Source: a virus
Virus record (IMG/VR): IMGVR_UViG_3300043823_000198
Span: 1-64,000 of that record
DNA length: 64,000 bases
Direction: 5' to 3' (one strand)
Shown here: piece by piece, positions 1 to 64,000 of the stretch
Layout of the letters: the number at the start of each line of letters is the position of its first letter
Position numbering within the stretch: position 1 is the stretch's first letter
The notes under the pieces: generated by a model
Seen by the model: only the letters and a program-made list of their open reading frames with translations
Database searches by the model: none
Told to the model about the DNA's origin: nothing
Made by a program: the position numbers and the translations under genes

Positions 1-67
1 AGTTCTGGGTAACTAGCTAGTCTCATAAGCTAGATTGAGGTAGGTTCGATTCCTACTCCCGCTACCA
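1..67 (+). tRNA. tRNA with CAT anticodon (Met/Ile2 type), 5' end cut by the window
   Basis: The window opens inside the D-arm. An anticodon stem (ctagt/gctag) holds the loop ctcataa, giving anticodon CAT, and a T-arm gtagg-ttcgatt-cctac is followed by seven acceptor bases, the discriminator A and an encoded CCA. The 5' acceptor strand lies outside the window. CAT can mean elongator Met or lysidine-modified Ile; the sequence alone does not decide. Confidence 0.9.
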
Positions 68-75
68 AAATCTGT

Positions 76-154
76 TCCGCAGAACCCGAGCAAGGTGCAT
101 GGGCGTGACTGTTAATCACTGGTTAGTTGAGTTCGATCCTCAAATGCGGAGCCA
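76..154 (+). tRNA. tRNA-Asn(GTT)
   Basis: Acceptor strands tccgcag and atgcgga pair except at the last base pair. The anticodon loop is ctgttaa (GTT), the T-arm is ttgag-ttcgatc-ctcaa, and CCA is encoded. The gene lies nine bases after the preceding tRNA, within a tRNA cluster. Confidence 0.88.
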
Positions 155-186
155 CTATATAATAGATTAAAACTATTAATTTCTGT

Positions 187-262
187 TGCGGAGTGGAGAA
201 GTGGTATCTCAGCAGTCTCATAAGCTGCAGATCGTTGGTTCGATTCCAACCTCTCGCAACCA
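187..262 (+). tRNA. tRNA with CAT anticodon, one extra base in the acceptor stem
   Basis: D-stem gaga/tctc, anticodon arm gcagt-ctcataa-gctgc and T-arm gttgg-ttcgatt-ccaac are all sound, and CCA is encoded. Eight bases rather than seven lie between the T-stem and the discriminator. The acceptor pairs perfectly (tgcggag with ctc-t-cgca) only if one T is bulged. It resembles an initiator tRNA in its 5' half, but position 1:72 is a T-A pair. Confidence 0.82.
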
Positions 263-269
263 AGTATAA

Positions 270-902
270 ATGAAGAAACTTGCTTTATTCGTTGCTCATC
301 CGTATTGCTCAGCGCAATCGAACAATGGCATCGTTGAAGCACTAGAATCTAAATATACATTTAAATTATTTACAAAGCATGAAATAGAAGATAATTTTTT
401 TGATGATGTTGATGGTGTAATATTTGGTGGAGGATTCGGAGATAGCGAATCCTTTCATCATTTAATGCGTAATAATTCTAAAAGTGTAAAGAAATTTGTT
501 AAATCTGGTGGTAAATATATAGGTATTTGCATGGGTGGATACTGGGCAGGTAAAAGTTATTTTAATTTATTGCAAGAATGTGATACTGTTCAATATATTA
601 CAAGACCACATACTGATACACGTAGACCACATGCTAAAAATTTAGATGTTATTTGGAATGGCTCTAAAGAGAAAATGTTTTTTTATGATGGATTTGCTGT
701 TACTGAAGGAAATTATCTTTCATATGCTAAATACATGAATGGAGATTCAATGGCAATAATACAGAATAATATCGGTATTATTGGTTGCCATCCAGAAGCA
801 ACTCAACATTGGTATGATTCATATTCTTGGATGCATGGTAAATATGTAAGTAAACATAATTTACTTTTAGAATTTGTTGATAAGGTTATGTATGATACTT
901 GA
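270..902 (+). CDS. Class I glutamine-amidotransferase-like protein (BPL_N type)
   Basis: A 210-residue protein with the flavodoxin-like fold of class I amidotransferases, closest in style to the N-terminal domain of biotin-protein ligases. Visible features are a GGGFGDS loop near residue 53, the nucleophile elbow GICMGG with Cys87, and a GCHPE motif giving His174 and Glu176, so the Cys-His-Glu triad is complete. No partner synthetase domain is present, so the acceptor of any ammonia or acyl group is unknown. The start lies only seven bases after the CCA of the tRNA and has no Shine-Dalgarno sequence, so tRNA processing would leave an almost leaderless message. Confidence 0.7.
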   Translation: MKKLALFVAHPYCSAQSNNGIVEALESKYTFKLFTKHEIEDNFFDDVDGVIFGGGFGDSESFHHLMRNNSKSVKKFVKSGGKYIGICMGGYWAGKSYFNLLQECDTVQYITRPHTDTRRPHAKNLDVIWNGSKEKMFFYDGFAVTEGNYLSYAKYMNGDSMAIIQNNIGIIGCHPEATQHWYDSYSWMHGKYVSKHNLLLEFVDKVMYDT

Positions 903-1020
903 ATGGATAGTTATAGGATTTTGTAGTGCACTGGGATGGTGGGGTGCGAATTACTATGTAATTGTTCCATATCTACCTGAACCTGCGCCTGCAGAAAAAG
1001 TTGAAAAGTTGCCCCGATGA
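892..1020 (+). CDS. Small membrane-anchored protein of unknown function
   Basis: A 42-residue ORF overlapping the end of the previous gene by 11 bases. It has one N-terminal hydrophobic segment (about residues 4-27, with ALGWWGA) and a Pro/Glu/Lys-rich tail. Its last three codons overlap the 5' end of the tRNA-Leu gene, so message and tRNA compete for the same RNA. Similar tiny membrane proteins occur in other T4-like phages. Function unknown. Confidence 0.6.
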   Translation: MILEWIVIGFCSALGWWGANYYVIVPYLPEPAPAEKVEKLPR

Positions 1021-1087
1021 CGGAATTGGTATACGTGTTGGTCTTAGAAGCCAAATTTTGCGAGTTCGAGTCTCGCTTGGGGCACCA
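1011..1087 (+). tRNA. tRNA-Leu(TAG)
   Basis: Acceptor gccccga pairs with the 3' strand before gcacca. The anticodon arm ttggt-cttagaa-gccaa gives TAG, and CCA is encoded. The variable region is short for a class II tRNA but is followed by a good T-arm (gcgag-ttcgagt-ctcgc). Confidence 0.88.
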
Positions 1088-1092
1088 GTTAT

Positions 1093-1167
1093 GGTGATGT
1101 AGCTCAACGGTAGAGCAGCTCCTTCATACGGAGAAGGTTGGGGACTCGGTTTCCTCCATCACTACCA
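1093..1167 (+). tRNA. tRNA-Met(CAT), elongator-like
   Basis: Acceptor ggtgatg pairs with catcact (one G-T). The anticodon loop ttcatac gives CAT, the D-arm is agctcaacggtagagc, and CCA is encoded. It resembles bacterial elongator tRNA-Met. Confidence 0.9.
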
Positions 1168-1169
1168 CT

Positions 1170-1243
1170 GCTCTGTTAGTTAAATGGTATAACAGTTGAT
1201 TAGTAATCATCAATTGGGAGTTCGATTCTCTCACGGAGCACCA
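1170..1243 (+). tRNA. tRNA-Thr with unusual AGT anticodon
   Basis: Acceptor gctctgt/acggagc, D-stem gtta/taac and T-arm gggag-ttcgatt-ctctc are well formed, with encoded CCA. The anticodon loop is ttagtaa, giving AGT for Thr codon ACT. The anticodon stem gttga/tcatc has one T-T mismatch. A34 in a bacterial Thr tRNA is uncommon. Confidence 0.8.
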
Positions 1244-1259
1244 AACAATGGAGAACTGT

Positions 1260-1397
1260 ATGACACAAAAAGATACGATCGAACGTGCGTACGGTTCGAT
1301 TCCAAAAGAAGTAACAGCAATCTGGTTTGATAATTTCTTTGAATGCAGAGGCATTAAATATTACTGGTATAAACTAATAAGAAAAGTGACAAGATGA
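1260..1397 (+). CDS. Small hypothetical protein
   Basis: A 45-residue ORF between the tRNA cluster and the glycosyltransferase. The second in-frame ATG (1260) is chosen because GGAG sits six bases upstream; the first ATG (1248) has no site. The protein is aromatic-rich near its C-terminus (WFDNFFE, YYWYK). It ends in an ATGA overlap with the next gene, which suggests translational coupling. No recognised family. Confidence 0.6.
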   Translation: MTQKDTIERAYGSIPKEVTAIWFDNFFECRGIKYYWYKLIRKVTR

Positions 1398-2440
1398 CAA
1401 AAATTTTATTTTTACTTAAACGTAAGGATGATTATCATATTGAACGAGATAGTGAGATAGGTCTAAGCACAGGTCTATACAATTCTGCTAGTTTTATGCA
1501 TGAGATGCTACTTGATTCTGGCATTGATTCAAATATGAGTGTGGTGATTGATAACAACAGTATTGATAGAGTTGTCTCTCAATACAAACCAACACATGTT
1601 ATAATTGAAGCATTATGGGTTGTTCCAGAAAAATTCCAAGTTTTAAGACAGCTACATCCAAATGTAACATGGATTATAAGACTTCATTCTGAGATGCCAT
1701 TTATGGCTGGTGAAGGTCCAGCAATGGATTGGATTTGCGATTATTCAAATCTAAAGAATGTAGTTATTGCTTGCAATGCCCCACGTATGATGCGTGAGGT
1801 TCAAGAAATTCTTAAAGCAAAGAACCCAGATAAAGATTGGACTGGTAAAGTAATTTACCTTCCAAACTATTATCCTCAAGAATTTAAACAAAAGAAATTA
1901 AATAGAAACAAAGATGTTATTGACATTGGTTGTTTCGGTGCTGTTAGACCTTTGAAGAATCATTTGGTTCAGGCAATTGCAGCAATTGAGTTCGCAAACA
2001 GGATTAATAAAAAGTTGCGCTTCCACGTGAACGCAGGTAGAATTGAAATGCAGGGTGCTCCTGCCGTGCATAATCTGAAAGGATTATTTCAGCATATGTA
2101 TGAACAGGGTCATGAGTTAATTAATCATGAATGGACACCTAGAAACAGGTTCCTAGAATTGTGCTCTCAAATGGATATTGGAATGCAATGTAATTTCTCT
2201 GAAACATTCAACATCGTTGGCGCTGACTTAGTTTCTCAGGGAATACCTCTTGTTGGTAGTAAAGAAATTCCATGGCAGTCTATCGGTAGATGTGATCCAA
2301 CTGAAAGCGCACATATCGTAGAAGGTTTGACGAATGCCTATAATTATCCACAATTTAATGTTAGGTTAAATCAGTGGGCAATGAAACAATATACAAACAA
2401 AACCAAGAAAATTTGGGTAAACTATTTTAAGGAGAATTAA
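1394..2440 (+). CDS. GT-B fold glycosyltransferase (GT4-like)
   Basis: A 348-residue protein with the two-Rossmann layout of GT-B glycosyltransferases. The C-terminal half carries IGCFGAVRPLKNH (about residues 178-190), typical of the start of the donor-binding domain, and SETFNIVGADLVSQGIPLVG near residue 275, which matches the E-x7-E type nucleotide-sugar binding region of family 4 enzymes. The substrate could be phage DNA, a virion protein or host surface glycan; nothing nearby decides this. It is coupled by ATGA to the preceding small gene and followed without gap by the next. Confidence 0.72.
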   Translation: MTKILFLLKRKDDYHIERDSEIGLSTGLYNSASFMHEMLLDSGIDSNMSVVIDNNSIDRVVSQYKPTHVIIEALWVVPEKFQVLRQLHPNVTWIIRLHSEMPFMAGEGPAMDWICDYSNLKNVVIACNAPRMMREVQEILKAKNPDKDWTGKVIYLPNYYPQEFKQKKLNRNKDVIDIGCFGAVRPLKNHLVQAIAAIEFANRINKKLRFHVNAGRIEMQGAPAVHNLKGLFQHMYEQGHELINHEWTPRNRFLELCSQMDIGMQCNFSETFNIVGADLVSQGIPLVGSKEIPWQSIGRCDPTESAHIVEGLTNAYNYPQFNVRLNQWAMKQYTNKTKKIWVNYFKEN

Positions 2441-2641
2441 ATGTCACATACAGTTAAAATTCATCGTTGGGTAAATGGTATTCTTAAGATTGCCAACACA
2501 TCTCATGCGACTTTAGAAGAAGCTCTTGAGCATGCTCGTCATATGACTCGTGGCACTGGTCACTTTGCCAAGATCTATAACGATGATGCAGAATTGCTTC
2601 ATACAGTAAACAACGAAGGTACTCAAAGTACCTACGCTTAA
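2441..2641 (+). CDS. Conserved small phage protein, unknown function
   Basis: A 66-residue protein starting directly after the glycosyltransferase stop, with AAGGAG nine bases upstream. The charged, compact sequence (HRWVNGILK, EALEHARHM, FAKIYNDD) looks like a small folded domain and resembles proteins common in T4-like phages. Function unknown. Confidence 0.65.
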   Translation: MSHTVKIHRWVNGILKIANTSHATLEEALEHARHMTRGTGHFAKIYNDDAELLHTVNNEGTQSTYA

Positions 2642-2642
2642 T

Positions 2643-2714
2643 ATCTCGATAGTGTAACGGCAGCATACGGGTCTCCAAAACCCTTGGTGGGAGTTCAAAT
2701 CTCTCTCGGGATGC
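2643..2714 (+). tRNA. tRNA-Trp(CCA)
   Basis: Acceptor atctcga pairs with tcgggat. The anticodon loop ctccaaa gives CCA for UGG, the T-arm is gggag-ttcaaat-ctctc, and a 3' CCA is encoded. Confidence 0.9.
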
Positions 2715-2719
2715 CAATT

Positions 2720-2794
2720 TTGCGGGTAAGCACAAGGTGTGTCGCCAGCCTTCCAAGCTGTGCAGTTGGGATTCGATTTCCCATATCCGCTCCA
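2720..2794 (+). tRNA. tRNA-Gly(TCC)
   Basis: Acceptor gcgggta pairs with tatccgc. The anticodon arm cagc-cttccaa-gctg gives TCC, reading GGA/GGG. CCA is encoded. Last gene of the tRNA cluster. Confidence 0.9.
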
Positions 2795-2824
2795 TTCTTT
2801 TTAATGAGGTGAAGAAGGTGTAAC

Positions 2825-3298
2825 ATGCGCAAGCAAATTGATATTGATGAAGTAAAAGAGTTCATCATGGCGCAGAGTCCAGAAACAAAGATTTATATCG
2901 GTGGTGACTCTGAACGATTTCTAATTGGAAATGATTGGTACGCAGATTACATTTTATGTGTTGTTGTTCATATTAATGGTAACAATGGTTGTAAAATTTT
3001 TGGTGAAGTTCAACGAGAACGCGATTGGGACCAAAGAAAAGACAAACCACGTATGCGTCTAATGAATGAAGTATACAAAATTGCTGATTTGTATATGAAA
3101 CTCCATGATGTATTAGAAGATCGTGAAGTTGAAGTTCACTTAGACATTAATCCAAATGAAATGCATGGATCGAGTTGTGTAATTAATGAAGCTGTTGGTT
3201 ATATTAAAGGTATGTGTAATGTTGTACCAATGGTTAAGCCAAAGGCATTCGCTGCTTCTTATGCAGCAGATAGATACAAGTCATATATGGCAGCATAA
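2825..3298 (+). CDS. Predicted RNase H-like nuclease (YkuK/DUF458 family)
   Basis: A 157-residue protein with an RNase H-type acidic layout: IYIGGDSE near residue 26, a Glu in the central helix region, DINPN near residue 110, and a C-terminal VKPKAFAASYAADR that matches the conserved end of DUF458 (YkuK) proteins. These are predicted RNase H-like nucleases with no firm biological role. AAGGTG precedes the ATG. The gene ends a transcription unit: a strong terminator follows within five bases. Confidence 0.72.
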   Translation: MRKQIDIDEVKEFIMAQSPETKIYIGGDSERFLIGNDWYADYILCVVVHINGNNGCKIFGEVQRERDWDQRKDKPRMRLMNEVYKIADLYMKLHDVLEDREVEVHLDINPNEMHGSSCVINEAVGYIKGMCNVVPMVKPKAFAASYAADRYKSYMAA

Positions 3299-3302
3299 TT
3301 TA

Positions 3303-3329
3303 ATCCCTGATTCGTCGGGGATTTTTTTT
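3303..3329 (+). terminator. Rho-independent terminator
   Basis: An eight-pair hairpin (atccctga / tcggggat, loop ttcg) is followed by a run of eight T. It ends the tRNA/glycosyltransferase/YkuK unit. Confidence 0.9.
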
Positions 3330-3341
3330 GTTTAAATAAAT

Positions 3342-3370
3342 TTGCTTTGTAATATATCTTATAGTAAAAT
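3342..3370 (+). promoter_or_regulatory. Sigma70-like promoter for the oxygenase operon
   Basis: TTGCTT, 17 bases, TAAAAT. The ATG of the next gene lies six bases after the -10 box with no Shine-Dalgarno, so transcription should begin at or next to the start codon. Confidence 0.55.
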
Positions 3371-3376
3371 AAACAA

Positions 3377-3994
3377 ATGAACCTTAATTTAATAGAGAAC
3401 TATCTTTATACCAGGAAACTGGATCTTGATCTAGTATCAACCAAAGAATCAGTAAGTGTTTTATATGAGTATGTGAAGCACAGATTCGGTGATGGCGAAG
3501 ATTTCAATGGTCAGTCGCAATTAGCCAAAGAGTTGTACGGTAAGTACAATCTGTTTATGTATCCACTACCAGAGATACATAAATTATACAGAGAAATCCG
3601 AGACACTTTTCATGCAGCAAACTCTCATATGTGCTCTGAAGAACCATATGATGATTACTTCATTCAGGGTTGGATAAACTACTATCATACTGGTGAATAC
3701 ATAAATTGGCATGGACATTGGCGCCCAGAACACAAAACATGGCATGGTTTCTTTTGTTTAGAGACTGAACCAAATTCACATACGACATATAAGATTCCAA
3801 ATTACAATAAAGACATTGATGTAGTTAGCGAAAATAACCTATTAGTGCTTGGACCAAGCGATGGAGATCTCCATCGTTCGTCAGATTGGAATAATACATA
3901 CCCAAGAATAACACTTGCGTTTGATATTATCCCAGCAGAAAGTTTGAGAGATGCTGGATTTCATCTAAATACTAATCACTGGGTCCCAATTTAA
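3377..3994 (+). CDS. 2OG-Fe(II) oxygenase-type protein (first of six in operon)
   Basis: A 205-residue protein with a double-stranded beta-helix pattern. His112 and His114 (INWHGHW) replace the usual H-x-D, and a distal His166 (GDLHRS) precedes an Arg at 177 (PRITLAFDI) suitable for 2-oxoglutarate binding. Enzymes of this fold hydroxylate protein or small-molecule substrates using Fe(II) and 2-oxoglutarate; the substrate here is unknown. First gene after the promoter at 3342-3370, probably translated from a leaderless message. Confidence 0.65.
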   Translation: MNLNLIENYLYTRKLDLDLVSTKESVSVLYEYVKHRFGDGEDFNGQSQLAKELYGKYNLFMYPLPEIHKLYREIRDTFHAANSHMCSEEPYDDYFIQGWINYYHTGEYINWHGHWRPEHKTWHGFFCLETEPNSHTTYKIPNYNKDIDVVSENNLLVLGPSDGDLHRSSDWNNTYPRITLAFDIIPAESLRDAGFHLNTNHWVPI

Positions 3995-4005
3995 GGAAAA
4001 TAAAA

Positions 4006-4743
4006 ATGATGAATATGTATACCGACGAAGACAATGATAACACCGCACTTAGAATGGACGGTAAGATTACTGTACTAAACAAACCAAAAACAGGTGAAGA
4101 AGAATGTCATATGTTATGGCCAACACCAATTATCATGGCTAAACCTTTCTCTGATGATTTTATTGATAAACTCAGAGAAGATGTTCAATATTTGTTAAAG
4201 CCAGGAGCTGCTGGCACATTTAATCACACTGATCTTTGGAGTCTACCTGATATTCCTGAGACAATGGTAGCTGTTAAAGAGAAGATGGTTGAATTGATGG
4301 AGAAATACTATCGTCCTCTCGCTGAGATGCCTCTTCCAAAATTCACTGCGTCAAAGGGATATTTCAGATACTCAATGGGTAATAGTGTGTATAGAATCAC
4401 TCCGCATAAGCATGGTAACACACTTGGTGTTGGTATGCTTTATATTACAGCTGATGAAAGAAACCCAGGAAACCTAATGATGATGGACCCACGTGGTGGT
4501 GTTAACTGGACAAATCAATTCACTGCATTCAAGAAAGTTCGTGTTGAGCAGGGATTAATGTTGATTCATCCAGGATATCTAATGCACTTCGTTGAACCTT
4601 CGAACATGGACATGGGTATGCGCTATGGTAACAGACTCGCTATTATTTCAAATCTGCATAGAAACCATGAAGATTTTATTCAGACGCTCAAAGAGAATGA
4701 TGAATATATTGCCAGAACAGCATCTGGAGATCTAGAAGCATAA
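4006..4743 (+). CDS. 2OG-Fe(II) oxygenase-type protein (second in operon)
   Basis: A 245-residue protein with an acidic N-terminal tail. Candidate iron ligands are His134/His136 (TPHKHGN) and His194 (YLMHFVEPS), with Arg210 (GNRLAIISN) as the 2-oxoglutarate anchor. The stretch NPGNLMMMDPRGG and the H-x-H spacing resemble the putative 2OG-Fe(II) oxygenases grouped as TIGR02466. AAGGAAA precedes the start. It overlaps the next gene by one base (TAATG). Confidence 0.72.
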   Translation: MMNMYTDEDNDNTALRMDGKITVLNKPKTGEEECHMLWPTPIIMAKPFSDDFIDKLREDVQYLLKPGAAGTFNHTDLWSLPDIPETMVAVKEKMVELMEKYYRPLAEMPLPKFTASKGYFRYSMGNSVYRITPHKHGNTLGVGMLYITADERNPGNLMMMDPRGGVNWTNQFTAFKKVRVEQGLMLIHPGYLMHFVEPSNMDMGMRYGNRLAIISNLHRNHEDFIQTLKENDEYIARTASGDLEA

Positions 4744-5324
4744 TGTATATTTTTGACGATGTTGTTGACAAAGAAACACAGGACAAAATAGAGAAATCTA
4801 TATTCAGCAAAGAAACCAAGTGGATTTTTGCTAGAACTGTGTTCTATGATGGGACAAACCCTGAGGTAAATGATACTCAAAGAAATTCTTTAATGTCGTT
4901 TACCAATCTGATGATGGATCCAGTTAACCAACCATTATCTGATCCAAACATAGAGTTGTATAAGAAACCTATACAAACAGTCGTTGGTCTCAACGAAATT
5001 CTTCAAATACGTGCTCAATTACAACTGCCTGTCCTAACAGAGAAGAATAAATTATATGGTGTCCCTCATGTTGATGGATATAGAGATAAACCTTACATGG
5101 TTGGTGTCTACTATGTAAATGATTCAGATGGACCTACATATATCTTTAAACAAACTACCAACAACACAACCCCACTGAATGTAATAAACGGAAAACTGGA
5201 TGTTGAAACAACTGTTGAGCCAAAAAAAGGTAGACTCTTGATATTCAATGGTAACATATATCATGCTGTTGGTAAACCAAAGAGAGACGTAAGAGCAGTT
5301 CTTAATTACCATTTTACATTATGA
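4743..5324 (+). CDS. 2OG-Fe(II) oxygenase (prolyl-4-hydroxylase-like)
   Basis: A 193-residue protein with the full facial triad: His109 and Asp111 (PHVDG), His174 (NIYHAVG), and Arg184 (DVRAVLNYHF) for the 2-oxoglutarate carboxylate. The stretch VGVYYVNDSDGPTYIF is typical of phage P4H-like enzymes. It is translationally coupled on both sides (TAATG upstream, ATGA downstream). Confidence 0.78.
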   Translation: MYIFDDVVDKETQDKIEKSIFSKETKWIFARTVFYDGTNPEVNDTQRNSLMSFTNLMMDPVNQPLSDPNIELYKKPIQTVVGLNEILQIRAQLQLPVLTEKNKLYGVPHVDGYRDKPYMVGVYYVNDSDGPTYIFKQTTNNTTPLNVINGKLDVETTVEPKKGRLLIFNGNIYHAVGKPKRDVRAVLNYHFTL

Positions 5325-5977
5325 ACGATTTAACAATTTTAGATAATTTTTACTCTGATCCTATTGATTTCATTCAAAATTTGAATGGAGATTATCCTAT
5401 ATCTGGATGTGGTAATGGCAAAAGAAGTTTAGATTTAAGCGAGATAAACAAACAGATTTATTATGATGTTCGTTCTGCTATCTTCAGAGCACATAACATT
5501 GATGGGAGAGGATTAACATTTGTTACATACTTCACTGAGCATGCGTACGATGAAATTGAGATTTTCAACCAAAGGTTTGTTCATATCGATGGTAGAAACC
5601 CAGATAGATTGTTGACGTCTTTCAAGGAATATAATATCATACTTGGTGGTCAGATATATCTAACACCAGATCCTGATCCAGAAGCAGGAACAAAGATTTA
5701 TTCTTTGAAACCAGAAATAAACTGGACAGAAAGCGAGCAAGTTGATAGGTTAGTGAATCACTACAGAAGACCAAGAGATTTATACGATAGCGGTTCTATC
5801 GGAATAGAACAGTACAAAACGTTGCATGCTGAATATCATAACAATTTTAATTTAACATGTGATGTTAAAAATGTCTTCAATAGATTGGTTTCTTGGAAAG
5901 GTAAAACATTGCACAGTGATGTTGTTACAAAGAACATGCCAAAACGATTAAGCCAATATTTTTTTGTGATGCGATAA
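5321..5977 (+). CDS. DUF6445-like / 2OG oxygenase-fold protein
   Basis: A 218-residue protein whose H-x-D (His88, Asp90 in FVHIDGR), distal His198 (KTLHSD) and Arg209 fit the same iron-binding scheme. It has a longer insert between strands (residues 115-180), as in the DUF6445 group. The ATGA overlap at the start and TAATG at the end place it firmly in the operon. Catalytic activity is not certain. Confidence 0.65.
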   Translation: MNDLTILDNFYSDPIDFIQNLNGDYPISGCGNGKRSLDLSEINKQIYYDVRSAIFRAHNIDGRGLTFVTYFTEHAYDEIEIFNQRFVHIDGRNPDRLLTSFKEYNIILGGQIYLTPDPDPEAGTKIYSLKPEINWTESEQVDRLVNHYRRPRDLYDSGSIGIEQYKTLHAEYHNNFNLTCDVKNVFNRLVSWKGKTLHSDVVTKNMPKRLSQYFFVMR

Positions 5978-6621
5978 TGTATACAGTAATTGATAATTTT
6001 TATGAACAAGAACAATTTGATAAACTTCAAAGGATGCTGCTTGGACCAAGGATGCCATGGTTCTATATGCCTCAGATCTCTGTCCCACCATGGATAACTG
6101 TTAATGATCCTAATGCTGTTGAGACAGATGGGCTACATAATGTGATTGTTGATAGAGAAAGAAATTATATTAGTCAAGAGTATAGGGTTCTTTATCCATA
6201 TCTTGTAAAAATGATGGCAATTCTTGGATACACAGAAGAAAATCTCTATCGAGTAAGAGCAGCAATGAAATGGCCGAAGCCAGGATTTGGTTCTGATATG
6301 TATAACATCCCACACATTGATGCGACATGGCCAAATAAAACAATTGTTTTCTACCTCAATGATAGCGATGGTGATACAAGACTGTTTCATCAGCGCCAAC
6401 AAAAGATGGACGTAACGATGGAACAACTTCCATCAGATGTTTCAGAAGAACAGTTAATTTTATACGGAAACCAGTTTATCAAAGAAGGTTTCACTGTTAT
6501 GGAAACAGTTACGCCTAAGGCAAACAGATTGTTAATTTTTGATGGTATGATGTATCATACTGCTGGTATTCCAGTAAACACTGAGCGCAGAGTTATTTTA
6601 AACATAAACATACGAGAATGA
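5977..6621 (+). CDS. 2OG-Fe(II) oxygenase (prolyl-4-hydroxylase-like)
   Basis: A 214-residue protein with His113/Asp115 (IPHIDAT), His194 (MMYHTAG) and Arg205, preceded by IVFYLNDSDGDTRLF, a strand pair shared with the product of 4743-5324. The two are probably paralogues. It overlaps both neighbours by 1-4 bases. Confidence 0.76.
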   Translation: MYTVIDNFYEQEQFDKLQRMLLGPRMPWFYMPQISVPPWITVNDPNAVETDGLHNVIVDRERNYISQEYRVLYPYLVKMMAILGYTEENLYRVRAAMKWPKPGFGSDMYNIPHIDATWPNKTIVFYLNDSDGDTRLFHQRQQKMDVTMEQLPSDVSEEQLILYGNQFIKEGFTVMETVTPKANRLLIFDGMMYHTAGIPVNTERRVILNINIRE

Positions 6622-7241
6622 TGGAAATATATAACACACCACTTCCGCTATATTTTAAAAATCATGTTCCTGTTCAGAACTGGGATGCGATAAGAAATAA
6701 ATGTGATGATCTTCTCGCTATCATGCCAGACCAACATGGGTTAGAGAGCGGCAATGCTAAGAGTTCTTACGATGTTAGAGATGTCAACGGAAATTTAATA
6801 AACCCACTCGGCATTGATTGTTTCAATTATATCAGACCACACATATGGGAAGCTGTTAAATTTGCGGCAGAGCATTGGTTGATGGAATACGATAAGTACG
6901 ACATTACTCAGTGTTGGACTAATCGTCACCTTCCTGGTGGTAAGACACTGTTCCATAAACATGGCGCTTCAACACAGATTGTCATTGCATATTACCTTAA
7001 TGTTCCAGAGAATAGTGGAAATCTGTTGATCGTTGATCCACTCGAGTATCATTGGAGTGGATACCACAGCGTTAGGAATGATATTAACAATCAGAACGGA
7101 TGGGTAGTGCCAGTTAAAACAGGAGACATGGTTATCATGCCAAACTTTCTGATTCATGGCACAGAAGAAAACACAAGCAATGATAATAGGTATGTGTTAA
7201 CAGTAAACATACAGGGATCTTTTAAAAAGGAGATAATATGA
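6618..7241 (+). CDS. 2OG-Fe(II) oxygenase-type protein (sixth in operon)
   Basis: A 207-residue protein with His113/His115 (LFHKHGA), His180 (FLIHGTEEN) and Arg191 (NRYVLTVNI), and NSGNLLIVDP between them. It belongs to the same H-x-H subtype as the second gene of the operon. It ends in ATGA with the next, unrelated small gene. Confidence 0.72.
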   Translation: MMEIYNTPLPLYFKNHVPVQNWDAIRNKCDDLLAIMPDQHGLESGNAKSSYDVRDVNGNLINPLGIDCFNYIRPHIWEAVKFAAEHWLMEYDKYDITQCWTNRHLPGGKTLFHKHGASTQIVIAYYLNVPENSGNLLIVDPLEYHWSGYHSVRNDINNQNGWVVPVKTGDMVIMPNFLIHGTEENTSNDNRYVLTVNIQGSFKKEII

Positions 7242-7435
7242 ACACAGAAGTTAAAGAGATGACATTTGCCGACAAGTGGCATGCCGAGAAACTATTGAAA
7301 CGTGCCAAGAAGAAAGCAAAGAAAACCCTACAGGCCAAAGGTATGTCTAAATCAGATGCAACTAAACTTGTGAAGGGTGCTGTTAACAACATCGCAAACA
7401 GACCAATGAAACGTGGTAGTGGTAGAGGTGGATAA
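7238..7435 (+). CDS. Small basic hypothetical protein
   Basis: A 65-residue, strongly basic protein (KRAKKKAKKTL, MKRGSGRGG) with AAGGAG upstream. It could bind nucleic acid, but no family is recognised. It is the tail of the oxygenase operon and is coupled to the next gene by TAATG. Confidence 0.6.
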   Translation: MNTEVKEMTFADKWHAEKLLKRAKKKAKKTLQAKGMSKSDATKLVKGAVNNIANRPMKRGSGRGG

Positions 7436-7713
7436 TGTTTGAAAAATCTATCAGAGAATATGCAATTGGCGGACACATGATTACTATTCGCACATCTGTT
7501 ACACAAAAAGAGATGAACGAATTTGTGAGTTCAAATGTAGCAAAACAAGATATGCGTGAAAAGCTGGCGTATAAATTAGTTCAAGAAATGTTTGATCGTA
7601 ATTTAATTGAGATTGTATCTATAAAAGATGACTTTCTACAAATGCATGTTCTCACAGCGAGATGCTACCTAGCAAAAGATCGTGATGTTAAAATTTTAAG
7701 GACATACACATGA
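7435..7713 (+). CDS. Hypothetical protein
   Basis: A 92-residue soluble protein with mixed alpha/beta character, overlapping neighbours by one and four bases. Not recognised. Its place at the end of the oxygenase operon suggests co-expression only. Confidence 0.6.
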   Translation: MFEKSIREYAIGGHMITIRTSVTQKEMNEFVSSNVAKQDMREKLAYKLVQEMFDRNLIEIVSIKDDFLQMHVLTARCYLAKDRDVKILRTYT

Positions 7714-7931
7714 GCGACGGAGGAAAGGGTTCAGCGCCAAGACCATTCAGCGTTGACGCACAAACATTTGCAAATAATTGGGACGCTATCTTTAAAAAAT
7801 CTCCAAGAGAGATTGATGATGCCAAGGCAGAACAGGAAGAATTTGATAAAATCCAACAAAATGATCCATTTGGTCCACCACCAGCTGGAGGTATGACAAC
7901 CCAGCAGGGAGAAAGTCTTGGAAGTAATTGA
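7710..7931 (+). CDS. Conserved T4-like phage protein, unknown function
   Basis: A 73-residue protein opening MSDGGKGSAPRP, followed by a short Asn/Trp helix (FANNWDAIF), an acidic helix and a Gly/Pro tail. Proteins with this opening and the NNWDAIF block occur in many T4-like phages. No function is known to me. Confidence 0.65.
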   Translation: MSDGGKGSAPRPFSVDAQTFANNWDAIFKKSPREIDDAKAEQEEFDKIQQNDPFGPPPAGGMTTQQGESLGSN

Positions 7932-7956
7932 TCTAGTAAAATACAGAGATATGCAT

Positions 7957-8085
7957 ATGAGCACCTATACATATTTTTGGAAAGAAAATAATCGGATTGT
8001 CAGTCCTTTCTTTGACAAGGAAGAAGACGCCATGGAATGGGCAAAACAATATGGGAAACCAATAAAATTAAACCAAAAGACTTAA
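7957..8085 (+). CDS. Small hypothetical protein
   Basis: A 42-residue ORF. The ATG at 7957 is preferred because AGAG lies eight bases upstream; the in-frame ATG at 7951 is too close. It contains FDKEEDAMEWAKQYGKP, a likely helix. It ends just before a terminator. Confidence 0.55.
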   Translation: MSTYTYFWKENNRIVSPFFDKEEDAMEWAKQYGKPIKLNQKT

Positions 8086-8097
8086 AAAAGACTTAAT

Positions 8098-8122
8098 AAC
8101 CCTACTTTTAGTAGGGTTTTTT
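8098..8122 (+). terminator. Rho-independent terminator
   Basis: Hairpin aaccctact / agtagggtt with a short loop and a T-run. It ends the operon that starts at 3377 and forms the left half of a stem-loop/promoter cassette. Confidence 0.85.
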
Positions 8123-8131
8123 ACATTTTAC

Positions 8132-8159
8132 TTTACATTAATACAAAAATAGGTATAAT
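8132..8159 (+). promoter_or_regulatory. Sigma70-like early promoter
   Basis: TTTACA, 16 bases, TATAAT, then attactgtattgtttgaaa. The same arrangement and nearly the same sequence recur at 13665-13692. Confidence 0.8.
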
Positions 8160-8189
8160 TACTGTATTGTTTGAAAATATGGAGTAATT

Positions 8190-8927
8190 ATGAAACTGTT
8201 AAGCACTGGAAATCCAAAAGTATTGAAGGGTCAAAAACAAGGATATAATACCTATATTCTTCATCTCTCTCCTGCCGATGTTTCTGGTTTTGGTAATACC
8301 TGCCCCAAAGCTACCGTAGGATGTAAATCTGCCTGCTTAAATACAGCTGGTCGTGGTGGTATGTTTAAGAAAGGCGAAACCACAAATGTAATTCAAAAGG
8401 CACGTATCCGCAAAACAGGGTTGTTCTTCACTGATAGAAACCAATTCATGCTTGACCTGTTCGATGACATCCGCAAAGCAATCAAACAATCAGAGAAACT
8501 AGGATTGATCCCTGTTTTCCGTCTAAATGGTACCAGCGACATAAGTTGGGAGAAATATACCCTCAATGGGCAAACTGTTTTTGAGGCATTCCCCAATGTT
8601 CAGTTCTATGACTACACCAAGATCCTCGGTCGCAAGGTAAGCCACATTCCTAATTACCATCTGACCTTTTCTGCTGCCGATGGTAACGATGCTGATGTGC
8701 TGTCAGCAATCGCTCAGGGTTATAATGTTGCAACTGTATTTGGTATTAAGAAAACAGAACCAATGCCAGAATCCTACAATGGTCTCCCAGTGTTTAATGG
8801 TGATGAGTCTGACCTACGCTTTCTTGACCCAAAGGGAGTTATTGTAGGGTTGTATGCCAAGGGAAAAGCCAAGAAAGATACAACTGGTTTCGTGAAATAT
8901 CCAACAATCATGCTCAAAGCAGCGTAA
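8190..8927 (+). CDS. GP88-family phage protein
   Basis: A 245-residue protein resembling the phage gene product 88 family. It has a Cys cluster near the N-terminus (Cys38, Cys45 and Cys49, within NTCPK...GCKSACLNTAGRG), a central FRLNGTSDISWEK, and YDYTK followed by the C-terminal sheet. The three closely spaced Cys could hold a metal or cluster; that is inference. The family is widespread in phages and its role is unknown. TGGAG precedes the ATG; transcription is from the adjacent promoter. Confidence 0.68.
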   Translation: MKLLSTGNPKVLKGQKQGYNTYILHLSPADVSGFGNTCPKATVGCKSACLNTAGRGGMFKKGETTNVIQKARIRKTGLFFTDRNQFMLDLFDDIRKAIKQSEKLGLIPVFRLNGTSDISWEKYTLNGQTVFEAFPNVQFYDYTKILGRKVSHIPNYHLTFSAADGNDADVLSAIAQGYNVATVFGIKKTEPMPESYNGLPVFNGDESDLRFLDPKGVIVGLYAKGKAKKDTTGFVKYPTIMLKAA

Positions 8928-8936
8928 GGAGAAAAT

Positions 8937-9440
8937 ATGACAAGTGCTGAATATTCAAAAGAATGGCGAGATAATAATCGGGAAAGGGTCGCTGAATATG
9001 AAAAGAGACGATACTTAAAAGCACAGACAGATCCATCTATATTTTTGACGGAAATTTATCGCTCTTGTAAGAGAAGCGCACTTAAACGTAAAATAGAATT
9101 TAACATTACAAAAGAATATGTGCGTGAGCTGTTGAAAGAGAGTAAAGGAAAATGCCAAATGAGTGGGGTTACGCTGTCAATGAAACGGAACGATATTAAC
9201 AGAGCATCAATAGACAGGATTGATTCAATGAAAGGATATATCAAGGGTAATCTTCAGATTGTAACAGCTCAGGTTAACCTCGGTATGAATGCGTTCAAAA
9301 AGGAAGATTTCATCCGTATGTGCAGGGCTGTTGTTGAGAAACACAAAGGATCTTTGTATGAGTACGAACTCTCTGACACGACTGAAAAATGTGAGGAAAT
9401 GATCCTTTTTGGGGCTGGAATAGAAGATTTTGTAGAATAA
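8937..9440 (+). CDS. HNH-type homing endonuclease-like protein
   Basis: A 167-residue protein with a basic N-terminus (EWRDNNRERVAEYEKRRY), a KGKCQMSG motif, and the diagnostic ASIDRIDSMKGYIKGNLQIV-type segment at about residues 80-100, in which D-R-I-D and G-N-x-Q belong to HNH enzymes of phage. Only one of the usual zinc Cys is evident. It is probably a mobile endonuclease inserted after the GP88 gene, ten bases downstream with AAGGAG. Confidence 0.72.
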   Translation: MTSAEYSKEWRDNNRERVAEYEKRRYLKAQTDPSIFLTEIYRSCKRSALKRKIEFNITKEYVRELLKESKGKCQMSGVTLSMKRNDINRASIDRIDSMKGYIKGNLQIVTAQVNLGMNAFKKEDFIRMCRAVVEKHKGSLYEYELSDTTEKCEEMILFGAGIEDFVE

Positions 9441-9463
9441 CCCTACAATCTCAGGGGTTATTC
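9435..9463 (+). terminator. Intergenic hairpin, terminator-like
   Basis: A nine-pair stem (gaataaccc / ggggttattc). The T-run after it is poor. It has the same AACCC...GGGTT core as the hairpins at 8098, 13629 and 14312. Confidence 0.55.
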
Positions 9464-9513
9464 TGCTCTGTAAGTCGTTGATTTATAATGGTTTTTTCCG
9501 AGAGAGAAAGTGC

Positions 9514-9541
9514 TTTACATTTACCACAATTCTAGTATAAT
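9514..9541 (+). promoter_or_regulatory. Sigma70-like early promoter
   Basis: TTTACA, 16 bases, TATAAT, followed by the shared leader attactctattgatttgaaaa. It drives the AAA ATPase gene. Confidence 0.8.
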
Positions 9542-9571
9542 TACTCTATTGATTTGAAAAAGGACTATATT

Positions 9572-10462
9572 ATGAAAACAGAAATCCGCTTTAACCCCTC
9601 TACTGGTAAATACGAAGGTTATTTTAATGGTTCTCTCGTTAAACGTACCCAGGATAAAAAATTCCTAGAGAAAATGCTGGCTAATCTAGAACGTGATGCT
9701 CAGACAGCTACCTCCTCTGTTAAGAATAACCAGTTTGATATTAACACTCGCTTTGGTTTTGTAGAGAAACTTGTGACAATGGTGGCTAATGGTGTTCAGC
9801 CCTCCGCTGTTATCACTGGTGAAGGTGGTCTGGGTAAAACTTATACTGTTACCAAAACTCTTGAGTCTCATGGCTACCGAGATATCTCTGATCTGGCTGA
9901 TTTTCAAGTCGGTGAAGTTATTAATGGTCGTAAGTGCTTTACCTTTGTTAAGGGTTATTCAACAGCCAAGGGTTTATACCGTACTCTTTTCGAAAACAAT
10001 AAGTCAATTATTGTTTTTGATGACTGTGACGCTGTTCTCAAGGATCCAGTTGCCCTGAATATTCTGAAAGGTGCGCTTGACTCATACGGTAAACGTATTA
10101 TCTCCTGGAATGCTGATATGCGTGATGAGGATTTACCTAAGTCTTTCAATTTTGAAGGTCGTGTGATCTTTATCTCTAATTTGAGCCAAGATTCTATTGA
10201 TCAGGCGATTCGCTCTCGTTCAATGATGATTGACCTTTCTATGACTGTTGATCAAAAGATTGACCGTATGGAATATATTTCCAAGATCCCTGAGTTTCTC
10301 CCTGAGTATGATGCCTCTGTTAAATCTGATGCGCTTGCTCTTATCCGTGCTATTAAGAACGATGTGAAAGAAATTTCTCTCCGTACCCTTATCGCTGTTA
10401 GCAAGGTTCGTGCTTCCAATAAAGAATGGAAAGACCTTGCAACTTATATGTTGACCGCTTAA
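9572..10462 (+). CDS. AAA-type ATPase
   Basis: A 296-residue P-loop ATPase. Walker A is GEGGLGKT at residues 83-90, Walker B is IIVFDD near 146-151 (followed by CDA), sensor-like FISN follows, and an RSRS arginine-finger candidate lies near residue 210. The N-terminal 60 residues form a separate small domain. Start is at 9572 because AAAGGA lies correctly upstream; the in-frame TTG at 9554 overlaps that site. Single-subunit AAA proteins of this size occur in phage accessory regions; target unknown. Confidence 0.78.
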   Translation: MKTEIRFNPSTGKYEGYFNGSLVKRTQDKKFLEKMLANLERDAQTATSSVKNNQFDINTRFGFVEKLVTMVANGVQPSAVITGEGGLGKTYTVTKTLESHGYRDISDLADFQVGEVINGRKCFTFVKGYSTAKGLYRTLFENNKSIIVFDDCDAVLKDPVALNILKGALDSYGKRIISWNADMRDEDLPKSFNFEGRVIFISNLSQDSIDQAIRSRSMMIDLSMTVDQKIDRMEYISKIPEFLPEYDASVKSDALALIRAIKNDVKEISLRTLIAVSKVRASNKEWKDLATYMLTA

Positions 10463-10475
10463 TAAGGAGATTGAT

Positions 10476-10832
10476 ATGAGTCTATATAATATGTTATTTG
10501 GTGAAGGTGATAGTTCTGCCTTCCTATTGGGTTTGCTTGGCAAGAATAGTGGCGACTTTGGTCGCTATCGTGATATCTATGTGACTGATGACCATATTGT
10601 TGTTCACACTCGCAATGGTGGTGGTAATCGTGAAGATTACGAGGATGTATTTGAAGAGATGGGAGATCACCCTCTCTACTCACACGATGAGGATGATGAC
10701 TTCGATTGCACTTACGCAAACATCTACTTCAAGCACCCACCTGAGTACAGTGAATTGTTGAAGGAAATGGCAAAGGGTACAGTTACTCCTGCCGATAAGT
10801 GGAAAATGTTGTTTGAAGCATTGGAGAAATAA
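10476..10832 (+). CDS. Conserved hypothetical phage protein
   Basis: A 118-residue acidic protein starting MSLYNMLFG, with a strong AAGGAG. It has a central acidic run (SHDEDDDFDC) and a C-terminal helix. Proteins with this opening occur in diverse phages; function unknown. It follows the AAA ATPase by 13 bases and abuts the next gene by TAATG, so it may work with the ATPase. Confidence 0.65.
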   Translation: MSLYNMLFGEGDSSAFLLGLLGKNSGDFGRYRDIYVTDDHIVVHTRNGGGNREDYEDVFEEMGDHPLYSHDEDDDFDCTYANIYFKHPPEYSELLKEMAKGTVTPADKWKMLFEALEK

Positions 10833-11029
10833 TGGGACGCATGAAAGAAACCTATGAGTTGGAAGAACAGAATGACCTCAGAATACTGGACATGTACAAT
10901 GAGGGTTTGAAACCAACCAGCATTGCAGCTGTTCTAAGAATACCACTGATCAATGTATATGAAGTAATAGAACAGAATTTTGACTTCTCCAATCCGGAAA
11001 TTGTCCAATACGATGAGGATGAACTATGA
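10832..11029 (+). CDS. Small helix-turn-helix-like protein
   Basis: A 65-residue protein whose middle (ILDMYNEGLKPTSIAAVLRIPLINVYEVIEQ-type pattern, residues 18-48) reads like a helix-turn-helix. It could be a small regulator. It overlaps the next gene by four bases. Confidence 0.55.
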   Translation: MGRMKETYELEEQNDLRILDMYNEGLKPTSIAAVLRIPLINVYEVIEQNFDFSNPEIVQYDEDEL

Positions 11030-11529
11030 ACCTAATGACTCTACGAGAATTTGCGGCACACAAGGACGGAACCTATGTGTCAATGGACCTGGATGAACAG
11101 TCCCGAGCGTTGCTTGATAATTTTGTTGAGATGAACCTTGGGTTAACAGAGCGTGTTGATCCGAGCACATATCACATTACTATTATCTACTCACGAACAC
11201 CTGTTCCAAGCGCAGAACATCATGTGGGATATGGTAGCGAACAACCAGCAAAGGTTACAGGCTACGAAGTATTCCCAACCAAGAATGACGGCAAGTGTCT
11301 AGTAATGCGCTTACAGTTCCCTTTTGCTGAATTGTTGAACAAGCAATTGACCGCTGAGGGAGCGACCAGCGACTATGACGAATACAAACCACATCTAACT
11401 CTTGCATATGATATTACTGAGGAGATTGACCCTGAGACCCTACCAATCCCAAAATTTTTCCTGACGTTTGATTCAGTGAAAGTTGCACCACTAGATCCAC
11501 AATACACACCAGCAAACAAATGGAAATAG
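11026..11529 (+). CDS. 2H phosphoesterase, candidate Acb1-like anti-CBASS protein
   Basis: A 167-residue protein with the two H-x-T motifs of the 2H phosphoesterase fold: His50-x-Thr52 (STYHITIIYSR) and His123-x-Thr125 (YKPHLTLAYD). Length, motif spacing and the small-phage-protein context resemble T4 gp57B (Acb1), which cleaves cyclic nucleotide signals of CBASS immunity. RNA-ligase-like or 2'-5' ligase-like family members are the alternative. It lies in a run of early small genes, the usual place for anti-defence proteins. Confidence 0.62.
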   Translation: MNLMTLREFAAHKDGTYVSMDLDEQSRALLDNFVEMNLGLTERVDPSTYHITIIYSRTPVPSAEHHVGYGSEQPAKVTGYEVFPTKNDGKCLVMRLQFPFAELLNKQLTAEGATSDYDEYKPHLTLAYDITEEIDPETLPIPKFFLTFDSVKVAPLDPQYTPANKWK

Positions 11530-11744
11530 AACAATATACAAAACAGGTAATAGAACGTGCAAAGCAATTGCAACAATTCACGGTACATGTACCAGTAAAG
11601 AAAGGATGGCTACCAAACGGCAGCATCCCCTATGATCTAATGGTAATTAAAAACACTGCTCACATTAGAGTTTACGACATAAGTGAGCAGGCTGCAATAA
11701 AACAAGTACAACGATGGATGGAGTCAATGGATGAAGACCAGTGA
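11520..11744 (+). CDS. Hypothetical protein
   Basis: A 74-residue protein overlapping the 2H phosphoesterase by ten bases. It has an N-terminal amphipathic helix, then a beta-rich centre (VHVPVKKGWLPNG, AHIRVYDI) and a C-terminal helix. Not recognised. Confidence 0.55.
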   Translation: MEIEQYTKQVIERAKQLQQFTVHVPVKKGWLPNGSIPYDLMVIKNTAHIRVYDISEQAAIKQVQRWMESMDEDQ

Positions 11745-11931
11745 AAATGAATCGTTACCACTTTACAGTGTCTACGATCCAAACGGAAAACCCTACCTCT
11801 CGGTCATTCCTGATGCCAATACAGTTCGAATTCAATTGCATGAATATGATCAGTATATGCGTCCTGTGTTCCTGACATTGGATCGAAGGTCAATTCCTGA
11901 ATTGATCAAAGCATTGGAGAATATAGAATGA
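11731..11931 (+). CDS. Hypothetical protein
   Basis: A 66-residue protein, beta-rich with a Pro/Tyr-rich start (LPLYSVYDPNGKPYLSV). It overlaps both neighbours (14 bases upstream, ATGA downstream). Not recognised. Confidence 0.55.
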   Translation: MKTSENESLPLYSVYDPNGKPYLSVIPDANTVRIQLHEYDQYMRPVFLTLDRRSIPELIKALENIE

Positions 11932-11993
11932 ATTGGCTACCGATTCTTGCAATTATATTGATTTTGCTATACGAAATAATCCATAAACTATGA
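11928..11993 (+). CDS. Tiny single-pass membrane peptide
   Basis: A 21-residue ORF, almost entirely hydrophobic (WLPILAIILILLYEII), starting in an ATGA overlap. Short, but its position between coupled genes supports translation. Confidence 0.4.
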   Translation: MNWLPILAIILILLYEIIHKL

Positions 11994-12013
11994 TTACTGA
12001 AAAGGGAACGAAC

Positions 12014-12160
12014 ATGTTTAAAGATCTAATAGAATCAAAAGCAATCTATTATTTTGCAGCAGTGGCAGTTCTAGTGGTAATTGGAACTGTTATTGATTAC
12101 CAAAATTGGAATGAGTGCCGATCACATGGGTTCTCTGTTTTATTCTGCCTGTCATTGTAA
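12014..12160 (+). CDS. Small membrane protein
   Basis: A 48-residue ORF. The ATG at 12014 is chosen because AAGGGA lies about seven bases upstream. One transmembrane segment (about residues 12-29, YYFAAVAVLVVIGTVI) precedes a short Cys-containing tail. Unknown function. Confidence 0.5.
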   Translation: MFKDLIESKAIYYFAAVAVLVVIGTVIDYQNWNECRSHGFSVLFCLSL

Positions 12161-12178
12161 ATACTATTGGACTAAAGA

Positions 12179-12397
12179 ATGAAGTATTATCAGATTACCT
12201 TTCCAGGTGAATTTGGTCAGGACGTAGTGGAGACTTGGAGCGAGGAACAGATTCTCAACTCTTACTATCTTTACTGGACTGGTAAGATGATTCAAAACGT
12301 GGATAATCCTGATCTTGACCCCATGAATTGTATTGAAGATTGGTGCATCACACATTGGGCCATGGAAGTACCGACACCTGAATGGAAGAATATATGA
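12179..12397 (+). CDS. Hypothetical protein
   Basis: A 72-residue acidic protein rich in Trp and Tyr (YYLYWTGKM, IEDWCITHWAMEV). It ends in ATGA with the next gene. The pattern resembles small phage proteins of unknown role. Confidence 0.55.
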   Translation: MKYYQITFPGEFGQDVVETWSEEQILNSYYLYWTGKMIQNVDNPDLDPMNCIEDWCITHWAMEVPTPEWKNI

Positions 12398-12582
12398 ACG
12401 AACGAATTATAGAATTAGCCAAGCAGTCACTTAAAGACCCTGATGATGATAATGATGGTCTTATGGTTTTTGACCATGATGAATTGAAAAAGTTCGCTGA
12501 GTTAATTATCAGAGAATGTGCTGGTCAATGTCTTAGTGATGACTGTATGCGAATCTTAAATCGCTTTGGGATTGAACACTAG
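12394..12582 (+). CDS. Small conserved phage protein (MNER family, copy 1)
   Basis: A 62-residue protein with an N-terminal helix MNERIIELAKQ, an acidic middle, then KKFAELIIRECAGQC and DDCMRILNRFGIEH. Two further copies of this layout lie at 16699 and 17260. The start is the internal ATG at 12394 in the ATGA overlap. Function unknown. Confidence 0.6.
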   Translation: MNERIIELAKQSLKDPDDDNDGLMVFDHDELKKFAELIIRECAGQCLSDDCMRILNRFGIEH

Positions 12583-12591
12583 GAATACCAT

Positions 12592-12762
12592 ATGGGAACA
12601 GCTAAGTATCATGATACAAAGATCTATCATAATCTTAAACCATGGGATGTAAATAGAACCGATATAAACTCCTGGGAAGATAGACGTCAGGATAAAGAAC
12701 TGGAAAGGCTGGAAATTGCAAAGAAACCTAAGAGACGGAAGAAAGGTAAACGAACTGGATAG
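12592..12762 (+). CDS. Small basic hypothetical protein
   Basis: A 56-residue ORF with AGGAAT upstream of the ATG. The C-terminus is very basic (AKKPKRRKKGKRTG), suggesting nucleic-acid contact. It overlaps the next ORF by 47 bases if that ORF starts at its TTG. Confidence 0.5.
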   Translation: MGTAKYHDTKIYHNLKPWDVNRTDINSWEDRRQDKELERLEIAKKPKRRKKGKRTG

Positions 12763-12925
12763 TCCAGTGACTCTGACCGTATATACAAAATGTCCAAGAA
12801 AGTGGATACTTGTGGACCAGGAAACTGGCGTTGGATATGAAGGATATGAGACAGATGGTAAGAACAGTTGGCGTTATTTAGGCATGGTGCAGGTAGTGAT
12901 CGCGGACGCTGAAAATGAGGACTAA
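12716..12925 (+). CDS. Conserved small phage protein, start uncertain
   Basis: A 69-residue ORF from TTG 12716, or about 52 residues from GTG 12767. The core TVYTKCPRKWILVDQETGVGY resembles small phage proteins with a K-C-P-x-K-W-x-L-x-D-x-E-T-G signature. Function unknown. It abuts the next gene by TAATG. Confidence 0.55.
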   Translation: MQRNLRDGRKVNELDSPVTLTVYTKCPRKWILVDQETGVGYEGYETDGKNSWRYLGMVQVVIADAENED

Positions 12926-13260
12926 TGTTAGTGCTTTTGGCCACACTAAATATGGACACAAATAAACCCCCAAGAAATTCCGACAGGTATAAAACCAAGT
13001 CATGCCCCACGTGCGGTAAAGAGCATAAAAAGCGTGGACCATACTGTTCACGTAGCTGTGGCAACCATCGCACATTTACTGATACGCAAAAGGCAGTACT
13101 GGCAGTAAAACTCAAAGAAAAAGTTGAGACTGACTATGACTTTCGCGAAAAAGCCATGGCTGCAATCAAACCAGATATACCAATTCCACCATTATCGGAA
13201 CCAATACTTGGCACAAATCAGTTCGTGCAAGATGGTGACCTATGGACACTGGATGAGTAA
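12925..13260 (+). CDS. Zinc-ribbon-like hypothetical protein
   Basis: A 111-residue protein with a Cys4 pattern (SCPTCGKEH and PYCSRSCGNH), about residues 27-46, that should bind zinc. A basic helix follows. It may contact DNA or RNA. GAGGA precedes the ATG at 12925; an in-frame ATG at 12952 is possible. Last gene before a new promoter. Confidence 0.6.
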   Translation: MLVLLATLNMDTNKPPRNSDRYKTKSCPTCGKEHKKRGPYCSRSCGNHRTFTDTQKAVLAVKLKEKVETDYDFREKAMAAIKPDIPIPPLSEPILGTNQFVQDGDLWTLDE

Positions 13261-13267
13261 AATAAAT

Positions 13268-13296
13268 TTGACATTGCAGAGGACTTCTAGTATAAT
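13268..13296 (+). promoter_or_regulatory. Strong sigma70-like promoter
   Basis: Consensus TTGACA, 17 bases, TATAAT. No credible ORF begins within the next 180 bases, so it may drive a short RNA. Confidence 0.75.
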
Positions 13297-13434
13297 AACC
13301 ATGTTGGGTTTAATGTAATAGATTGGTTTTCAGTTTCCATACAGACTCAAATGAAGCCATTAATTCATATAATACAGCTTAACAGACTTCTTAAAGACCA
13401 TTAATAATACCCTTACAGTTTACAGGGTTATCCC
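13297..13434 (+). ncRNA. Possible small untranslated RNA
   Basis: About 135 bases between a consensus promoter and the hairpin near 13403-13430 (taataccctt / agggtta, imperfect). The only ORFs are of five and 17 codons without ribosome sites. The hairpin lacks a T-run, so an RNA gene is a suggestion only. Confidence 0.3.
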
Positions 13435-13462
13435 TTTACATTATTACAGAATACGGTAAAAT
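13435..13462 (+). promoter_or_regulatory. Sigma70-like promoter
   Basis: TTTACA, 16 bases, TAAAAT, immediately after a hairpin. It drives the gene at 13483, whose TAGGAGAT site follows. Confidence 0.65.
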
Positions 13463-13482
13463 AATGATTTTAGGAGATAAAA

Positions 13483-13632
13483 ATGTTTGAAGTTAAATTA
13501 AATAAAGAAAAATTCTATTTTTTAACCTTTTCTGAAATTAACGATTTTTTTAGTGAGGTTATTATGGCCGAGGGCGCTGATTCTGCTAAAATAACTATAA
13601 AAATGGTCGAATTAAAACCCGAACTCCTATAA
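13483..13632 (+). CDS. Small hypothetical protein
   Basis: A 49-residue ORF with a good AGGAGA site and its own promoter. The sequence is compact with Phe-rich strands and a short helix (EINDFFSEVIMAEGA). Monocistronic: a hairpin follows directly. Unknown function. Confidence 0.55.
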   Translation: MFEVKLNKEKFYFLTFSEINDFFSEVIMAEGADSAKITIKMVELKPELL

Positions 13633-13652
13633 CCCTACCGAGTCTAGGGTTA
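13629..13652 (+). terminator. Intergenic hairpin, terminator-like
   Basis: Stem ataaccctа-type (aacccta / tagggtt) overlapping the stop codon of the previous gene. There is no long T-run. It is the left part of a hairpin-promoter cassette. Confidence 0.55.
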
Positions 13653-13664
13653 TTAAAATAACCC

Positions 13665-13692
13665 TTTACATTAATACAAAAATAGGTATAAT
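13665..13692 (+). promoter_or_regulatory. Sigma70-like early promoter
   Basis: TTTACA, 16 bases, TATAAT. The segment from -35 to -10 is the same as at 8132-8159, and the leader (attactctatagtttgaa) is shared with 14348-14375. Confidence 0.82.
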
Positions 13693-13723
13693 TACTCTAT
13701 AGTTTGAAGAAAAGGATTTGAAA

Positions 13724-13909
13724 ATGGAAAAAGCACTGACCGTGGCAGAACTGATCGCTGTACTGAGCAAGATGCCAAAAGACATGACTGTGCGTATGGG
13801 CATGAACATGGAGTACGAAGCAGGTGTAAGAGCCGATATGGTTGAAGTGTTTACCACACTTGAAGGTGAGAAATTCGTCTACATCACAGACACTCCGTCC
13901 GCCGATTAA
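13724..13909 (+). CDS. Small hypothetical protein
   Basis: A 61-residue protein: helix (ALTVAELIAVLSKMPKD), then strands and an acidic end. ATG 13724 is used because AAAGGA lies seven bases upstream; the upstream TTG has none. The N-terminal pattern (TVAEL...L..MP.D..V) is seen in many small phage proteins of unknown function. Confidence 0.6.
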   Translation: MEKALTVAELIAVLSKMPKDMTVRMGMNMEYEAGVRADMVEVFTTLEGEKFVYITDTPSAD

Positions 13910-13926
13910 TTTGAAAGGAATATATT

Positions 13927-14100
13927 ATGACAAACCCAATCCCTCATACTGGTCTATTTGCAAGTCCTACACTGGAACAAATTCTTGAGCAAATAGAAAC
14001 TTTACCAAAGTCTCAGCGTGCAACTGCTCATCTTGTCGCCTGTATGACAATGAATGCCTGCCATAAACTTGTTGCAGAACAAATCGAAAGCCAAAAATAA
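13927..14100 (+). CDS. Small hypothetical protein
   Basis: A 57-residue, mainly helical protein (LEQILEQIETLPKSQRATAHL, then a Cys/His-containing helix). GAAAGGA is present upstream. It is in the same unit as the previous gene. Not recognised. Confidence 0.55.
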   Translation: MTNPIPHTGLFASPTLEQILEQIETLPKSQRATAHLVACMTMNACHKLVAEQIESQK

Positions 14101-14108
14101 GGTATAAT

Positions 14109-14312
14109 ATGCGGGCAATTACAGATAGAATCCGTATGGTATTATTTGGTATTTTTGTTATCATTGTTGGTTTATACAGCCCTAGAACCTGTATGAGGGC
14201 AATTGGTGAAGTTGTCGGTGATTCTGAGGAGTATAATGCCATTAAAATCCGCGAACTCGCTCGTCGTGATTACATAGAACGTTACACTGGAGCAACTCAA
14301 CGGATTGACTAA
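14109..14312 (+). CDS. Small membrane protein
   Basis: A 67-residue protein with one transmembrane segment (about residues 9-24, MVLFGIFVIIVGLYS) and a charged cytoplasmic tail. AAGG lies upstream; a TATAAT directly before the ATG is probably chance because no -35 box is seen. Unknown function. Confidence 0.55.
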   Translation: MRAITDRIRMVLFGIFVIIVGLYSPRTCMRAIGEVVGDSEEYNAIKIRELARRDYIERYTGATQRID

Positions 14313-14337
14313 TAACCCTTCACTGTATAGGGGTATT
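14312..14337 (+). terminator. Intergenic hairpin of the cassette family
   Basis: Imperfect stem (ataaccc / ggggtat) right after the stop codon, followed by tttac. It is the left half of the cassette with the promoter at 14348. Confidence 0.45.
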
Positions 14338-14347
14338 TACATAGTGC

Positions 14348-14375
14348 TTGACATTTATTGCAGTTGGGGTATAAT
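14348..14375 (+). promoter_or_regulatory. Sigma70-like early promoter
   Basis: TTGACA, 16 bases, TATAAT, with the shared leader attactctatagtttgaaaaaaggaa ahead of the ATG at 14406. Confidence 0.82.
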
Positions 14376-14405
14376 TACTCTATAGTTTGAAAAAAGGAAT
14401 ATATT

Positions 14406-14645
14406 ATGACTGAATTTGAAAGAAATTGCTACGGTATGAGTGAAGATGATATCCGTGAGCAATATATGAATTCCATTACAGCTCAACTGTCTGGTCTAGA
14501 AATGGTTGCTATGGGTATCCTGAGTGACTGCCAAGAAATGCTGGCAATGGGTGCTGGTCCTCGCTCTGTTGAATATGTTCGTGTTCGTATGAATATCGCC
14601 AAGTTCATTCTGTCAGAGATGATGCAAAATAAAACAACTGTATAA
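14406..14645 (+). CDS. Small hypothetical protein
   Basis: A 79-residue helical protein (EDDIREQYMNS, LEMVAMGILSDCQEMLAM, YVRVRMNIAKFIL). AAAAGGAA precedes the start. The layout suggests a small helical bundle. Function unknown. Confidence 0.6.
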   Translation: MTEFERNCYGMSEDDIREQYMNSITAQLSGLEMVAMGILSDCQEMLAMGAGPRSVEYVRVRMNIAKFILSEMMQNKTTV

Positions 14646-14654
14646 GGAGTTGCA

Positions 14655-14813
14655 ATGAAAGGATCTATTCGTGTTATCGCTGGTCTGCTTATTGTGTTCG
14701 GTGCTGCTGGTGGTCTGGATACTGCGCCTGATTGTGCGCTTTCTACTAATTTTCTTGTTGCTGTGGCTGGTCTGCTACTTATGTACTCTGGTGTGAAAGC
14801 CATGAAGGGCTGA
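14655..14813 (+). CDS. Small two-helix membrane protein
   Basis: A 52-residue protein with two hydrophobic segments (about residues 5-20 and 33-47) joined by an acidic, Cys-containing loop (GLDTAPDCALS). AAGGAGT upstream. Could be holin-like or an inner-membrane effector; there is no direct evidence. Confidence 0.5.
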   Translation: MKGSIRVIAGLLIVFGAAGGLDTAPDCALSTNFLVAVAGLLLMYSGVKAMKG

Positions 14814-14992
14814 GACAGGAGGGGTAGGGGTTTGCGAAATCTATATGCGATCTGGTCGGGTCCTGGCTGGACCAGGGCTATGTAAACTCACCATCATCTT
14901 TTCTTTTTACCCCGATCTAGACACCATCTTTCCCTTTTCCAATGTATACCCTGTAAAAAAATCCTGCAAAAAATTTTCACTGTAAAGGTCGT
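14814..14992 (+). other. Non-coding stretch with a GC-rich hairpin
   Basis: About 180 bases without an ORF. The first part is GC-rich (gacaggaggggtaggggt) and contains a hairpin cctgg-ctgga-ccagg near 14865; the second part is pyrimidine-rich then A/T-rich. No promoter of the usual type is visible. Confidence 0.45.
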
Positions 14993-15148
14993 ATGAATAT
15001 CTACCAAATTATCAATGTTGCAATGTTTGTCGTCGTTGGAGCTGTCCTTGCATATGTTGATTGCGGCATACTGGAACGTCCATTTGTCTTTATGACTGTT
15101 ATGGTTGCGATGGTTGTTCTCTCTGTAACTACAAGGATATCGCTATGA
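14993..15148 (+). CDS. Small membrane protein
   Basis: A 51-residue protein with two hydrophobic stretches (about residues 7-22 and 31-45). AAAGG precedes the ATG. It overlaps the next gene by ATGA. Unknown function. Confidence 0.5.
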   Translation: MNIYQIINVAMFVVVGAVLAYVDCGILERPFVFMTVMVAMVVLSVTTRISL

Positions 15149-15342
15149 AAGAACTCAATTCCACTCTAAGTTATCAATTCATACAAGATCCAAGATCCAA
15201 GGAACTCAATGCCATGACGAAATTTGCAGGAAGTATGTTCACTGCCGTTGTGGATTATGCCAAGGATAATGATATATCCAAGATGACTCTGGACGATGTT
15301 TTTGACTATTGTTTCAAGATTCAGAAAGGTTCTACACTATGA
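15145..15342 (+). CDS. Small hypothetical protein
   Basis: A 65-residue soluble protein starting in the ATGA overlap with AAGGA correctly upstream; the longer in-frame extension to 15061 overlaps the membrane protein and is not used. C-terminal helix MTLDDVFDYCFKIQKG. Not recognised. Confidence 0.55.
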   Translation: MKELNSTLSYQFIQDPRSKELNAMTKFAGSMFTAVVDYAKDNDISKMTLDDVFDYCFKIQKGSTL

Positions 15343-15440
15343 GTGATGTTTTGCTTCTTGGATGTATTGTGGCTCTGTTCCTGATTTTAATGGGACATCC
15401 TATTTTGGGCTTTATTTTATTTTTATTGGTGTCAGCATGA
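15339..15440 (+). CDS. Tiny membrane peptide
   Basis: A 33-residue, almost wholly hydrophobic peptide (LLLGCIVALFLILMG and ILGFILFLLV), overlapping both neighbours by ATGA. Coupling on both sides supports expression. Confidence 0.45.
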   Translation: MSDVLLLGCIVALFLILMGHPILGFILFLLVSA

Positions 15441-15775
15441 GTAATTATATTCCTGATGGTTGGGTAGTTATTAAAATTCCAAATAATGAGGGTTTCGTCT
15501 ATAAGGTATTTGCTTCATGGTACGGTGGGTATGCCAGAGGAGATTCATGGAAGGTTAACTCAGGAATTACATCGGTCACCCAGGAAGGAATGGTCTATTC
15601 CTTTTCGGGGTATTCTGGTTCGGTCTATGAGTGTCACAAAGATTCTTATGGGTTGAATTTCTATGGATCTTCAGTCCTAGAAGATATGATCGCTCGTGCA
15701 GCGGAACAGGGTGTTGAGATCGAGATTCTTCCCCAGGAAACTAATTTTATAGAGATTGATTATGGCAGGCATTGA
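15437..15775 (+). CDS. Conserved phage protein, unknown function
   Basis: A 112-residue beta-rich protein starting MSNYIPDGWVVIKI, with FASWYGGYARGDSWKVNSG, a pattern shared by many phage proteins of unknown role. Start taken at the ATGA overlap (15437). The C-terminus overlaps the next gene by 14 bases. Confidence 0.65.
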   Translation: MSNYIPDGWVVIKIPNNEGFVYKVFASWYGGYARGDSWKVNSGITSVTQEGMVYSFSGYSGSVYECHKDSYGLNFYGSSVLEDMIARAAEQGVEIEILPQETNFIEIDYGRH

Positions 15776-16160
15776 AAAAATTTGTGAATATTCAGGCGAT
15801 TACCCAGGAGGTAAAATGTATGGTTACAAGCGTAATCATATTCAAATTTGCCCAAAGTATCGTCCACTATTCCGTGGCGCCAATGCCCATGTTGAAATCG
15901 TTAAGGTAGAGAAACAATTCGTTTTCAAAAGTGGTGGTTATACTGATGTCAGTAATGCAGTGGATTTTGGAATGACTGGTGGTCGCATAATGAACGAATA
16001 CACCTTTAGATTAGTAGTGCAAGATCCTATACTGGCTGGTGATGTTGGTGGCGTGTATCTAAACTGGACTTTCAATCTCCGTCAAACTCTGAAACGACTT
16101 AAGCGTATGCTGAGATGCCGTAATCTGAAGGTTGTATACAAATTAGAGGATAAACAATGA
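15762..16160 (+). CDS. Hypothetical protein
   Basis: A 132-residue protein with a basic C-terminal helix (LRQTLKRLKRMLRCRNLK). ATG 15762 is used, with AGAGA upstream; TTG 15756 is the alternative. It may be a nucleic-acid binder; the family is not recognised. Confidence 0.55.
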   Translation: MAGIEKICEYSGDYPGGKMYGYKRNHIQICPKYRPLFRGANAHVEIVKVEKQFVFKSGGYTDVSNAVDFGMTGGRIMNEYTFRLVVQDPILAGDVGGVYLNWTFNLRQTLKRLKRMLRCRNLKVVYKLEDKQ

Positions 16161-16339
16161 ATACGATTTTAGTTTGGATTGTGGTTACAGTTGGTGGTTA
16201 CAATGGTAATGAAGTTGTATATAGCCCACCAATGCCTGATTTGGCAACTTGTGAGTTTCTTAAAAAAAGCACCAAAGAATATGCATATAGCAGTGTTAAT
16301 GCTCGTTGTGTTCAAATAAAAATGTTGGTGACAAAATGA
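16157..16339 (+). CDS. Small exported or membrane-associated protein
   Basis: A 60-residue protein with a short hydrophobic N-terminus (ILVWIVVTVGGY) and two Cys (residues about 32 and 51) that could form a disulphide. Coupled to neighbours by ATGA. Unknown function. Confidence 0.5.
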   Translation: MNTILVWIVVTVGGYNGNEVVYSPPMPDLATCEFLKKSTKEYAYSSVNARCVQIKMLVTK

Positions 16340-16482
16340 ACGATCAAGAAAAAGCCCAACAATTTGACAAGCAATTTGGCGAAATGCTCAAGCAAGTGTT
16401 TGACCGTGCGACACAAGACCGCACACCTGAACAAAAGGCTGTTCTTGAGAAACACTTTTTTCCGGAGTTAAAGAATGACTAA
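16336..16482 (+). CDS. Small hypothetical protein
   Basis: A 48-residue helical, charged protein (MNDQEKAQQFDKQFGEMLKQVF). ATGA overlap upstream, eight-base overlap downstream. Not recognised. Confidence 0.5.
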   Translation: MNDQEKAQQFDKQFGEMLKQVFDRATQDRTPEQKAVLEKHFFPELKND

Positions 16483-16702
16483 AAAGAAACAAGCCAAAAA
16501 GTTTAACTATGCTGTAGGACATTACTGGGAAGGTGAATCTGGTGGTGTTGGTACATACTACTACGGTAGTGACATATTCTATGGTACTATGGAACAAGCA
16601 CAAAGTTTCCTGCAATACGTACTAGACATGGATATGAAAGAAAAGAAAAAAGCTGATCGCAGAGATTGGCGTATCTTTCAACTGATTGAGGTTCCAGTAT
16701 GA
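16475..16702 (+). CDS. Hypothetical protein
   Basis: A 75-residue protein with a Gly/Tyr-rich strand region (GHYWEGESGGVGTYYYGSD) and a Lys-rich helix. GGAG lies upstream of the ATG. Not recognised. Confidence 0.55.
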   Translation: MTKKKQAKKFNYAVGHYWEGESGGVGTYYYGSDIFYGTMEQAQSFLQYVLDMDMKEKKKADRRDWRIFQLIEVPV

Positions 16703-16869
16703 ACGAACGAATTAAAGAACTTGCTAAACAATGCTGGGAAGAACGTACAGAAGGTCAACTTCATTTTGACAATGAAAAGTTCGCCGAGTTGATTGTTCGG
16801 GAGTGTGCAGGTCAATGCCTCAGTGATGACTGTATGCGAATCTTAAATCATTTCGGAGTTAAAGAATGA
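16699..16869 (+). CDS. Small conserved phage protein (MNER family, copy 2)
   Basis: A 56-residue paralogue of the product of 12394: MNERIKELAKQ, KFAELIVRECAGQC, DDCMRILNHFGVKE. The C-terminal halves of the two copies are nearly identical at the protein level. It starts and ends in ATGA overlaps. Confidence 0.6.
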   Translation: MNERIKELAKQCWEERTEGQLHFDNEKFAELIVRECAGQCLSDDCMRILNHFGVKE

Positions 16870-17069
16870 CAGAATTAGAAAAGATCAGTGAAAGACTTAA
16901 AGCAATTGATGATGCAATCGTTGCGACTCAACATGCGGCAAGTATTAATCGTAAAATGAGTCATGACAAACACACTAATGGTCATTTTACAAACGCATTA
17001 CAAGAATTGAACAGTGTAAAAACTCAACTCAATAACCTTGTCAAACGAATAGAAACTGTAGGAAGATAA
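16866..17069 (+). CDS. Small coiled-coil-like protein
   Basis: A 67-residue, almost all-helical protein with heptad-like leucines (LEKISERLKAIDDAI, LQELNSVKTQLNNLVKRI). ATGA overlap at the start, TAATG at the end. Function unknown. Confidence 0.55.
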   Translation: MTELEKISERLKAIDDAIVATQHAASINRKMSHDKHTNGHFTNALQELNSVKTQLNNLVKRIETVGR

Positions 17070-17260
17070 TGTATATTACCAAAGAAGAAGTCAAAAAAAT
17101 ACTGGCTGTTATGGAAGAATTTCCTGATGCCAAATCCTACATATTAAAATCAGATAGTTCTAGTGGTATTGGCAGTATTTTAACTATCACAATGGACATG
17201 GTTATTAATGGTAGAAATGCCATGGTTCGTGTTGATATTTCTGGTGTGGAGAATTGGTAA
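17069..17260 (+). CDS. Small hypothetical protein
   Basis: A 63-residue protein: N-terminal helix (KEEVKKILAVMEEFPDAKSY) and a beta hairpin. Coupled on both sides by TAATG. Not recognised. Confidence 0.55.
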   Translation: MYITKEEVKKILAVMEEFPDAKSYILKSDSSSGIGSILTITMDMVINGRNAMVRVDISGVENW

Positions 17261-17463
17261 TGAATGAACGATTAAAAGAACTTGCCCATGATGCTGGATT
17301 ACCAACATACAATCCAAGTGGTATTCCTACTAAGTTGGAAAAATTTGCCGAGTTGATTGTTCAGGAATGTATTAAAGTGTCATTGGAAAGTAGCCATCGT
17401 GACGATGACATGGGTGCTATTATTGCTAGACATATCAAACAACATTTCGGAGTTGAAGAATGA
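17260..17463 (+). CDS. Small conserved phage protein (MNER family, copy 3)
   Basis: A 67-residue protein starting MNERLKELAHDAG, with KFAELIVQECIKVS and the ending IKQHFGVEE. It is the most divergent of the three copies, in which the Cys-rich middle is replaced by SSHRDDD. The start is ATG 17260, in TAATG. Confidence 0.6.
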   Translation: MNERLKELAHDAGLPTYNPSGIPTKLEKFAELIVQECIKVSLESSHRDDDMGAIIARHIKQHFGVEE

Positions 17464-17696
17464 GTGAAGGTTTCAATGGATTCTGTATTGGTGCGTTTGT
17501 ATCCACCTTGTTGATTCTTACACTAATGGATTTAGCGCCATCAAGTGATAAAAATATTTTAAGAAACGCAAAGAGTGATTGTGAGAAGTCATTGCCTCGC
17601 GATCAGGAGTGTAAGATCGTGGCTATACCTGTTAGTAAGGATTGTGAGGTGTTGAGAGAAGATAGAGCATGTAATTATTCACATCAGAATTGTTAG
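17460..17696 (+). CDS. Small membrane-anchored protein, tandem copy A
   Basis: A 78-residue protein with an N-terminal transmembrane segment (about residues 7-24) and an exported Cys-containing domain (AKSDCEKSLPRDQECKIVAIPVSKD). The next gene is a clear tandem paralogue. It has an extra C-terminal tail with two more Cys. Confidence 0.58.
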   Translation: MSEGFNGFCIGAFVSTLLILTLMDLAPSSDKNILRNAKSDCEKSLPRDQECKIVAIPVSKDCEVLREDRACNYSHQNC

Positions 17697-17704
17697 GAAA
17701 CAAA

Positions 17705-17890
17705 ATGAGCGAAAGTTTTAACGGATTCTGTATTGGTGTTTTTATGGCCATAGCAGTAGTACTAATACTCTCAGCAATTCCCTCAACAAGTTATAGAAAC
17801 ATTGTAGAGACTGCAAAAAGTGAATGTGAGAAATCATTGCCACGTGACCAATATTGTGTGATTGTGGCTGTACCTGTTAGTAAAAATTAA
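17705..17890 (+). CDS. Small membrane-anchored protein, tandem copy B
   Basis: A 61-residue paralogue of the preceding gene (MSESFNGFCIGVF versus MSEGFNGFCIGAF; CEKSLPRDQYC versus CEKSLPRDQEC). TAGGAA lies upstream of ATG 17705. It probably arose by tandem duplication and lacks the tail of copy A. Confidence 0.58.
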   Translation: MSESFNGFCIGVFMAIAVVLILSAIPSTSYRNIVETAKSECEKSLPRDQYCVIVAVPVSKN

Positions 17891-17899
17891 TAAAGTAAT

Positions 17900-18145
17900 A
17901 TGGCTTCTTTAAAAGAATATTTTGAAAAACGAGATTCTAATAATCCAGCACCCAAGTGGGTCTATGGTGATAGGATTTATGGTAAATTTGGAAAAGTTCC
18001 AGTTATTGGCATGGTCATTCGCGAAATGTACGATGATCAAAGTCAGGTTCTGTGTCATTTAGATTTTCCAGTAATGGACGATGGTAAATATAAATGGATA
18101 GTATATGTCCCTGCAAGTGGAATGAGACGATTGAAAGAATTTTAA
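17900..18145 (+). CDS. Conserved hypothetical protein
   Basis: An 81-residue protein with a small beta-barrel-like pattern (KWVYGDRIYGKFGKVPVIGMVIRE). Related-looking proteins occur in other phages. Function unknown. Confidence 0.55.
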   Translation: MASLKEYFEKRDSNNPAPKWVYGDRIYGKFGKVPVIGMVIREMYDDQSQVLCHLDFPVMDDGKYKWIVYVPASGMRRLKEF

Positions 18146-18152
18146 GGAGATT

Positions 18153-18488
18153 ATGATGATTAGTTTGGATATGGAAACAGCAAATAATATTACACGATTA
18201 ACACTCACTGATTATAGAGATTATCTTCAGAGCGAGTTGGATAAATGGGAAGCAAACCCAAATACCGAGGATAATCCAAATGGTTATTGGTTACATCCTG
18301 AAGATGTTGGTGGTAATATAATTAGGATTAAACGATTAAATCTAGTATTGGAAGATTTTGGAGGAGAATTGCATGGCCAACGTCAAACAAGGGAATCTAG
18401 CACGTCCCCCTCAATGGTGGAAGCATTTAAAGGATTGGAAGCGTATTTTTTGGAAATCGGAAAGAGCAAAGCAAAACAAAAGGATTAA
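18153..18488 (+). CDS. Conserved small protein with out-of-frame C-terminal overlap
   Basis: A 111-residue ORF. Residues 1-75 (NITRLTLTDYRDYLQSELDKW, WLHPEDVGGNIIRIKRLNLVL) look like a conserved phage helical domain. The last 36 residues overlap another gene (18373) in a different frame and are of low complexity, so the original stop was probably lost near 18380. AAGGAGA precedes the ATG. Confidence 0.6.
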   Translation: MMISLDMETANNITRLTLTDYRDYLQSELDKWEANPNTEDNPNGYWLHPEDVGGNIIRIKRLNLVLEDFGGELHGQRQTRESSTSPSMVEAFKGLEAYFLEIGKSKAKQKD

Positions 18489-18504
18489 GGATGATCTACA
18501 GTGA
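18373..18504 (+). CDS. Small basic conserved phage protein
   Basis: A 43-residue protein, MANVKQGNLARPPQWWKHLK at the N-terminus, followed by a Lys/Arg-rich tail. This opening is familiar from small phage proteins. GGAGGAGAA sits ideally upstream. It is nested in another frame of the preceding ORF and overlaps the next gene by 14 bases. Confidence 0.6.
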   Translation: MANVKQGNLARPPQWWKHLKDWKRIFWKSERAKQNKRIKDDLQ

Positions 18505-19237
18505 TCCTCAGGGATATTTAAAATTTTTAAACGAAAATCAAATACCAGTTTGTACTGAGGATATCACAAATCATTCTTCGCTTAATGAAACTGTTTTAAG
18601 CGAAATAGATTGGGATTATGTTGAGGAGGTTTATAATCGAGAAAGAATTATCGTTATCGATAACTTCATTAAACCAGAGTATGCTCTTCGTATGCAAAAA
18701 TTTGCTCTGGCGTGGAATTTCTATGATCATACGCATAAAGATTGCGCCTCTGTTTCATATTATAAAAATATTGGGGTCTGGTATTCAATATTATCCTCGA
18801 TTGAATCTGAACTTAATGCTAATGCGAAATTTTTAAATGGAATGACGCAACAGGCAACATGGTCATTTGTTTATAATAATGAATCTGATGGTGTGCCACC
18901 ACATGCTGATTGGGGTAGAACAAACATAAACTTTTGGGTAACGCCAGAAGAATGTATGAATAATAAAGAAGGGTATAATGGTTTAAACATTTGGAAATCG
19001 TATCCACCAGAAGGTTGGACGAGAGAACAATATAATGGTAATGGTCCATATGTGAGAGAGTTTCTTAAGAATAATTCTCCATCAAAACTGTCAATTGAAT
19101 ATAAATTTAATAGAGCGATGATTTTCGACTCTTTATTTTTTCATGAGTCTCAACCAATTTCATCAAAACCAGGATACGCAAACAGAAGAGTCAATTACAC
19201 ATTTTTATACAAGAAAGAAAATGATGAGTTACAGTAG
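18491..19237 (+). CDS. 2OG-Fe(II) oxygenase
   Basis: A 248-residue protein with His138/Asp140 (PPHADWGR), distal His218 (LFFHESQP) and Arg233 (NRRVNYTFLY), a complete iron and 2-oxoglutarate site. The N-terminal 50 residues form an extra segment. The substrate is unknown. It lies outside the main oxygenase operon. Confidence 0.74.
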   Translation: MIYSDPQGYLKFLNENQIPVCTEDITNHSSLNETVLSEIDWDYVEEVYNRERIIVIDNFIKPEYALRMQKFALAWNFYDHTHKDCASVSYYKNIGVWYSILSSIESELNANAKFLNGMTQQATWSFVYNNESDGVPPHADWGRTNINFWVTPEECMNNKEGYNGLNIWKSYPPEGWTREQYNGNGPYVREFLKNNSPSKLSIEYKFNRAMIFDSLFFHESQPISSKPGYANRRVNYTFLYKKENDELQ

Positions 19238-19496
19238 ATGGTCGAACAGTTCATGGTATACGTTCTGGAATGTTTCTTCTGGAGATACAAGAGATACGCA
19301 AGTCTTATCTGCATGGTATTCTATTGATAAAACCATCGACTGGGATTATGCTGATGCAAAAGAGTTATTTGAAAATGGTATTGTTGATGCATGTAAAAGG
19401 ATTCGCTTAATCTATAATTGCAATGAAGACGAAGCAAGCGAATTGCAAGAAATTTTCCAAATATGGATGGCCGAAGTAAGGTCAGAATTCCCTTGA
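19224..19496 (+). CDS. Conserved hypothetical protein
   Basis: A 90-residue protein starting MSYSRWSNSSWYTFW, with IDWDYADAKELFENG and an acidic helical C-terminus. ATG 19224 (or 19221) follows AAAGAAA. The longer in-frame extension overlaps the oxygenase and is not used. Similar to small T4-like phage proteins of unknown function. Confidence 0.6.
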   Translation: MSYSRWSNSSWYTFWNVSSGDTRDTQVLSAWYSIDKTIDWDYADAKELFENGIVDACKRIRLIYNCNEDEASELQEIFQIWMAEVRSEFP

Positions 19497-19521
19497 CATT
19501 AATTAAAAAAGATAGTATAAT
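19493..19521 (+). promoter_or_regulatory. Sigma70-like promoter overlapping a start codon
   Basis: TTGACA, 17 bases, TATAAT, and the ATG of the next ORF begins at the very next base. Transcripts from here would start inside that ORF, so they serve mainly the downstream genes. Confidence 0.72.
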
Positions 19522-19686
19522 ATGACTGATGATGAAGTTTTAAATTTTTACAATGAACTTAAGGAGTTCTATGGTGATACTCTTGCAAATTTTGAGCACC
19601 ACCCAAAACAATTTCAAAATCAGGTAAAATTATACCGTTATTATAAAGAGAAAAATGAAAGAACATCCGATCAACCAGCAGAATAA
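19522..19686 (+). CDS. Conserved small T4-like protein
   Basis: A 54-residue protein (MTDDEVLNFYNELKEFYG, then HHPKQFQNQVKLYRYY), of a type common in T4-like phages. It overlaps the next gene by 32 bases. The start codon abuts a -10 box, so its translation needs transcripts from further upstream. Confidence 0.58.
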   Translation: MTDDEVLNFYNELKEFYGDTLANFEHHPKQFQNQVKLYRYYKEKNERTSDQPAE

Positions 19687-20215
19687 TTTTATCATGGGCT
19701 GGTATGCCGACGATAATTCATTCGTTGATGATTTGATTCAGTATCATAACAACTCTGACGATAAACAAACTGGCACATTTTCTCCAGACGTAAAGGAGTC
19801 AACTGACGTATCACTACCGTTTGAATATCCTACGAAATACTGGGATGTGTTTCGTGGATGTCTTGATCAATATTTTGAAAAATATATTGGCGCCAAGATG
19901 AATAGTGGTATCTTTATGAAACAGTGCGCCTTAATTCAACATTATCCAGTTGGAGGTGGGTTTAAAGTTTGGCATGCTGAGCGTTCAGAAGAAGCTGAAC
20001 CAAATGTCTCAAGACATTTGGTTTTTATGACGTATTTGAACGATGTTCCAGATGGTGGTACAGAGTTTATGTATCAAAACGTAAAAGTTAAAGCAGAGAA
20101 AGGTTTGACGTTAATTTGGCCAGCTGATTGGTGTTTTACGCATAGAGGAGAAATTTCTCATACTATGGAAAAATGGGTAATTACTGGTTGGATTAATCTA
20201 AAGGAAAAAAAATGA
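19655..20215 (+). CDS. 2OG-Fe(II) oxygenase-type protein (H-x-E variant)
   Basis: A 186-residue protein of P4H type: QHYPVGGGFKVWHAE (His107, Glu109 in place of Asp), YLNDVPDGGTEF, and CFTHRG (His163). The expected Arg is replaced by Lys173 (MEKWVITGW). The H-x-E substitution could lower or alter iron binding. It overlaps the next gene by ATGA. Confidence 0.72.
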   Translation: MKEHPINQQNNFIMGWYADDNSFVDDLIQYHNNSDDKQTGTFSPDVKESTDVSLPFEYPTKYWDVFRGCLDQYFEKYIGAKMNSGIFMKQCALIQHYPVGGGFKVWHAERSEEAEPNVSRHLVFMTYLNDVPDGGTEFMYQNVKVKAEKGLTLIWPADWCFTHRGEISHTMEKWVITGWINLKEKK

Positions 20216-21138
20216 AAATCGGAGTATGTAGTGACCTACATTTAGAGTTTGGTCCAATTAAATTGAAAAATCCAGGGGACGTTGAAGTATTGATTCTCTC
20301 AGGCGATATCTTGGTTGAACAAGATTTACAAATTTTCGATCGTCGACAGATCGAGCTCGGCTATATGCAACGTAAATCTCAAATGTTCCATGAGTTCTTT
20401 GAAAACGTATGTCGCGAATTCCCAAATGTTCTTTATGTAATTGGTAACCATGAACACTATCATGGCGATTTCAAATACACGGCAGAGCGTTTGAAAGAGA
20501 AGTTGGCTTATTATAAAAATCTGCACATTCTTGACAGAGAAACATTTGAACTGAACGATACGGTTTTCGTTGGCGGAACTCTTTGGACTGATATGAACAA
20601 AGAAGATCCAATCACGCTAAGTGCCATGAAAGGTATGATGAATGACTTCCGTTGTGTTCGCAACAGCAATCGTCAAGTTTATTATAAAGTGCCTGTCTAT
20701 GAATATGGTGCAAATGGTGAACTTGTTCGCGACGCAGAAAGTAAACCACGCCATATTGGTATGAAGATGAAGGAAGAACCATCTAAATTTTCTCCAGAAG
20801 ATGCTGTTGAGGAACACCGTAAGATGTTAGGATATATCAAAGCAGTTTATGAAGATATGCCAGCATGGAAACAGATGGTTGTCATTGGTCATCATACCCC
20901 ATCTCATACTTCATGCCATCCTCGTTATAAGGATGATCAGATTATGAATGGTGGTTACCATAGTGATCTTTCTGAATTTATCTTGGATCGCCCAGGAATT
21001 AAACTTTGGACTCATGGCCATACTCATGAGTTATTTGATTACATGATCGGTTCAACTCGTATCGTCTGCAATCCACGTGGTTATGATGGTTATGAAGATA
21101 TTGCTGATAAATTTGAATTGAAGGTTGTAGAAGTATGA
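20212..21138 (+). CDS. Calcineurin-like metallophosphoesterase
   Basis: A 308-residue protein with all motifs of the family: SDLHLE (Asp8, His10), LSGDIL, GNHEHYHG, GHHTPSH and THGHTHE. It probably hydrolyses a phosphodiester or phosphomonoester with a bimetal centre; the substrate is unknown. An insert of about 60 residues (about 125-190) separates the third and fourth motifs. Coupled to both neighbours. Confidence 0.85.
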   Translation: MKIGVCSDLHLEFGPIKLKNPGDVEVLILSGDILVEQDLQIFDRRQIELGYMQRKSQMFHEFFENVCREFPNVLYVIGNHEHYHGDFKYTAERLKEKLAYYKNLHILDRETFELNDTVFVGGTLWTDMNKEDPITLSAMKGMMNDFRCVRNSNRQVYYKVPVYEYGANGELVRDAESKPRHIGMKMKEEPSKFSPEDAVEEHRKMLGYIKAVYEDMPAWKQMVVIGHHTPSHTSCHPRYKDDQIMNGGYHSDLSEFILDRPGIKLWTHGHTHELFDYMIGSTRIVCNPRGYDGYEDIADKFELKVVEV

Positions 21139-21326
21139 TAAGTTGCACAGTAACTTTAGAAACAGATCCTACTACTGGAGAATTAGTTATGCCTCTCCCA
21201 CCTGATATCCTTGCCCAAGTTGGGTGGGATATCGGTGATACTCTTATTTGGGAAGATATGAAAAATGGTTCTTGGAAATTAACAAAGAAGGAAGATAAAA
21301 ATGCCAAAATTCACATTGATCGGTGA
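21135..21326 (+). CDS. SpoVT-AbrB/MazE-like small DNA-binding protein
   Basis: A 63-residue protein whose core (GELVMPLPPDILAQVGWDIGD, TLIWEDMKNGSWKL) matches the swapped-hairpin AbrB fold. In phages of this type the protein stands alone, with no toxin partner seen. It may be a transcriptional regulator. Confidence 0.62.
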   Translation: MISCTVTLETDPTTGELVMPLPPDILAQVGWDIGDTLIWEDMKNGSWKLTKKEDKNAKIHIDR

Positions 21327-21525
21327 ACATTCTGATCTTTATGGTAACCCAGATGGAACTAAAGTTACGTATGAGTTTACTGTTGATCATTTAAATGATA
21401 TTTTAGAACATGTTGATTTGTTTATTCGTGGTTGTGGTTACATACCACCTTCAGAAACTCTGGAATATACTGTAGATGATATTAAACACTCTAAATATTA
21501 CTTTGACAATAAAAGGAACAAATAA
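21301..21525 (+). CDS. Hypothetical protein
   Basis: A 74-residue acidic protein overlapping the AbrB-like gene by 26 bases, with AAGGAAG upstream. Centre HLNDILEHVDLFIRGCGY. Not recognised. Confidence 0.55.
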   Translation: MPKFTLIGEHSDLYGNPDGTKVTYEFTVDHLNDILEHVDLFIRGCGYIPPSETLEYTVDDIKHSKYYFDNKRNK

Positions 21526-21884
21526 TGTCGATGTCAATAGATGTATTGGTATTTCAAAATGCCTGTGATCAAAAACCTTCTAATGAAAATTCAGATTTAT
21601 ACGCGAATCTAATCAAGGAAGAATATAAAGAATTTATTCTTGCACATCATAATGGTGATGAGATTGAACAACTAGATGCTTGCATGGATTTGATCTGGGT
21701 AACTCTTGGATTTTGTCATATGAAGGGTTATGATGTTGATGGAGCGTGGAATGAGGTGTTAAAAACCAATATGGCAAAAGTCGATTCTGTTACTGGCAAG
21801 GTAAAACGTCGCGAAGACGGGAAAATCCTAAAACCAGAGGGATGGAAACCACCTGATTTGAAGAAATTTGTGAAAAATACTTGA
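21525..21884 (+). CDS. MazG/PRA-PH-like NTP pyrophosphohydrolase
   Basis: A 119-residue all-alpha protein with the E-E-x-x-E (EEYKEF, residues about 31-36) and E-x-x-D-A-x-x-D-L (about 46-56) metal sites of the MazG/HisE superfamily and a C-terminal KVKRREDGKILKPEGWKPPDL. Such phage enzymes may clean nucleotide pools or lower (p)ppGpp-like alarms; which is not known here. The stop codon lies within the next promoter. Confidence 0.75.
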   Translation: MSMSIDVLVFQNACDQKPSNENSDLYANLIKEEYKEFILAHHNGDEIEQLDACMDLIWVTLGFCHMKGYDVDGAWNEVLKTNMAKVDSVTGKVKRREDGKILKPEGWKPPDLKKFVKNT

Positions 21885-21909
21885 CATTAATGAAAAAAAC
21901 AGGTATAAT
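21881..21909 (+). promoter_or_regulatory. Sigma70-like promoter giving a leaderless message
   Basis: Consensus TTGACA, 17 bases, TATAAT. The ATG of the nucleotidase is only five bases beyond the -10 box, so the transcript should start at or next to the ATG. Confidence 0.75.
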
Positions 21910-21914
21910 AACTT

Positions 21915-22418
21915 ATGATTACACTTTATCTTGATATGGACGGTGTCCTTGCTGATTTTAACAAGGAATATACGAAACTTGACCCAAAAAAAGAAGATCG
22001 AAAGAAATTTCGATGGTCTGTAATGGAACATAAAATCTTTGAGAAGCTGGATTTCATGCCAGATACTCAAGAATTACTAAATCATGTCTCAAAATTGGTT
22101 ACAGTTAACATTGAAATTCTAACATCAATGGGTACGCATGAACCTGCTCAGGCAAATGAAGCGAAAAGTCAAAAACTTCGTTGGCTTGAGTCTAAAAACA
22201 TTCCATATAAAGCCAATTTTGTTCACTCAAAAGAAGAAAAGGCAAAATATGCTACACCCACCTCTATACTTGTGGATGATTCGGCTGGTTGCGTTGCTCC
22301 TTTTATTGCTGCTGGTGGTCATGGCATTTTACATACCAATTCTAGTGAAACCATACGTATTTTGGATTCCACATTTCGTCAAATTATGATAATTCAACAA
22401 TTGAATAATAATGCTTGA
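21915..22418 (+). CDS. 5'(3')-deoxyribonucleotidase-like HAD phosphatase
   Basis: A 167-residue HAD-superfamily protein: DMDGVLADF (nucleophile Asp7, Asp9), a motif II Thr/Ser in ILTSMG, Lys in the VHSKEEKAKYA region and LVDDSAGCV with the motif IV acids. This matches NT5C-type enzymes that dephosphorylate deoxyribonucleotides. It sits next to the MazG-like gene, so both may act on nucleotide pools. Confidence 0.78.
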   Translation: MITLYLDMDGVLADFNKEYTKLDPKKEDRKKFRWSVMEHKIFEKLDFMPDTQELLNHVSKLVTVNIEILTSMGTHEPAQANEAKSQKLRWLESKNIPYKANFVHSKEEKAKYATPTSILVDDSAGCVAPFIAAGGHGILHTNSSETIRILDSTFRQIMIIQQLNNNA

Positions 22419-22695
22419 TATTTTTGAAAACACTTTGGAATGGATAAAAGATGATTGGACTTCTAATCGCTTTCGGTTTGGTGTTGAGTTGTTGGCTTGG
22501 CTTTTTTCTATTGGCTGTAGTCTTACAATGGCGATCACTGTACCCAACCCTCCGCTTCTTGTTTTGTATCCCATTTGGATTTCTGGTTGCGCTATGTACG
22601 GTTGGGCTGCTTACTCTCGGAGATCTTTTGGCATGCTGGCTAACTACTTACTTCTTGTAACAATTGACATTATAGGTTTATTGAGGATGATATGA
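22411..22695 (+). CDS. Conserved T4-like membrane protein
   Basis: A 94-residue protein with three hydrophobic segments (about residues 26-44, 48-66 and 75-93) after an amphipathic start (IFENTLEWIKDDWTSNR). The sequence resembles a membrane protein seen in T4-like aquatic phages. Function unknown. Confidence 0.65.
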   Translation: MLDIFENTLEWIKDDWTSNRFRFGVELLAWLFSIGCSLTMAITVPNPPLLVLYPIWISGCAMYGWAAYSRRSFGMLANYLLLVTIDIIGLLRMI

Positions 22696-22943
22696 ATCAA
22701 AATTTAACAACAAACACTTTTTTCGGCGCAGTGCCTGCCACACCATCTCCACCTGCTCCTTCTATTACGCTTCCTGAACCAATCAGTTATGATTTTCAGG
22801 TAATTGAGCATGTTGAGGATAATAAAATTACAAAAGTTGCGTTACAAGTAAAACGTAATATTCATGACCAATATGGTAATATCAAAATTCAGGGCACCTG
22901 GGAAGATGTACCTCGTGTAAGGATTGGCGACACAATATTATAA
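22692..22943 (+). CDS. Hypothetical protein
   Basis: An 83-residue protein: a Pro/Thr-rich N-terminus (PATPSPPAPS) and a beta-rich C-terminal domain. Overlaps upstream by ATGA. Not recognised. Confidence 0.55.
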   Translation: MNQNLTTNTFFGAVPATPSPPAPSITLPEPISYDFQVIEHVEDNKITKVALQVKRNIHDQYGNIKIQGTWEDVPRVRIGDTIL

Positions 22944-22952
22944 GGAAATAAA

Positions 22953-23549
22953 ATGCTACTTGATTTTATCACAATACCAGATTTTTTTGACGATCCAGAA
23001 TATGTATATAATCTGGCGATGAAACAAACCTTTTATCCAGTTGAAACTCATCCTCTTGATTCTGGAACTCAGATTAACTGGAATGGTACAAAGACATTAC
23101 CTCTTGATATTGGTAAAACAATCCCAGAAGAAGAATATCGTGCTCTCGCTTCTAAATGCATTACAAAGATTTTTAAGTATTGTGTAAAACCAGGTATGTC
23201 TGTCAACATTAGAGATATCGGATATAGTGGTTTCTTTGCTTCTCTACTTGAAAAAGATACTAGTGAACCTTGGATGGTTCATAGCGACACAACATTAATA
23301 TCAACGTTCGTATATCTTCAAAAAGAAAAACCACAGTTTCCTTTTGTTCATGGCACAACAGTTATTGTTCGTGGAAAACCAGTTACTGTAAATTACGAAT
23401 ATAATACATGCGTAATTTTTAGAAGCGATTTACCACATACACCAAACCATGGTTTCGGTAATACTATTGAGAACTCTAGACTAACATTTAATTTCTTTAT
23501 TAACTCAATTGATTTTTCAGTAAAAAACAACCAATTTGGTTTAAAATGA
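22953..23549 (+). CDS. 2OG-Fe(II) oxygenase-fold protein (DUF6445-like)
   Basis: A 198-residue protein with His110/Asp112 (WMVHSDT), distal His162 (DLPHTPNHG) and Arg176 (NSRLTFNFFI). Overall pattern as in the product of 5321-5977. TAAGGAAA precedes the start. Substrate unknown; it overlaps the next gene by ATGA. Confidence 0.66.
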   Translation: MLLDFITIPDFFDDPEYVYNLAMKQTFYPVETHPLDSGTQINWNGTKTLPLDIGKTIPEEEYRALASKCITKIFKYCVKPGMSVNIRDIGYSGFFASLLEKDTSEPWMVHSDTTLISTFVYLQKEKPQFPFVHGTTVIVRGKPVTVNYEYNTCVIFRSDLPHTPNHGFGNTIENSRLTFNFFINSIDFSVKNNQFGLK

Positions 23550-24091
23550 ATATTTTTTATCTCGACAACAATCCTAAAACCTGCGCACAGATGCATGTCG
23601 ATAAGCACTGCGTCAAGATGATTCTTGAATATGCTCAACTTCTTTCTACTGCACATCGTTACCTTGACGGTATTCTTACTGTTGGTTTATCTAAGTCTGG
23701 TCGCCAACGGAAACAATACATTCTCTCTGGTCAGCTTAATGAAATGCTTTATTCCGTTACTCATATTAATCATCCTTCGGCTATTTGGGTAAGAAAGTCA
23801 GATAAAAATTATATGTGGTTAGCAGAAATGTTAGAAGAACTTTGTGTTGAGTATACTTATCGTTATGGTAAAACACACAAAGTAGAATCTAGTGGGTTAA
23901 TGCAACTTCTTAAAAACAATTTTCCAAAAAATATTCCTTCTGGAGAATTTACTGAACCGACTCCTGCAATGCCAGACCAATATAAAGTTCCTGGCGATTC
24001 AATTTCTTCATATAAGAATTATTACATTGGCGATAAACAGCGTATGTTCTCTTGGAAAAATCGAAATATTCCTATTTGGTTGACTAAATAA
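23546..24091 (+). CDS. Conserved T4-like phage protein of unknown function
   Basis: A 181-residue protein with the signature MNIFYLDNNP, DKHCVKMILEYAQLLSTAHR, INHPSAIWVRKS and YRYGKTHK, repeatedly seen in aquatic T4-like phages. Conserved His/Lys/Arg suggest an enzyme or a nucleic-acid binder; pyrimidine-dimer glycosylase-like annotation has been used for relatives, but I cannot confirm it. Confidence 0.65.
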   Translation: MNIFYLDNNPKTCAQMHVDKHCVKMILEYAQLLSTAHRYLDGILTVGLSKSGRQRKQYILSGQLNEMLYSVTHINHPSAIWVRKSDKNYMWLAEMLEELCVEYTYRYGKTHKVESSGLMQLLKNNFPKNIPSGEFTEPTPAMPDQYKVPGDSISSYKNYYIGDKQRMFSWKNRNIPIWLTK

Positions 24092-24108
24092 TCTCGTAAG
24101 GAGTTATA

Positions 24109-24354
24109 ATGCCAACATATAAGTTTCGAAACAAAGACACTGGTGAAGTGACAGAAGAGTTTATGTCAATTTCAAAACTTGACACATTCCGTGCCGAGAA
24201 TCCCCACTTAGAAACAGTAATTCAGGCTCCAATGATATGCGACCCTGTTAGGGTAGGCGCACGTAAAATGGATACTGGATTTAAGGAGGTGCTACAGAAA
24301 ATACACGAAAGGACTCCTGGAAGTCAATTGAATCAAACATCATCACAAATTTAA
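24109..24354 (+). CDS. FmdB-like small protein without zinc cysteines
   Basis: An 81-residue protein opening MPTYKFRNKDTGEVTEEF as in FmdB-type regulators, but the zinc ribbon Cys pairs are missing (only one Cys, residue 44). The C-terminus (GFKEVLQKIHERTPGSQLN) matches a version common in T4-like phages. Confidence 0.6.
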   Translation: MPTYKFRNKDTGEVTEEFMSISKLDTFRAENPHLETVIQAPMICDPVRVGARKMDTGFKEVLQKIHERTPGSQLNQTSSQI

Positions 24355-24361
24355 GGTATAT

Positions 24362-24485
24362 ATGGCTGTTAATTCTAAAACTGGTAAAAGTCGTAAAACC
24401 AAAATCTCTTGGTCAAAAGATAAAAACTGCTTCTACTAGAAAACATAATAAAATTTCTGGTAAAACAAAACCTAAACGAAAATAA
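24362..24485 (+). pseudogene. Small basic protein gene, apparently frameshifted
   Basis: The ATG frame gives MAVNSKTGKSRKTKISWSKD and stops at 24439 after 25 codons. The +1 frame continues from the run gataaaaactg to 24485 with a Lys-rich tail (TASTRKHNKISGKTKPKRK). Joined, they form one basic protein of about 40 residues. Either a real +1 shift, an extra A, or decay. AAGG lies upstream. Confidence 0.45.
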
Positions 24486-24494
24486 GGGATATTA

Positions 24495-25271
24495 ATGGCT
24501 CGGACAGCTCCAAAAAAAACAATAATTGATAATGAAGAGCGTGAATGTAAACCTATTGCAAACAATCAGTTAAAAATTAGGTTAGATAATTTAAAAACAT
24601 TTGATCCTCTAACAGATAATCAAAAATTATTTTTTGACGCATATAAGCGAGGAGACTATTTCGTAGCACTTCATGGTGTTGCTGGTACTGGAAAGACTTT
24701 CTGTGCCCTATATAAAGCAATCGAAGAAGTTTTAGATAAATCAAATCCATTTAACAAGATTATCGTAGTTCGCTCTGCGGTTCAATCTCGTGAAATTGGT
24801 CATCTTCCAGGAGACGTAAATGAGAAGATGGAAATTTATGAGCAACCATATCGTCAAATTTGCGAAACGCTTTTTGGACGTAAAGATGCTTGGGATAGAT
24901 TAGAAGAACAGGGATATATTCAGTTTATCTCTACTTCTTTTATTCGTGGTATGAGTTTTGATGATGCTATTATCATTGTTGATGAAATGCAGAACTTAAC
25001 TTATGAAGAAATCGATACCGTTATGACTCGTGTCGGTTATCGATCTAAAATTATTTGGTGTGGCGATTATCGTCAAACCGATTTGAATAAACGTAAAAAC
25101 GATGTTACTGGAATTTTAAAATTCTTTGATATCGCCCAACACATGAGTGCTTTTACTCGAATTGAGTTTACTGTTGACGACATAGTTCGATCTTCCTTAG
25201 TAAAAGACTATATTCTTGCTAAACTCAAGTACGAAGACGCTGAGGATAAAATAAATGATCGCAGTAGATAA
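24495..25271 (+). CDS. phoH: PhoH-like P-loop ATPase
   Basis: A 258-residue protein. Walker A is GVAGTGKT (61-68), the VVRSAV and HLPGD motifs follow, and Walker B IIIVDE is at 159-164 with QN. This is the PhoH fold, related to superfamily 1 helicases, common in aquatic phages. Its role in infection (RNA or phosphate metabolism) is unsettled. It overlaps the endolysin gene by 17 bases. Confidence 0.88.
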   Translation: MARTAPKKTIIDNEERECKPIANNQLKIRLDNLKTFDPLTDNQKLFFDAYKRGDYFVALHGVAGTGKTFCALYKAIEEVLDKSNPFNKIIVVRSAVQSREIGHLPGDVNEKMEIYEQPYRQICETLFGRKDAWDRLEEQGYIQFISTSFIRGMSFDDAIIIVDEMQNLTYEEIDTVMTRVGYRSKIIWCGDYRQTDLNKRKNDVTGILKFFDIAQHMSAFTRIEFTVDDIVRSSLVKDYILAKLKYEDAEDKINDRSR

Positions 25272-25866
25272 CTTTAAACAAATTTTCCCACATTGTCAAG
25301 ACCCAGAAGGATGGGTCAAGGCATTTACTGACACTCTTGCTGGTTATGGTATCGACCAACCACATCGTGTCGCAGCTTTTATTGGCCAGTGTGGTCATGA
25401 ATCTGATGGATGGACAACTTTCGAAGAGAACTTACACTATTCCGCAGAAGGATTAGAAAAGACTTTCGGTTCACACTTCCATGGTGACGCAGAAGAATAT
25501 GCTCATCAACCAGAAAAGATTGCCAATCGTATCTACTCTAATCGTATGGGTAATGGAGATGAAGCATCTGGTGATGGATGGAAATATCATGGACGTGGTC
25601 CAATCCAATTAACTGGCAAAGCAAATTACACTAAATTTGCACAAGAGATGTTCGATGACTGGCAAAATTTACTTGATAATCCTGATTGGGTAAGTTATGA
25701 TAAGTCTTTCTCTCTAATGTCAGCAATTTGGTTCTGGAACGCACATAATCTAAACAAATATGCCGACGAAGGTGATATCAAAACAATGACTAAGATCATC
25801 AATGGTGGCTATCTTGGTTTAGAAGAACGTGAAGAACTTTACAATAAATTATTACCATACTGTTAA
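25255..25866 (+). CDS. GH19 chitinase-fold endolysin
   Basis: A 203-residue protein matching the glycoside hydrolase 19 domain used by phages as a peptidoglycan muramidase: catalytic Glu candidates Glu49 (GHESDG) and Glu58 (TFEENLHYS), and YHGRGPIQLTGKANY (111-125). No signal peptide, so a holin must release it; a holin-like gene is at 40438-40947. The start overlaps PhoH. Confidence 0.88.
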   Translation: MIAVDNFKQIFPHCQDPEGWVKAFTDTLAGYGIDQPHRVAAFIGQCGHESDGWTTFEENLHYSAEGLEKTFGSHFHGDAEEYAHQPEKIANRIYSNRMGNGDEASGDGWKYHGRGPIQLTGKANYTKFAQEMFDDWQNLLDNPDWVSYDKSFSLMSAIWFWNAHNLNKYADEGDIKTMTKIINGGYLGLEEREELYNKLLPYC

Positions 25867-26516
25867 TGCGAAATTTTATATATTATGATTTTCCAAAACT
25901 TGAACGTGTTACAACCGATGGGATGCGATTATACAATACCCCATCGGGTAAACCATATCCTTCCGTTACAACAGTCACAGGACTCCACAATGCAAAGGGG
26001 ATTGCAGAATGGCGTCGCAGAGTTGGTGAAGAAGAAGCAAACAGAATCTCAACCAGAGCAAGCTCAAGAGGAACTCGCATTCACAAATATTGCGAGGACT
26101 ATCTACGAGGAAATATATTCGAAGCCGATATGTTCGACCTCGAAATGTTTAACTCAATTAAACCCCAGCTCGACCAAATCGACAATATTCACTGTCTGGA
26201 GACTCCGCTATATTCAGACTTTTTACAAGTCGCAGGAACAGTTGACTGTATCGCAGAATTTCAAGGTAAATTATCTGTTATAGACTTCAAAACAGCAAGT
26301 AAACCAAAAGACCGAGATGATATTTACAATTATTTCATGCAAACAGCAGCTTATGCTGTCGCTTTTGAAGAACGAACTGGAATACCAATTGGTAGATTAG
26401 TCATCATCATGGCAGTTGAAAATGATGACCCAAGATGGTTTATTGAGAAACGTGATAATTGGATTGCTGGTTTTAGAAAACTTCGCTTAGAGTATAAAAA
26501 TCTAAAAGGTATTTGA
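25866..26516 (+). CDS. PD-(D/E)XK exonuclease (Cas4/RecB/MGME1-like)
   Basis: A 216-residue protein. A conserved SSRGTRIHKYCEDYL helix is followed by GTVDCIAEF (Asp), LSVIDFKTA (the D-x-K catalytic pair) and QTAAYAVAFEE, the order of motifs in PD-(D/E)XK exonucleases of the RecB family. It probably acts in recombination or host-DNA breakdown. Overlaps the endolysin stop by TAATG. Confidence 0.8.
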   Translation: MRNFIYYDFPKLERVTTDGMRLYNTPSGKPYPSVTTVTGLHNAKGIAEWRRRVGEEEANRISTRASSRGTRIHKYCEDYLRGNIFEADMFDLEMFNSIKPQLDQIDNIHCLETPLYSDFLQVAGTVDCIAEFQGKLSVIDFKTASKPKDRDDIYNYFMQTAAYAVAFEERTGIPIGRLVIIMAVENDDPRWFIEKRDNWIAGFRKLRLEYKNLKGI

Positions 26517-26517
26517 C

Positions 26518-27231
26518 GTGTATTTTGATAATTATCCAGAGTTTATTGATAATGATGTAAGAAAAAACAGAGAACAACTTACAGTAACCTCTGAATCTTT
26601 ATCTAAGCGATGTTCTGTTATTGTTCCAGAACATCTAGTTAAAAACAAAACTGTTCTTGATTTGGGATCAGCGCTTGGTGCCATGGGACATTATTCTTTA
26701 CAACATGGCGCAATATCATATACTGGTGTTGAGATTCAAAAGAACTACAGAGATAAATCTATAGAGTTGTTGGGAAGAAATAATGCAAATTTTAAAATAC
26801 TTAATAGTATAAATTCAGTAACTGGTAAGTATGATGTTGTATTAGCCTGTGGCTTTATACACGCATTTTTTGATGTTTTTGACATATTGAAAAAAATATG
26901 TTCTTTCTCTGACAAATACGTTATAATTGAAACGCATAACCCATCATTTGGCGATTCACCAGTAATATCGTTTAATCCAAATGGAAATATGATTAGGAAT
27001 GATGGTACGTCTTTTAATTTTAGCGGACTTGAGACACTACCAAATAAAATAGCAATTGATATTATAATGTCAGTTAATGGTTTTGTTGTTGATGAAAGAT
27101 TATTTCCAGAAAAAATAAAGAATACTCATGATGGGTATAACTCAAACGACCAAAATTCAAGGTTTATTTGTCGATACATAAAAGGTAAACGATCAACCAC
27201 TCTTGAGGATGTAGTAAATGTGGGAATTTGA
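26518..27231 (+). CDS. SAM-dependent methyltransferase (cassette gene 1)
   Basis: A 237-residue class I methyltransferase: VLDLGSALGAMG (about residues 46-57) is motif I, TGVEIQ the acidic end of strand 2, and YDVVLACGFIHAF motif IV. It starts with GTG directly after the nuclease stop. It has no target-recognition domain, so a small molecule or protein substrate is likely. It overlaps the next methyltransferase by 14 bases. Confidence 0.75.
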   Translation: MYFDNYPEFIDNDVRKNREQLTVTSESLSKRCSVIVPEHLVKNKTVLDLGSALGAMGHYSLQHGAISYTGVEIQKNYRDKSIELLGRNNANFKILNSINSVTGKYDVVLACGFIHAFFDVFDILKKICSFSDKYVIIETHNPSFGDSPVISFNPNGNMIRNDGTSFNFSGLETLPNKIAIDIIMSVNGFVVDERLFPEKIKNTHDGYNSNDQNSRFICRYIKGKRSTTLEDVVNVGI

Positions 27232-27838
27232 TGATTCAGTTGCCAAAAGGTTTCAACATGAGGCGATCTGCCACATTCCAGATTATGAAAGAGTAATTGA
27301 TATCTGTTTAACTTATACTGATATGAATTACAGTAAAGAAGCATTTATTATTGATATTGGTAGTGCTCTTGGATATACGATGGATAAATTTATTTCAGCA
27401 GGGTATAATAATGTGTATGGTATTGAAATAAGTGAATCTATGCGTAATTCTTCTCTACATAAAGAAAGGGTATATAATCCATTATTCTTTCCACCAACAA
27501 AATTGTGGGATGTTATTATAATGAATTGGACGTTACATTTTATAGAGAATAAAGTTGAATATTTGAAAAACATATATTCTGGATTAGAAGACACTGGGAC
27601 TTTTATTCTTTCTGATAAAACAGTACAGTCAGAAAGAATAAAAGAAATGTATTATAGATTTAAATCAGAAAATGGAGTTTCTGATGAGTATATTAAGCAA
27701 AAAGAGATTATGTTACAGGATAGTATGTTTATCGATAGAATGGACTGGTATCTAGACGCCTTAGAACATGTTGGTTTTACAGTAGAAATTATAAACAGCA
27801 AATATGGCTTTCATACATTTTTGTGTAGAAAAAGATGA
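27218..27838 (+). CDS. SAM-dependent methyltransferase (cassette gene 2)
   Basis: A 206-residue class I methyltransferase with IIDIGSALGYTM (motif I, about residues 44-55), YGIEISESM and WDVIIMNWTLHFIE. The layout recalls the small CmoA-like SAM enzymes, but a carboxy-SAM activity cannot be claimed. Overlap with both neighbours shows coupled translation. Confidence 0.72.
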   Translation: MWEFDDSVAKRFQHEAICHIPDYERVIDICLTYTDMNYSKEAFIIDIGSALGYTMDKFISAGYNNVYGIEISESMRNSSLHKERVYNPLFFPPTKLWDVIIMNWTLHFIENKVEYLKNIYSGLEDTGTFILSDKTVQSERIKEMYYRFKSENGVSDEYIKQKEIMLQDSMFIDRMDWYLDALEHVGFTVEIINSKYGFHTFLCRKR

Positions 27839-28110
27839 GTATGTACGAAAAAGACCATTTAGAAAAAGCTCGTTTGTATTCAAATATGGTAGAGAATAAA
27901 ATATTCTACTTTAAACATATGTGGTGGGCTCTTCACTCTGCATTTCTTTTAATGTTTTGGTCGATATTGATGTTGATTCATGCAGTCATCCCTCAGTTTG
28001 TTGGATTTTATGTTATCGAGAAACTTGTTTCATATCTAAAACATTTAAAAGAAATACATCCAGAAGATCCACTACTGAAGAAAGTTACTTTCGATGAATC
28101 CGCTAATTAA
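27835..28110 (+). CDS. Small membrane protein (DUF6356-like)
   Basis: A 91-residue protein: an N-terminal helix, FKHMWWALHSAFLLMFWSILMLIHA (one long hydrophobic region, about residues 27-50), IPQF, and a charged C-terminal helix. The H-x4-H pattern and LIHAVIP are typical of DUF6356 proteins. Unknown function. Overlaps upstream by four and downstream by 17 bases. Confidence 0.6.
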   Translation: MSMYEKDHLEKARLYSNMVENKIFYFKHMWWALHSAFLLMFWSILMLIHAVIPQFVGFYVIEKLVSYLKHLKEIHPEDPLLKKVTFDESAN

Positions 28111-28714
28111 GATAAATCTGCCGAATCTATCTTCTGAGTTAGAATCTAAACTTATTTCTATCGCAAATGGATATCAGCAATTTAAATATAGTAATGGAAC
28201 TATTGGGCAAAAATATTATGAGAAATCCGAATCAGTAGACGATATTGAGAATTTGAAACGACTCTATGGATTCAATGATATACCCCAACATAGATCTCGT
28301 GAAATTGGTAATCTTACTAATGATGTTTTGCGTGAAATGGATTGTTCTTTTATGGAGAACATCAATATGTATGTTCAGGTTATTGAAAGTAGAGATTCTT
28401 TTATACATACTGATGGTGGGCATAGAATATGTTCATTATATTATCTTATATCGGACAATGGCTCGAAAACAACATTTTACAAATCAGATAAACCTCCTGT
28501 TATGTCAACAGTTTGGAATCCAATGGACGTTTACCCGTATTACTCTTACATAATGAAACAACACGAATGGCATGCGTTTTCCCACAACGATATACATAGC
28601 GTAAACGATATATCTGGTTTGAGGGTTGGATTGATACTTGATTTTACACCTAAATTTAAAAAGTATGAAGATTTTGTTAAATTTCTTAAGAGAGCGAATC
28701 TAATAAGTGAATAA
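28094..28714 (+). CDS. 2OG-Fe(II) oxygenase-type protein (cassette gene 4)
   Basis: A 206-residue protein. His105/Asp107 (SFIHTDGGH) start the iron site, ICSLYYLISDNG follows, and the distal His is one of those in EWHAFSHNDIHSV (160-170), with Arg177 (SGLRVGLILDF). The position inside a methyltransferase/aminotransferase cassette suggests a hydroxylation step in a shared pathway. Confidence 0.66.
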   Translation: MNPLIKINLPNLSSELESKLISIANGYQQFKYSNGTIGQKYYEKSESVDDIENLKRLYGFNDIPQHRSREIGNLTNDVLREMDCSFMENINMYVQVIESRDSFIHTDGGHRICSLYYLISDNGSKTTFYKSDKPPVMSTVWNPMDVYPYYSYIMKQHEWHAFSHNDIHSVNDISGLRVGLILDFTPKFKKYEDFVKFLKRANLISE

Positions 28715-29510
28715 TTACCCTGCGTATAAAAACGGAACATACTGTCAGATTAAAGATCTGACAGTTTCAATTCTAGACTTTGGTTTTATCCATTCAGACG
28801 CAACTTATGATGTTATGTCTGTTAAAAATGGTGTCGTCAAAGATTTTGATGAACACGTGAACCGATTTATGGATAATTGTAATTTTTGGGGTCTTAATAC
28901 TCCAAACGATTTCCATATTAAAGAAATTATTATGGAGTTGGTAAATACATCTCCAACTAAAGACTTATTGGTTTGGATTTGCGTAACACGTGGAACACCG
29001 ACCACAGGAAATCCAAGAGATCTTGGTTCATGCGAACAAAACTTCTTCGCATACACAAAACCTTACTATGGGTTCAATCTAACAAATACTGCCACTGTTT
29101 GTCTAGCCAAACAAAGAAGAAATACCGCAATCAATCAAAGAAGAAAGAATTTTGCTTGGAATGATTTAACTCTTGCTCAGTTTGAGGCGAATTCAAGAGG
29201 ATTCGACACAGCTATTCTATTGGATGATAATGGTTTCGTGACTGAAGGTCCAGGATTCAACGTTGGGATGATACGAGGCGAACATATTATTGCTCCAGCT
29301 AAAAATTGTTTGCTTGGTGTAACTATGTCAAAGGTTAAAGAATTGGCTGAAGATAAGTTTTATTATTACAACGTAACACCAGAAACATTCAAATCAGCAG
29401 ATGCTATGTTCTTGACATCAACTGCTGGTGGTGTTATTTGTGTTACTAAGTTTGAAGACACTGTGTTTGAGAATAATAGATTATTATCATGGTTACAGAA
29501 CAACATATAA
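28707..29510 (+). CDS. PLP-dependent class IV aminotransferase
   Basis: A 267-residue fold-type IV PLP enzyme like branched-chain or D-amino-acid aminotransferases and aminodeoxychorismate lyase. Lys147 (RRKNFAWNDL) is the Schiff-base Lys, Glu180 (VTEGPGFNVG) the pyridine-nitrogen partner, and LLGVTMSKV binds phosphate. Substrate unknown. It starts with GTG in an overlap of eight bases. Rare in phages. Confidence 0.84.
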   Translation: MNNYPAYKNGTYCQIKDLTVSILDFGFIHSDATYDVMSVKNGVVKDFDEHVNRFMDNCNFWGLNTPNDFHIKEIIMELVNTSPTKDLLVWICVTRGTPTTGNPRDLGSCEQNFFAYTKPYYGFNLTNTATVCLAKQRRNTAINQRRKNFAWNDLTLAQFEANSRGFDTAILLDDNGFVTEGPGFNVGMIRGEHIIAPAKNCLLGVTMSKVKELAEDKFYYYNVTPETFKSADAMFLTSTAGGVICVTKFEDTVFENNRLLSWLQNNI

Positions 29511-30313
29511 ACGGAACCTACTATAAATATTACCAAGAAGAACAAAACAAACATTTATTGTTTTTACTTCCTGGCCAATCCCTTTCTCCGAGAGCATTCT
29601 GGGAATTTAAACTACCAGAAGGTAAGACACATGTAGATTATTTTGTCGAGTCTGGTATAGACGTAATTCTGTTTGACCCTGTTGGATATGGCAATAGCAA
29701 AGATTCATATCCTTATAATAGAAATGGATACGCAGAGCAAATAAAAACCGCAACAAATACTATACATAAAGAATATATTTGTAAAACTCTGTTTGGGTTT
29801 TCTTCTACTACAGCACCAGCGTTAATCTCTGGTAAACATGGTGGGTTTTTTGATAAAGTAATTATACACAGCCCATGCATCAGAAACGAAGATAGATATT
29901 TTATCCACCATGGTTTAGTCTTCTCAACGAATATGCATAGATTAAAAGAAGAACGCATTTCGAAAGTCAGCGACAGGCTTATCCCTAAATCTAATAAGAT
30001 AGATAACTGGGATAAATCTGTTATTGATGTTATTGGCAAAGATAGTTGGGAAGTGCCATCTCAGGTTGTTTATGATATTAACAACTTTTGGTTTTATCAT
30101 AAACAACATGGGTTTGATCCGAGCGAAGTTTCTCCTATTATGGTTATAAATGGAGAATATGACTTTGAAGTTACTGGTGGTGGGTATGATGTTTTTAAAA
30201 GTTTATTTCCATCATTTGTTGAGCGAATCGTTCCAAATAGTACACATTTTTCTATGTGGGAAAACAATTCAAATATTACAAGAGAATATATAATCAATTA
30301 TTGTTTAGGATAA
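29489..30313 (+). CDS. Alpha/beta hydrolase
   Basis: A 274-residue alpha/beta hydrolase: an LLPGQSLSPRAFW oxyanion region, a FDPVGYGNSK loop, nucleophile Ser105 (GFSSTT), Asp225 (NGEYDFEV) and His253 (NSTHFSMWE). It could be an esterase, thioesterase or lipase-like enzyme; no secretion signal. It overlaps the aminotransferase gene by 22 bases, so it is probably part of the same pathway. Confidence 0.8.
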   Translation: MVTEQHINGTYYKYYQEEQNKHLLFLLPGQSLSPRAFWEFKLPEGKTHVDYFVESGIDVILFDPVGYGNSKDSYPYNRNGYAEQIKTATNTIHKEYICKTLFGFSSTTAPALISGKHGGFFDKVIIHSPCIRNEDRYFIHHGLVFSTNMHRLKEERISKVSDRLIPKSNKIDNWDKSVIDVIGKDSWEVPSQVVYDINNFWFYHKQHGFDPSEVSPIMVINGEYDFEVTGGGYDVFKSLFPSFVERIVPNSTHFSMWENNSNITREYIINYCLG

Positions 30314-30314
30314 T

Positions 30315-30971
30315 ATGTTAGATTTTAAAGTTACTCCAATATTCCCAGTTGGTTTATATCAAGCGAGATTGGATTCTAATGTAATGATGAGTTCATTACC
30401 GCACCTTAGAGAGTTTGTTAAAGAAAGCACATATTCCAAAGATATGGTTGTGCACAGCGTTAGTTCGTTTAACAGATATATTTTAGAGAGCCAACAATTA
30501 ACTTCTCTAAAACTTCATCTTGAAGAGCATCTAGAACAATACAAGCGTCATGTTATTGGAGAAACTACTGATAGGTTTAAACTTTACATAACAATGTCAT
30601 GGTGTACAGGATTGTTGCCAGGAAATACGCACCAAGAACATAATCACGCAAACTCTATTATATCTGGTGTTATGTATTTTGATAACCCACCAAATGCTTC
30701 TCCATTTGTTTTACATAAAGATGATTCTTCTTGTGGTGGTTTTATAAATCTTTCTCCAACAACTAATACGGATTTCTCAAAGATTATGCACTTTGTTCCA
30801 CCTATAAATGGGACATTATTATTATTTCCTTCTCATTTAAAACATAGAGTTCCAAAGAACGAAACAGAAACACAAAGGAACAGTTTGGCCTTTGACACGT
30901 TTTTTGAGGGTGAGATTGGAGCAAGTCGAAATATTTTAAAAATGTCTAGAATCAATCAACAGGGGATTTAA
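30315..30971 (+). CDS. 2OG-Fe(II) oxygenase-type protein (TIGR02466-like)
   Basis: A 218-residue protein with His109/His111 (QEHNHAN), SGVMYFDNPP, distal His177 (SHLKHRVPKN) and Arg188 (QRNSLAFDTF). This is the H-x-H subtype also seen at 4006 and 6618. Two bases separate it from the hydrolase. Confidence 0.75.
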   Translation: MLDFKVTPIFPVGLYQARLDSNVMMSSLPHLREFVKESTYSKDMVVHSVSSFNRYILESQQLTSLKLHLEEHLEQYKRHVIGETTDRFKLYITMSWCTGLLPGNTHQEHNHANSIISGVMYFDNPPNASPFVLHKDDSSCGGFINLSPTTNTDFSKIMHFVPPINGTLLLFPSHLKHRVPKNETETQRNSLAFDTFFEGEIGASRNILKMSRINQQGI

Positions 30972-31199
30972 ATGAAATTTTATGAAAAAGCGATGCGATC
31001 ATTGGGTAAAGTGGTTACTTGGCGCATTCTTGTTACAATTACCAATTTTATTGGTGGATGGTTGGCGTCTGGTTCTTGGACCGTTGGTCTTGGGGTTGTA
31101 TCTTTTGCTCTGGTTGTTAACAGTGTAATTTATTATTTCCACGAACGAGCATGGAATGCAATTGATGCTGGTAAGGAAATACTTGACAAACAAGAATAA
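30972..31199 (+). CDS. DUF2061-like small membrane protein
   Basis: A 75-residue protein with two transmembrane segments, KVVTWRILVTITNFIGGWL and a central hydrophobic block, ending in YYFHERAWNAID. The K-x2-T-W-R-I and H-E-R-x-W-N motifs mark DUF2061. Unknown function. Its 3' end holds the promoter of the tmRNA gene. Confidence 0.75.
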   Translation: MKFYEKAMRSLGKVVTWRILVTITNFIGGWLASGSWTVGLGVVSFALVVNSVIYYFHERAWNAIDAGKEILDKQE

Positions 31200-31211
31200 A
31201 TAGAGTATAAT
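31183..31211 (+). promoter_or_regulatory. Sigma70-like promoter of the tmRNA gene
   Basis: Consensus TTGACA, 17 bases, TATAAT. The expected start is near 31218, a few bases before the tmRNA acceptor piece. It overlaps the last codons of the upstream gene. Confidence 0.8.
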
Positions 31212-31217
31212 TAAAGG

Positions 31218-31283
31218 AATTGTTGTAATCCCTTCAAAGCGAAGGACTTCTGGACGTGGGTTCGACTCCCACCATCTCCACCA
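31218..31283 (+). ncRNA. ssrA: Permuted tmRNA, acceptor (3') piece
   Basis: A tRNA-like 3' end without any D-arm or anticodon arm: ttctggac, then the T-arm gtggg-ttcgact-cccac, acceptor strand catctcc, discriminator A and CCA ending at 31283. The seven acceptor bases pair with ggggatg at 31372-31378, which lies downstream rather than upstream, so the gene is circularly permuted. A short hairpin (cttc/gaag) precedes it. In established two-piece tmRNAs this piece carries the alanine. Confidence 0.88.
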
Positions 31284-31371
31284 GAAGTATTCTAAACTGG
31301 ACGCAGGATCAGAGAAGGTTGAAAGTGGGTTGATCACCACAAATAAGCTGGAGATTAAGAATATTTCTGAT
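31284..31371 (+). ncRNA. Intervening segment of the permuted tmRNA precursor
   Basis: An 88-base spacer between CCA and the 5' end of the coding piece. Bases 31283-31293 (agaagtattct) pair with 31358-31368 (agaatatttct) in an 11-pair helix with one G-U, extending the acceptor stem; an inner hairpin is gtgg/ccac. This is the expected precursor fold removed by RNA processing. Confidence 0.75.
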
Positions 31372-31540
31372 GGGGATGCCATGGTTTCGACAGGGGTAGA
31401 TAGTAGAGAAGGCAACACGGTAGGCGATGACCGTAAATCAAGCAAACTAAGTAAATGCAAACGACTCTGTCTTCGCATTAGCAGCCTAAACGCTGCTTAG
31501 GGTTTCGGTAGGTTTCCTCGTAACAGAATAACCTACCATT
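31372..31540 (+). ncRNA. ssrA: Permuted tmRNA, coding (5') piece with tag reading frame
   Basis: Starts ggggatgccatggtttcgac, the conserved 5' part of tmRNA. A stem acggt/accgt lies where the first pseudoknot belongs. The tag frame at 31457-31489 reads ANDSVFALAA then TAA, close to the E. coli tag ANDENYALAA, with resume codon GCA. A hairpin agcagc/gctgct surrounds the stop as in helix 5 of tmRNA, followed by ggtagg...cctacc. The 3' limit is estimated. SmpB is not in this window and may come from the host. Confidence 0.9.
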
Positions 31541-31560
31541 TCTAAACATTAAGGAGTATT

Positions 31561-32025
31561 ATGAAAAAGAGTATTTTGTTAGTAGCTTTGTTAGCAACTT
31601 TCGGTGTTGCACAAGCTGTTGAAGTTGGTGTTCTTGGCGCCAAAGATGAATCTCATCAAGATCAAGGTAAAGATCATTCTCATTACGGTTTAACTGTAGG
31701 TGAACAATTTGGTAAAGTATCTGTCGAAGGCGAATTTTCTGTTTTGAATCAAAGTGGTAATGATCAAGAAAAGTATTCTGTTATTGCTGGATACGATGTA
31801 TATAAATTAGGATTCGTTACTCTTACTCCTAAAGCTGGTGTTTCTTATTTAAGTAACACAGGAAATGTTGCTGATGGCTATGCTATTCGTGCTGGAGTTG
31901 GAGCTTCTGTTCCACTTAGCGATAGCGTAAAGGCAGGTGTTGATTTTTACCATCAGTATGGACAAAATCGTGTAAGCGCATATGATGGTAACACTATTCA
32001 AGCGAGCGTTAAGTACGCATTCTAA
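31561..32025 (+). CDS. Outer-membrane beta-barrel-like exported protein
   Basis: A 154-residue protein with a classic signal peptide (MKKSILLVALLATFGVAQA, cleavage after residue 19 or so). The mature part alternates polar and hydrophobic residues in about eight strands and ends in SVKYAF, with the C-terminal Phe typical of outer-membrane proteins. Perhaps it alters the infected cell surface, for example superinfection exclusion. AAGGAG upstream. It directly follows the tmRNA and may share its promoter. Confidence 0.72.
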   Translation: MKKSILLVALLATFGVAQAVEVGVLGAKDESHQDQGKDHSHYGLTVGEQFGKVSVEGEFSVLNQSGNDQEKYSVIAGYDVYKLGFVTLTPKAGVSYLSNTGNVADGYAIRAGVGASVPLSDSVKAGVDFYHQYGQNRVSAYDGNTIQASVKYAF

Positions 32026-32026
32026 T

Positions 32027-32293
32027 ATGAATATTCAACCAATGAAAAAGTTCGTTCTTGTTGCAGAGAACGCAAGGAAAAATACCACTGATTCTGGTAT
32101 TATCCTTGAGGGTGCTGGGTTTGATCAATCAAAAACAGGTACAGTCCTAGCCATTGGTCCAGACGTCACCGATGTAAAAGTCGGCGACGTCATCTATTTG
32201 GAATGGAACAAAGGTTCGGTTGTTAAGATTGGTGATGCTCAACGTGTTATGATTAAAGAAGAATTCATTGTTGCTGTTGTAGATTCAGAATAA
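32027..32293 (+). CDS. groES: GroES-type co-chaperonin
   Basis: An 88-residue Cpn10-like protein: MKKFVLVAENARKNTTDSGIIL with the mobile loop, GTVLAIGP, VKVGDVIYLEWN and a C-terminal KEEFIVAVV. Shorter than E. coli GroES (97), and like T4 gp31 in purpose: a phage co-chaperonin for host GroEL, usually for capsid folding. Start at 32027, immediately after the barrel gene. It abuts the next gene by TAATG. Confidence 0.86.
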   Translation: MNIQPMKKFVLVAENARKNTTDSGIILEGAGFDQSKTGTVLAIGPDVTDVKVGDVIYLEWNKGSVVKIGDAQRVMIKEEFIVAVVDSE

Positions 32294-32820
32294 TGAAGGC
32301 TGCAGTTCTTTGCAATGGACCATCTAGAGTTGCTTACAAAGGCAGATTAGGGTATGATTATGTTATTGGATGTAACATACCTTGGACTGATGTTGATGGT
32401 ACAGTAATATTAGACGGTAATGTTATCCATGCTTGGAGAGAAAACCCTTCTCTTATTAAATGTTCTGAAGATCAAATTTTTATTACAAAGAAAGCGTGGA
32501 TGATTGCTGATGAGTTGAAGTTTAGAGATTTTATCACAAATAAATTTTCTATTCAACTTATTGATAAAGATTTTAACATACCAGAGATGTACAGCGCAGG
32601 GCATGTTGCTGCTTCTATCGCATTAAATTTATACGTTGATCAGGTAGACATATATGGTTGCGATTCTTATTTTGAGCGAACAGTAGAAAGTTTCACAAAC
32701 TCATATGTTAATGATGTTAACAAAGATTCTGAGCAACAAAGGATTGATAACTGGAGAAAGCACTGGATTAAACTTCAAGATAAGTATTCAGAAGTTATAT
32801 TTAATTTTGTAAAGGTCTAA
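32293..32820 (+). CDS. Hypothetical Rossmann-like protein (DUF115/MptE-like?)
   Basis: A 175-residue protein starting AAVLCNGPSR with a Rossmann-type first strand, then YDYVIGCNIPW and YSAGHVAASIALNLYVDQVDIYGCD. The pattern recalls DUF115/MptE-like and phage glycan-related proteins. Weak assignment. Coupled to GroES by TAATG. Confidence 0.5.
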   Translation: MKAAVLCNGPSRVAYKGRLGYDYVIGCNIPWTDVDGTVILDGNVIHAWRENPSLIKCSEDQIFITKKAWMIADELKFRDFITNKFSIQLIDKDFNIPEMYSAGHVAASIALNLYVDQVDIYGCDSYFERTVESFTNSYVNDVNKDSEQQRIDNWRKHWIKLQDKYSEVIFNFVKV

Positions 32821-32821
32821 T

Positions 32822-33001
32822 ATGAAAAAACAAATTTTACTTGCTGTTTTAATTGCAAATTTGGCATTGCCTGCTGTGGCTGAAACAAAAACACAAAAAG
32901 CAAAGGTTGCTGGTAAACCAGCAGTTTCCAAGAAGGTTCAGACTCCAAAGGCTCCTCCTTCTGGTGTTAAACCAACCCCAAAGAAGAAAGCGCCTAAATA
33001 G
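32822..33001 (+). CDS. Small exported Lys/Pro-rich protein
   Basis: A 59-residue ORF: signal peptide MKKQILLAVLIANLALPAVA, then a 39-residue mature chain rich in Lys, Pro, Thr and Ala with no acidic residues beyond the first. Probably periplasmic and disordered; it could coat anionic cell-wall or membrane surfaces. It follows the previous gene by two bases. Confidence 0.58.
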   Translation: MKKQILLAVLIANLALPAVAETKTQKAKVAGKPAVSKKVQTPKAPPSGVKPTPKKKAPK

Positions 33002-33069
33002 TATACAAGTGGGTTGATGGATCCCAATAAAACCATCATTTTACACATTACACAACACAGGAGGTAACT

Positions 33070-33348
33070 ATGTCAAATATGACACCGTTCGAGATTCGCC
33101 TTGAACTACTAAAAATGGCGAAAGATATGTTGGAACAAGAGTATCACGGCAAGCGTGAGCGAATGACCAATGAGTGGCATGCCTTAGTCGATAATGCTCG
33201 ACATTCTGGTACTGCTGTTCCTGGCCACCCAGAACTCCCAGCATTTCCAACCGAATCTGAAATTATCAAGAAAGCCACCGAGCTGAATAGTTTCGTTTCG
33301 CAAACTCCCACTAATACACAAGAAAAGACTAGCAAAAAGTCCACCTGA
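33070..33348 (+). CDS. Conserved T4-like phage protein, unknown function
   Basis: A 92-residue protein beginning MSNMTPFEIRLELLKMAKDM, a helical region followed by a Pro-rich HPELPAFPTESEIIKKA segment. This pattern is common in aquatic T4-like phages. GGAGGT upstream. Followed by a terminator. Confidence 0.68.
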   Translation: MSNMTPFEIRLELLKMAKDMLEQEYHGKRERMTNEWHALVDNARHSGTAVPGHPELPAFPTESEIIKKATELNSFVSQTPTNTQEKTSKKST

Positions 33349-33358
33349 TATGGGATTG

Positions 33359-33381
33359 GAGGAGTGTACGCACTCCTCTTT
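33359..33381 (+). terminator. Rho-independent terminator
   Basis: Perfect eight-pair hairpin gaggagtg-tacg-cactcctc followed by ttt. Confidence 0.75.
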
Positions 33382-33400
33382 AACTAATTAAGGAGAAAAT

Positions 33401-33997
33401 ATGCGAACATACCGTATATACATACCATTAGTATTATTAATATTATCTGCTGTTTTTATTTCAAAAACATCATTCTCTGAGTCTATATTACTCGATGTTA
33501 AATATAACCAACTAACAAAAGAAACACAAAAACAAATTGATTGTCTCGCTGACAATATCTACCATGAGGCTGGTCATGAATCTGACGAAGGTAAAAAAGC
33601 AGTTGCACTGGTGACTCTCAATCGAACACAAGATCCAAGATTCCCAAAAGATATTTGTGGAGTCGTTAAACAAAAAACATTAAACACATGTCAGTTCTCG
33701 TGGTTTTGCGAACCAATTAGGAAAACAGAACCTGACCTGTATCAAAAATCAAAAGAAATAGCAATATTTGTTTACGCTAATTATGAAAAATTAAGCGATA
33801 TAACAAAAGGCGCATTATACTATCATGCAGATTATATAAATCCCAAATGGAAACTCGAAAAGACTACAGTAATTGGTAGACATATTTTTTATAAGGAAAG
33901 TGGAAAATACTATGATGCAAAAACTGAACTTACAACTGAAGGAAGAACAATCAAAACATTCCTTTTTACTTCTGATGGAGGATATATCTCTCAATAG
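33401..33997 (+). CDS. SleB-type cell-wall hydrolase with signal anchor
   Basis: A 198-residue protein. An N-terminal signal-anchor (about residues 5-22) is followed by the hydrolase_2 domain: LADNIYHEAGHE (catalytic Glu56), ALVTLNRTQDPRFP, CQFSWFCE and GALYYHADYINPKW. It would act on peptidoglycan from the periplasmic side, unlike the cytoplasmic GH19 enzyme. The C-terminal 28 residues overlap the protease gene. AAGGAG upstream. Confidence 0.82.
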   Translation: MRTYRIYIPLVLLILSAVFISKTSFSESILLDVKYNQLTKETQKQIDCLADNIYHEAGHESDEGKKAVALVTLNRTQDPRFPKDICGVVKQKTLNTCQFSWFCEPIRKTEPDLYQKSKEIAIFVYANYEKLSDITKGALYYHADYINPKWKLEKTTVIGRHIFYKESGKYYDAKTELTTEGRTIKTFLFTSDGGYISQ

Positions 33998-34469
33998 CGT
34001 AAAAACTGCTGTTGAGTGGATATTCGAAGCAAATTTTGCAGAAGAACGACCAGAATTATTAAATTTGATAATCACTAGTCCTGGTGGTGATTTAAATGCT
34101 GCATTTGCTTTAATTGATACGATGCGTGGTTCTGCCATTCCAATTAGGACAATTGGTCTTGGTCAAGTTGCTTCAGCTGGTCTTATGATTTTTATTGCAG
34201 GAACTCCTGGTCACAGAATTCTAACACCAAATACTTCAATTCTTTCTCATCAATACTCATGGGGCGCAATTGGTAAAGAACATGAATTATTTGCAACTGT
34301 AAAAGAATTCGATTTAACGACTAAGAAAATGATTGCGCATTACAAAAAATGTACTGGTCTTAGCGAAAAAGATATTCGAGATATGTTGCTACCTCCACAA
34401 GATATTTGGTTGAGCGCAATCGAAGCGAAGAAAATGGGTCTTTGTGATCAGGTAAAAGAATTATCTTAA
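33912..34469 (+). CDS. clpP: ClpP-like serine protease
   Basis: A 185-residue ClpP/crotonase-fold protease: TSPGGD oxyanion loop (56-60), Ser88 (VASAGL), His113 (LSHQYSW) and Asp164 (PPQDIW) form the triad with the spacing of bacterial ClpP. Start at ATG 33912 or 33915, overlapping the hydrolase gene by 86 bases. It could degrade tagged or unfolded proteins with a host unfoldase, or be a phage maturation protease. Confidence 0.84.
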   Translation: MMQKLNLQLKEEQSKHSFLLLMEDISLNSVKTAVEWIFEANFAEERPELLNLIITSPGGDLNAAFALIDTMRGSAIPIRTIGLGQVASAGLMIFIAGTPGHRILTPNTSILSHQYSWGAIGKEHELFATVKEFDLTTKKMIAHYKKCTGLSEKDIRDMLLPPQDIWLSAIEAKKMGLCDQVKELS

Positions 34470-34480
34470 GGAGATATGTT

Positions 34481-34702
34481 ATGGAAAATACAGTATTCAA
34501 CGTAAATGTTTTTATTATTTCAGTATTAATTGGTGTACTTGCATTGATTTCTGCAATTTCTTTTAATTCATATTCAGAACTCAAATCTATGGAAAGAAAT
34601 ATAGAATCTGCAATTGTAAAGGGTATTGACCCGATTGCAGTAAGATGCGCATACAAACCTGACTATACTAATTGTGCAATTTATATAACCAAGTCAAAAT
34701 AA
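34481..34702 (+). CDS. Small membrane protein
   Basis: A 73-residue protein with one transmembrane segment (about residues 8-26) and an exported tail with two Cys (RCAYKPDYTNCAIYI). AAGGAGA upstream. Function unknown. Confidence 0.58.
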   Translation: MENTVFNVNVFIISVLIGVLALISAISFNSYSELKSMERNIESAIVKGIDPIAVRCAYKPDYTNCAIYITKSK

Positions 34703-34733
34703 CCTTAGAAACTGTAGGGTATTTAAAATATAC

Positions 34734-34763
34734 CTTGACTTTTAGTAAAAATTATAGTATAAT
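34734..34763 (+). promoter_or_regulatory. Sigma70-like promoter
   Basis: TTGACT, 18 bases, TATAAT, after a weak hairpin (aacctt...agggt). It drives the gene at 34797, which has no clear Shine-Dalgarno. Confidence 0.7.
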
Positions 34764-34796
34764 AATACCTGTGATAACAACTTTTGTTGATAAATT

Positions 34797-35147
34797 ATGC
34801 AAATAATATACACTACCTCTAAGAAGTCCAAGAAACGCAAGCCAACGGCAAAGCAACGAGAATTGCAAAATTCTTGGGAACTTCTACTTAAGAAGTATAC
34901 CCCAAAGACTGTTGCTCCTAAAAAAGAACAACAACTCGGGGATGTATACTCACTTGGGAAACCTGCTTGTCGTGAGACACCTAAGATTCCAAGTCTTCCA
35001 TTTACTGGCGCTCCCTGCACTAAAAAAGCAACACCAGTTTATACTGGAACTATGATAAAAGGTATTGGTACTATGCATAAATCAAATGCTGTGCCGATTT
35101 TTAGTGATGAGCAGGCAATTGAAATTGCAACTATGCGAAGAAATTAA
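34797..35147 (+). CDS. Conserved T4-like phage protein, unknown function
   Basis: A 116-residue basic protein. The N-terminus (TTSKKSKKRKPTAKQRELQNSW) and C-terminus (YTGTMIKGIGTMHKSNAVPIF) are familiar from T4-like and other phages. Function unknown; the charge suggests nucleic-acid binding. Confidence 0.68.
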   Translation: MQIIYTTSKKSKKRKPTAKQRELQNSWELLLKKYTPKTVAPKKEQQLGDVYSLGKPACRETPKIPSLPFTGAPCTKKATPVYTGTMIKGIGTMHKSNAVPIFSDEQAIEIATMRRN

Positions 35148-35149
35148 TT

Positions 35150-35177
35150 TTGAAATTGATATAAAATAGGGTATAAT
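35150..35177 (+). promoter_or_regulatory. Sigma70-like promoter giving a leaderless message
   Basis: TTGAAA, 16 bases, TATAAT. The ATG at 35183 lies five bases beyond the -10 box. It drives the gp33-gp59-gp32 unit. Confidence 0.68.
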
Positions 35178-35182
35178 ATATT

Positions 35183-35398
35183 ATGACTGATTATGTTGCA
35201 CAAAGAAATAGACTTCTTTCTGAAAAAATGAAGTTAGATAAATTTTTCACAATGTATCTGGATAAGTTTGAACGCAAGATGGATCCAGAAAATCCAAATA
35301 CACCTATTTGGAAATTGTTTAAAGAAAAGTCAAACCACTATAATAAAATTTGTCAGGAAATTCGTAATGCAGAATATTGGATCCGTAAAGCTGTTTAG
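35183..35398 (+). CDS. Small helical hypothetical protein
   Basis: A 71-residue, largely helical and charged protein (RNRLLSEKMKLDKFF, KEKSNHYNKICQEIRNAEYW). Found next to gp33 as in related phages. Probably translated from a leaderless transcript. Overlaps gp33 by 32 bases. Confidence 0.58.
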   Translation: MTDYVAQRNRLLSEKMKLDKFFTMYLDKFERKMDPENPNTPIWKLFKEKSNHYNKICQEIRNAEYWIRKAV

Positions 35399-35606
35399 TT
35401 CTTCAAATGAGTTTTCAATGCACATTGAACAGATAGTGCATGAAAAGAAGATTACATATATGGAAGCCGTTCTACAATATTGTAAAGAAAACTTCATTGA
35501 ACCAGAAGATATCGCAAAGTTGGTTAATAAATCACTCAAGGATAAACTTGAAGTAAATTTCCAAGATGAGAATTATTTACCAAAGAAAGCAACACTGAAT
35601 GTTTGA
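35367..35606 (+). CDS. gp33: Late-transcription coactivator gp33
   Basis: A 79-residue protein. The core FSMHIEQIVHEKKITYMEAVL, EPEDIAKLVNKSLKDKLEV and the ending NYLPKKATL match T4-like gp33, which links the sliding clamp to RNA polymerase for late transcription. ATG 35367 is used since AGGA lies eight bases upstream. T4 gp33 is longer (112), but cyanophage versions are short. Position beside gp59 and gp32 supports the call. Confidence 0.72.
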   Translation: MQNIGSVKLFSSSNEFSMHIEQIVHEKKITYMEAVLQYCKENFIEPEDIAKLVNKSLKDKLEVNFQDENYLPKKATLNV

Positions 35607-35618
35607 AAAGAGTAATAC

Positions 35619-36227
35619 GTGGACGGATTTAAAGCATACCGATATTATCTAGCAATTAAACTACACTTCACAACAGATAAATTTAACGTCTTCGAAAATC
35701 GAGGTAATGTAAGAGGATCTCGTGAAGCATTTAATGCTCGTAATGACAGATACATATTTGAGAAAATAGCAAGAAAGTTTTCTTCAGATCGAGACATTGT
35801 TCAATTCTTTGTTGCAAATTTTGCGTATAGTACTGAACCTGCAATTTATGCAGGACAAGAAGCGGAAGATTCTCTTTTTGAGTGGAGCAGAAGAAAACAA
35901 AGTATTAGTAGAATTTTTATTGATGATCTAGCAAATATACTAAATTATGTTGAGATAAACAAATTACCAACTTCTTGTATTTTTGATTTTCAAAATAATG
36001 AGTATCCTGTAGCATTAAAACTATTTTTGGGTAAAAAGATTTCAATTGAAACCCTTGCAATAATCAATGAACTCGATCATGTTGTTGAGCATTGGATAAG
36101 TAATCCTACTGTGCAACATATTTGGGGTAATGAATTATTGCGAATAAAAAAGTTGACAGGTTTCGTTAAATACGATAAAATAAAACTTGGACAAATCTTT
36201 AAACATTTTGTAGAAGAATTAGACTGA
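35619..36227 (+). CDS. gp59: DNA helicase loader gp59
   Basis: A 202-residue protein with GTG start. MDGFKAYRYYLAIKLHFTTD, RNDRYIFEKIARKF and IFDFQNNEYPVALKLFLG agree with gp59, which loads the gp41 helicase on gp32-coated DNA. Length close to T4 gp59 (217). Neighbours gp33 and gp32 are as in T4. Confidence 0.82.
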   Translation: MDGFKAYRYYLAIKLHFTTDKFNVFENRGNVRGSREAFNARNDRYIFEKIARKFSSDRDIVQFFVANFAYSTEPAIYAGQEAEDSLFEWSRRKQSISRIFIDDLANILNYVEINKLPTSCIFDFQNNEYPVALKLFLGKKISIETLAIINELDHVVEHWISNPTVQHIWGNELLRIKKLTGFVKYDKIKLGQIFKHFVEELD

Positions 36228-36228
36228 T

Positions 36229-36450
36229 ATGGGTCGCACATATAATAAATCATCAAATTTCTACGATGATGAGAAATCTAGTGGTCGTTCGGGGAAGCAT
36301 GCTAGACATACCAGCGGTAAAAAAACTGGTGGTATGAGAACGATAAATAGATATGTTGAAGAAGATTATGATTTTAACGATGAACTCTTTGATGATGACG
36401 TTGAACTAAATGATAATATTTTTATACAACATACTAAAAATAAACCGTAA
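36229..36450 (+). CDS. Conserved small acidic protein next to gp32
   Basis: A 73-residue protein: basic Ser/Gly/Lys-rich N-terminus with HARHTSGKKTGGMRTINRYVE and an acidic C-terminus (DFNDELFDDDVELND). Found between gp59 and gp32 in similar phages. Function unknown. Confidence 0.6.
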   Translation: MGRTYNKSSNFYDDEKSSGRSGKHARHTSGKKTGGMRTINRYVEEDYDFNDELFDDDVELNDNIFIQHTKNKP

Positions 36451-36476
36451 TACATTTTTATACAAAGGAAAATACG

Positions 36477-37397
36477 ATGGATATTCAAACACTCCGTAAA
36501 ATGCGCAATCAAGACTTCAGCAAAATCGCTGGAGAATTTGATAAGATCTCTAATCCCCAATCTGGCGAGAAGAAGTCATACGAAGATGACAGATTCTGGC
36601 GTCTAGAGGGCGACAAGGCTGGTAACGGAACAGCTACTATTCGATTCCTACCACGTGTTGAAGGCGACGAGCTTCCTTGGGTTCGTATCTTTTCTCATGG
36701 CTTCCAGGGTCCAACTGGCAAATGGTATATCGAAAACTCCCTAACAACTCTTGGCGAAACCGATCCTGTCGGTGAATTGAACACCCAACTTTGGAACTCT
36801 GGTTCTGAAGCAAACAAAGAGATTGCTCGTAAACAAAAGCGTAAGTTGAGTTTCATCGCAAATGTTCTTATCGTTTCTGATCCAAAGCACCCTGAGAATG
36901 AAGGACAGGTTAAACTGTTTAAATTCGGTAAGAAAATCTTTGATAAGATTATGGATAAGGCAAAGCCAACCTATGAAGATGAAACACCTGTAAACGTGTT
37001 CGACTTCTGGGAAGGTGCCAACTTCAAGTTGCGTATGCGCAAGAAAGATGGATATACCAACTACGACGAATCTGCATTCTTGGAGCCAGCAGCAATTGGT
37101 TCTGATGAGGAAATCGTTGCTGTTGCGAAAGCCCAGCATAAACTTGCTGAGTTTCTTGATCGTAAAAACTTCAAGTCTTATGATGAATTGAAGAAGAAAC
37201 TTGATCAGGTTCTTTCTGGCGATTCTTTTATTTCTAAATCTGCGGCAGATTTATCTGAAGATGAAATACCTTCAGCGCCTGCTCCAAAAATCGCATCAAA
37301 ACCTGCTCTTACTCTTACTCAAAAGACAGTTGATGTTGAAGATGATGAAGAAGAAGACGTTATGTCTTATTTTAAGAAAATCGCTCAAGAAGAATAA
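36477..37397 (+). CDS. gp32: Single-stranded DNA-binding protein gp32
   Basis: A 306-residue gp32. The basic N-terminal region (LRKMRNQDF) is the cooperativity domain, the OB core carries GKWYIENSLTTLG, ANVLIVSDPKHPENEGQV and FGKKIFDKIMDK, and the acidic C-terminus (DVEDDEEEDVMSYF) binds partners. T4 gp32 holds a zinc with three Cys and one His; this protein has no Cys at all in that region (residues 75-110), so the zinc site is lost. AAGGAAA upstream; terminator downstream. Confidence 0.93.
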   Translation: MDIQTLRKMRNQDFSKIAGEFDKISNPQSGEKKSYEDDRFWRLEGDKAGNGTATIRFLPRVEGDELPWVRIFSHGFQGPTGKWYIENSLTTLGETDPVGELNTQLWNSGSEANKEIARKQKRKLSFIANVLIVSDPKHPENEGQVKLFKFGKKIFDKIMDKAKPTYEDETPVNVFDFWEGANFKLRMRKKDGYTNYDESAFLEPAAIGSDEEIVAVAKAQHKLAEFLDRKNFKSYDELKKKLDQVLSGDSFISKSAADLSEDEIPSAPAPKIASKPALTLTQKTVDVEDDEEEDVMSYFKKIAQEE

Positions 37398-37412
37398 TTG
37401 AGCTAAATGAGA

Positions 37413-37437
37413 AAAGGGAGCTTGGCTCCCTTTTTTT
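37413..37437. terminator. Bidirectional terminator between gp32 and the tape-measure gene
   Basis: Stem aaagggagc-ttg-gctccctt with T-runs readable on both strands. It separates convergent units: gp32 on plus, structural block on minus. Confidence 0.85.
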
Positions 37438-39109
37438 ATGCGTAACGATTTGCCGTATATTTGTTAACGGAAGATTCTTGATTACGTATTGGAGATCTAA
37501 TAACCTGTGTAGTGTTAGAGTTATTAGTAACTGGCGCATTAACAACGCTAGTGTTATTTTTAGTTGACGGAGTTGCCGCTGTATTTGCATTGTCAGCAGA
37601 TTTTTGTTCTACAATATTACCCGCATTTGGTTGACTTGCTGCTTCTGGTTTTGGTTTTGAATCCATACCATCTGATTTAAATGGATAGAATGGACCAATA
37701 GAAACTTCTTTTCCAACTACTGGAATCTTAAATTTAATCTCAGGAATTCCAATCCCTTGAATGAAAGAAAGAAAACTATCTTTCATTGCGCTAAAAAACT
37801 CTCCGATCGGTTTTACGATATGATCATCAACCCAAGCAGCCATATCTCCTATGACTTCTTTTATCTTTTCTTTATCAAACAATCCAAAAGTTAAGAAATC
37901 TACTATACCAGCGAGACCAGCAATAAGAGCTTTCCCTATATCTCCTGTCTTCATAAACTCATCAAATCCATCCATAATACCTTCAAACAGAGCACCAACA
38001 ATTGCTCCTATCGCAAATGCTTTACCAAGAAATTTTAGTATTGTTTTTGGATTAAAGAAACTCTTTAAAGCCATCATTACTTCTGGACCTAAGAAATCAA
38101 TTATCTTATCAAATATTTTTTCACCATTATTTTCTGTTGGTTTTTCTGGAGTGGCTTTTTTATCATTACCTTCACCACCTCTAGTATTTTCCTCAATTTT
38201 TTGTAAGATTGAAGATTCTTTTTCTTGTTCGCGTTTACTTTCTTCAGCAACTTCTGCTCCTTGCATTGCTTCAGCTGCGGTTGATGTTGCAGTTTTTGCT
38301 GGTTCAACACCTTTCTGCATTTTTGCGCTTTCAGAAGGCAGAGCATTAAAATTAATTTCTCTTTCAGTCGCATCAGGTGTTAATGCCTTTGCGCTCTTAT
38401 CATATGAACGATATTGATTTGTTAGTTGCTCTTTCTTGAGCAACATCTCTTTACCAGCTGTAGATGCTTCAAATTCTTCATCGCTAATACCGTGCTTTGC
38501 TTTTAAAGCAGAGATTTTCTTATCGTGTGCTTTTATCTCTTTAGATGTATTATACGCACCCTCGGCATCTTCATCAGTAACCTCATTACCCAATGCTTTT
38601 TGTTTCGCTTTAAATGCATCCTTGGCCAGTGTTTTATTAAAAACACCACCAACATTCAATGCACCAAGAACAGTTTTCTTTAGACCACCATTAGCGATAC
38701 CAAACTTTTCTTTAACACCCTCCTTCTTTTCTTTTAGAGATTCTCCAAGTTTCTCTAAAAAATTACCACTGGTGTTGATTGCGGAAGCAAGTTCGGCGAG
38801 TTTAGCAGACTCCTCAAATGCGAGTCTGTCCATTTCTTCTCTTGTTTTCCAAAATGTTCTACTACCTTTTAATTGCTGTTTAGCAATATCAAGTATCATT
38901 TCTTGCGTTTTGGAAGAATCAATTCCACCATTCGCATTTTTTTGAAGTTTTTCGTTTTCTCTGGATAACTCAAGCAATTTTCTAATGCTAGATAACTCTC
39001 CCAATGATGCTTGTTGTGCTTCAAGTAGTTTACCAAATCCTTCTTCATTTGAGGATGTCTGCTGTCTAATGCTTGAATTTACTGAGCTATTACCTGTTCT
39101 TTTTGCCAT
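37436..39109 (-). CDS. Tape-measure-like tail protein (gp29 position)
   Basis: A 557-residue protein: long helical and coiled-coil N-terminal half rich in Lys/Glu/Ala, central hydrophobic segments (MMALKSFFNPKTILKFLGKAFAI and LIAGLAGIVDFL, about residues 345-420), then a small globular part and a Ser/Asn/Thr-rich tail. This order fits a tape-measure/hub protein; T4 gp29 is 590 residues. It lies just downstream of gp26/gp51 as tape measures lie downstream of tail chaperones. Confidence 0.62.
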   Translation of the reverse strand: MAKRTGNSSVNSSIRQQTSSNEEGFGKLLEAQQASLGELSSIRKLLELSRENEKLQKNANGGIDSSKTQEMILDIAKQQLKGSRTFWKTREEMDRLAFEESAKLAELASAINTSGNFLEKLGESLKEKKEGVKEKFGIANGGLKKTVLGALNVGGVFNKTLAKDAFKAKQKALGNEVTDEDAEGAYNTSKEIKAHDKKISALKAKHGISDEEFEASTAGKEMLLKKEQLTNQYRSYDKSAKALTPDATEREINFNALPSESAKMQKGVEPAKTATSTAAEAMQGAEVAEESKREQEKESSILQKIEENTRGGEGNDKKATPEKPTENNGEKIFDKIIDFLGPEVMMALKSFFNPKTILKFLGKAFAIGAIVGALFEGIMDGFDEFMKTGDIGKALIAGLAGIVDFLTFGLFDKEKIKEVIGDMAAWVDDHIVKPIGEFFSAMKDSFLSFIQGIGIPEIKFKIPVVGKEVSIGPFYPFKSDGMDSKPKPEAASQPNAGNIVEQKSADNANTAATPSTKNNTSVVNAPVTNNSNTTQVIRSPIRNQESSVNKYTANRYA

Positions 39110-39112
39110 GTT

Positions 39113-39304
39113 TTATCTCTTGTTAGATTCTAATCTTTTCTTTTCTTCTTCCAAATAATTAATCAACATAGCAACATATACCTCACGTTCAAAAGGTATC
39201 ATATATTCAATCTCTGCTAAAGAGTATTTGTGGTATTGCATAAGGGCGAAATTAAGTTTGTAATAATTCGCCAAACTCTCATGGCAGAGATTAATTAAAA
39301 AAAA
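39113..39304 (-). CDS. gp51: gp51-like extension, probably made by -1 frameshift from gp26
   Basis: The segment FFLINLCHES...NFALMQYHKYSLAEIEYM, ending PFEREVYVAMLINYLEEEKKR, matches T4-like gp51 (hub assembly). The frame is open upstream to a TTG at 39355 inside gp26, but has no ATG with a ribosome site; the first ATG is at 39241, without Shine-Dalgarno. It joins gp26 exactly in the -1 frame at U UUU UUU, so a gp26-gp51 fusion is the best explanation. Confidence 0.65.
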   Translation of the reverse strand, partial: FFLINLCHESLANYYKLNFALMQYHKYSLAEIEYMIPFEREVYVAMLINYLEEEKKRLESNKR

Positions 39305-40017
39305 CTTTGCATTCCCTCCAAAGTTTTCTTGTGGTGTCTTTGACAAATGGGACAATCATATTCAACTTCTTTTTTAATTCTAGGCATCGTCAAGAAAAAC
39401 TTTTGAATTTCACCAAATTGAGTTGCGTTTAGATTGTTTAAGAATTCAAGTAATTCAGATTTCTTTTGTTCTTTTGCATAATGAATTTTATCGCCATCGT
39501 AGATAAAATTAATACATTCAGAAACAATATCAAAAATGTCATCAATATTATCAGTATCAAGTTTCTCCATCTTATTCATAATCTGAATAGTTGGATATTT
39601 CATTACAACTCCAACATTATCAAATAATGGAATTTTATTAATATGATCTTCTGGTGTTTCTACTTGTAATTTTGTCAGATCAATACTTATTTTTACCTTT
39701 GCTTTATCGTTCTGTTCTCCATGATCCATATCGCATGGAAACAATAATTCAATTATTTCACCAACAGATTTTGCTCGTATTTGAGTAAAAATGTATTCAA
39801 GATCGAATGTTGCTAGAGACTCTGGATCAATTTTATCAAGAATACATGAAGAAATGATATTCTTTAATGTATCTACCATAACAACTGGATCTTCGCTCTG
39901 TTGAGCAATTAATAGCGCCTTCTCTTCTTTAACTAGAAATGGACGATATTTAACATTTTTTTTACTAGAGGGTATCACCAAATTATATGTTGGTGTATTC
40001 ATTACTGGTAATGCCAT
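39295..40017 (-). CDS. gp26: Baseplate hub protein gp26
   Basis: A 240-residue protein of the T4_baseplate family: MALPVMNTPTYNLVIPSS, YRPFLVKEEKALLIA, and a C-terminal Cys/His region (YDCPICQRHHKKTLEGMQ). It takes part in hub and tail-tube assembly upstream of the tape measure. T4 gp26 is 208 residues. The end is a probable frameshift site. GGAGAG site on the minus strand precedes the ATG. Confidence 0.82.
   Translation of the reverse strand: MALPVMNTPTYNLVIPSSKKNVKYRPFLVKEEKALLIAQQSEDPVVMVDTLKNIISSCILDKIDPESLATFDLEYIFTQIRAKSVGEIIELLFPCDMDHGEQNDKAKVKISIDLTKLQVETPEDHINKIPLFDNVGVVMKYPTIQIMNKMEKLDTDNIDDIFDIVSECINFIYDGDKIHYAKEQKKSELLEFLNNLNATQFGEIQKFFLTMPRIKKEVEYDCPICQRHHKKTLEGMQSFF
39298..39304 (-). 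promoter_or_regulatory. Slippery heptamer for -1 frameshift
   Basis: On the minus strand gp26 ends AGT TTT TTT TAA. The heptamer T TTT TTT directly precedes the stop; a slip of one base continues TTA ATT AAT into the gp51 frame. Confidence 0.62.
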
Positions 40018-40436
40018 TATTTCTCTCCTTGCATATTCTTAATCATTTTACTTAATTCTGCTGTACTTCCTACGAAAACAGCATTATTGATCACTTTGTC
40101 AGCAACCTTACCATTTACACTATCAATCTTTTGTTTTTGCTGGTGAATATCTAGCAATTGTTGGTTTACATCAGCAAGTTGTTTCATTAAATTACCAACA
40201 ACTTCAAACGCTCTTGGATGTTCAGATTGTTTAGCAACTTCAAGCGCATGCATTAACGCATTCTGGCCAGTAATGAGAAGTTCTCTTAGATTATCTCTGG
40301 CATGTTCATAATCGTTTTCAATTTTACCCTCTGTAGTTTTTACAATCTCTCCAGTGGTATTATCAATCACTTCAGTTTTTGGTTTTTCTTGAGGTATTAA
40401 ATCAAATACCTCTGATAATGAATCATCAATTTTCAT
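40017..40436 (-). CDS. gp16: Small terminase subunit gp16
   Basis: A 139-residue protein: ENDYEHARDNLRELL, ALEVAKQSEHPRAFEVVGNL, LADVNQQLLDIHQ and FVGSTAELSKMIK are the conserved helical blocks of T4-like gp16, which forms a ring that regulates packaging by gp17. It is unusual that gp17 does not follow; the next gene downstream is gp26. Confidence 0.8.
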   Translation of the reverse strand: MKIDDSLSEVFDLIPQEKPKTEVIDNTTGEIVKTTEGKIENDYEHARDNLRELLITGQNALMHALEVAKQSEHPRAFEVVGNLMKQLADVNQQLLDIHQQKQKIDSVNGKVADKVINNAVFVGSTAELSKMIKNMQGEK

Positions 40437-40437
40437 T

Positions 40438-40947
40438 TTATATGTCGTTTCTAGAGTTTCTCATTGGTGGATCTCCAGCAGTTGTATTTATTGTTGGACG
40501 TGGAATTGGAGTAGGCATTGGTCTTGGGATTGGTGCTGGTGTTGGAGCAGGTACACTTCCAACGCTGCTTGGTGTAGGTGCTGTTGGGGTTGCGACTGGC
40601 GTAGGTGTGCTAGGTGTTGTTGGCACTGTTGGTACGCTGGATGGAATTGAGAGGCCACCATTATTTGCTCCATTCAATTTCTCTTGAGTTCTACCGTAAG
40701 CTGCGATACCAAGAACAGCGCCCATGGCGACGTGAAATAAACCAGCACCTTGTAGCGTTAATGGCTGCCATTGTGTTTGAACTGAACCATGGCTTACACT
40801 TTGTAAAATACTCCATAAAATTGGAGCTAACATAAAGTCAAAACCACAAACAGCCATGTACATCCATCCCATCATTGGACGCCATTTACTATTCATCCAG
40901 TCTTCTTTTTTCTTTTCGCTTGCGCTCATTTCTTGATGATTTGACAT
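40438..40947 (-). CDS. Holin-like protein (GTA holin 3TM type)
   Basis: A 169-residue protein: SKWRPMMGWMYMAVCGFDFMLAPILWSIL begins the first of about three hydrophobic segments (about residues 20-90), as in holins of the gene-transfer-agent type. The C-terminal half is a Pro/Thr/Val-rich, low-complexity tail (about residues 100-160). It could release the GH19 endolysin. Confidence 0.7.
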   Translation of the reverse strand: MSNHQEMSASEKKKEDWMNSKWRPMMGWMYMAVCGFDFMLAPILWSILQSVSHGSVQTQWQPLTLQGAGLFHVAMGAVLGIAAYGRTQEKLNGANNGGLSIPSSVPTVPTTPSTPTPVATPTAPTPSSVGSVPAPTPAPIPRPMPTPIPRPTINTTAGDPPMRNSRNDI

Positions 40948-40948
40948 T

Positions 40949-41650
40949 TTAGAATTTAATTAAATTTGGAAGTTTTGATACCAGTGCTGCTCCAGCAGCA
41001 CCAATTGCGAAATTTGATAATCTAGATGTGAATGAAGATTGAATTGGATCTCCATTACTTGTTACATTAGCATAAGGATTAACAGGAAACGTATTATTGT
41101 GAACCTGGTATGTTGCTGTATTTGATTGCGTTATTTGTGGATATGTTTGATACCATTTATATGCAAAATTTACGGAGAGTTTCATTATATCTTTTGCTGC
41201 ATAATCTAATTGAACAGCACCAATACTTTTTGGATATGCCTCATATAAAGATACCATATATGTTGTGTTATCGAATGTGTCTTGAACGTATATGTCGATA
41301 TCAGTAACATAATTATCATAATAATTAAACTGACGTGTTACAGGATCCATAATTTGTGCTTGCCATTGATCAAATAAGTTTTTAACCTGCATGTCTTTAT
41401 CAACATAAAAAGACATATTGATGTCTTCATACAGTTTTTCATATGGAGCTTTTCTAACTTCTCCATATGTTCTTGTATCGCTTGTGTTATAATTTATACC
41501 AGGTAATTGTATTTGATCGCAAAACAAAAGAGCTGCTCTCAACGTATAGTTATCGAACTGAAAGGGTAAGTTTACATTAACAGCATACCTGTTAGTTCTT
41601 GCCATACCATTAGTTTTTACTTGAGCAATAAAATCGTTTATGTTAGCCAT
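40949..41650 (-). CDS. gp54: Baseplate tail-tube initiator gp54
   Basis: A 233-residue protein: LFCDQIQLPGINYNTSDTRTYG, KAPYEKLYEDINMSFYVD, DIYVQDTFDNTTYMVSLYEAYP and a final YKWYQT pattern match gp54, a tail-tube-like protein that starts tube growth with gp48. T4 gp54 is 320 residues. A short Ala/Gly-rich helix ends the protein. Confidence 0.75.
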   Translation of the reverse strand: MANINDFIAQVKTNGMARTNRYAVNVNLPFQFDNYTLRAALLFCDQIQLPGINYNTSDTRTYGEVRKAPYEKLYEDINMSFYVDKDMQVKNLFDQWQAQIMDPVTRQFNYYDNYVTDIDIYVQDTFDNTTYMVSLYEAYPKSIGAVQLDYAAKDIMKLSVNFAYKWYQTYPQITQSNTATYQVHNNTFPVNPYANVTSNGDPIQSSFTSRLSNFAIGAAGAALVSKLPNLIKF

Positions 41651-42252
41651 TATGCTTTTCTTATAATTTTTCTGGAATCTGCCCAGACTTGTTGTTTAGA
41701 CGCTCCGACAAAACGCTCTACTGGTAACAACATAGCAGTTGCCCAATCCTCTGAGTATATTTGTCTGAATTGACTTCGTACATGACCAGATAAATAATGT
41801 TTTACGCAAGGTTTAGCTGCTGCGTACCTAGAAACACCATCAATTAACGCCCAGCTATATTTAATCTTTGTTGTTTTATCCCAACGACTGTTGTTTTTAA
41901 AAATAAGCAAATTATCAAGTAATTTAATTCTAAGATCGTAGGGTAGATAATGCATATTTAATCCAAGAAAACCATCTGGCATCTTTCTAAATGGAAAAAC
42001 CAGAGGAAATCTATCATAATAAGGTAGCTCTTCTTTCAACTTTGGATCATAAATATACATATACAGGCTTCCAGGCATAATCGCATTTTTCAGATCAGCT
42101 GGTTCACCTTTCAAGACTTTATTTGGTGTGATGTTCTGCTGCGCCATTGACGCTACTTGTTTTTCGAACCAGCTTCTAGATCTTTTAACAGCGGTCAAAA
42201 GATCGTATTTATTTTGGTCAAAAACGTCTTGAATTGGTTTTTTTATTGCCAT
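41650..42252 (-). CDS. gp2-like DNA end protector / conserved structural protein
   Basis: A 200-residue protein: SRSWFEKQV, PGSLYMYIYDPKLKEELPYYDRFPLVFPF, GLNMHYLPYDLR, KHYLSGHVRSQF and LLPVERFVGASKQQVW. Its place directly next to gp4 corresponds to gp2 in T4 (2-4-53-5). It is shorter than T4 gp2 (274). The function, protecting packaged DNA ends, is inferred from that match. Confidence 0.58.
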   Translation of the reverse strand: MAIKKPIQDVFDQNKYDLLTAVKRSRSWFEKQVASMAQQNITPNKVLKGEPADLKNAIMPGSLYMYIYDPKLKEELPYYDRFPLVFPFRKMPDGFLGLNMHYLPYDLRIKLLDNLLIFKNNSRWDKTTKIKYSWALIDGVSRYAAAKPCVKHYLSGHVRSQFRQIYSEDWATAMLLPVERFVGASKQQVWADSRKIIRKA

Positions 42253-42265
42253 AATGACTATTTAG

Positions 42266-42703
42266 TTAAATCAGTCCGAGTTCTTTCTCTGTTATGATTT
42301 TGAATTCCCAACCACGGTCTTTACAGTATTCTTTTGCAGCAGCCCATTTTGCTTGATTTTTTATGAATGTCATCGATTCAGTTAGATATCTTTTGGTTTG
42401 TCTACCAGGATAAACTGGTGGTTCACATTGTTTCGCTGGTTTTACCTCAACAAGATATCGCTTTAATGAACCATCTTTTTGTTTAACTTGGATATTAAAA
42501 TCCACAAAATAACGATGTATTTTGTCATCAGTTGGGCAACGATATGGAATAACAGTTTCTTCTGAATTCCATTTTAATATACTTGGATTATGATCGCACC
42601 AAGTGGCAAACCTAGTTTCCCAACTTGAACGCATTATAATATTTGTTGGATCTCCAATATACTTTTCTGGATGTAATGGTTTGTATACTCTTTTGTGAAA
42701 CAT
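42266..42703 (-). CDS. gp4: Head completion protein gp4
   Basis: A 145-residue protein with a nuclease-like fold: YKPLHPEKYIGDPTNIIMRSSWE, ATWCDHNPSILKWNSEE, YFVDFNI and LVEVKPAKQ (D...E-x-K pair). This matches T4 gp4, needed to complete heads before tail joining. It is the first gene of the minus-strand block. Confidence 0.83.
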   Translation of the reverse strand: MFHKRVYKPLHPEKYIGDPTNIIMRSSWETRFATWCDHNPSILKWNSEETVIPYRCPTDDKIHRYFVDFNIQVKQKDGSLKRYLVEVKPAKQCEPPVYPGRQTKRYLTESMTFIKNQAKWAAAKEYCKDRGWEFKIITEKELGLI

Positions 42704-42743
42704 AAATATTGATTGTAAATAATAACCCTTCTATTTAGATAAA
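42704..42743. promoter_or_regulatory. Divergent gap with candidate T4-like late promoters
   Basis: Plus strand CATAAATA at 42701-42708 and minus strand TCTAAATA at 42731-42738 each differ by one base from the T4 late -10 box TATAAATA and face the two structural blocks. The presence of gp33 makes late promoters likely. Confidence 0.45.
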
Positions 42744-43868
42744 ATGGCAAATACCGATCAACTTACCTCTGCTACTTCTGGTGGTTTACTTAATGTAGCA
42801 GCTACAGCAAACGGAGCACTAGCAGCATCCTCTCTTCGAACAGCAACTGGAACTGCAACTACGTTTGATTCAAACACGTACCAAACACAACAATATAGTT
42901 ACCCAGCAGACCTATTCGATCCAACAGGACAGTATGGTGGAAATTATGTAATTTTTTATATTAATGTATCTGCTGATTCAAAATTATATAAATCCAATCC
43001 AACAAATGTTGTTAATAACATATCTAAACGAGATCAGGGAGATTTAGTTGGTCAGAATATTAATCTAACAACTGCAAATGCCACAACTGGCGCTATAGAG
43101 GGTGCTGTTGGTGGTGGTTTATTGGCTGGTAATCTTAAAGGTGCTGGTGTTGGTGCTGCTACAGGTGCAGTTGCTGGTGCGGCTGTAGGTGGATTACTTT
43201 CTAGTATGGGAACATCAAGAGCAAATAAACGTCTTAAGACTGCGATTGCTTTACATATTCCAAACGATTTGTCTATTAGTTATGGTGTTCAGTGGTCGGA
43301 AGAAGATACTGCTGCTCTTGCAATGGGTGGTGCTGCGAGTGAAGAAGTTATTAAAGCAATCACAACTGGTGGTAAAAATTCAGACGTAACTGGTGTCGGT
43401 GCTGCGATTTTAGCGAACCTTGCTCTTTCAAAAGCGCCAAACGCTGGCGCCAATTCTGCTGCGACTGGCTTGGCAGCAAATCCAAAGAAAGAACAGGTCT
43501 TTAAGGGTGTTGATTTTAGGACATTCAGTTTTGATTATAAGTTTTTTCCAAGAAATTCAACAGAATCACAGTATGTTTTGAATATTATTCAGGAATTCAA
43601 ATATCACATGCATCCTGAATTCAAAGATACAAATAACTTTTTGTATATTTACCCTTCTGAGTTTGATATTATGTACTATCAAAATGGTACTGAAAATTTA
43701 AATTTACATCGTCACACTTCTGCAGTTTTGACGCATATGAGTGTTAACTATACACCAAACGGAATGTTCAATACGTTTGCAGATGGTATGCCAACGCAGA
43801 TTGATGTTAAATTAGATTTCCGTGAATTGGCTCTATTGACAAAAGATAAAGTTAAGGCAGGTCTATAA
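42744..43868 (+). CDS. gp48: Baseplate tail-tube cap gp48
   Basis: A 374-residue protein. The C-terminal third (FRTFSFDYKFFPRN, FKYHMHPEFKD, YIYPSEFDIMYYQNG, SVNYTPNGMFNTFADG) is clearly T4-like gp48. A Gly/Ala-rich hydrophobic segment (about residues 118-155) sits in the middle. Length close to T4 gp48 (364). It binds the hub with gp54 and the tape measure. Confidence 0.82.
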   Translation: MANTDQLTSATSGGLLNVAATANGALAASSLRTATGTATTFDSNTYQTQQYSYPADLFDPTGQYGGNYVIFYINVSADSKLYKSNPTNVVNNISKRDQGDLVGQNINLTTANATTGAIEGAVGGGLLAGNLKGAGVGAATGAVAGAAVGGLLSSMGTSRANKRLKTAIALHIPNDLSISYGVQWSEEDTAALAMGGAASEEVIKAITTGGKNSDVTGVGAAILANLALSKAPNAGANSAATGLAANPKKEQVFKGVDFRTFSFDYKFFPRNSTESQYVLNIIQEFKYHMHPEFKDTNNFLYIYPSEFDIMYYQNGTENLNLHRHTSAVLTHMSVNYTPNGMFNTFADGMPTQIDVKLDFRELALLTKDKVKAGL

Positions 43869-44362
43869 TGTATTTCGAAAATTTTCCACAAATGCTTTAT
43901 GATTACCAGGTTGGTAATAATATTGAAGTATTTTTAATGACAGATATTACAAGAAATATTCGTTTTAGAACAGAAGTTCTTAGTAATATTACTGTTTATG
44001 ATTATTATGATATTATTGATGGCGAAACACCAGAGATTATTTCAGATAAAATTTATGGAACCCCAGAGTATCATTGGGTAATAATGCTGGCGAATGATCT
44101 TTATGATTATAGAGCAGATTTTCCATTGTCATATGATGCTCTTGAACAATACATAACAGACAAGTATGGTTCAAATGCAGATTCAATTCATCATTGGCAA
44201 GATCCAACTGGTCAATTCGTTGTTGATCAAACATATAGTGGCGCAACTTCAGTTTCAAACAGACAATATGAAGAAACGTTGAACGAAACAAAACGAAGAA
44301 TTAAAATAATATCACCATCTTTAATTCAACAAGTATTAATGAATTATCAAGATCAACTATAA
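43868..44362 (+). CDS. gp53: Baseplate wedge gp53
   Basis: A 164-residue protein: MYFENFPQMLYDYQ, VLSNITVYDYYDI and IYGTPEYHWVIMLANDLYDYRADFPLSYDALEQYI are characteristic of gp53, a clamp between wedges. TAATG coupling on both sides. Confidence 0.85.
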   Translation: MYFENFPQMLYDYQVGNNIEVFLMTDITRNIRFRTEVLSNITVYDYYDIIDGETPEIISDKIYGTPEYHWVIMLANDLYDYRADFPLSYDALEQYITDKYGSNADSIHHWQDPTGQFVVDQTYSGATSVSNRQYEETLNETKRRIKIISPSLIQQVLMNYQDQL

Positions 44363-45648
44363 TGCAATCAGGATCAACCAAACTTCGCTTTGCTGGCGAT
44401 GTAAGTATAGATAAAGCGTTAATTGTTACTCGTGCTGGCGTTCAGCAAGACGTAACAGCTCAGATTATCGCAGTATCCATTTATGAAGATATATTTTCTC
44501 AATTCATGACAGGTTCTATTATTTTAAAAGAATCTTTTGATTTTGTAAATTTATTTCCATTTGCTGGAGAAGAAACCCTTAGATTACAAATTTCAACACC
44601 ATCGCTAAATGTTGGTAATATTGTTGGAGATTTTTATATCTACAAATTATCAGATAGAGAATTGATTGGTGATAGAAATGTTGTGTATCAATTACATTTT
44701 ATATCAATGGAAGCTATTGTTGATCTTAATAAGAAAATTAGTAAGGTGTATAGTGGCGCTCCATCAGATATCGTTAAATCAGTTATTACTGATAAAATAA
44801 ATGGGCTTGAGAGTGGAAAACGAGTTCAGGTTGAACCAACTTCAAGAGACATTGCTTTTATTTCTAATTTTTGGCAACCATCGAAAATTATTCAATATGC
44901 AACAGATATTGCTATTAACAAAAACAATTCTCCTAGTTATGTGTTTTTTGAAAATAGAGATGGTTTCTATTTTGCCAGTCTAGATACTTTATACGCAAAC
45001 CCTGTTTATGCTGAGTTTGTGTATGACAAGTATACGAGAGATGCTCTACCAATGGGAGAAGACGTTCGTGATGTTGTAGAAGATTTCAAACGCATTGATC
45101 ATATAAGCATTCCTACTGGTTTTGATTACATGGACAGAATTAGAAGTGGATTGTTTTCTTCTAAAATCGTTTCTTTTGATTTAACAAAAAAACAATATAA
45201 TGTTAAAAATTTTACAATGTTTGATAATTTCCAGAAACAGAATCATCTAAACAAATACAATATAGCAAACACAAATTCAATTTTTAAAACAAATTCATTG
45301 CTAATAAATTATCCAAGAGATAACGCAAACTTCAGTGGATTTAATGATGTTACTAATTATAAAAATGAACAACAAAGAATATCTTTATTAAAAGCAGCAG
45401 AAGCAAATAAGATTCAAATTGTGGTTCCAGGAAGATGTGATTATACTGTTGGACAAAAGATGAAAATTACTTTATATAAAGTTGACCCAACTTCAGCGAA
45501 AGATAGCGATTCTGATCTTGTGGATAAGATGTTTTCTGGAAATTATATTTTATCTGCAATAAATCACTATATTACAAGAGAAAGACATGAATGTAATATG
45601 GAACTAATAAAAGACACTCTAATGATGAGTATTGATGGAACCAAATAA
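44362..45648 (+). CDS. gp27: Baseplate hub gp27
   Basis: A 428-residue protein in the gp27 position, between gp53 and gp5: IYEDIFSQFMTGSIILKES, FYIYKLSDREL, SPSYVFFENRDGFYFAS and a final NYILSAINHYITRERHE. Forms the trimeric hub under gp5. T4 gp27 is 391 residues. Confidence 0.8.
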   Translation: MQSGSTKLRFAGDVSIDKALIVTRAGVQQDVTAQIIAVSIYEDIFSQFMTGSIILKESFDFVNLFPFAGEETLRLQISTPSLNVGNIVGDFYIYKLSDRELIGDRNVVYQLHFISMEAIVDLNKKISKVYSGAPSDIVKSVITDKINGLESGKRVQVEPTSRDIAFISNFWQPSKIIQYATDIAINKNNSPSYVFFENRDGFYFASLDTLYANPVYAEFVYDKYTRDALPMGEDVRDVVEDFKRIDHISIPTGFDYMDRIRSGLFSSKIVSFDLTKKQYNVKNFTMFDNFQKQNHLNKYNIANTNSIFKTNSLLINYPRDNANFSGFNDVTNYKNEQQRISLLKAAEANKIQIVVPGRCDYTVGQKMKITLYKVDPTSAKDSDSDLVDKMFSGNYILSAINHYITRERHECNMELIKDTLMMSIDGTK

Positions 45649-48600
45649 TGATATACACAGGAATTGTTGAAAATAGATCAGATCCTCTACAACTTGGTCG
45701 TTGCCAAGTTCGTATCGTAGGATTACATACTCATGACAAAACACAGTTAACAACATCTCAGCTGCCATGGGCAACACCAATTCAATCTATCTCTTCTGCA
45801 GCGATGAATGGTATTGGATTTACGCCTCTTGGTCCAGTTGAAGGTACTACTGTTATTATTGTGTTTGCAGATTATGATAAACAACAACCATTAATTGTTG
45901 GTACTGTTGGTGGTATCCCGCAAACACCTGTTGCTATCTCAGCTGATGATAATGATGTTGCTGTAAATGCATCAACAAAAGTTTCTGACATATCTTTAAC
46001 AACTATTGTTGGTCCAGTTACAGGAAAACAATTAACATTTACAGATCCAACTGGTAATACAAACCTAACAACAGGTCTTACAGCAAATATGTTTGTTGTT
46101 GGTTATGGATTATCCAGTACTTGTTTCATTGTTTCTGTTGATAGTGGAACTCAAATTACGATCAGCGAACCAGTTACTGGTTATGGTCAAAATATTATTA
46201 CATTTAAAGCAGCGCCAACTAATCTTGCAGCTGTTGCTCAAAGTAAGGCATTAAATGTTGTTACTGACAGTTCAGGAAACCCTGTTGTTTCTGGTAATGG
46301 CCAACCTGTAACAACAGGAACTACTTCTGTTACTCCGAGCGCAGTTAATAGTTCCATTCCAACAGTGCCTCCACCAAAGTCTGTATCAAACACAGCAATG
46401 GCAACTGCAGGTATTAATGCTTTAATCGCCGCATGCGATAAAGTTGGTCTAACAACTAAAGAACAAAAGTGTTCATTGCTCGGTATCGCAGGTGGTGAAA
46501 GTGGATGGATACCTCAATTAGAATCTTACAATTATTCTAAGACTAGACTTAAACAAATCTTCTCTTTCTTGAGCGATGCTGACGTTGAACAATATTCAGA
46601 TGCGCAAAAGAAAGGATTAACAAGAGAACAATTCTTCAGCGTTATCTATGGTCCAACTCGTAGAGGTAAAGGATTCCTAGGAAATCTTACTGACGCTGAC
46701 GGTGGTATGTATTATGGTCGTGGGTTTATTCAGTTGACAGGTCGTGGTAATTATAAGCGATATAATGATCTAGCCAATAATATGGGTTTGAATATTGATA
46801 TTCTGAATAACCCAGATTCTCTTGATGCAGATTTGAATGTTTCAGCGATAGTTGCTGCTCTTTATATCAAAGATCGTGTTCCTTCGGCAGTAAGTCCAAC
46901 TGATAATCCTGGATTTTTCTATGCTGCAAAAAAAGCAGTTGGTGTTAACTCTCCAGATATTGCTGCCAGAAAACTTTCTTACTATCAATATTTTTATGGA
47001 GCAGAAGCAACTGGTTCTGTTGAAAAATCTGCTGGTTCTCCAGCGCCAGAACCACCACCAAATAATGCGCCAGTAACTCCTGGACCATCTCCTGATAGTA
47101 TTGCTCGTGGGACAGATAATACTGGTTTCAGAGACCCAAATAACAAATATCCTTTACCAGATTATGTAAATGAACCAGATACAAATCGTCTCGCTCGTGG
47201 TATTATAAAAGGAACTGTCGTTGAATTAAAAGATGGAACTAGGGATCAGGGTATTCCAATTGCGCTTGATGGTGGAACATGGGATCAACCTCTTTCTGCG
47301 TATGGTTCAAAATATCCATTCAATAAAGTAATGGAAACTGAGTCAGGACATATTCAAGAATTTGATGACACTCCTGGACAAGAACGTATACACACTTATC
47401 ATAGAGCAGGAACTTATCATGAGATTGACCCAAATGGATCTGAGACAGTATTTATCAATGGTGAATCATATGTCATTATGCTCAGAAACAATTTCGTTCA
47501 TATTCAGGGTGATTGTAATTTAACTGTTGCTGGTAATGTAAACATATACGCTCAATCTGATGCAAACATTCAAGTAGAAGGCGACGCTACATTACAGGTT
47601 GGAAATAATCTGGCAGTTGGTGTTGCGAATGATTTTAGTTTGGCTGTGGGTGGGGATATTCAGATTAAAGCAGCTGGTAATTTTGACATTGCTGCTGATA
47701 ATATGACAGTCAACTCTACTAATAATTTGTTAATGCAATCTGGAGAAGAAACTAGTATTAATGCTGATTCTGTTAATATTGAATCATCAGCTGACACTAA
47801 TATTCTTGCTGGTGGAACTTTATATGCAGATTACAGTCAGGGTCAGTTTGGTAACGGAGCTGAATCTGCTGAAACTGTTGATGACTTCGATTTACCACCC
47901 CCAGATCCTGGTAATCCTCTTTACCCAGATGTTCCAGAATTACAACCACCAGATCGAGAAACTGAACAACTTGCTGCTGCTGAAACACCAGAAGATTATG
48001 CAACACCTGAAGGTAGGGCATTTGCTAATACGCAGGCTCAGGATACAGGAGTTCCAAATCCAACTCCACCAGCAGTTGATACTTCTGCTCAAACTACACC
48101 GACAGGTGGTTCAAACAACAACGTTCCTGTTGATTGTAAAGTGATTTATGGAACAACTAACTTTACAGACGACTATCGTTTATCTCCAAACTTTACACTT
48201 GGAATGTTAATTTCTGGTGGTTTAGCTGGTCCACATAAACTCGTTGATCAGGTTCTTAAGGATTCGCCAACTGCCCAAGAACGTGTTTACACTGTACAAG
48301 AAATTGTATGTAATATGGCAATGCTCGCGCAGAATCTACTTGAACCAGCTCTTGCAGTTCTTCCAGGTGGAATTGGTGGATATGGTAAACAATGGAAAGT
48401 TACTTCTGGGTATAGATTAAAAGGTGTTGTTAAACAAGAATCTCCAACATCAGATCACTGTAAAGGTATGGCAGTTGATATTGCGTTAATGTTACCAGAT
48501 CGTTATAATGCCACATACAATATGATTCAACAGATTGAACCAATAGTTCCTTATGATCAATTGATTCTTGAGTATCGTTTCAAAGACCAAGTTTGGATGC

Positions 48601-48722
48601 ATATGTCATACAAATCTAAAGGTTCTAGAAAGATGGCGTTTACTATGGCGAACGATAAAACATATCAAACAAACGGATTTGCCCTATTAACTGATGGCGC
48701 ATCTCCTCCACAGAAAGCGTAA
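45648..48722 (+). CDS. gp5: Enlarged gp5-type hub/spike with GH19 and M15-type peptidase domains
   Basis: A 1024-residue protein. Residues 1-94: gp5 OB-fold (YTGIVENRSDPLQLGRCQVR). About 249-451: GH19-like glycosidase (GGESGW Glu near 282, YYGRGFIQLTGRGNYKRY). About 515-727: gp5 C-terminal beta-helix repeats with alternating Val/Ile. About 827-1004: D,D-carboxypeptidase/M15-like domain (SGYR, SDHCKGMAVDI, WMHMSY giving the zinc His/Asp/His). T4 gp5 has one T4-type lysozyme domain only, so this version can cut both glycan and peptide. Confidence 0.86.
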   Translation: MIYTGIVENRSDPLQLGRCQVRIVGLHTHDKTQLTTSQLPWATPIQSISSAAMNGIGFTPLGPVEGTTVIIVFADYDKQQPLIVGTVGGIPQTPVAISADDNDVAVNASTKVSDISLTTIVGPVTGKQLTFTDPTGNTNLTTGLTANMFVVGYGLSSTCFIVSVDSGTQITISEPVTGYGQNIITFKAAPTNLAAVAQSKALNVVTDSSGNPVVSGNGQPVTTGTTSVTPSAVNSSIPTVPPPKSVSNTAMATAGINALIAACDKVGLTTKEQKCSLLGIAGGESGWIPQLESYNYSKTRLKQIFSFLSDADVEQYSDAQKKGLTREQFFSVIYGPTRRGKGFLGNLTDADGGMYYGRGFIQLTGRGNYKRYNDLANNMGLNIDILNNPDSLDADLNVSAIVAALYIKDRVPSAVSPTDNPGFFYAAKKAVGVNSPDIAARKLSYYQYFYGAEATGSVEKSAGSPAPEPPPNNAPVTPGPSPDSIARGTDNTGFRDPNNKYPLPDYVNEPDTNRLARGIIKGTVVELKDGTRDQGIPIALDGGTWDQPLSAYGSKYPFNKVMETESGHIQEFDDTPGQERIHTYHRAGTYHEIDPNGSETVFINGESYVIMLRNNFVHIQGDCNLTVAGNVNIYAQSDANIQVEGDATLQVGNNLAVGVANDFSLAVGGDIQIKAAGNFDIAADNMTVNSTNNLLMQSGEETSINADSVNIESSADTNILAGGTLYADYSQGQFGNGAESAETVDDFDLPPPDPGNPLYPDVPELQPPDRETEQLAAAETPEDYATPEGRAFANTQAQDTGVPNPTPPAVDTSAQTTPTGGSNNNVPVDCKVIYGTTNFTDDYRLSPNFTLGMLISGGLAGPHKLVDQVLKDSPTAQERVYTVQEIVCNMAMLAQNLLEPALAVLPGGIGGYGKQWKVTSGYRLKGVVKQESPTSDHCKGMAVDIALMLPDRYNATYNMIQQIEPIVPYDQLILEYRFKDQVWMHMSYKSKGSRKMAFTMANDKTYQTNGFALLTDGASPPQKA

Positions 48723-49016
48723 ATGGGAAATCTAGCATACAAAGGTGTTATGAGTACAGGGAAGAATGGTGGTGGACCATCTGCTCTTACACATAAAATA
48801 CAATGTACCAAAAGTTATGTTGGCGGTATTATAATCGGTGTTGTTGGAGATCAATTCGACACACAACCAATAACAAATGATCATGACAGTCAGAGACAGA
48901 TAGTTGCAGGAGCATCGAAAACATTTTTTGAAGGAAATGCCGCTGCAAGGATAAACGACCCCCTCCAAGATGGCGATTCTATTGCTCAAGGTAATGCAAA
49001 AACAACTGTAGAATAA
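48723..49016 (+). CDS. PAAR-domain spike tip (gp5.4-like)
   Basis: A 97-residue protein with PAAR-type repeats (DQFDTQPITNDHDSQRQIVAGASKTFFEGNAAARINDPLQDG). It caps the gp5 needle and would hold a metal ion. Follows gp5 without gap. Confidence 0.8.
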   Translation: MGNLAYKGVMSTGKNGGGPSALTHKIQCTKSYVGGIIIGVVGDQFDTQPITNDHDSQRQIVAGASKTFFEGNAAARINDPLQDGDSIAQGNAKTTVE

Positions 49017-49029
49017 CCTAAATAAGCAT

Positions 49030-49422
49030 ATGGCAATCAATACAAGAACATTTTCAGATATAGATTTTAATTTTATTCCAAATCCTGTAACTGGTGATTT
49101 GGTTCTTCGTTTGGACGACGATGCAGTTAAAAATTCAGTTAAAAATCTTATTCTTACTTCTTTTTACGAGAGACCTTTTCACAGCGAAGTTGGTGCTCCG
49201 ATAAAAAGTATGCTATTTGAGCCAGCAACTCCAATGCTTGGTTCTATGATAAAACAAGCAATCATTAACACGATTAACAATTATGAACCAAGAGTCAACC
49301 TTTCTGATGTTATTGTTAACTCATCACCAGACGATTACTCGGTGTATATTACCATTGAATATACAATTTTAAATAGCACTGAACCACTTACCCTAGACTT
49401 AACATTACAAAGATCTCGATAA
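49030..49422 (+). CDS. gp25: Baseplate wedge gp25
   Basis: A 130-residue gp25: RTFSDIDFNFIPNPVTGDL, ILTSFYERPFHSEVGAPIKSML and EPRVNLSDVIV. T4 gp25 is 132. A CTAAATAA box lies just before the start. The EPR motif common in gp25/TssE proteins is present. Confidence 0.88.
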   Translation: MAINTRTFSDIDFNFIPNPVTGDLVLRLDDDAVKNSVKNLILTSFYERPFHSEVGAPIKSMLFEPATPMLGSMIKQAIINTINNYEPRVNLSDVIVNSSPDDYSVYITIEYTILNSTEPLTLDLTLQRSR

Positions 49423-51266
49423 TGTCTAATAACCAAAAAATTTCAACAACAGATCTAGATTTTGACGACATCAAGTCAAATTTAATTACATATTTACAGG
49501 GGCAAACCCAATTTCAAGATTATAATTTTGAAGGTTCAGCGTTATCTGTTCTCTTAGATGTTCTTGCCTATAATACTCATTATAATGCTCTGTATAATAA
49601 CTTGGCAATTAATGAGATGTTTCTTGATTCTGCCAGAAAACGCAACAGTGTAGTTTCTCTTTCAAAAATGCTTGGCTATAGACCTAGATCAGCAGCCTGC
49701 GCGACAGCACAGGTTACTTTAACTGTTACTGTTCCAACTGGTTCTAATGTTCCAACAACATTAACACTCCCAGCTCTTTCTGCATTTAATACTAATGTGA
49801 ATGGAACGACATATTCGTTTTATAATCAACAATCTATTACAGTATCACCTTCTGGAAACACATTTACGTTCTCGAACATTACAATCACAGAAGGTACTCC
49901 TTTAACCAACACATATACATACGAAACAGGAACAGTTATTCAAATCCCTAATCAATATGCGGATTTAAGCACACTAACTGTTTCAGTTCAAGATAATGCA
50001 TCTTCATCTGTTTATAATTACTTTAAACCAGCAGACACATTAGTCAACGTCGGTCCAACATCCAATGTGTATTGGGTAAAAGAAATCGATGATGGATTAT
50101 ATGAAGTAGATTTTGGAGATGGTAATCTTGGAACTGCTCTGGTTCCAGGTAATGTTGTATATTTAAATTATTTTGTTTCTGATCTAGATGCTGTAAATGG
50201 AGCAAATTCTTTTACATATAATGGACCACAACTAATAAGCGCAGCACCAACAACTGTTACAACTTTATCTGCTGCTATAAATGGTTCTGATGTAGAGACT
50301 ATTGATAGTATTCGTTTCAATGCACCTAAGTTTTACTCTTCTCAGAATAGAGCTGTCACTGTTGATGATTATAAAGCAATTATATATTCTAATGTCCCAG
50401 TTGCTCAATCCGTTTCAGTATGGGGTGGTGAAGATAATGTTCCTCCTGTATATGGTCAAGTTTTTATTTGTATAAAACCTTATAATGTATCAGTATTAAC
50501 TTCTGTTCAAAAGACTGATATCATAACAAATATTCTTAAACCAAGAGGGATTGTTTCTATAATTCCAAATATTGTTGATCCGGACGTTATCAACATTGAG
50601 CTTACAATAACTGCATATTATAACGATCAAATTACAACTAAATCTCCATCTGACCTTGCAACTATTATTACCAATGTTGTTAGCGATTATAACAATTCTG
50701 ACTTACAGAATTTTGATGGAGTATTTAGATTTTCAAAATTAAGTAGATTAATTGATGAATCTGATGATTCAATTGAAAGTAATATCTCGACTTTAGTTCT
50801 TCAACGAGAAATCGCTAATCCACAATATAACACTTCTGCTGAATATACAATTAACCTTATTAATCCAATTCGTGAAACAGGAACTCCTGATAATGCTATT
50901 TTGAGTAGTGGTTTCTATATTCCTGGAAGCACTAATGTTTATTACCTAGACGACGATGGTCAAGGAAATATTCGCCTATTCTACTATGGCCCAGATGGTT
51001 CTAAAGTTGTGGCAAACGCTTCTATTGGAACAGTTACATATACTACAGGATACATTGATATTAAGAACCTAACAATTTCTTCTTTATATGATTCATCTTT
51101 ATATTTTACAATTAAACCACTTTCCAACGATGTAGTATCAGCCCTTTCTCAATATGTGCAAATTGATATGGCCAATTTGGTTGTCAATGTAATCCCTGAT
51201 CCAACTGCATCAGGATTGCTTGGTGGTGGAAACAACTACATATTTACTCCTAGTATTGTTGCGTAA
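49422..51266 (+). CDS. gp6: Baseplate wedge gp6
   Basis: A 614-residue protein of the baseplate J family: FEGSALSVLLDVLAYNTHYNALYNNLAINEMFLDSA near residue 35, VDFGDGNLG, TVDDYKAIIYSNVP, and a C-terminal beta domain. Close to T4 gp6 (660). Overlaps gp25 by TAATG. Confidence 0.88.
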   Translation: MSNNQKISTTDLDFDDIKSNLITYLQGQTQFQDYNFEGSALSVLLDVLAYNTHYNALYNNLAINEMFLDSARKRNSVVSLSKMLGYRPRSAACATAQVTLTVTVPTGSNVPTTLTLPALSAFNTNVNGTTYSFYNQQSITVSPSGNTFTFSNITITEGTPLTNTYTYETGTVIQIPNQYADLSTLTVSVQDNASSSVYNYFKPADTLVNVGPTSNVYWVKEIDDGLYEVDFGDGNLGTALVPGNVVYLNYFVSDLDAVNGANSFTYNGPQLISAAPTTVTTLSAAINGSDVETIDSIRFNAPKFYSSQNRAVTVDDYKAIIYSNVPVAQSVSVWGGEDNVPPVYGQVFICIKPYNVSVLTSVQKTDIITNILKPRGIVSIIPNIVDPDVINIELTITAYYNDQITTKSPSDLATIITNVVSDYNNSDLQNFDGVFRFSKLSRLIDESDDSIESNISTLVLQREIANPQYNTSAEYTINLINPIRETGTPDNAILSSGFYIPGSTNVYYLDDDGQGNIRLFYYGPDGSKVVANASIGTVTYTTGYIDIKNLTISSLYDSSLYFTIKPLSNDVVSALSQYVQIDMANLVVNVIPDPTASGLLGGGNNYIFTPSIVA

Positions 51267-53167
51267 TGATTACCAAACCTAATGTTTCTACTTTAGTTCC
51301 ACAACAACTTCCTGAATTTGTAAGGAATGAGTATGGAACATTTGTGTCTTTTTTACAAGCATACTATGATTATCTTGAAACAACTCAGGTTGATGTCACA
51401 ACAGCCAGAGATGTAGATTCAACACTAGACACATTCCTTACATATTTTAGAGATGAATTACTTTCAAAATTTCCCTTAGAAACAGTATCAGACCAACGTT
51501 TCATTATGAAACGTGTCAAAGATTTGTACCAAGCAAAGGGTACTGAATCCGCTGTTAAGTTGTTGTTTGAACTTATCTATGGTAAACAAGTAAGTGTATT
51601 TTATCCTTCAACGCAAGTTCTTCGCCCATCTGACAATACTTGGAATCAAGATACATCTCTATTTGTTCAGATTAACAATGGTAACCCAGACGATATCGTT
51701 GGAGCAATTGTTCAAATTATTTCTAACGATAAGATAACAGAAGTAACAGTTCAGGGTCGCCAGAACGTACAGATTGAAGTTGATAGAGCAATTGAAGTTT
51801 CTACAACAATTTATGAATATCTTATCGATCGTAGATTTTTTGGTAATATCAGTATCGGCGATATCGTTCGTTATCAAAACACAGAAACTGGTGTAGATTT
51901 CTCAGGAACTATTTTACCAACAACTTCTGGTTTACAAATTTTAGAACCAGGTACTGGTTTCAAAGTTGGTGATGTATACCCAATAACAAACTTCAACGGA
52001 ACAGGAACCATGTTAAAGGTTTCTCAGGTTGACAGTAATGGTGGTATTACTAAAGCGCAGTATATTCAATTTGGTACAAATTACACAACTAACTTCACTC
52101 AAACAATTTCTTCAACAACTGGAACTGCCGCTGTTGCACAAACAACTGGTGTCCAATTAACAAGAAGCGTAACCGAAACATTAAATGGACTTGGTGTTTA
52201 TGTTGCGACATATAACATCGGTATCTCTGAATTCACAAATGGTTTTGCTGAAGATGGTGTGTTCAACACAGTTGATTATGAATATGCGCAAAACACAAGC
52301 GTTATGGAATGGGATCCATCATATGCTGGTGCTATTCTAAGACAATTTGGCCTAACATCTACCCAGGCTATTACCTCATCTTCTTCTGAATATACTTCTG
52401 CCTTGGTTCAGGTTAATCTTGGTGCAGTTGCCACATATCCAGGATATTGGTTAACGAATGCCAGCTTTTTAGATGATGCTATTTTTATTCAAGATAGTCA
52501 TTTCTATCAGGCATTTTCTTATGTTGTCCAAATCGATGAAAAACTAGACACATATAAAACAGCTGTTAAGAATTTGATTCATCCTGCAGGTATGGCATTA
52601 TTTGGTGAATATAATGTACAGAATACATTTAGTTTGAATGTCCAGTTACAGTCTATTCTTAAGATTCTGAATGAATCGTTGAATGATAGTGTAACGATGC
52701 TTGAGTATGCTCAGTTGTTTACAACTAAACCATTGGCAGATTCTCAAACATTATCAGATTTCACTAAGTTGACAACAACTAAACCATTGACAGATTCTCA
52801 AACACTGTCAGATATTTTAGTAAAGCTAACAACAAAGGCGCTTACAGACAGTCAGACACTTACTGATGTAATCACATCTAAGATATTCGGTAAACTTCTT
52901 ACTGATTCTCAGACAATGGCAGAAAGTATTGGTCCATTTAGAACAACAAAAGCATTGGCAGACGCTCCTGTTATGTCTGACACGACAGGAACTAACCTAA
53001 ATAGAACAAACCCCCAAATAGTTTATACTACTAACGTAACTAATCAATCGTCTTCAAGTGTAACAATGTCCAGCGCAGGATTTATTGAATTGAATCCTTA
53101 CACATTAGCTGGTTATTTTACTGATGACACTGGATATTACGTTGGTTCACCAACTTCAATGAGTTAA
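51266..53167 (+). CDS. gp7-like baseplate wedge protein with C-terminal repeats
   Basis: A 633-residue protein in the gp7 position after gp6. The N-terminus (LPEFVRNEYGTFVSFLQAYYDYLE, LYQAKGTESAVKLLFELIYG) resembles gp7-type wedge proteins of cyanophages, although T4 gp7 is far larger (1032). About residues 486-555 hold four or five imperfect repeats of about 18 residues with the core LTDSQTLSD. Confidence 0.7.
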   Translation: MITKPNVSTLVPQQLPEFVRNEYGTFVSFLQAYYDYLETTQVDVTTARDVDSTLDTFLTYFRDELLSKFPLETVSDQRFIMKRVKDLYQAKGTESAVKLLFELIYGKQVSVFYPSTQVLRPSDNTWNQDTSLFVQINNGNPDDIVGAIVQIISNDKITEVTVQGRQNVQIEVDRAIEVSTTIYEYLIDRRFFGNISIGDIVRYQNTETGVDFSGTILPTTSGLQILEPGTGFKVGDVYPITNFNGTGTMLKVSQVDSNGGITKAQYIQFGTNYTTNFTQTISSTTGTAAVAQTTGVQLTRSVTETLNGLGVYVATYNIGISEFTNGFAEDGVFNTVDYEYAQNTSVMEWDPSYAGAILRQFGLTSTQAITSSSSEYTSALVQVNLGAVATYPGYWLTNASFLDDAIFIQDSHFYQAFSYVVQIDEKLDTYKTAVKNLIHPAGMALFGEYNVQNTFSLNVQLQSILKILNESLNDSVTMLEYAQLFTTKPLADSQTLSDFTKLTTTKPLTDSQTLSDILVKLTTKALTDSQTLTDVITSKIFGKLLTDSQTMAESIGPFRTTKALADAPVMSDTTGTNLNRTNPQIVYTTNVTNQSSSSVTMSSAGFIELNPYTLAGYFTDDTGYYVGSPTSMS

Positions 53168-53181
53168 AATAGGAGAAATTT

Positions 53182-53643
53182 ATGGAATTATTAGACAATA
53201 CACTTAAGATTAAAGGCGATGTTGAGATCGTTCTCTTTGGCGCAGATGGACAGAAAAAAGACGCACGTCAGGTTAAGAACCTTGTTGTTACAGTAGGTAA
53301 GGCTTGGATTGCTTCCCGTATGCTAGTTGACGCTGGTGGTACTGGTGGTGTTCCTTTGATGTCATATATGGCTGTTGGTACATCTTCAACAACTCCAGCT
53401 GTTGGTGATACAACTCTTGGAACTGAAGCAGGTCGTGTGGCTTTAGCATCTTCTTCAGTAACTGGAACTGCAATCACTTACACTGCTACGTTCCCAGCTG
53501 GTACTGGTACTGGTGGTCTACAAGAAGCTGGTATTTTCAACGCTTCTTCTTCAGGCACTTTACTATGCCACACTACTTTCCCAGTTGTTAATAAAGCAGC
53601 TGGCGACACAGTTGCTATTACTTGGACAATCACAGTAAGTTAA
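53182..53643 (+). CDS. Virion structural / fibre-associated protein
   Basis: A 153-residue, Gly/Thr/Ala-rich beta protein. YMAVGTSSTTPAVGDTTLG and GLQEAGIFNASSSG are common in phage tail-fibre-linked proteins. AGGAG precedes the ATG. It lies between the gp7-like and gp8-like genes. Confidence 0.62.
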   Translation: MELLDNTLKIKGDVEIVLFGADGQKKDARQVKNLVVTVGKAWIASRMLVDAGGTGGVPLMSYMAVGTSSTTPAVGDTTLGTEAGRVALASSSVTGTAITYTATFPAGTGTGGLQEAGIFNASSSGTLLCHTTFPVVNKAAGDTVAITWTITVS

Positions 53644-53658
53644 TATTAGGTAGATTAA

Positions 53659-56532
53659 ATGCCAGCACTATTAAAATCTGAATTACATAATTCCGTAGCC
53701 AAATTATTGTATACGGAGATTCAGAACAATACATCGAAATTTTATTATTTCTTGGGACAGACTTTACCGCCATCTGCGTGGCCAGATCCAACAAACCCAC
53801 CTGCTCCTGTTGATAGTGCTAATTATGAATTCAATACTCGTAATCAAATTATTACGATGAAGGAAATTAATTCTACTGATGTAACATATGTTATTCCTAG
53901 AGTAAACTGGACTTCTGGTACTATATACGATATGTATGATGATCAATATAGCACAGAAGTACAGGGTATTAATCTAATTTCTGGTGGATATGGTTACACA
54001 ACTGCCCCAACAGTAACAATTACTGGTGGTAATGGATCTGGAGCAACAGCAACAGCAACAGTTAGTAGCGGTCAGATTGTTGGGATAACTCTTACTGCAA
54101 GAGGTATTGGTTATACAGCAATTCCAACTGTTACTATTACTGGTGGCGGTGGTACTGGTGGCGTAGCGACTGCCGTTGTTACTATCGCTCCATCTGGCGC
54201 CCAACAAATTGAAGCTACAAATTCTGTTGTGTTAACAACAGACTTTAACGTATATAGATGTCTGGACAATTATAATAATTCAGCTTCTACATATCAACCT
54301 ATCGGCACTGTTGTAGATCCAGTTATCATGCCAGATGGTTATATGTGGAAATACTTGTATAGTATTCCTATCGCATTAAGAAATAAATTTCTAACTGATC
54401 AATATATGCCAGTTGTTAATGCGCTAACAGATCAATTCTTTGAAAATGGTCAGCTGCTTAATATCGGTATTCAATCTGGTGGTTCAGGATACACATATGC
54501 AACTGTCACATCAAATGGTGATGGATATCGTTCTTCTGACCCAGTTATTATTTCTAACACAACAATTACAAATCCTGGAACAGGATATACTGGTGGAGCA
54601 ACTCTAACTGCATCTCCACCGATTCCCAATGCTTCTGCATGGGTTGCTGGAAATCAAATCCTTCTTGGTCAATATGTAACATATGGTAATAATGAATATG
54701 TTGCTACCCAAACTGGTATTCTAGCAACACCTGCCCCGACGCATACAACTGGCATTGTTCAGAACGGTACTGCTGCTTTACAATATGTTGGATCAACAGT
54801 AACTGGTATTGTTAACGTAACAGCTGGTGCTGTTACAGGTATCACATTAAACGGTAGCCTTTATGACTTTAACATCACCAATGGTGGTTATGGTTATAAT
54901 GCTCCTCCTGTTGTTAACGTCGCTGATACAAATGATACTGGTGGTGAAGGATCTGATGGCGAACCTTCCGGAGAAGATTCTGATGATTGGGCGGGAACTG
55001 CTTTAATGAGCGGAACGTCTGTTTCTTCTATTCAAACTTCTAATCAGGGATATAACTATCGCACTGCCCCAGCAGTAACTTTCGGTAACCAATGGGCTGC
55101 TTCAACTGCAGTAACAGTTGGTTCTCAATATTATACGTCTAATAGACTTTATACTGTTCTTCAGTCTGGAACTACAGGAACAACTGCACCAACTGCTGTT
55201 TCTAATAGCATCCAAAGTATTGAGGTATCTTCTGGTGGTGCTGGATATATCTCTGCCACTGTTACTATTTCTGCTCCTGATATTGCTGGTTCAACGCAGG
55301 CAACTGCAACTGTTACTATTTCTGCAGGTGTAATTACTGCAATTAATATCACTAATCCAGGAAGTGGTTACGTAAATACTCCTACTGTTACAATCAATAA
55401 TACAGGCAATAATACGCTTGGTGCTATTGCTCAGGTTGGTAATATTCAGATTGGCTTTACTGATGGAACTGCTAAACTTACCTATGTTGGTTGGCCAGCA
55501 ACTGCAACTTCAATTCTAAAATACGGTTCAGGATATACTGCCGCTCCAACATTGACAATCAATGCAGTATCTGGTGGTACTGGCGCTTCAGCATATTTCG
55601 TTGTCGCTAAATCAGAAGCAAAGTTAATTCCAATTATTCAAAATGGTCAAATTACTGGAGTTAATATTTTAGATCCAGGAATTGGATACACATATTCAAA
55701 CCTAACAGTTACTGGTGATGGTTCTGGCGCAATTCTTCAGGCAAACTTAAGTCCTGGAGACTTAACTACACTTCAGGCAAATACTGAGTTGTTGACACCA
55801 GACGGACGTATCATGGCTTACCCAGTTATCTCTGGAGGTTATGGGTATGGTCCAAACCCAACAGTAACAATTACTGGCGACGGTACTGGTGCCGCTGCTC
55901 ATGCTATTGTTACTAATGGTGCTGTGACAAAGATTGTTGTTGATAATTATGGTCTTGGATATCGTTGGGCAAATATAACAATTTCCGGAACTGGTTATGG
56001 TGCAACTGCTCGTGCTATCATGGCTCCATTCGGTGGTCATGGTAAAGATCCAGTCACCAACTTATTTGCCAATACATTGATGTTTTTCACTGATATCTCT
56101 CAAGATCAAAATCAGGGATTTACTGTCAATAATGATTATCGTCAACTTGGTGTTATCGCCAATCCTAGAATTTTTGGAGCTTCAACTCTTTTAAATTCAG
56201 AAATTGCTTCAGCTTGTTATGTTGTTACTGGTGTCTTTAACACATCTCAGTTCCTACAAAATATGACTTTGACTGTTGGAACAAGTTCAGGTCCAAGATT
56301 TGTCGTAGTTTCGATTACATCGACTGGTATGTTGCTTCAGTCGCTTGATAATTATTATCCTAAAGTTGGGGATACTTTCTTAAATCCTGCTGGAAATACT
56401 TTTAGCGCAAGCGGTGTAACTCCACCAACAGTAGATAAATATTCTGGTAATATGTTCTTTATTGACAATAGAGAAGGGTTTACTCCTACTTCTAACCAAA
56501 CAGTTACGCTAAGAACTGTGCTTCAGTTCTAA
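53659..56532 (+). CDS. gp8-like baseplate protein with repeat insert
   Basis: A 957-residue protein. The N-terminus ([28 protein letters not shown]), [14 protein letters not shown] near 230 and the C-terminus resemble gp8-type wedge proteins. Between lie several copies of a beta repeat with the core [25 protein letters not shown], common in phage fibres. T4 gp8 is 334 residues, so the extra bulk is the repeat region. Confidence 0.7.
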
Positions 56533-56556
56533 CAATAGATACCTTAAAGAGTAAAA

Positions 56557-59500
56557 ATGACAATAGATTTTAATACCCAACCGTATAACGACGACTATAA
56601 CGAAGACAACAGATATTATAGAATTCTCTATAAGCCATCGTATGCGGTTCAGGCTAGAGAACTAACTCAAATGCAGTCTATTCTTCAGAATCAGATTAAG
56701 CGTTTTGGGGATAATGTATTTAAACAAGGTGCGATGGTTATTCCTGGACAGGTTTCTGTTCAGACAATAACGCAACCAAATTCTGGTATCAATTACGTTA
56801 AACTACAATCATTAAACTCTAATGGTATTGCAGTTGAAACATTCCTATCATCATTAGTTGGTAAAACTATTGTTGGTCAAACTACAGGTGTTACTGCGCA
56901 AGTAACACAAGTCGCTCATGCTTCTGGTTCAGATCCATCTACAATTTATGTAAATTATACTGCATCTGGAACTAATAATAGCACAAGTATTTTTGCTGAT
57001 GGTGAAATTATCTCAACATCAGATTCTCTTTACACATTTAACGCATATGGAACCAGTGGTTCTGGATTAACAACTGCAACTGGTCTTGGTTCTGGTGCAA
57101 GTATTCAAAGGGGTGTTTATTACTTCAATGGCTACTTCTGTTTAGTTGAAGCTCAATCAATAATTCTTGACAAGTATGATAATACTCCTTCTAAAAAGAT
57201 TGGTTTAATTTGGAGTGAATCAATTGTTGATTCTAGCGAAGACGCTTCTTTGTTGGATAACGCCCAGAACTCATATAACTACGCAGCTCCAGGAGCTGAT
57301 CGTTATTTTATTGAACTTACTCTTGTTAGTTATAATTTAACTGATACAACTGACCCGTCATTTGTTGAGTTAATTCGTGTCACAAATGGTGCAATTTTTA
57401 CTTTAACAAATACCACTTCTTATAATGACCCTGCAGCGGCAATTGCTCAAGCGATCTATGATACAGAAGGTAACTATACTGTTAATCCATTTTTGCTTGA
57501 CATTCGCGAGGACAGAACAAACAATCGTGGAACTTGGGCTTCTAACACAGCGTATTTGATTGACGATATTGTAACTTACAATGGTAATACGTATGTTGCT
57601 CAAAATAGTGGAACATCAGTTTCAACTCCACCGACACAAACTAACGGAACTGCCTACGACGGTCCATCTAATACTGGTATCAACTGGTTATATAATGCAA
57701 ATCCTGCATATAACAACGGTATCAATGTTGGTGGCAGCGTAAACAATTTGGCTGTTGGTCTAGAGGCTGGTACAGCATTTGTTCAAGGTTATGAATTTAC
57801 TAAACTTGGAACAACATATCTAACAGTTCCAAAACCAAGAACAACAGTTCAATTAACAAATTTTGTTATTCCTGGCCCAGATGATGTTGGTAACTATGTG
57901 TTAGTTTCTAATCTTCATGGTCTTCCACCAATCAACGATGGTACGCATGCTCCTTATCAAACAATAAATTTGTATGATACAATTACTGGTGCGGCTCCAG
58001 GGTCTGCTCCTTCTGGTGGAACTTTGGTTGGTACTGCTCGTGTTCGTTATATTGAATTCCACAGCGGAGATGATCCTTTTGATTCAAGTACAGTATATAA
58101 ACTTGGATTATTCAACGTTCAGATGCTCCCTGGATATACATTCAATCAGAATGTTAAGTCTTTCTACTATGGAACATTTAGCTCTGATATCTCTCCAGTA
58201 ATAACACAACAAACTGGTTCAGCTACAACATCAGGAACTTCAGTTACTGGCTACGGAACATCTTTCCAAACAAACTTTGTTGTTGGCGATCTAATTGTTT
58301 TTAATATCGGTTCTTCTCAAGAATTTGGTAAAATTACTGCCATTAACAGTCAGACTTCTATTACTCTTGCAGCAGCATTAACGACTGCAGAATCAAGTCA
58401 AGTATCTATTGGACGTTGTACTACACAGATTCTTGAACCAAACAGTAATTCCCTAATATTCCCTCTTCCAAATTATGCCATTAATTCAGTAAGAACATCA
58501 ACAGGAACAATTAATGCAAATTATACTGTATATGAACAGTATACAGCAAATGCATCTGGAACTTCTGTAACATTTACAACTTCAAATGGAACATTTGAAT
58601 CATATGCTGGTGTTTCTAATTATGTGTTTTGTAATATTACCACTGGTGTAGTTTTTACCCCAGCTGCGAGTCAGGTTTCTATTTCTGGAACAAGTTTAAC
58701 TGTTTCTAGTTTGACATCTGGACAGGCTGTTTCCGGAAACGTAATAAGTGTTATTGCTGGAGTTACTCGTTCAGGAACTGGTAACGAGAAAACCAAAACT
58801 CTTGTTACAACAACAGTTGTAATTAACTCGCAAGCGCAGGCTCAGGGTAATATTGTTACTCTTCCAAATGCTGACTTGTTTAAAGTAATAAGCATTAGAC
58901 AAGCAGATGGACAGGCATGGGGTTCTACACCAACATCATCTCAGTGGGTTACAGATATTTCTGAAAATTATACTGTTAATAATGGTCAAACAAATGAGTA
59001 CTATGGATTGGCATCATTAGTATTGAACCCTTCATATAACGTACCAACTGCCCCTATTCAAGTAACATACCAATATTTTACTCATGGTCAGGGTGACTAC
59101 TTTACTGTTAACTCATATAACAGTATTGCTTATACAGATATTCCACCAACCCTAAGAGATTCTCTAGATTTTAGACCACGTGTAGCTGACTATTCAGCAG
59201 GAACAGCACCAAACTTTAGTAGTTCTGGTTCTTCTTTTACAACTACACCGAAACGTGGTGTTTACTTTACCGCTGACTACAGTTATTATCTTGGTAGAAC
59301 TGATGCTATTGTTATAGACATTAATGGTAATTTCAGCGATATACAAGGTGTTGCTTCCCTTCAACCAGCAGCCCCATCTATCCCAACAAATTCAATGGGA
59401 TTATACTCATTGAGTTTGGAACCATATGTATTTGGAACAAGTTCAAGTAGTATTGTTCCAACGACTATATCATCTAGAAGATATACAATGTCTGATATTG

Positions 59501-62500
59501 CTAAATTGGATACTCGTATCTCCAATTTAGAATATTACACATCATTGTCAATGCTTGAACAATCAACACAATCTCTTACAACTACAGACAGTACTGGTCT
59601 GAACAGATTTAAAAATGGTTTCGCTGTTGATAATTTTTCTGGTCAAAATGGTCTCGGTAACCCAACTGATCCAGATTACCTATGTTCAATTGATTCACAG
59701 AACGGAATTCTACGTCCATTCTACTCAATGGACAACGTAAACCTTATTGAATTAAATTCAAATACAGCACAAAGAACTGCTTCTAATTATCAGGTTACTG
59801 GTGATATTATTACATTACCATATACAACTGCTCCTTTTATCACACAGAGCGTTGCATCTGAATTAGAAAATATCAACCCATTTGCTGTGTATACATTCTT
59901 GGGTTCTGTTAATCTAAATCCACCATCAGATGATTGGTTTGAAACAACTTCTTTACCAGACATTGTTAACAATGTAATGGGTAATTACAACTCAATTCTT
60001 GCAGCTTTCCAGGCAGCAAATATTGTTGGCGCTAACGGAGTTGGTACTGTTTGGAACGCATGGCAAACTATTTGGAGTGGCGCATCAACTATCACTGGTG
60101 TTAATGTAACATCTGGTAATACCATTTACTCTGCATATTCTCAATTAACTACTGGTATTCTTAACGGAACTATCACAAACGGAAGTAATTTCAGTGCCAA
60201 TCCTGGTGTTACAAGCACAGCTCAACATGGTTGGAGTATCGATGCTGGACAATATACTGCAAATGTAACTACAGCTACTCAGGTTGGACAAACTAGAACT
60301 GGTGTTGCATATAGTGTGCAGAGCGAAACTGATTATCAAACAGTTGGAACAAGCGTAGTTTCAACTGCTGTTATTCCTTATATCCGTTCAAGAAATGTTT
60401 TGGTTCAGGTTAAGGGATTAAAACCGCTGACACAAGTTTATCCATATTTTGATAGTGTTTCTGTTGCTTCTTACTGCACACCTTCTGTTAAGATGGTTTA
60501 TACACTATCATCAGGATCATTTGATTGTACTACAAATGCTGGAGCTCAGGCTTCTGCTTCAGCAAGACAAATTGCTGGTGATTCTCAGGTATGTTTAAAT
60601 ATTGGTGATGTTATAACAGGTACTGTTTCTGGTGCAACTGCTGTTGTAATTAATAAGTATACTGATTATTCAACAAGCGCATTATATCTAGAACTTGCAA
60701 ATGTAATTGGAACATTCAACGCCAACGAAACTATTACTGGTTCTATCAGTAGCGCAGTTGGTGCCGTAGTTTCTGTTACTATTCCAAGTAATAATAATCT
60801 AGTAACAAATAAACTCGGTGAATTAAACTTCTTATTTGATATTCCAAATAATTCATCATTACAGTTTAGAACTGGAACTCGCACGTTTACTCTATTAGAT
60901 ACTAATACGTTTACTGGTGATTATACAACAAAAGCATCTGGTACATATGAAGCCACTGGTATTCTAAACACAACACAAACTACTATTAATGCTGTTCAAA
61001 ATGCTAATGTAGTTCAGGAACAGGTTACTGATAATCAAACTGTCTATCAAACAAGCACTAATACTATAACAGCAAATGGTTGGTATGACCCTCTTGCAGA
61101 GTCTTTTTATGTGTCTTCAACTGGTGGAGCTTTCCTAACATCAATTGATATTTACTTTGCTTCTAAAGATTCAAATGTTCCTGTAACATTACAAATTAGA
61201 AACATGGTAAATGGAAATCCTGGTTCTTTAATTCTTCCATTCTCTGAAGTAACATTGACACCTGATCAGGTTAATATTTCTTCTAACGATGTTGTAATTG
61301 CAGATGGTTCGTCATGGCCAACATTTGATACACCTACTACATTTACTTTTGAAACACCAGTATATGTTCAAGATCAAACTGAATATTGTTTCGTTTTAAA
61401 ATCTGATTCTAATGGATATAATGTTTGGGTTTCAAACATGGGAGATTTAATCCCAGGAACTGATACATATGTAACTGAACAACCATATGCAGGTGTTATG
61501 TTCTTGTCTCAGAATGCGTCAACATGGACACCAGATCAAAATCGAGATATTAAATTTACTATTAATCGTGCAGTATTTAACACTAGCGTTGTTGGTAACG
61601 TTGAATTTACTAATGATATTATTCCTTTAGACGTTTTAGAAAACAATCCTTTCCAAACTAATGTTGGTTCAACTACTGTTCGTATATGGCATCCTGCGCA
61701 TAATATGCCAGCGAACTCAACAGTTAAGATTGATGGGTTTAATGCTGCCAATAATATTACTGGAACAATTACAACTTCTTCTACATCATCAACTGTTACA
61801 GGAACAGGAACTGCATTTAGTACTCAACTTGTAGTTGGTTCATGTTTATATGATGATAACATGAATCTAATTGGTCAGGTTGCTTCTATTTCATCTAACA
61901 CATCTTTGACATTGACTGCAAATGCAACAGAAGCATTAACTGGTTATCAACCAAATTATATTAATCCGATCAGCGGAATTCCTGCCTCTCAGATAATCGG
62001 GACACATATAATTTCTAATGTATTATTCGATGCTTACACAATTACTGTTTCAACTGCAGCTACTGTTGCTGGTTATCAGGGTGGCGCTGGCTGGAGAGCT
62101 TCCAAGAATGTACAGTTTGATGTTCTCAATCCAACAATTCAAATGCAAACATTCCCACAATGTACTACTAGCTTCTCAGCTAAGACTACTAGTGGCCAAT
62201 CTATCAATGGTTCTGAGACACCATATATTACAAGCAGCACATTTAACCCATGCATAATTGGTAACAATAATAGTTACTATTCTCCACAGATGATCGCTTC
62301 TTCTGTTAATGAAGCAGCGAATCTAAGTGGTAACAAGTCCTTGACATTCTCTGCCACAATGCAGACTAGCATTGATACTGTTTCTCCAGTAATCGATACT
62401 ACTCGTGCAAGTTTAATCTGTATCAATAATGCGATTAACAAACCAACAGAGTCTAACACTGACTTGGCTGCTCTTGATGTTATCTCTGTATTCAGTGGAT

Positions 62501-63144
62501 CTACTGGTGCATTTAACCTAAGTGGTTCTACTATTACATCTACTAACTACGCTGTTCGCGCAGCAATGGCAACCATTACTCCAGGCAGCTATATAACTAT
62601 ATCAAGCGCAACAAATGCTGGTAATGATATTACTGTAATGGTAACTGGTTATTCTGATACCAACCCAGGAATCTTTACTTCTGGCTCCACTGGAACTGGT
62701 ACTCTAACAGTGAATGGTTCATTCATTAGCGAGTCTACTTCTCCAGCAACAGTTTCTCTGCGTCAATTGTTTGTTGATGAAACTGGACCAAGTGGTAGCT
62801 CATCAATTAGTAAGTATGTGACACAACCAATTAAATTGGCAGCAGCTTCTACATACACTAAGGTTATGTTCTCTGCAAATATTCCTATTGCAGCTAACGT
62901 ACTGGTATATTATAAGACTTGCGTTGGAGACTCTTCTCAGTTGGCAACAACTGATTATGTGTTAATGACACCAGATTCTAATATTCCATACAAACAAGTC
63001 GGAGATCTATCGTTTAGTGATATTACTTACACTGTATCAAATGGTGTTCCATATGATACAATTACCATTAAACTTGTTATGAATTCAACTTCTAGTTCTC
63101 AAATTCCGTTAATTAAGGATTTCAGGGTAATTTCTTGTGCATAA
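56557..63144 (+). CDS. Very large DUF4815/gp10-like baseplate-fibre protein
   Basis: A 2195-residue protein. The N-terminus (NTQPYNDDYNEDNRYYRILYKPSYAVQARELTQMQ) is a DUF4815 domain, which anchors fibres to the baseplate in T4-like aquatic phages. The rest is beta-rich, Ser/Thr/Asn-rich and repetitive (several TGTGTAFST/LVVGS-type modules), with a C-terminal VLVYYKTCVGDSS region. Largest gene of the window; a likely attachment determinant. Confidence 0.75.
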   Translation: MTIDFNTQPYNDDYNEDNRYYRILYKPSYAVQARELTQMQSILQNQIKRFGDNVFKQGAMVIPGQVSVQTITQPNSGINYVKLQSLNSNGIAVETFLSSLVGKTIVGQTTGVTAQVTQVAHASGSDPSTIYVNYTASGTNNSTSIFADGEIISTSDSLYTFNAYGTSGSGLTTATGLGSGASIQRGVYYFNGYFCLVEAQSIILDKYDNTPSKKIGLIWSESIVDSSEDASLLDNAQNSYNYAAPGADRYFIELTLVSYNLTDTTDPSFVELIRVTNGAIFTLTNTTSYNDPAAAIAQAIYDTEGNYTVNPFLLDIREDRTNNRGTWASNTAYLIDDIVTYNGNTYVAQNSGTSVSTPPTQTNGTAYDGPSNTGINWLYNANPAYNNGINVGGSVNNLAVGLEAGTAFVQGYEFTKLGTTYLTVPKPRTTVQLTNFVIPGPDDVGNYVLVSNLHGLPPINDGTHAPYQTINLYDTITGAAPGSAPSGGTLVGTARVRYIEFHSGDDPFDSSTVYKLGLFNVQMLPGYTFNQNVKSFYYGTFSSDISPVITQQTGSATTSGTSVTGYGTSFQTNFVVGDLIVFNIGSSQEFGKITAINSQTSITLAAALTTAESSQVSIGRCTTQILEPNSNSLIFPLPNYAINSVRTSTGTINANYTVYEQYTANASGTSVTFTTSNGTFESYAGVSNYVFCNITTGVVFTPAASQVSISGTSLTVSSLTSGQAVSGNVISVIAGVTRSGTGNEKTKTLVTTTVVINSQAQAQGNIVTLPNADLFKVISIRQADGQAWGSTPTSSQWVTDISENYTVNNGQTNEYYGLASLVLNPSYNVPTAPIQVTYQYFTHGQGDYFTVNSYNSIAYTDIPPTLRDSLDFRPRVADYSAGTAPNFSSSGSSFTTTPKRGVYFTADYSYYLGRTDAIVIDINGNFSDIQGVASLQPAAPSIPTNSMGLYSLSLEPYVFGTSSSSIVPTTISSRRYTMSDIAKLDTRISNLEYYTSLSMLEQSTQSLTTTDSTGLNRFKNGFAVDNFSGQNGLGNPTDPDYLCSIDSQNGILRPFYSMDNVNLIELNSNTAQRTASNYQVTGDIITLPYTTAPFITQSVASELENINPFAVYTFLGSVNLNPPSDDWFETTSLPDIVNNVMGNYNSILAAFQAANIVGANGVGTVWNAWQTIWSGASTITGVNVTSGNTIYSAYSQLTTGILNGTITNGSNFSANPGVTSTAQHGWSIDAGQYTANVTTATQVGQTRTGVAYSVQSETDYQTVGTSVVSTAVIPYIRSRNVLVQVKGLKPLTQVYPYFDSVSVASYCTPSVKMVYTLSSGSFDCTTNAGAQASASARQIAGDSQVCLNIGDVITGTVSGATAVVINKYTDYSTSALYLELANVIGTFNANETITGSISSAVGAVVSVTIPSNNNLVTNKLGELNFLFDIPNNSSLQFRTGTRTFTLLDTNTFTGDYTTKASGTYEATGILNTTQTTINAVQNANVVQEQVTDNQTVYQTSTNTITANGWYDPLAESFYVSSTGGAFLTSIDIYFASKDSNVPVTLQIRNMVNGNPGSLILPFSEVTLTPDQVNISSNDVVIADGSSWPTFDTPTTFTFETPVYVQDQTEYCFVLKSDSNGYNVWVSNMGDLIPGTDTYVTEQPYAGVMFLSQNASTWTPDQNRDIKFTINRAVFNTSVVGNVEFTNDIIPLDVLENNPFQTNVGSTTVRIWHPAHNMPANSTVKIDGFNAANNITGTITTSSTSSTVTGTGTAFSTQLVVGSCLYDDNMNLIGQVASISSNTSLTLTANATEALTGYQPNYINPISGIPASQIIGTHIISNVLFDAYTITVSTAATVAGYQGGAGWRASKNVQFDVLNPTIQMQTFPQCTTSFSAKTTSGQSINGSETPYITSSTFNPCIIGNNNSYYSPQMIASSVNEAANLSGNKSLTFSATMQTSIDTVSPVIDTTRASLICINNAINKPTESNTDLAALDVISVFSGSTGAFNLSGSTITSTNYAVRAAMATITPGSYITISSATNAGNDITVMVTGYSDTNPGIFTSGSTGTGTLTVNGSFISESTSPATVSLRQLFVDETGPSGSSSISKYVTQPIKLAAASTYTKVMFSANIPIAANVLVYYKTCVGDSSQLATTDYVLMTPDSNIPYKQVGDLSFSDITYTVSNGVPYDTITIKLVMNSTSSSQIPLIKDFRVISCA

Positions 63145-63376
63145 TAGATACTTGAAAGTCAGAGGATATGAGGGTCTTGTTAGAGACACCTCCTCTGGTG
63201 CTATTATAAATACAAATACAGCTGAACTGCAGAATTATTTACGCCAAAGAGAGTTGGCGGAACAAAAAGATCTTCAAATTTCTAAACAATCTGAAGACAT
63301 AAATAATATGAAAGAAGAAATTCAGGAAATAAAATCGTTGATTTATCAACTATTGGACACTAAGGGTAACAAATGA
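63137..63376 (+). CDS. Small coiled-coil structural protein
   Basis: A 79-residue protein: YLKVRGYEGLVRDTSSGAII, then a helical, heptad-like segment (about residues 35-75). Found after DUF4815 genes in T4-like phages. Overlaps both neighbours. Confidence 0.65.
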   Translation: MHNRYLKVRGYEGLVRDTSSGAIINTNTAELQNYLRQRELAEQKDLQISKQSEDINNMKEEIQEIKSLIYQLLDTKGNK

Positions 63377-64000
63377 CAACATATACAGTAGGTGCACCAA
63401 CTCTGGTTTTAAGAGCTTCCAAAGGAAGTCCACTATTAAACTCAGAAGTTGATGCTAACTTTACCAATTTAAGTAATGCGGTACAAACATCTCTATTGGC
63501 AAGCACTTATACTGCTGCAGATGTTCTTTCTAAATTAAACTCTGTCACTGCATATAACCAATCTTCTGGTTTAAATGCTGACACTTTAACTTGGAATGGT
63601 GGCAATAGAGCTGCAAGTAGCGCCAATACAGCAAATACAATTGTTGCAAGAGATGGTAATGGAGCATTTACTGCCACTACTATTAACGCAACTACATTCA
63701 ATGGAACATTCTCTGGAACTGCTGCAATTACTTCTGGTTCTATCGCTTTAAGTACTGCCTTGGCAATTACTTCTGGTGGTACTGGAGCTACTTCTGCTTC
63801 TGCCGCAAGAACTAACCTTGGATTGGCGATTGGTTCAAACGTAGAAGCATGGAGCGCTAACTTAGATGCGCTTTCTGGAGTTTCTTCTTCTGCAAACGTA
63901 CTTCCATATTTTACTGGTGTGGGAACTGCATCTGTTACATCGTTCCCATCATACGCTCAATCTCTTGTAGGGTCTAGTTCTGCATCAGCTGCTCAGTCTA
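63373..64000 (+). CDS. Tail-fibre protein, cut by the window end
   Basis: The open frame starts ATG in an ATGA overlap and runs past base 64000 (209 codons seen). The start (SPLLNSEVDANFTNLSNAV) and Ala/Ser/Thr/Gly-rich repeats (TSGGTGATSASAARTNLGL) are typical of the N-terminal, baseplate-binding part of phage tail fibres. The receptor-binding end lies outside. Confidence 0.8.
   Translation, partial: MTTYTVGAPTLVLRASKGSPLLNSEVDANFTNLSNAVQTSLLASTYTAADVLSKLNSVTAYNQSSGLNADTLTWNGGNRAASSANTANTIVARDGNGAFTATTINATTFNGTFSGTAAITSGSIALSTALAITSGGTGATSASAARTNLGLAIGSNVEAWSANLDALSGVSSSANVLPYFTGVGTASVTSFPSYAQSLVGSSSASAAQS

Follow-up and report, generated by a model that had tools for sequence, protein, structure and literature searches.

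Auxiliary metabolic genes are usually carried singly by T4-like phages, and those of T4-like cyanophages include lone 2OG oxygenases. Phages are also said to bear biosynthetic gene clusters ("Phages carry interbacterial weapons"). Class IV aminotransferases, a family discussed below, aminate keto substrates by ping-pong PLP chemistry. Two further systems resemble parts of the locus described here: the (R)-selective fold class IV amine transaminases, such as AT-omegaTA of Aspergillus terreus (PMC3907554) and PDB 7dbe/7wud, and the CmoA/CmoX/CmoY 5-carboxymethylcytosine DNA pathway of phage S-B43, which includes a phage CmoA and an AsnB-like amide ligase (PMC12783734). In E. coli CmoA, the carboxylate of carboxy-SAM is bound by Arg199 (PMC3663124).

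Here, we analyzed a 64,000-nucleotide stretch (the window) from the genome of a large T4-like, lytic-type bacterial virus, in which eight metabolic genes form a compact block at positions 26,518 to 31,199 of the + strand. Like the phage-borne biosynthetic clusters and the cyanophage auxiliary genes, the block consists of linked metabolic genes carried by a phage. Unlike them, it belongs to a multi-enzyme set in which an aminotransferase is joined by seven 2OG oxygenases and PP-loop enzymes, and nothing comparable was found in the phage records or literature searched.

Organization and insertion site of the block

The eight open reading frames lie on one strand, where neighbors either overlap, by 22 bp at most, or stand no more than 1 bp apart (in order, +1 from nuclease to MT1, then -14, -4, -17, -8, -22, +1 and 0 bp), in agreement with the tight packing claimed in an earlier note on this DNA (Table 1). 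Two each of SAM methyltransferases, 2OG-Fe(II) oxygenases and small membrane proteins are encoded, together with a class IV aminotransferase and an alpha/beta hydrolase, matching the enzyme mix listed in that note. Between the nuclease and tmRNA genes, the block forms a discrete insertion: four related T4-like phages have the precise empty site, where the flanking nuclease adjoins the tmRNA directly. The 3' end of the DUF2061 gene falls within the 5' end of the tmRNA gene, and the G+C content of the block is the lowest among all stretches of equal size. When compared with the relative L002, all shared genes showed purifying selection (dN/dS 0.05-0.18). These values, together with the empty site in four phages and a gene order that recurs in unrelated contigs, argue that the block is more than a chance assembly.

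Table 1. Genes of the block, its flanks and island 3 (positions in the window)
Feature	Position	Strand	Evidence
Left flank, PD-(D/E)XK exonuclease	25866..26516	+	Adjoins tmRNA in related phages without insert
MT1, SAM-dependent methyltransferase, 237 aa, GTG start	26518..27231	+	GxG motif LDLGSALGA; start 1 bp past nuclease stop
MT2, CmoA-family methyltransferase without carboxy-SAM-binding arginine	27218..27838	+	phrog_4752 5e-31
MEMB, small DUF6356-like membrane protein, constant upstream partner of AT4	27835..28110	+	Hydrophobicity, orthologs
ORF4, 2OG-Fe(II) oxygenase	28094..28714	+	H105-x-D107...H168...R177 and fold
AT4, class IV PLP aminotransferase, (R)-amine-transaminase type	28707..29510	+	PF01063, E 9e-32
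ABH, alpha/beta hydrolase	29489..30313	+	S105/D225/H253 triad; 22 bp overlap with AT4
OG5, 2OG-Fe(II) oxygenase	30315..30971	+	PF13759 E 7e-21; TIGR02466 above cut-off
DUF2061 two-helix membrane protein	30972..31199	+	PF09834 4e-14; two hydrophobic segments
Right flank, permuted betaproteobacterial-type tmRNA, tag ANDSVFALAA	31191..31580	+	RF01850, RF04321
Island 3 gene 1, 2OG-oxygenase-like	4006..4743	+	PF13759 weak; 23-28% to other AT4-phage OG5-like genes
Island 3 gene 2, 2OG oxygenase	4743..5324	+	55% identity to L175 885-1466
Island 3 gene 3, DUF6445/2OG-like	5321..5977	+	56% identity to L175 2133-2786
Island 3 gene 4, 2OG oxygenase	5977..6621	+	76% identity to L195 858-1499
Island 3 gene 5, 2OG oxygenase	6618..7241	+	PF13759 2e-11; 64% identity to L195 242-853

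Proteins encoded by the block

MT1 scores below the Pfam methyltransferase cut-offs, and its orthologs occur in L002 (77%), L175 (57%) and L186 (51%). MT2 is above the Pfam cut-offs for PF13489/PF08241, and PDB profile matches to YecO/CmoA (2e-17 to 4e-17) place it in the CmoA-type family. For ORF4, no Pfam match was found; its HxD...H iron site and C-terminal Arg are invariant in three orthologs, and its model (pLDDT 75.7, moderate) adopts a double-stranded beta-helix fold whose best VIA match is proline 3-hydroxylase 1e5r (Z 8.2), with 2OG oxygenases making up 50/50 of the top VIA matches listed. OG5 orthologs lie immediately 3' of ABH in L175 (45%) and L186 (47%). The Pfam match of ABH is weak, and the PDB matches of its model (pLDDT 85.3) are alpha/beta hydrolases.

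Both AT4 and ABH keep their catalytic residues, as the first reading of the sequence had proposed: the catalytic Lys K147 and the PLP-N1 Glu E180 of AT4 are invariant (20/20), as are D225 and H253 of ABH, and S105 is replaced by Cys in two distant homologs. Among the membrane proteins, MEMB has one strong hydrophobic segment with invariant H28 and H49 and reaches 22.1 bits for DUF6356 against a Pfam gathering cut-off of 24.4, and the DUF2061 protein is present in the clusters of L002, L175 and L186.

A phage-only clade of aminotransferases

AT4 shares with the (R)-selective fold class IV amine transaminases the PF01063 domain, the Lys/Glu pair and the residues H29, Y34 and W151, which correspond to His55, Tyr60 and Trp184 of AT-omegaTA (PMC3907554) according to the HSDxTY and KNFxW motifs and are kept in all phage AT4s covering the position. 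Unlike AT-omegaTA and E. coli BCAT, AT4 carries L/F88 and W90 at the equivalents of Phe115/Glu117 and Tyr95/Arg97, respectively, in an alignment hand-anchored on the TRG motif (AT-omegaTA and BCAT positions from PMC3907554). W90 was present in 45/45 phage enzymes versus 0/79 bacterial relatives, and the phage AT4s form one separate, phage-only clade. AT4 was also considered as a branched-chain aminotransferase IlvE, which is argued against by IlvE scores far below cut-off and by the lack of Tyr95/Arg97. All 13 AT4-phage records hold a single copy per genome.

The neighborhoods of bacterial AT4 homologs were fetched to learn the pathway, and none had an adjoining ABH. The sole bacterial-labelled homolog with MEMB, L104, is a T4-like phage contig binned in a MAG, as its gp23 gene shows. 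The Trp90 enzyme can serve as a sequence signature by which metagenomes are screened for such phages.

Recurrence of the gene order in other phages

The earlier note had proposed a search for the same gene order in other phages, with scattered, single genes as the outcome that would speak against linkage. Several relatives hold six to eleven genes in identical order. MT1-MT2-MEMB-(2OG)-AT4-ABH is kept in this phage's cassette and in the uncultivated phages L002, L175 and L186, and L068/L195 keep the same order from the extra oxygenase onward. In searches seeded with MEMB or ABH rather than AT4, AT4 followed MEMB in 7/7 newly found cases and preceded ABH in 9/12. For all MEMB orthologs found in viral contigs, AT4 is adjacent or one gene off; ABH without AT4 was seen in three contigs (L172, L187 and L192), all of them fragments. 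Overlaps are also conserved among relatives (-8/-11 and -22/-25 bp), with 22-25 bp shared by AT4 and ABH in most. A phage biosynthetic gene cluster is recognized by the conserved colocalization of multiple enzyme genes within phage genomes, and such colocalization is found here. The adjacency of MEMB-AT4 and AT4-ABH and the conserved overlaps support the suggestion in the note of a linked small-molecule, cofactor or nucleotide-modification pathway new to phages.

A nucleotide search of phage records with the block returned matches only in the nuclease flank or tmRNA region. By tblastn in 50,697 phage records, no family relative of AT4, ABH, MT1, ORF4 or MEMB was detected: the AT4 matches were IlvE-type (21-29% identity) and MT1 had zero matches. 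A search for the PP-loop enzyme gave one match in these records, in the cultured phage Cygsa01. Profile scans from two-sequence alignments, with poor peptide patterns, recovered L002 alone. Class IV aminotransferases in phages were not reported in the literature searched, which covered a minority of subscription papers. Judging from these comparisons, the predicted pathway is absent from all cultured phages searched and is common to many uncultivated phages, whole or in shuffled pieces.

Additional islands and a proposed pathway

In two phages, the cluster is extended by further oxygenases and PP-loop ligases, with a radical-SAM enzyme in one. Orthologs of these extra genes occur at two other places in the present genome, 4,006-7,241 of the window (island 3) and 65,572-69,295 of the genome (island 2), and the orthologs of both islands directly adjoin the cassette in L175, L186 and L195. 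The ortholog of island 3 gene 2 belongs to an oxygenase tandem just 5' of MT1 in L175, and that of gene 3 is immediately 5' of MT1 in the same phage. In L195/L068, the ortholog of gene 4 is immediately 3' of the PP-loop gene and is followed by that of gene 5. The wider predicted pathway comprises about 17 genes in three islands of this genome; besides seven 2OG oxygenases, some in tandem, it includes PP-loop enzymes resembling ATP-dependent ligases, a TRAP-type solute-binding protein and a radical-SAM enzyme. The H252-PP1 pair is present in L002, L175, L186 and L195 and absent from this phage's cassette, so the version studied here may yield another product, or a shorter one. PP-loop genes co-occur with ABH-clade AT4 phages.

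We lean towards reading the block as the core of a mobile, modular biosynthetic pathway encoded by T4-like phages, which would make a metabolite or conjugate derived from an amine or amino acid. As expected for its family, AT4 would aminate a keto substrate. Some of the seven 2OG oxygenases could then hydroxylate the product, and MT1 and MT2 could methylate it. Amide ligation by the SGG[IL]DS PP-loop enzyme may follow, a step suggested by the PP-loop motif alone. ABH would take off or release an acyl or ester group, and MEMB and DUF2061 might hold the enzymes at the inner membrane or pass the product across. The product would presumably be useful during infection as an inhibitor, a signal, or a modifier of virion or envelope.

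A bolder version of this proposal is more tentative, although conceivable: about 17 genes, centered on the Trp90 aminotransferase class and its dedicated membrane partner, would form a natural-product-like pathway specific to phages and yield a multiply hydroxylated amine conjugate, with interchangeable modules traded between phages and the AT4-MEMB core serving again, beside different tailoring enzymes, in marine T4-like phages. A lytic-type phage would here invest some 17 genes, seven of them for 2OG oxygenases, in apparently one multi-step synthesis. If its target were the host, the product would bring a new type of effector chemistry to phages; if it were nucleic acid or the virion, the modification itself would be new. 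The conserved pieces provide defined constructs for testing.

Alternative explanations

The 2OG oxygenases, methyltransferases, radical-SAM enzyme and ligase might instead decorate a virion protein, e.g., a tail fiber, or a host surface polymer. Island 2 sits amid tail-fiber-like genes, the end of the L175 cluster adjoins a tail-fiber-like gene, AT4-OG5 of L011 adjoins structural genes, and baseplate and large tail-like genes are found near the Cygsa01 PP-loop match. However, many genes are near fibers by chance in T4-like phages, the cassette itself lies between nuclease and tmRNA, group-B AT4-ABH adjoins gp32/RNase H, and the folds nearest to ORF4 include hydroxylases of free amino acids. 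We consider this explanation unlikely.

Unlinked auxiliary metabolic genes, each acting alone on host metabolism, could also have gathered at a tmRNA hot spot, as the site-specific insertion at tmRNA, the low G+C content and the occurrence of OG5-DUF2061 and PP-loop-transporter pairs at further sites (L051, L074) would allow. Yet gene order and overlaps are the same across different phages and sites, and the remaining cluster genes reappear in the other two islands, which makes independent action improbable.

Least probable is the hypermodification of nucleic acids, in which an amine made by AT4 would be joined to a modified DNA or RNA base through MT2, MT1 and a ligase resembling asparagine synthetase, as in S-B43. 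MT2 is indeed a CmoA homolog, and related clusters carry PP-loop, AsnB-like enzymes resembling the asparagine-synthetase synthase domain, both as in the CmoA/CmoX/CmoY pathway (PMC12783734). In contrast to that pathway, the position of Arg199, anchored by the Asn132 and Glu164 equivalents, is Glu163 in 4/4 MT2 orthologs, the CmoX-type C5 DNA methyltransferase PF00145 was found in 0/13 AT4-phage records (control positive in 10/14 genomes), the thymidylate-synthase-type dUMP/dCMP hydroxymethylase PF00303 was absent from this genome (control positive in 9/14), and MT1 had no match to CmoB or C5-MTases among the matches listed. DNA hypermodification was rejected as first choice on the Arg199, PF00145 and PF00303 tests, leaving a modified nucleotide as the weakest of the products the earlier note had offered.

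Separate exchange of sub-modules

Besides the recurrence of the block as a unit, some parts of the wider set also move apart, i.e., OG5-DUF2061, PP-loop-transporter and the oxygenase tandem. In marine MEMB-clade phages, the partners of AT4 differ markedly (radical SAM, IMPDH/GMPR, AMP-ligase), suggesting that AT4 may serve several pathways. AT4 itself occupies two different genomic sites with reciprocal empty sites. In the comparison with L002, the dS of AT4 (0.28) is far below that of its neighbors, which indicates that the pieces exchange separately.

A cassette inserted between a nuclease gene and the tmRNA

The window covers the opening 64 kb of an IMG/VR record (G000) of 165,633 bp; the virus is T4-like and has a gp23 capsid gene. 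Since its tmRNA is permuted and fits the betaproteobacterial tmRNA model, a betaproteobacterial host is likely. All eight ORFs that the earlier note had assigned to one cassette were found as described, with catalytic residues in place in ORF4, AT4, and ABH, and encode two SAM methyltransferases (MT1 and MT2), two small membrane proteins (MEMB and DUF2061), two 2OG-Fe(II) oxygenases (ORF4 and OG5), a class IV PLP aminotransferase (AT4), and an alpha/beta hydrolase (ABH). From the upstream PD-(D/E)XK nuclease gene to MT1 and onward, successive spacings are +1, -14, -4, -17, -8, -22, +1, and 0 bp. ORF4 matched no Pfam family; its predicted structure, built from three orthologs (pLDDT 75.7), resembles 2OG oxygenases all through the VIA match list, and the ABH model (17 homologs; pLDDT 85) is that of a generic alpha/beta hydrolase.

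The cassette is a discrete insert. Four related phages that carry AT4 (G002, G003, G004, and G011) have a nuclease homolog (65 to 84% identity) with the tmRNA immediately behind it and zero genes between, and their AT4 lies tens of kilobases from this site. The order at this second site in G002 is c13-c22-AT4-ABH-gp32-RNase H, and the same site is empty in G000, where c78, c13, and gp32 are consecutive at 154.1 to 156.0 kb. AT4-ABH thus occupies two sites reciprocally, each being empty where the other is filled. The insert has a G+C content of 32.9%, the lowest among 119 same-size windows. Purifying selection is evident in the cassette genes in common with contig L002, all of which have dN/dS of 0.05 to 0.18. 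Compared to L002, dS is only 0.28 for AT4, far below its neighbors MT2, MEMB, ORF4, and ABH (1.7 to saturated), a sign that AT4 alone may have been exchanged recently.

Features of the cassette, its flanks, and related loci
Feature	Location	Remarks
Cassette (island 1)	window 26518-31199	eight + strand genes
PD-(D/E)XK nuclease	window 25866-26516	left flank
Phage-encoded permuted tmRNA, betaproteobacterial type	window 31191-31580	tag ANDSVFALAA; in related phages ANDAQFALAA, ANDSVYALAA, ANDETAYLMAA
Antisense ORF opposite tmRNA	window 30999-31478	probably the usual spurious ORF
Island 3	window 4,006-7,241	five tandem 2OG-type genes
Island 2	genome 65,572-69,295	radical SAM, DctP-like, PP2 genes; beyond window
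DctP (TRAP) solute-binding domain gene	genome 67218-68192	PF03480, 1e-40; between radical SAM and PP-loop genes
Tryptophan-halogenase-type flavoprotein lookalikes	genome 106309-107886, 143532-145082, 159345-160862	outside window
Marine cluster	L033 2886-11738
Two PP-loop genes, Pseudomonas phage Cygsa01	L209 8736-10885	annotated mnmA; small gene between; near baseplate genes

Linkage of the cassette genes in other phages

No relatives of the AT4 family, ABH, MT1, ORF4, or MEMB were found in a phage collection of 50,697 records. Scanning for the TEGxGFNV motif with a DNA pattern retrieved 70 viral stretches, nearly all with AT4 homologs, which were dereplicated to 47 for neighbor counts. The gene directly upstream of AT4 was MEMB in 19 of 38 testable cases, c15 (likely a second hydrolase by sequence) in 9/38, and ORF4 in 3/38; ABH was directly downstream in 17/41. 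Because this sampling starts from AT4, two further patterns, one drawn from MEMB and one from ABH, were scanned. MEMB stood before AT4 in all seven new MEMB orthologs and ABH followed AT4 in 9 of 12 testable new ABH orthologs, AT4 being absent within the 44- to 69-kb fragments of the three exceptions.

In the PDB, AT4 is best matched by (R)-transaminases and enzymes related to them, at E of about 1e-35. Phage AT4s form one clade apart from the sampled bacterial sequences (SH-aLRT 100; quick tree with a long-branch warning). Its sole "bacterial" member belongs to a phage, since gp23 lies on the same contig: this 106-kb contig (L104, PBDY01000027.1) of a GTDB "Gammaproteobacteria" MAG comes from a T4-like phage and was binned with a bacterium. 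In an alignment anchored on the TRG motif, the position of BCAT Arg97 and AT-omegaTA Glu117 (PMC3907554) is Trp (Trp90 in AT4) in 45/45 phage enzymes and 0/79 bacterial relatives, so the phage enzymes probably differ in their substrate pocket.

A proposed larger pathway on three islands

Longer clusters occur in L186 (OGf-MT1-MT2-MEMB-ORF4-AT4-ABH-OG5-H252-PP1-hydrolase-TctC-2OG-DUF2061-PP2-x-nuclease-x-tmRNA, where PP1 and PP2 are PP-loop ATP-dependent ligase-like genes), in L175 (four 2OG-like genes-MT1-MT2-MEMB-2OG-AT4-ABH-OG5-H252-PP1-x-DUF2061-PP2-x-radical SAM), and across L068 and L195, which are parts of a single contig (2OG-MEMB-ORF4-AT4-ABH-H252-PP1-2OG-2OG); the L002 variant includes H252, PP1, and a sodium:solute symporter. 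Mapping these clusters onto G000 revealed two more islands. Two island 3 genes are 55 to 56% identical to L175 genes just upstream of MT1, and two are 64 to 76% identical to L195 genes just after PP1. In island 2, the radical SAM gene is 36% identical to its L175 counterpart, PP2 is 50 to 51% identical to those of L175 and L186, and the DctP-like gene shares 68% identity, in a 65-residue stretch, with a gene at the L186 edge, upstream of the cassette. The position of the DctP-like gene between radical SAM and PP-loop genes and its lack of an obvious signal peptide suggest an intracellular metabolite-binding role. PP-loop genes occur in ABH-clade phages, in 0/5 MEMB-clade records tested, and in neither G009 nor G012. 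One Cygsa01 PP-loop gene is distantly similar to PP1; the annotation of that pair as mnmA, a tRNA thiouridylase, is doubtful.

According to family chemistry, from which all enzyme steps proposed here are drawn, AT4 would aminate a keto compound, the 2OG oxygenases would hydroxylate, MT1 and MT2 would methylate, the PP-loop enzymes would adenylate and ligate, and ABH would hydrolyze, while MEMB and DUF2061 may provide a membrane site for the pathway. DNA hypermodification was a serious rival, since MT2 is a CmoA homolog and phage CmoA, CmoX, and AsnB-like CmoY make glycyl-carboxymethylcytosine (PMC12783734). However, the equivalent of the carboxy-SAM arginine of CmoA, Arg199 (PMC3663124), is Glu in 4/4 MT2 orthologs (with the equivalents of Asn132 and Glu164 in a YecO alignment as anchors for the numbering), a CmoX-type enzyme was found in 0/13 records searched, and a search of G000 found no PF00303 enzyme. 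Hypermodification is retained at low probability because MT1 could act on nucleic acid by some unknown route. As for the metabolic pathway, every cassette enzyme comes from an established superfamily, and clusters of metabolic genes have been seen in phages before. The literature searched, with few subscription papers in it, appears to hold no description of this particular pathway, of the exchange of its modules, or of the Trp90 aminotransferase.

Other genes were observed in AT4-carrying and related phages. Among marine phages, L026, L054, and L063 have similar halogenase-type lookalikes adjoining AT4, and a putative TctA-like and TctC-like tripartite tricarboxylate transporter pair lies near AT4 in marine contigs L023, L028, L070, and L075. 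Apparent IscU- and IscA-like iron-sulfur assembly genes lie downstream of dCMP deaminase in L051, L066, and L074. The L033 cluster (Asp-hydroxylase-like, unassigned c2, MEMB, AT4, two 2OG-like, methyltransferase, B12 radical SAM, radical SAM, IMPDH/GMPR, and AMP-ligase genes) probably represents another pathway that again uses the MEMB-AT4 core.

Follow-up and report, generated by a model that had tools for sequence, protein, structure and literature searches.

A predicted beta-type permuted tmRNA gene and a downstream ClpP-like gene in a T4-type phage

The C1 mycobacteriophages, which are unrelated to the phage considered here, carry tmRNAs with the standard one-piece gene order. They resemble it, according to the literature, in being large lytic myoviruses that encode a tmRNA and numerous tRNAs. 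Mycobacteriophage DS6A also carries a tmRNA-like RNA, but one without a tag frame that is reported to be inhibitory to the host tmRNA, whereas the RNA described below has a full tag frame; 79 unique bacteriophage tmRNAs were counted in the same report (PMC11915505). Nearer to the present case are the two-piece tmRNAs encoded by permuted genes. A survey of 18,146 phage genomes recovered 53 of these, of which 50 were marine or aquatic (Buchholz et al. 2022, PMC9004378). One of these was described in the T4-like phage Melnitz, where a glutamine riboswitch comes after it, and 17 permuted tmRNAs were present among 47 contigs clustering with Melnitz (PMC9004378). Our pattern scan of IMG/VR for the T-arm and acceptor returned at least 119 stretches, in which ARAGORN called at least 59 permuted tmRNAs besides the one studied here, a few of them with implausible tags that may mark false calls. 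Given these numbers, the rarity that a sequence-only reading had attributed to such a gene in a T4-type phage does not hold. Permuted tmRNAs of T4-like aquatic phages are a known kind, to which the present copy adds a beta-type example.

The locus lies in the window, the 64,000-nucleotide stretch that was analyzed, which belongs to a virus record of 165,633 bases. As in the Melnitz region (MZ577097), a permuted tmRNA is followed downstream by gp59-like and gp32-like genes and has a cell wall hydrolase gene nearby. However, the Melnitz tmRNA is alpha-type (RF01849, 106.7 bits), has the tag ANDNYVPVDYALAA, and is followed by the riboswitch, whereas that of the window is beta-type and is followed by GroES-like and ClpP-like genes, with no Rfam riboswitch match in the window. 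The permuted ssrA genes of betaproteobacteria (RF01850) resemble it in model, layout, promoter position, and tag style. The differences from these host genes are in the intervening segment, which has 88 nt compared to 25 to 77 nt in 24 sampled host genes, and in the tag, which is ANDSVFALAA compared to the ANDESYALAA and ANDERFALAA types. The new element is the neighborhood, namely, a ClpP-like protease gene downstream of a permuted tmRNA. No published report of a tmRNA adjoining ClpP in T4-type phages was found in the part of the literature covered; one paper on a jumbo phage reports a genome with tmRNA, GroES, and Clp genes.

The tmRNA gene and its parts

In the window, ARAGORN called a permuted tmRNA with the tag ANDSVFALAA at 31191-31580. 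The Infernal search (cmscan, Rfam) matched RF01850 (beta_tmRNA) at 31169-31543 with 160.1 bits (E 1.7e-49) and RF04321 (tmRNA_permuted) at 31221-31489 with 150.9 bits (E 6e-30), compared to gathering cut-offs of 84 and 47 bits, respectively, and the beta model was the top-scoring member of its clan. The two-piece gene proposed by the sequence-only reading is therefore borne out by both permuted-type models, far above cut-off, as well as by ARAGORN, and the coordinates it gave (CCA to 31283, GGGG from 31372) were accurate on direct reading. From these matches we place a permuted, beta-type tmRNA gene at about 31218-31540 of this T4-type phage record (Table 1). Three further elements of that reading were recovered as well: the acceptor pairing over seven positions (7/7), the ANDSVFALAA frame with its TAA in a hairpin, and a consensus promoter of its own. 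This promoter was the only sigma-70 site within 900 bases (30900-31800), and its -35/-10 spacing is identical in two related phages (L048 and L099). As for the limits of the two pieces, the 5′ end of the acceptor piece (31218) was inferred from the promoter position, and the 3′ end of the coding piece (31540) is approximate. The G3-U70 wobble, an alanine-charging signal, is among the acceptor pairs. The minimum-free-energy fold of 31218-31540 recovers the acceptor, the T-stem, the tag hairpin, and the terminal hairpin (z = -2.4), and an equal stability was found in 0 of 100 shuffles. A chance or artefact reading is ruled out by the ARAGORN and Rfam matches, the acceptor pairing, and the covariation given below.

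Table 1. Predicted features of the tmRNA gene and of the genes downstream (window coordinates)
Feature	Position	Strand	Basis
Sigma-70 type promoter TTGACA-17-TATAAT	31183..31211	+	12/12 consensus
Acceptor (3′) piece: T-arm, CATCTCC, A, encoded CCA	31218..31283	+	RF04321/RF01850 alignment; conserved in relatives
T-stem/loop	31256-31272 (stem 31256-31260/31268-31272)	+	Direct reading
Acceptor 3′ strand CATCTCC	31273-31279; A 31280; CCA 31281-31283	+	
Intervening segment, 88 nt, presumed removed	31284..31371	+	Direct reading, fold, pairing of ends
Coding (5′) piece: GGGGATG, tag frame, terminal hairpin	31372..31540	+	RF01850 match reaching 31543
Acceptor 5′ strand GGGGATG	31372-31378	+	Pairs 7/7 with CATCTCC, G3-U70 included
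Tag frame GCA..TAA = ANDSVFALAA-stop	31457..31489	+	ARAGORN, translation
Tag-stop hairpin AGCAGC-CUAAAC-GCUGCU, TAA inside loop	31480..31497	+	Fold, pair counts
Terminal hairpin GGUAGGUU...AACCUACC	31507..31537	+	7/8 pairs change on both sides, 12 phage sequences
Small outer-membrane beta-barrel-like protein	31561..32025	+	Weak: PF13505 27.7 bits, cut-off 28.7
GroES-like co-chaperonin, start codon uncertain	32027..32293	+	PF00166 E 2e-12, phrog_3188
Cell wall hydrolase	33401..33997	+	PF07486 E 5e-22
ClpP-like peptidase	33912..34469	+	PF00574 E 2e-29, 102.9 bits (cut-off 20.2)
gp59-like helicase loader (synteny marker)	35619..36227	+	tblastn to L234:6960-7532; named via Melnitz gene 91
gp32 single-strand DNA-binding protein (synteny marker)	36477..37397	+	PF08804 E 9e-43, phrog_224

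Selection on the RNA and comparison with host genes

The acceptor pairs form 7/7 in all 35 distinct usable viral sequences among the matches listed, where they occur in three compensatory states, each of which keeps G3-U70. For three helices in 12 aligned coding pieces, the covariation score was 0.384, compared to 0.136 in shuffled alignments and at most 0.132 in slid ones, and 0 of 500 shuffles reached it. The tag hairpin had the weaker pair support, with 72% of cells paired in the 12 coding pieces. Throughout the related phages the tag frame is unbroken and has ALAA-type ends, and no conservation is seen in the flanks or over most of the intervening segment. Because the RNA helices covary among the related phages, the tmRNA gene is under selection; since the sequences are related, the covariation and pairing tests show selection on structure and not the number of independent events.

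The two ends of the intervening segment, GAAGTATTCT (31284-31293) and AGAATATTTC (31358-31367), pair with each other over 10 bp. A mean of 8.8 of the 10 positions was paired in the viral sequences, compared to 6.1 (SD 0.24, maximum 7.0) when the ends were swapped between sequences. In most of the viral permuted tmRNAs checked, these ends form a covarying helix of roughly 10 bp beside the acceptor stem. Stacked near the acceptor stem, this helix may help present the precursor for cleavage, and it is a candidate processing guide for the two-piece precursor.

Host tmRNAs of the same (beta) kind are present in the order and the family reached via genomes G717 and G840; judging by the Rfam class, this group would be the Burkholderiales. 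Identity to the nearest sampled host tmRNA reaches 72% for the acceptor piece and 85% for the coding piece, compared to 91 to 94% and 91 to 98%, respectively, for the nearest phage tmRNAs. The function-bearing positions are kept despite this divergence from the sampled hosts. No near-identical host gene that could mark a recent donor was found in 369 genomes of one class, in 85 genomes of the order of G041, in 399 genomes of the order of G717, or in 151 genomes of the family of G840. A scan of genome contigs for the ANDSVFALAA pattern gave no match, and a scan for the acceptor pattern returned mainly standard tmRNAs, largely from Chloroflexota. The phage and host rows fell mostly into separate clusters in a tree of the tmRNA core (169 columns), but most branches are weak and the tree therefore names no donor. 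The pattern of identities and clusters agrees better with a gene that has long been in phages than with one freshly captured.

Phage setting and the linkage to ClpP

The T4-type setting that had been proposed for the locus was found on both scales. The window contains gp32, baseplate wedge, tail tube, tail tube cap, and head closure genes, and the record beyond it contains portal, scaffold, gp21-type prohead protease, and tail sheath genes. Among named phages, the baseplate gp6 is nearest to those of Methylophilales phage Melnitz and Pelagibacter phage HTVC008M (43%). The nearest relatives of the tmRNA are L048/L211 (a 174-kb contig), L160/L210, L099, L024, L002, L107, and L028/L212 (a 169-kb contig); in the two large phage contigs (169 to 174 kb; L211 and L212) it is syntenic, with the surrounding gene order of the window. 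Host DNA in a viral record is ruled out by the T4-type genes around the locus and by this synteny. The L160/L210 contig (CALMJT010000228.1) is labelled as an uncultured Alteromonadales metagenome-assembled genome; it carries T4-type gp32, gp59, and tail genes and permuted tmRNA pieces 94 to 96% identical to those of the window, and it looks like phage sequence binned into that genome. The record also holds 24 tRNAs, 5 in the window (187-2716) and 19 within the final 9 kb of the record, which means that the phage invests in translation. The array of 19 tRNAs at the record end is at 162021-164725 of the record (L257:5521-8225). A gene for SmpB was not detected in the record, and the phage would therefore have to use the SmpB of its host.

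The beta-barrel-like gene that follows the tmRNA is probably cotranscribed with it. The ClpP-like gene lies 2.4 kb downstream of the tmRNA, and its product keeps the Ser/His/Asp triad in an alignment to a solved ClpP. That this protein is the prohead protease is ruled out by the presence of a separate S77-type gp21. A search of IMG/VR with the ClpP of the window gave 508 relatives, of which the best 80 were kept and 44 had at least 5 kb of upstream sequence. ARAGORN found a permuted tmRNA 1.05 to 2.9 kb upstream in 42 of these 44 loci, and Rfam added one more (L327), giving 43 of 44; the remaining locus, L260, has only a partial tmRNA copy upstream. Counted from the gp59 side, 24 of 26 loci carry both tmRNA and ClpP, the other two being of the partial-tmRNA type. 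However, the ClpP proteins of these linked loci are 79 to 96% identical and form one lineage, which means that a stable linkage is shown and not an independent association.

More divergent examples, which are the more informative ones, were present in other phages. For instance, a ClpP-family protein only 26 to 27% identical to that of the window is encoded directly after a permuted tmRNA in L085 and L076, and in L022 a ClpP-family gene that could be a head maturation protease lies about 60 bases past its tmRNA. The coordinates of these genes are L085:934-1605, L076:9764-10369, and L022:533-1390. Among the matches listed, a same-strand ClpP-family gene follows within about 2.5 kb at 13 permuted and no standard tmRNA loci, a comparison that is confounded by lineage. 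No ClpP was detected downstream of the tmRNA at 10 T4-type loci or near the tmRNA in the Melnitz region, and no tmRNA was found in the 20 kb examined beside the ClpP of BUCT-ZZ01.

The L260 phage is not simply one without tmRNA. Its partial copy (L260:5095-5275) has the acceptor 5′ strand, an alpha-like tag frame read by eye as ANDNYAPFEIALAA, and the terminal hairpin, and no acceptor piece was detected in the 32-kb contig. An identical partial copy is present in L263, with the tag region at 1495. These copies may be decaying, or they may specify a coding RNA that works with the acceptor RNA of the host. The 10 T4-type loci with a tmRNA and no detected ClpP, together with this sister type with a partial tmRNA, mean that the gene concerned is not essential to every member.

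Proposed function and alternatives

The explanation that we favor, with a probability of roughly 0.7, is a functional beta-type permuted tmRNA that is resident in a T4-type phage lineage and rescues ribosomes with host SmpB. The host-like sigma-70 promoter would give one precursor RNA, and this would fold so that the two acceptor strands, whose pairing is read directly from the sequence, are brought together. As in known two-piece tmRNAs, host tRNA-processing enzymes would then excise the 88-nt intervening segment, and the acceptor and coding RNAs would stay joined by base pairing. Going by established two-piece tmRNA biology, alanine charging via G3-U70 would be followed by binding of host SmpB. 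Once inside ribosomes stalled on broken messages, the tmRNA would append ANDSVFALAA to the incomplete protein. The most likely gain for the phage, although less certain than these steps, is that ribosomes continue to be recycled while host messages, and perhaps also host ssrA, disappear. The tagged fragments, with their LAA ends, would probably pass to ClpXP-type proteases, and more speculatively, the phage's own ClpP-like protein could assist in their degradation.

ClpP-kind proteases destroy tmRNA-tagged proteins. The tmRNA, the phage ClpP-like peptidase, and a host unfoldase (ClpX or ClpA) might form a tag-and-degrade module through which the phage would control which proteins are tagged and destroyed, and so recover amino acids or dispose of proteins it does not want; this would add to ribosome rescue and not replace it. 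The near-constant upstream tmRNA at the ClpP loci, the separate S77 prohead protease, the divergent ClpP-family genes of L085 and L076, and the excess of ClpP neighbors at permuted loci all point in this direction. However, the 44 loci belong to a single lineage and hence show conserved synteny. In T4-type relatives, Melnitz among them, no ClpP was detected near the tmRNA, certain phage members of the ClpP family act as head maturation proteases, and the BUCT-ZZ01 ClpP has no tmRNA beside it in the region examined. On balance we consider such a module plausible but rather unlikely, and we are more hesitant still about a T4-type module of a tagging tmRNA and a non-structural ClpP-like peptidase in which the pairing formed more than once.

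Two other explanations would deny the RNA its usual role. As a decoy or inhibitor, it would draw SmpB or ribosomes away from the host tmRNA and so blunt the quality control of the host, as the tag-less DS6A form suggests by inhibiting the endogenous tmRNA when expressed in E. coli (PMC11915505). But a decoy would not need a conserved tag frame, hairpin, and stop, and all three are kept here across many phages, unlike in the DS6A form; this makes the explanation quite improbable. Least probable of all is a functionless passenger or a captured host gene in decay. The incomplete copies in L260 and L263 mean that decay does happen, but the intact elements, the covariation, the long conservation against non-conserved flanks, and the function-bearing positions kept in spite of a best host match of 72% (acceptor) and 85% (coding) argue against it in the window.

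With this gene, two-piece tmRNAs are confirmed to be widespread among T4-type phages and maintained by selection, not a curiosity, and phages are confirmed to carry beta-type besides alpha-type permuted tmRNA genes. If the pairing of tmRNA and ClpP is functional, whether a phage tmRNA serves ribosome rescue or the steering of proteolysis becomes testable. Elsewhere in the window, a class IV aminotransferase, an unusual phage gene, is encoded at 28707-29510 (PF01063, E 9e-32), and near it a 2OG-Fe(II) oxygenase is encoded at 30315-30971.
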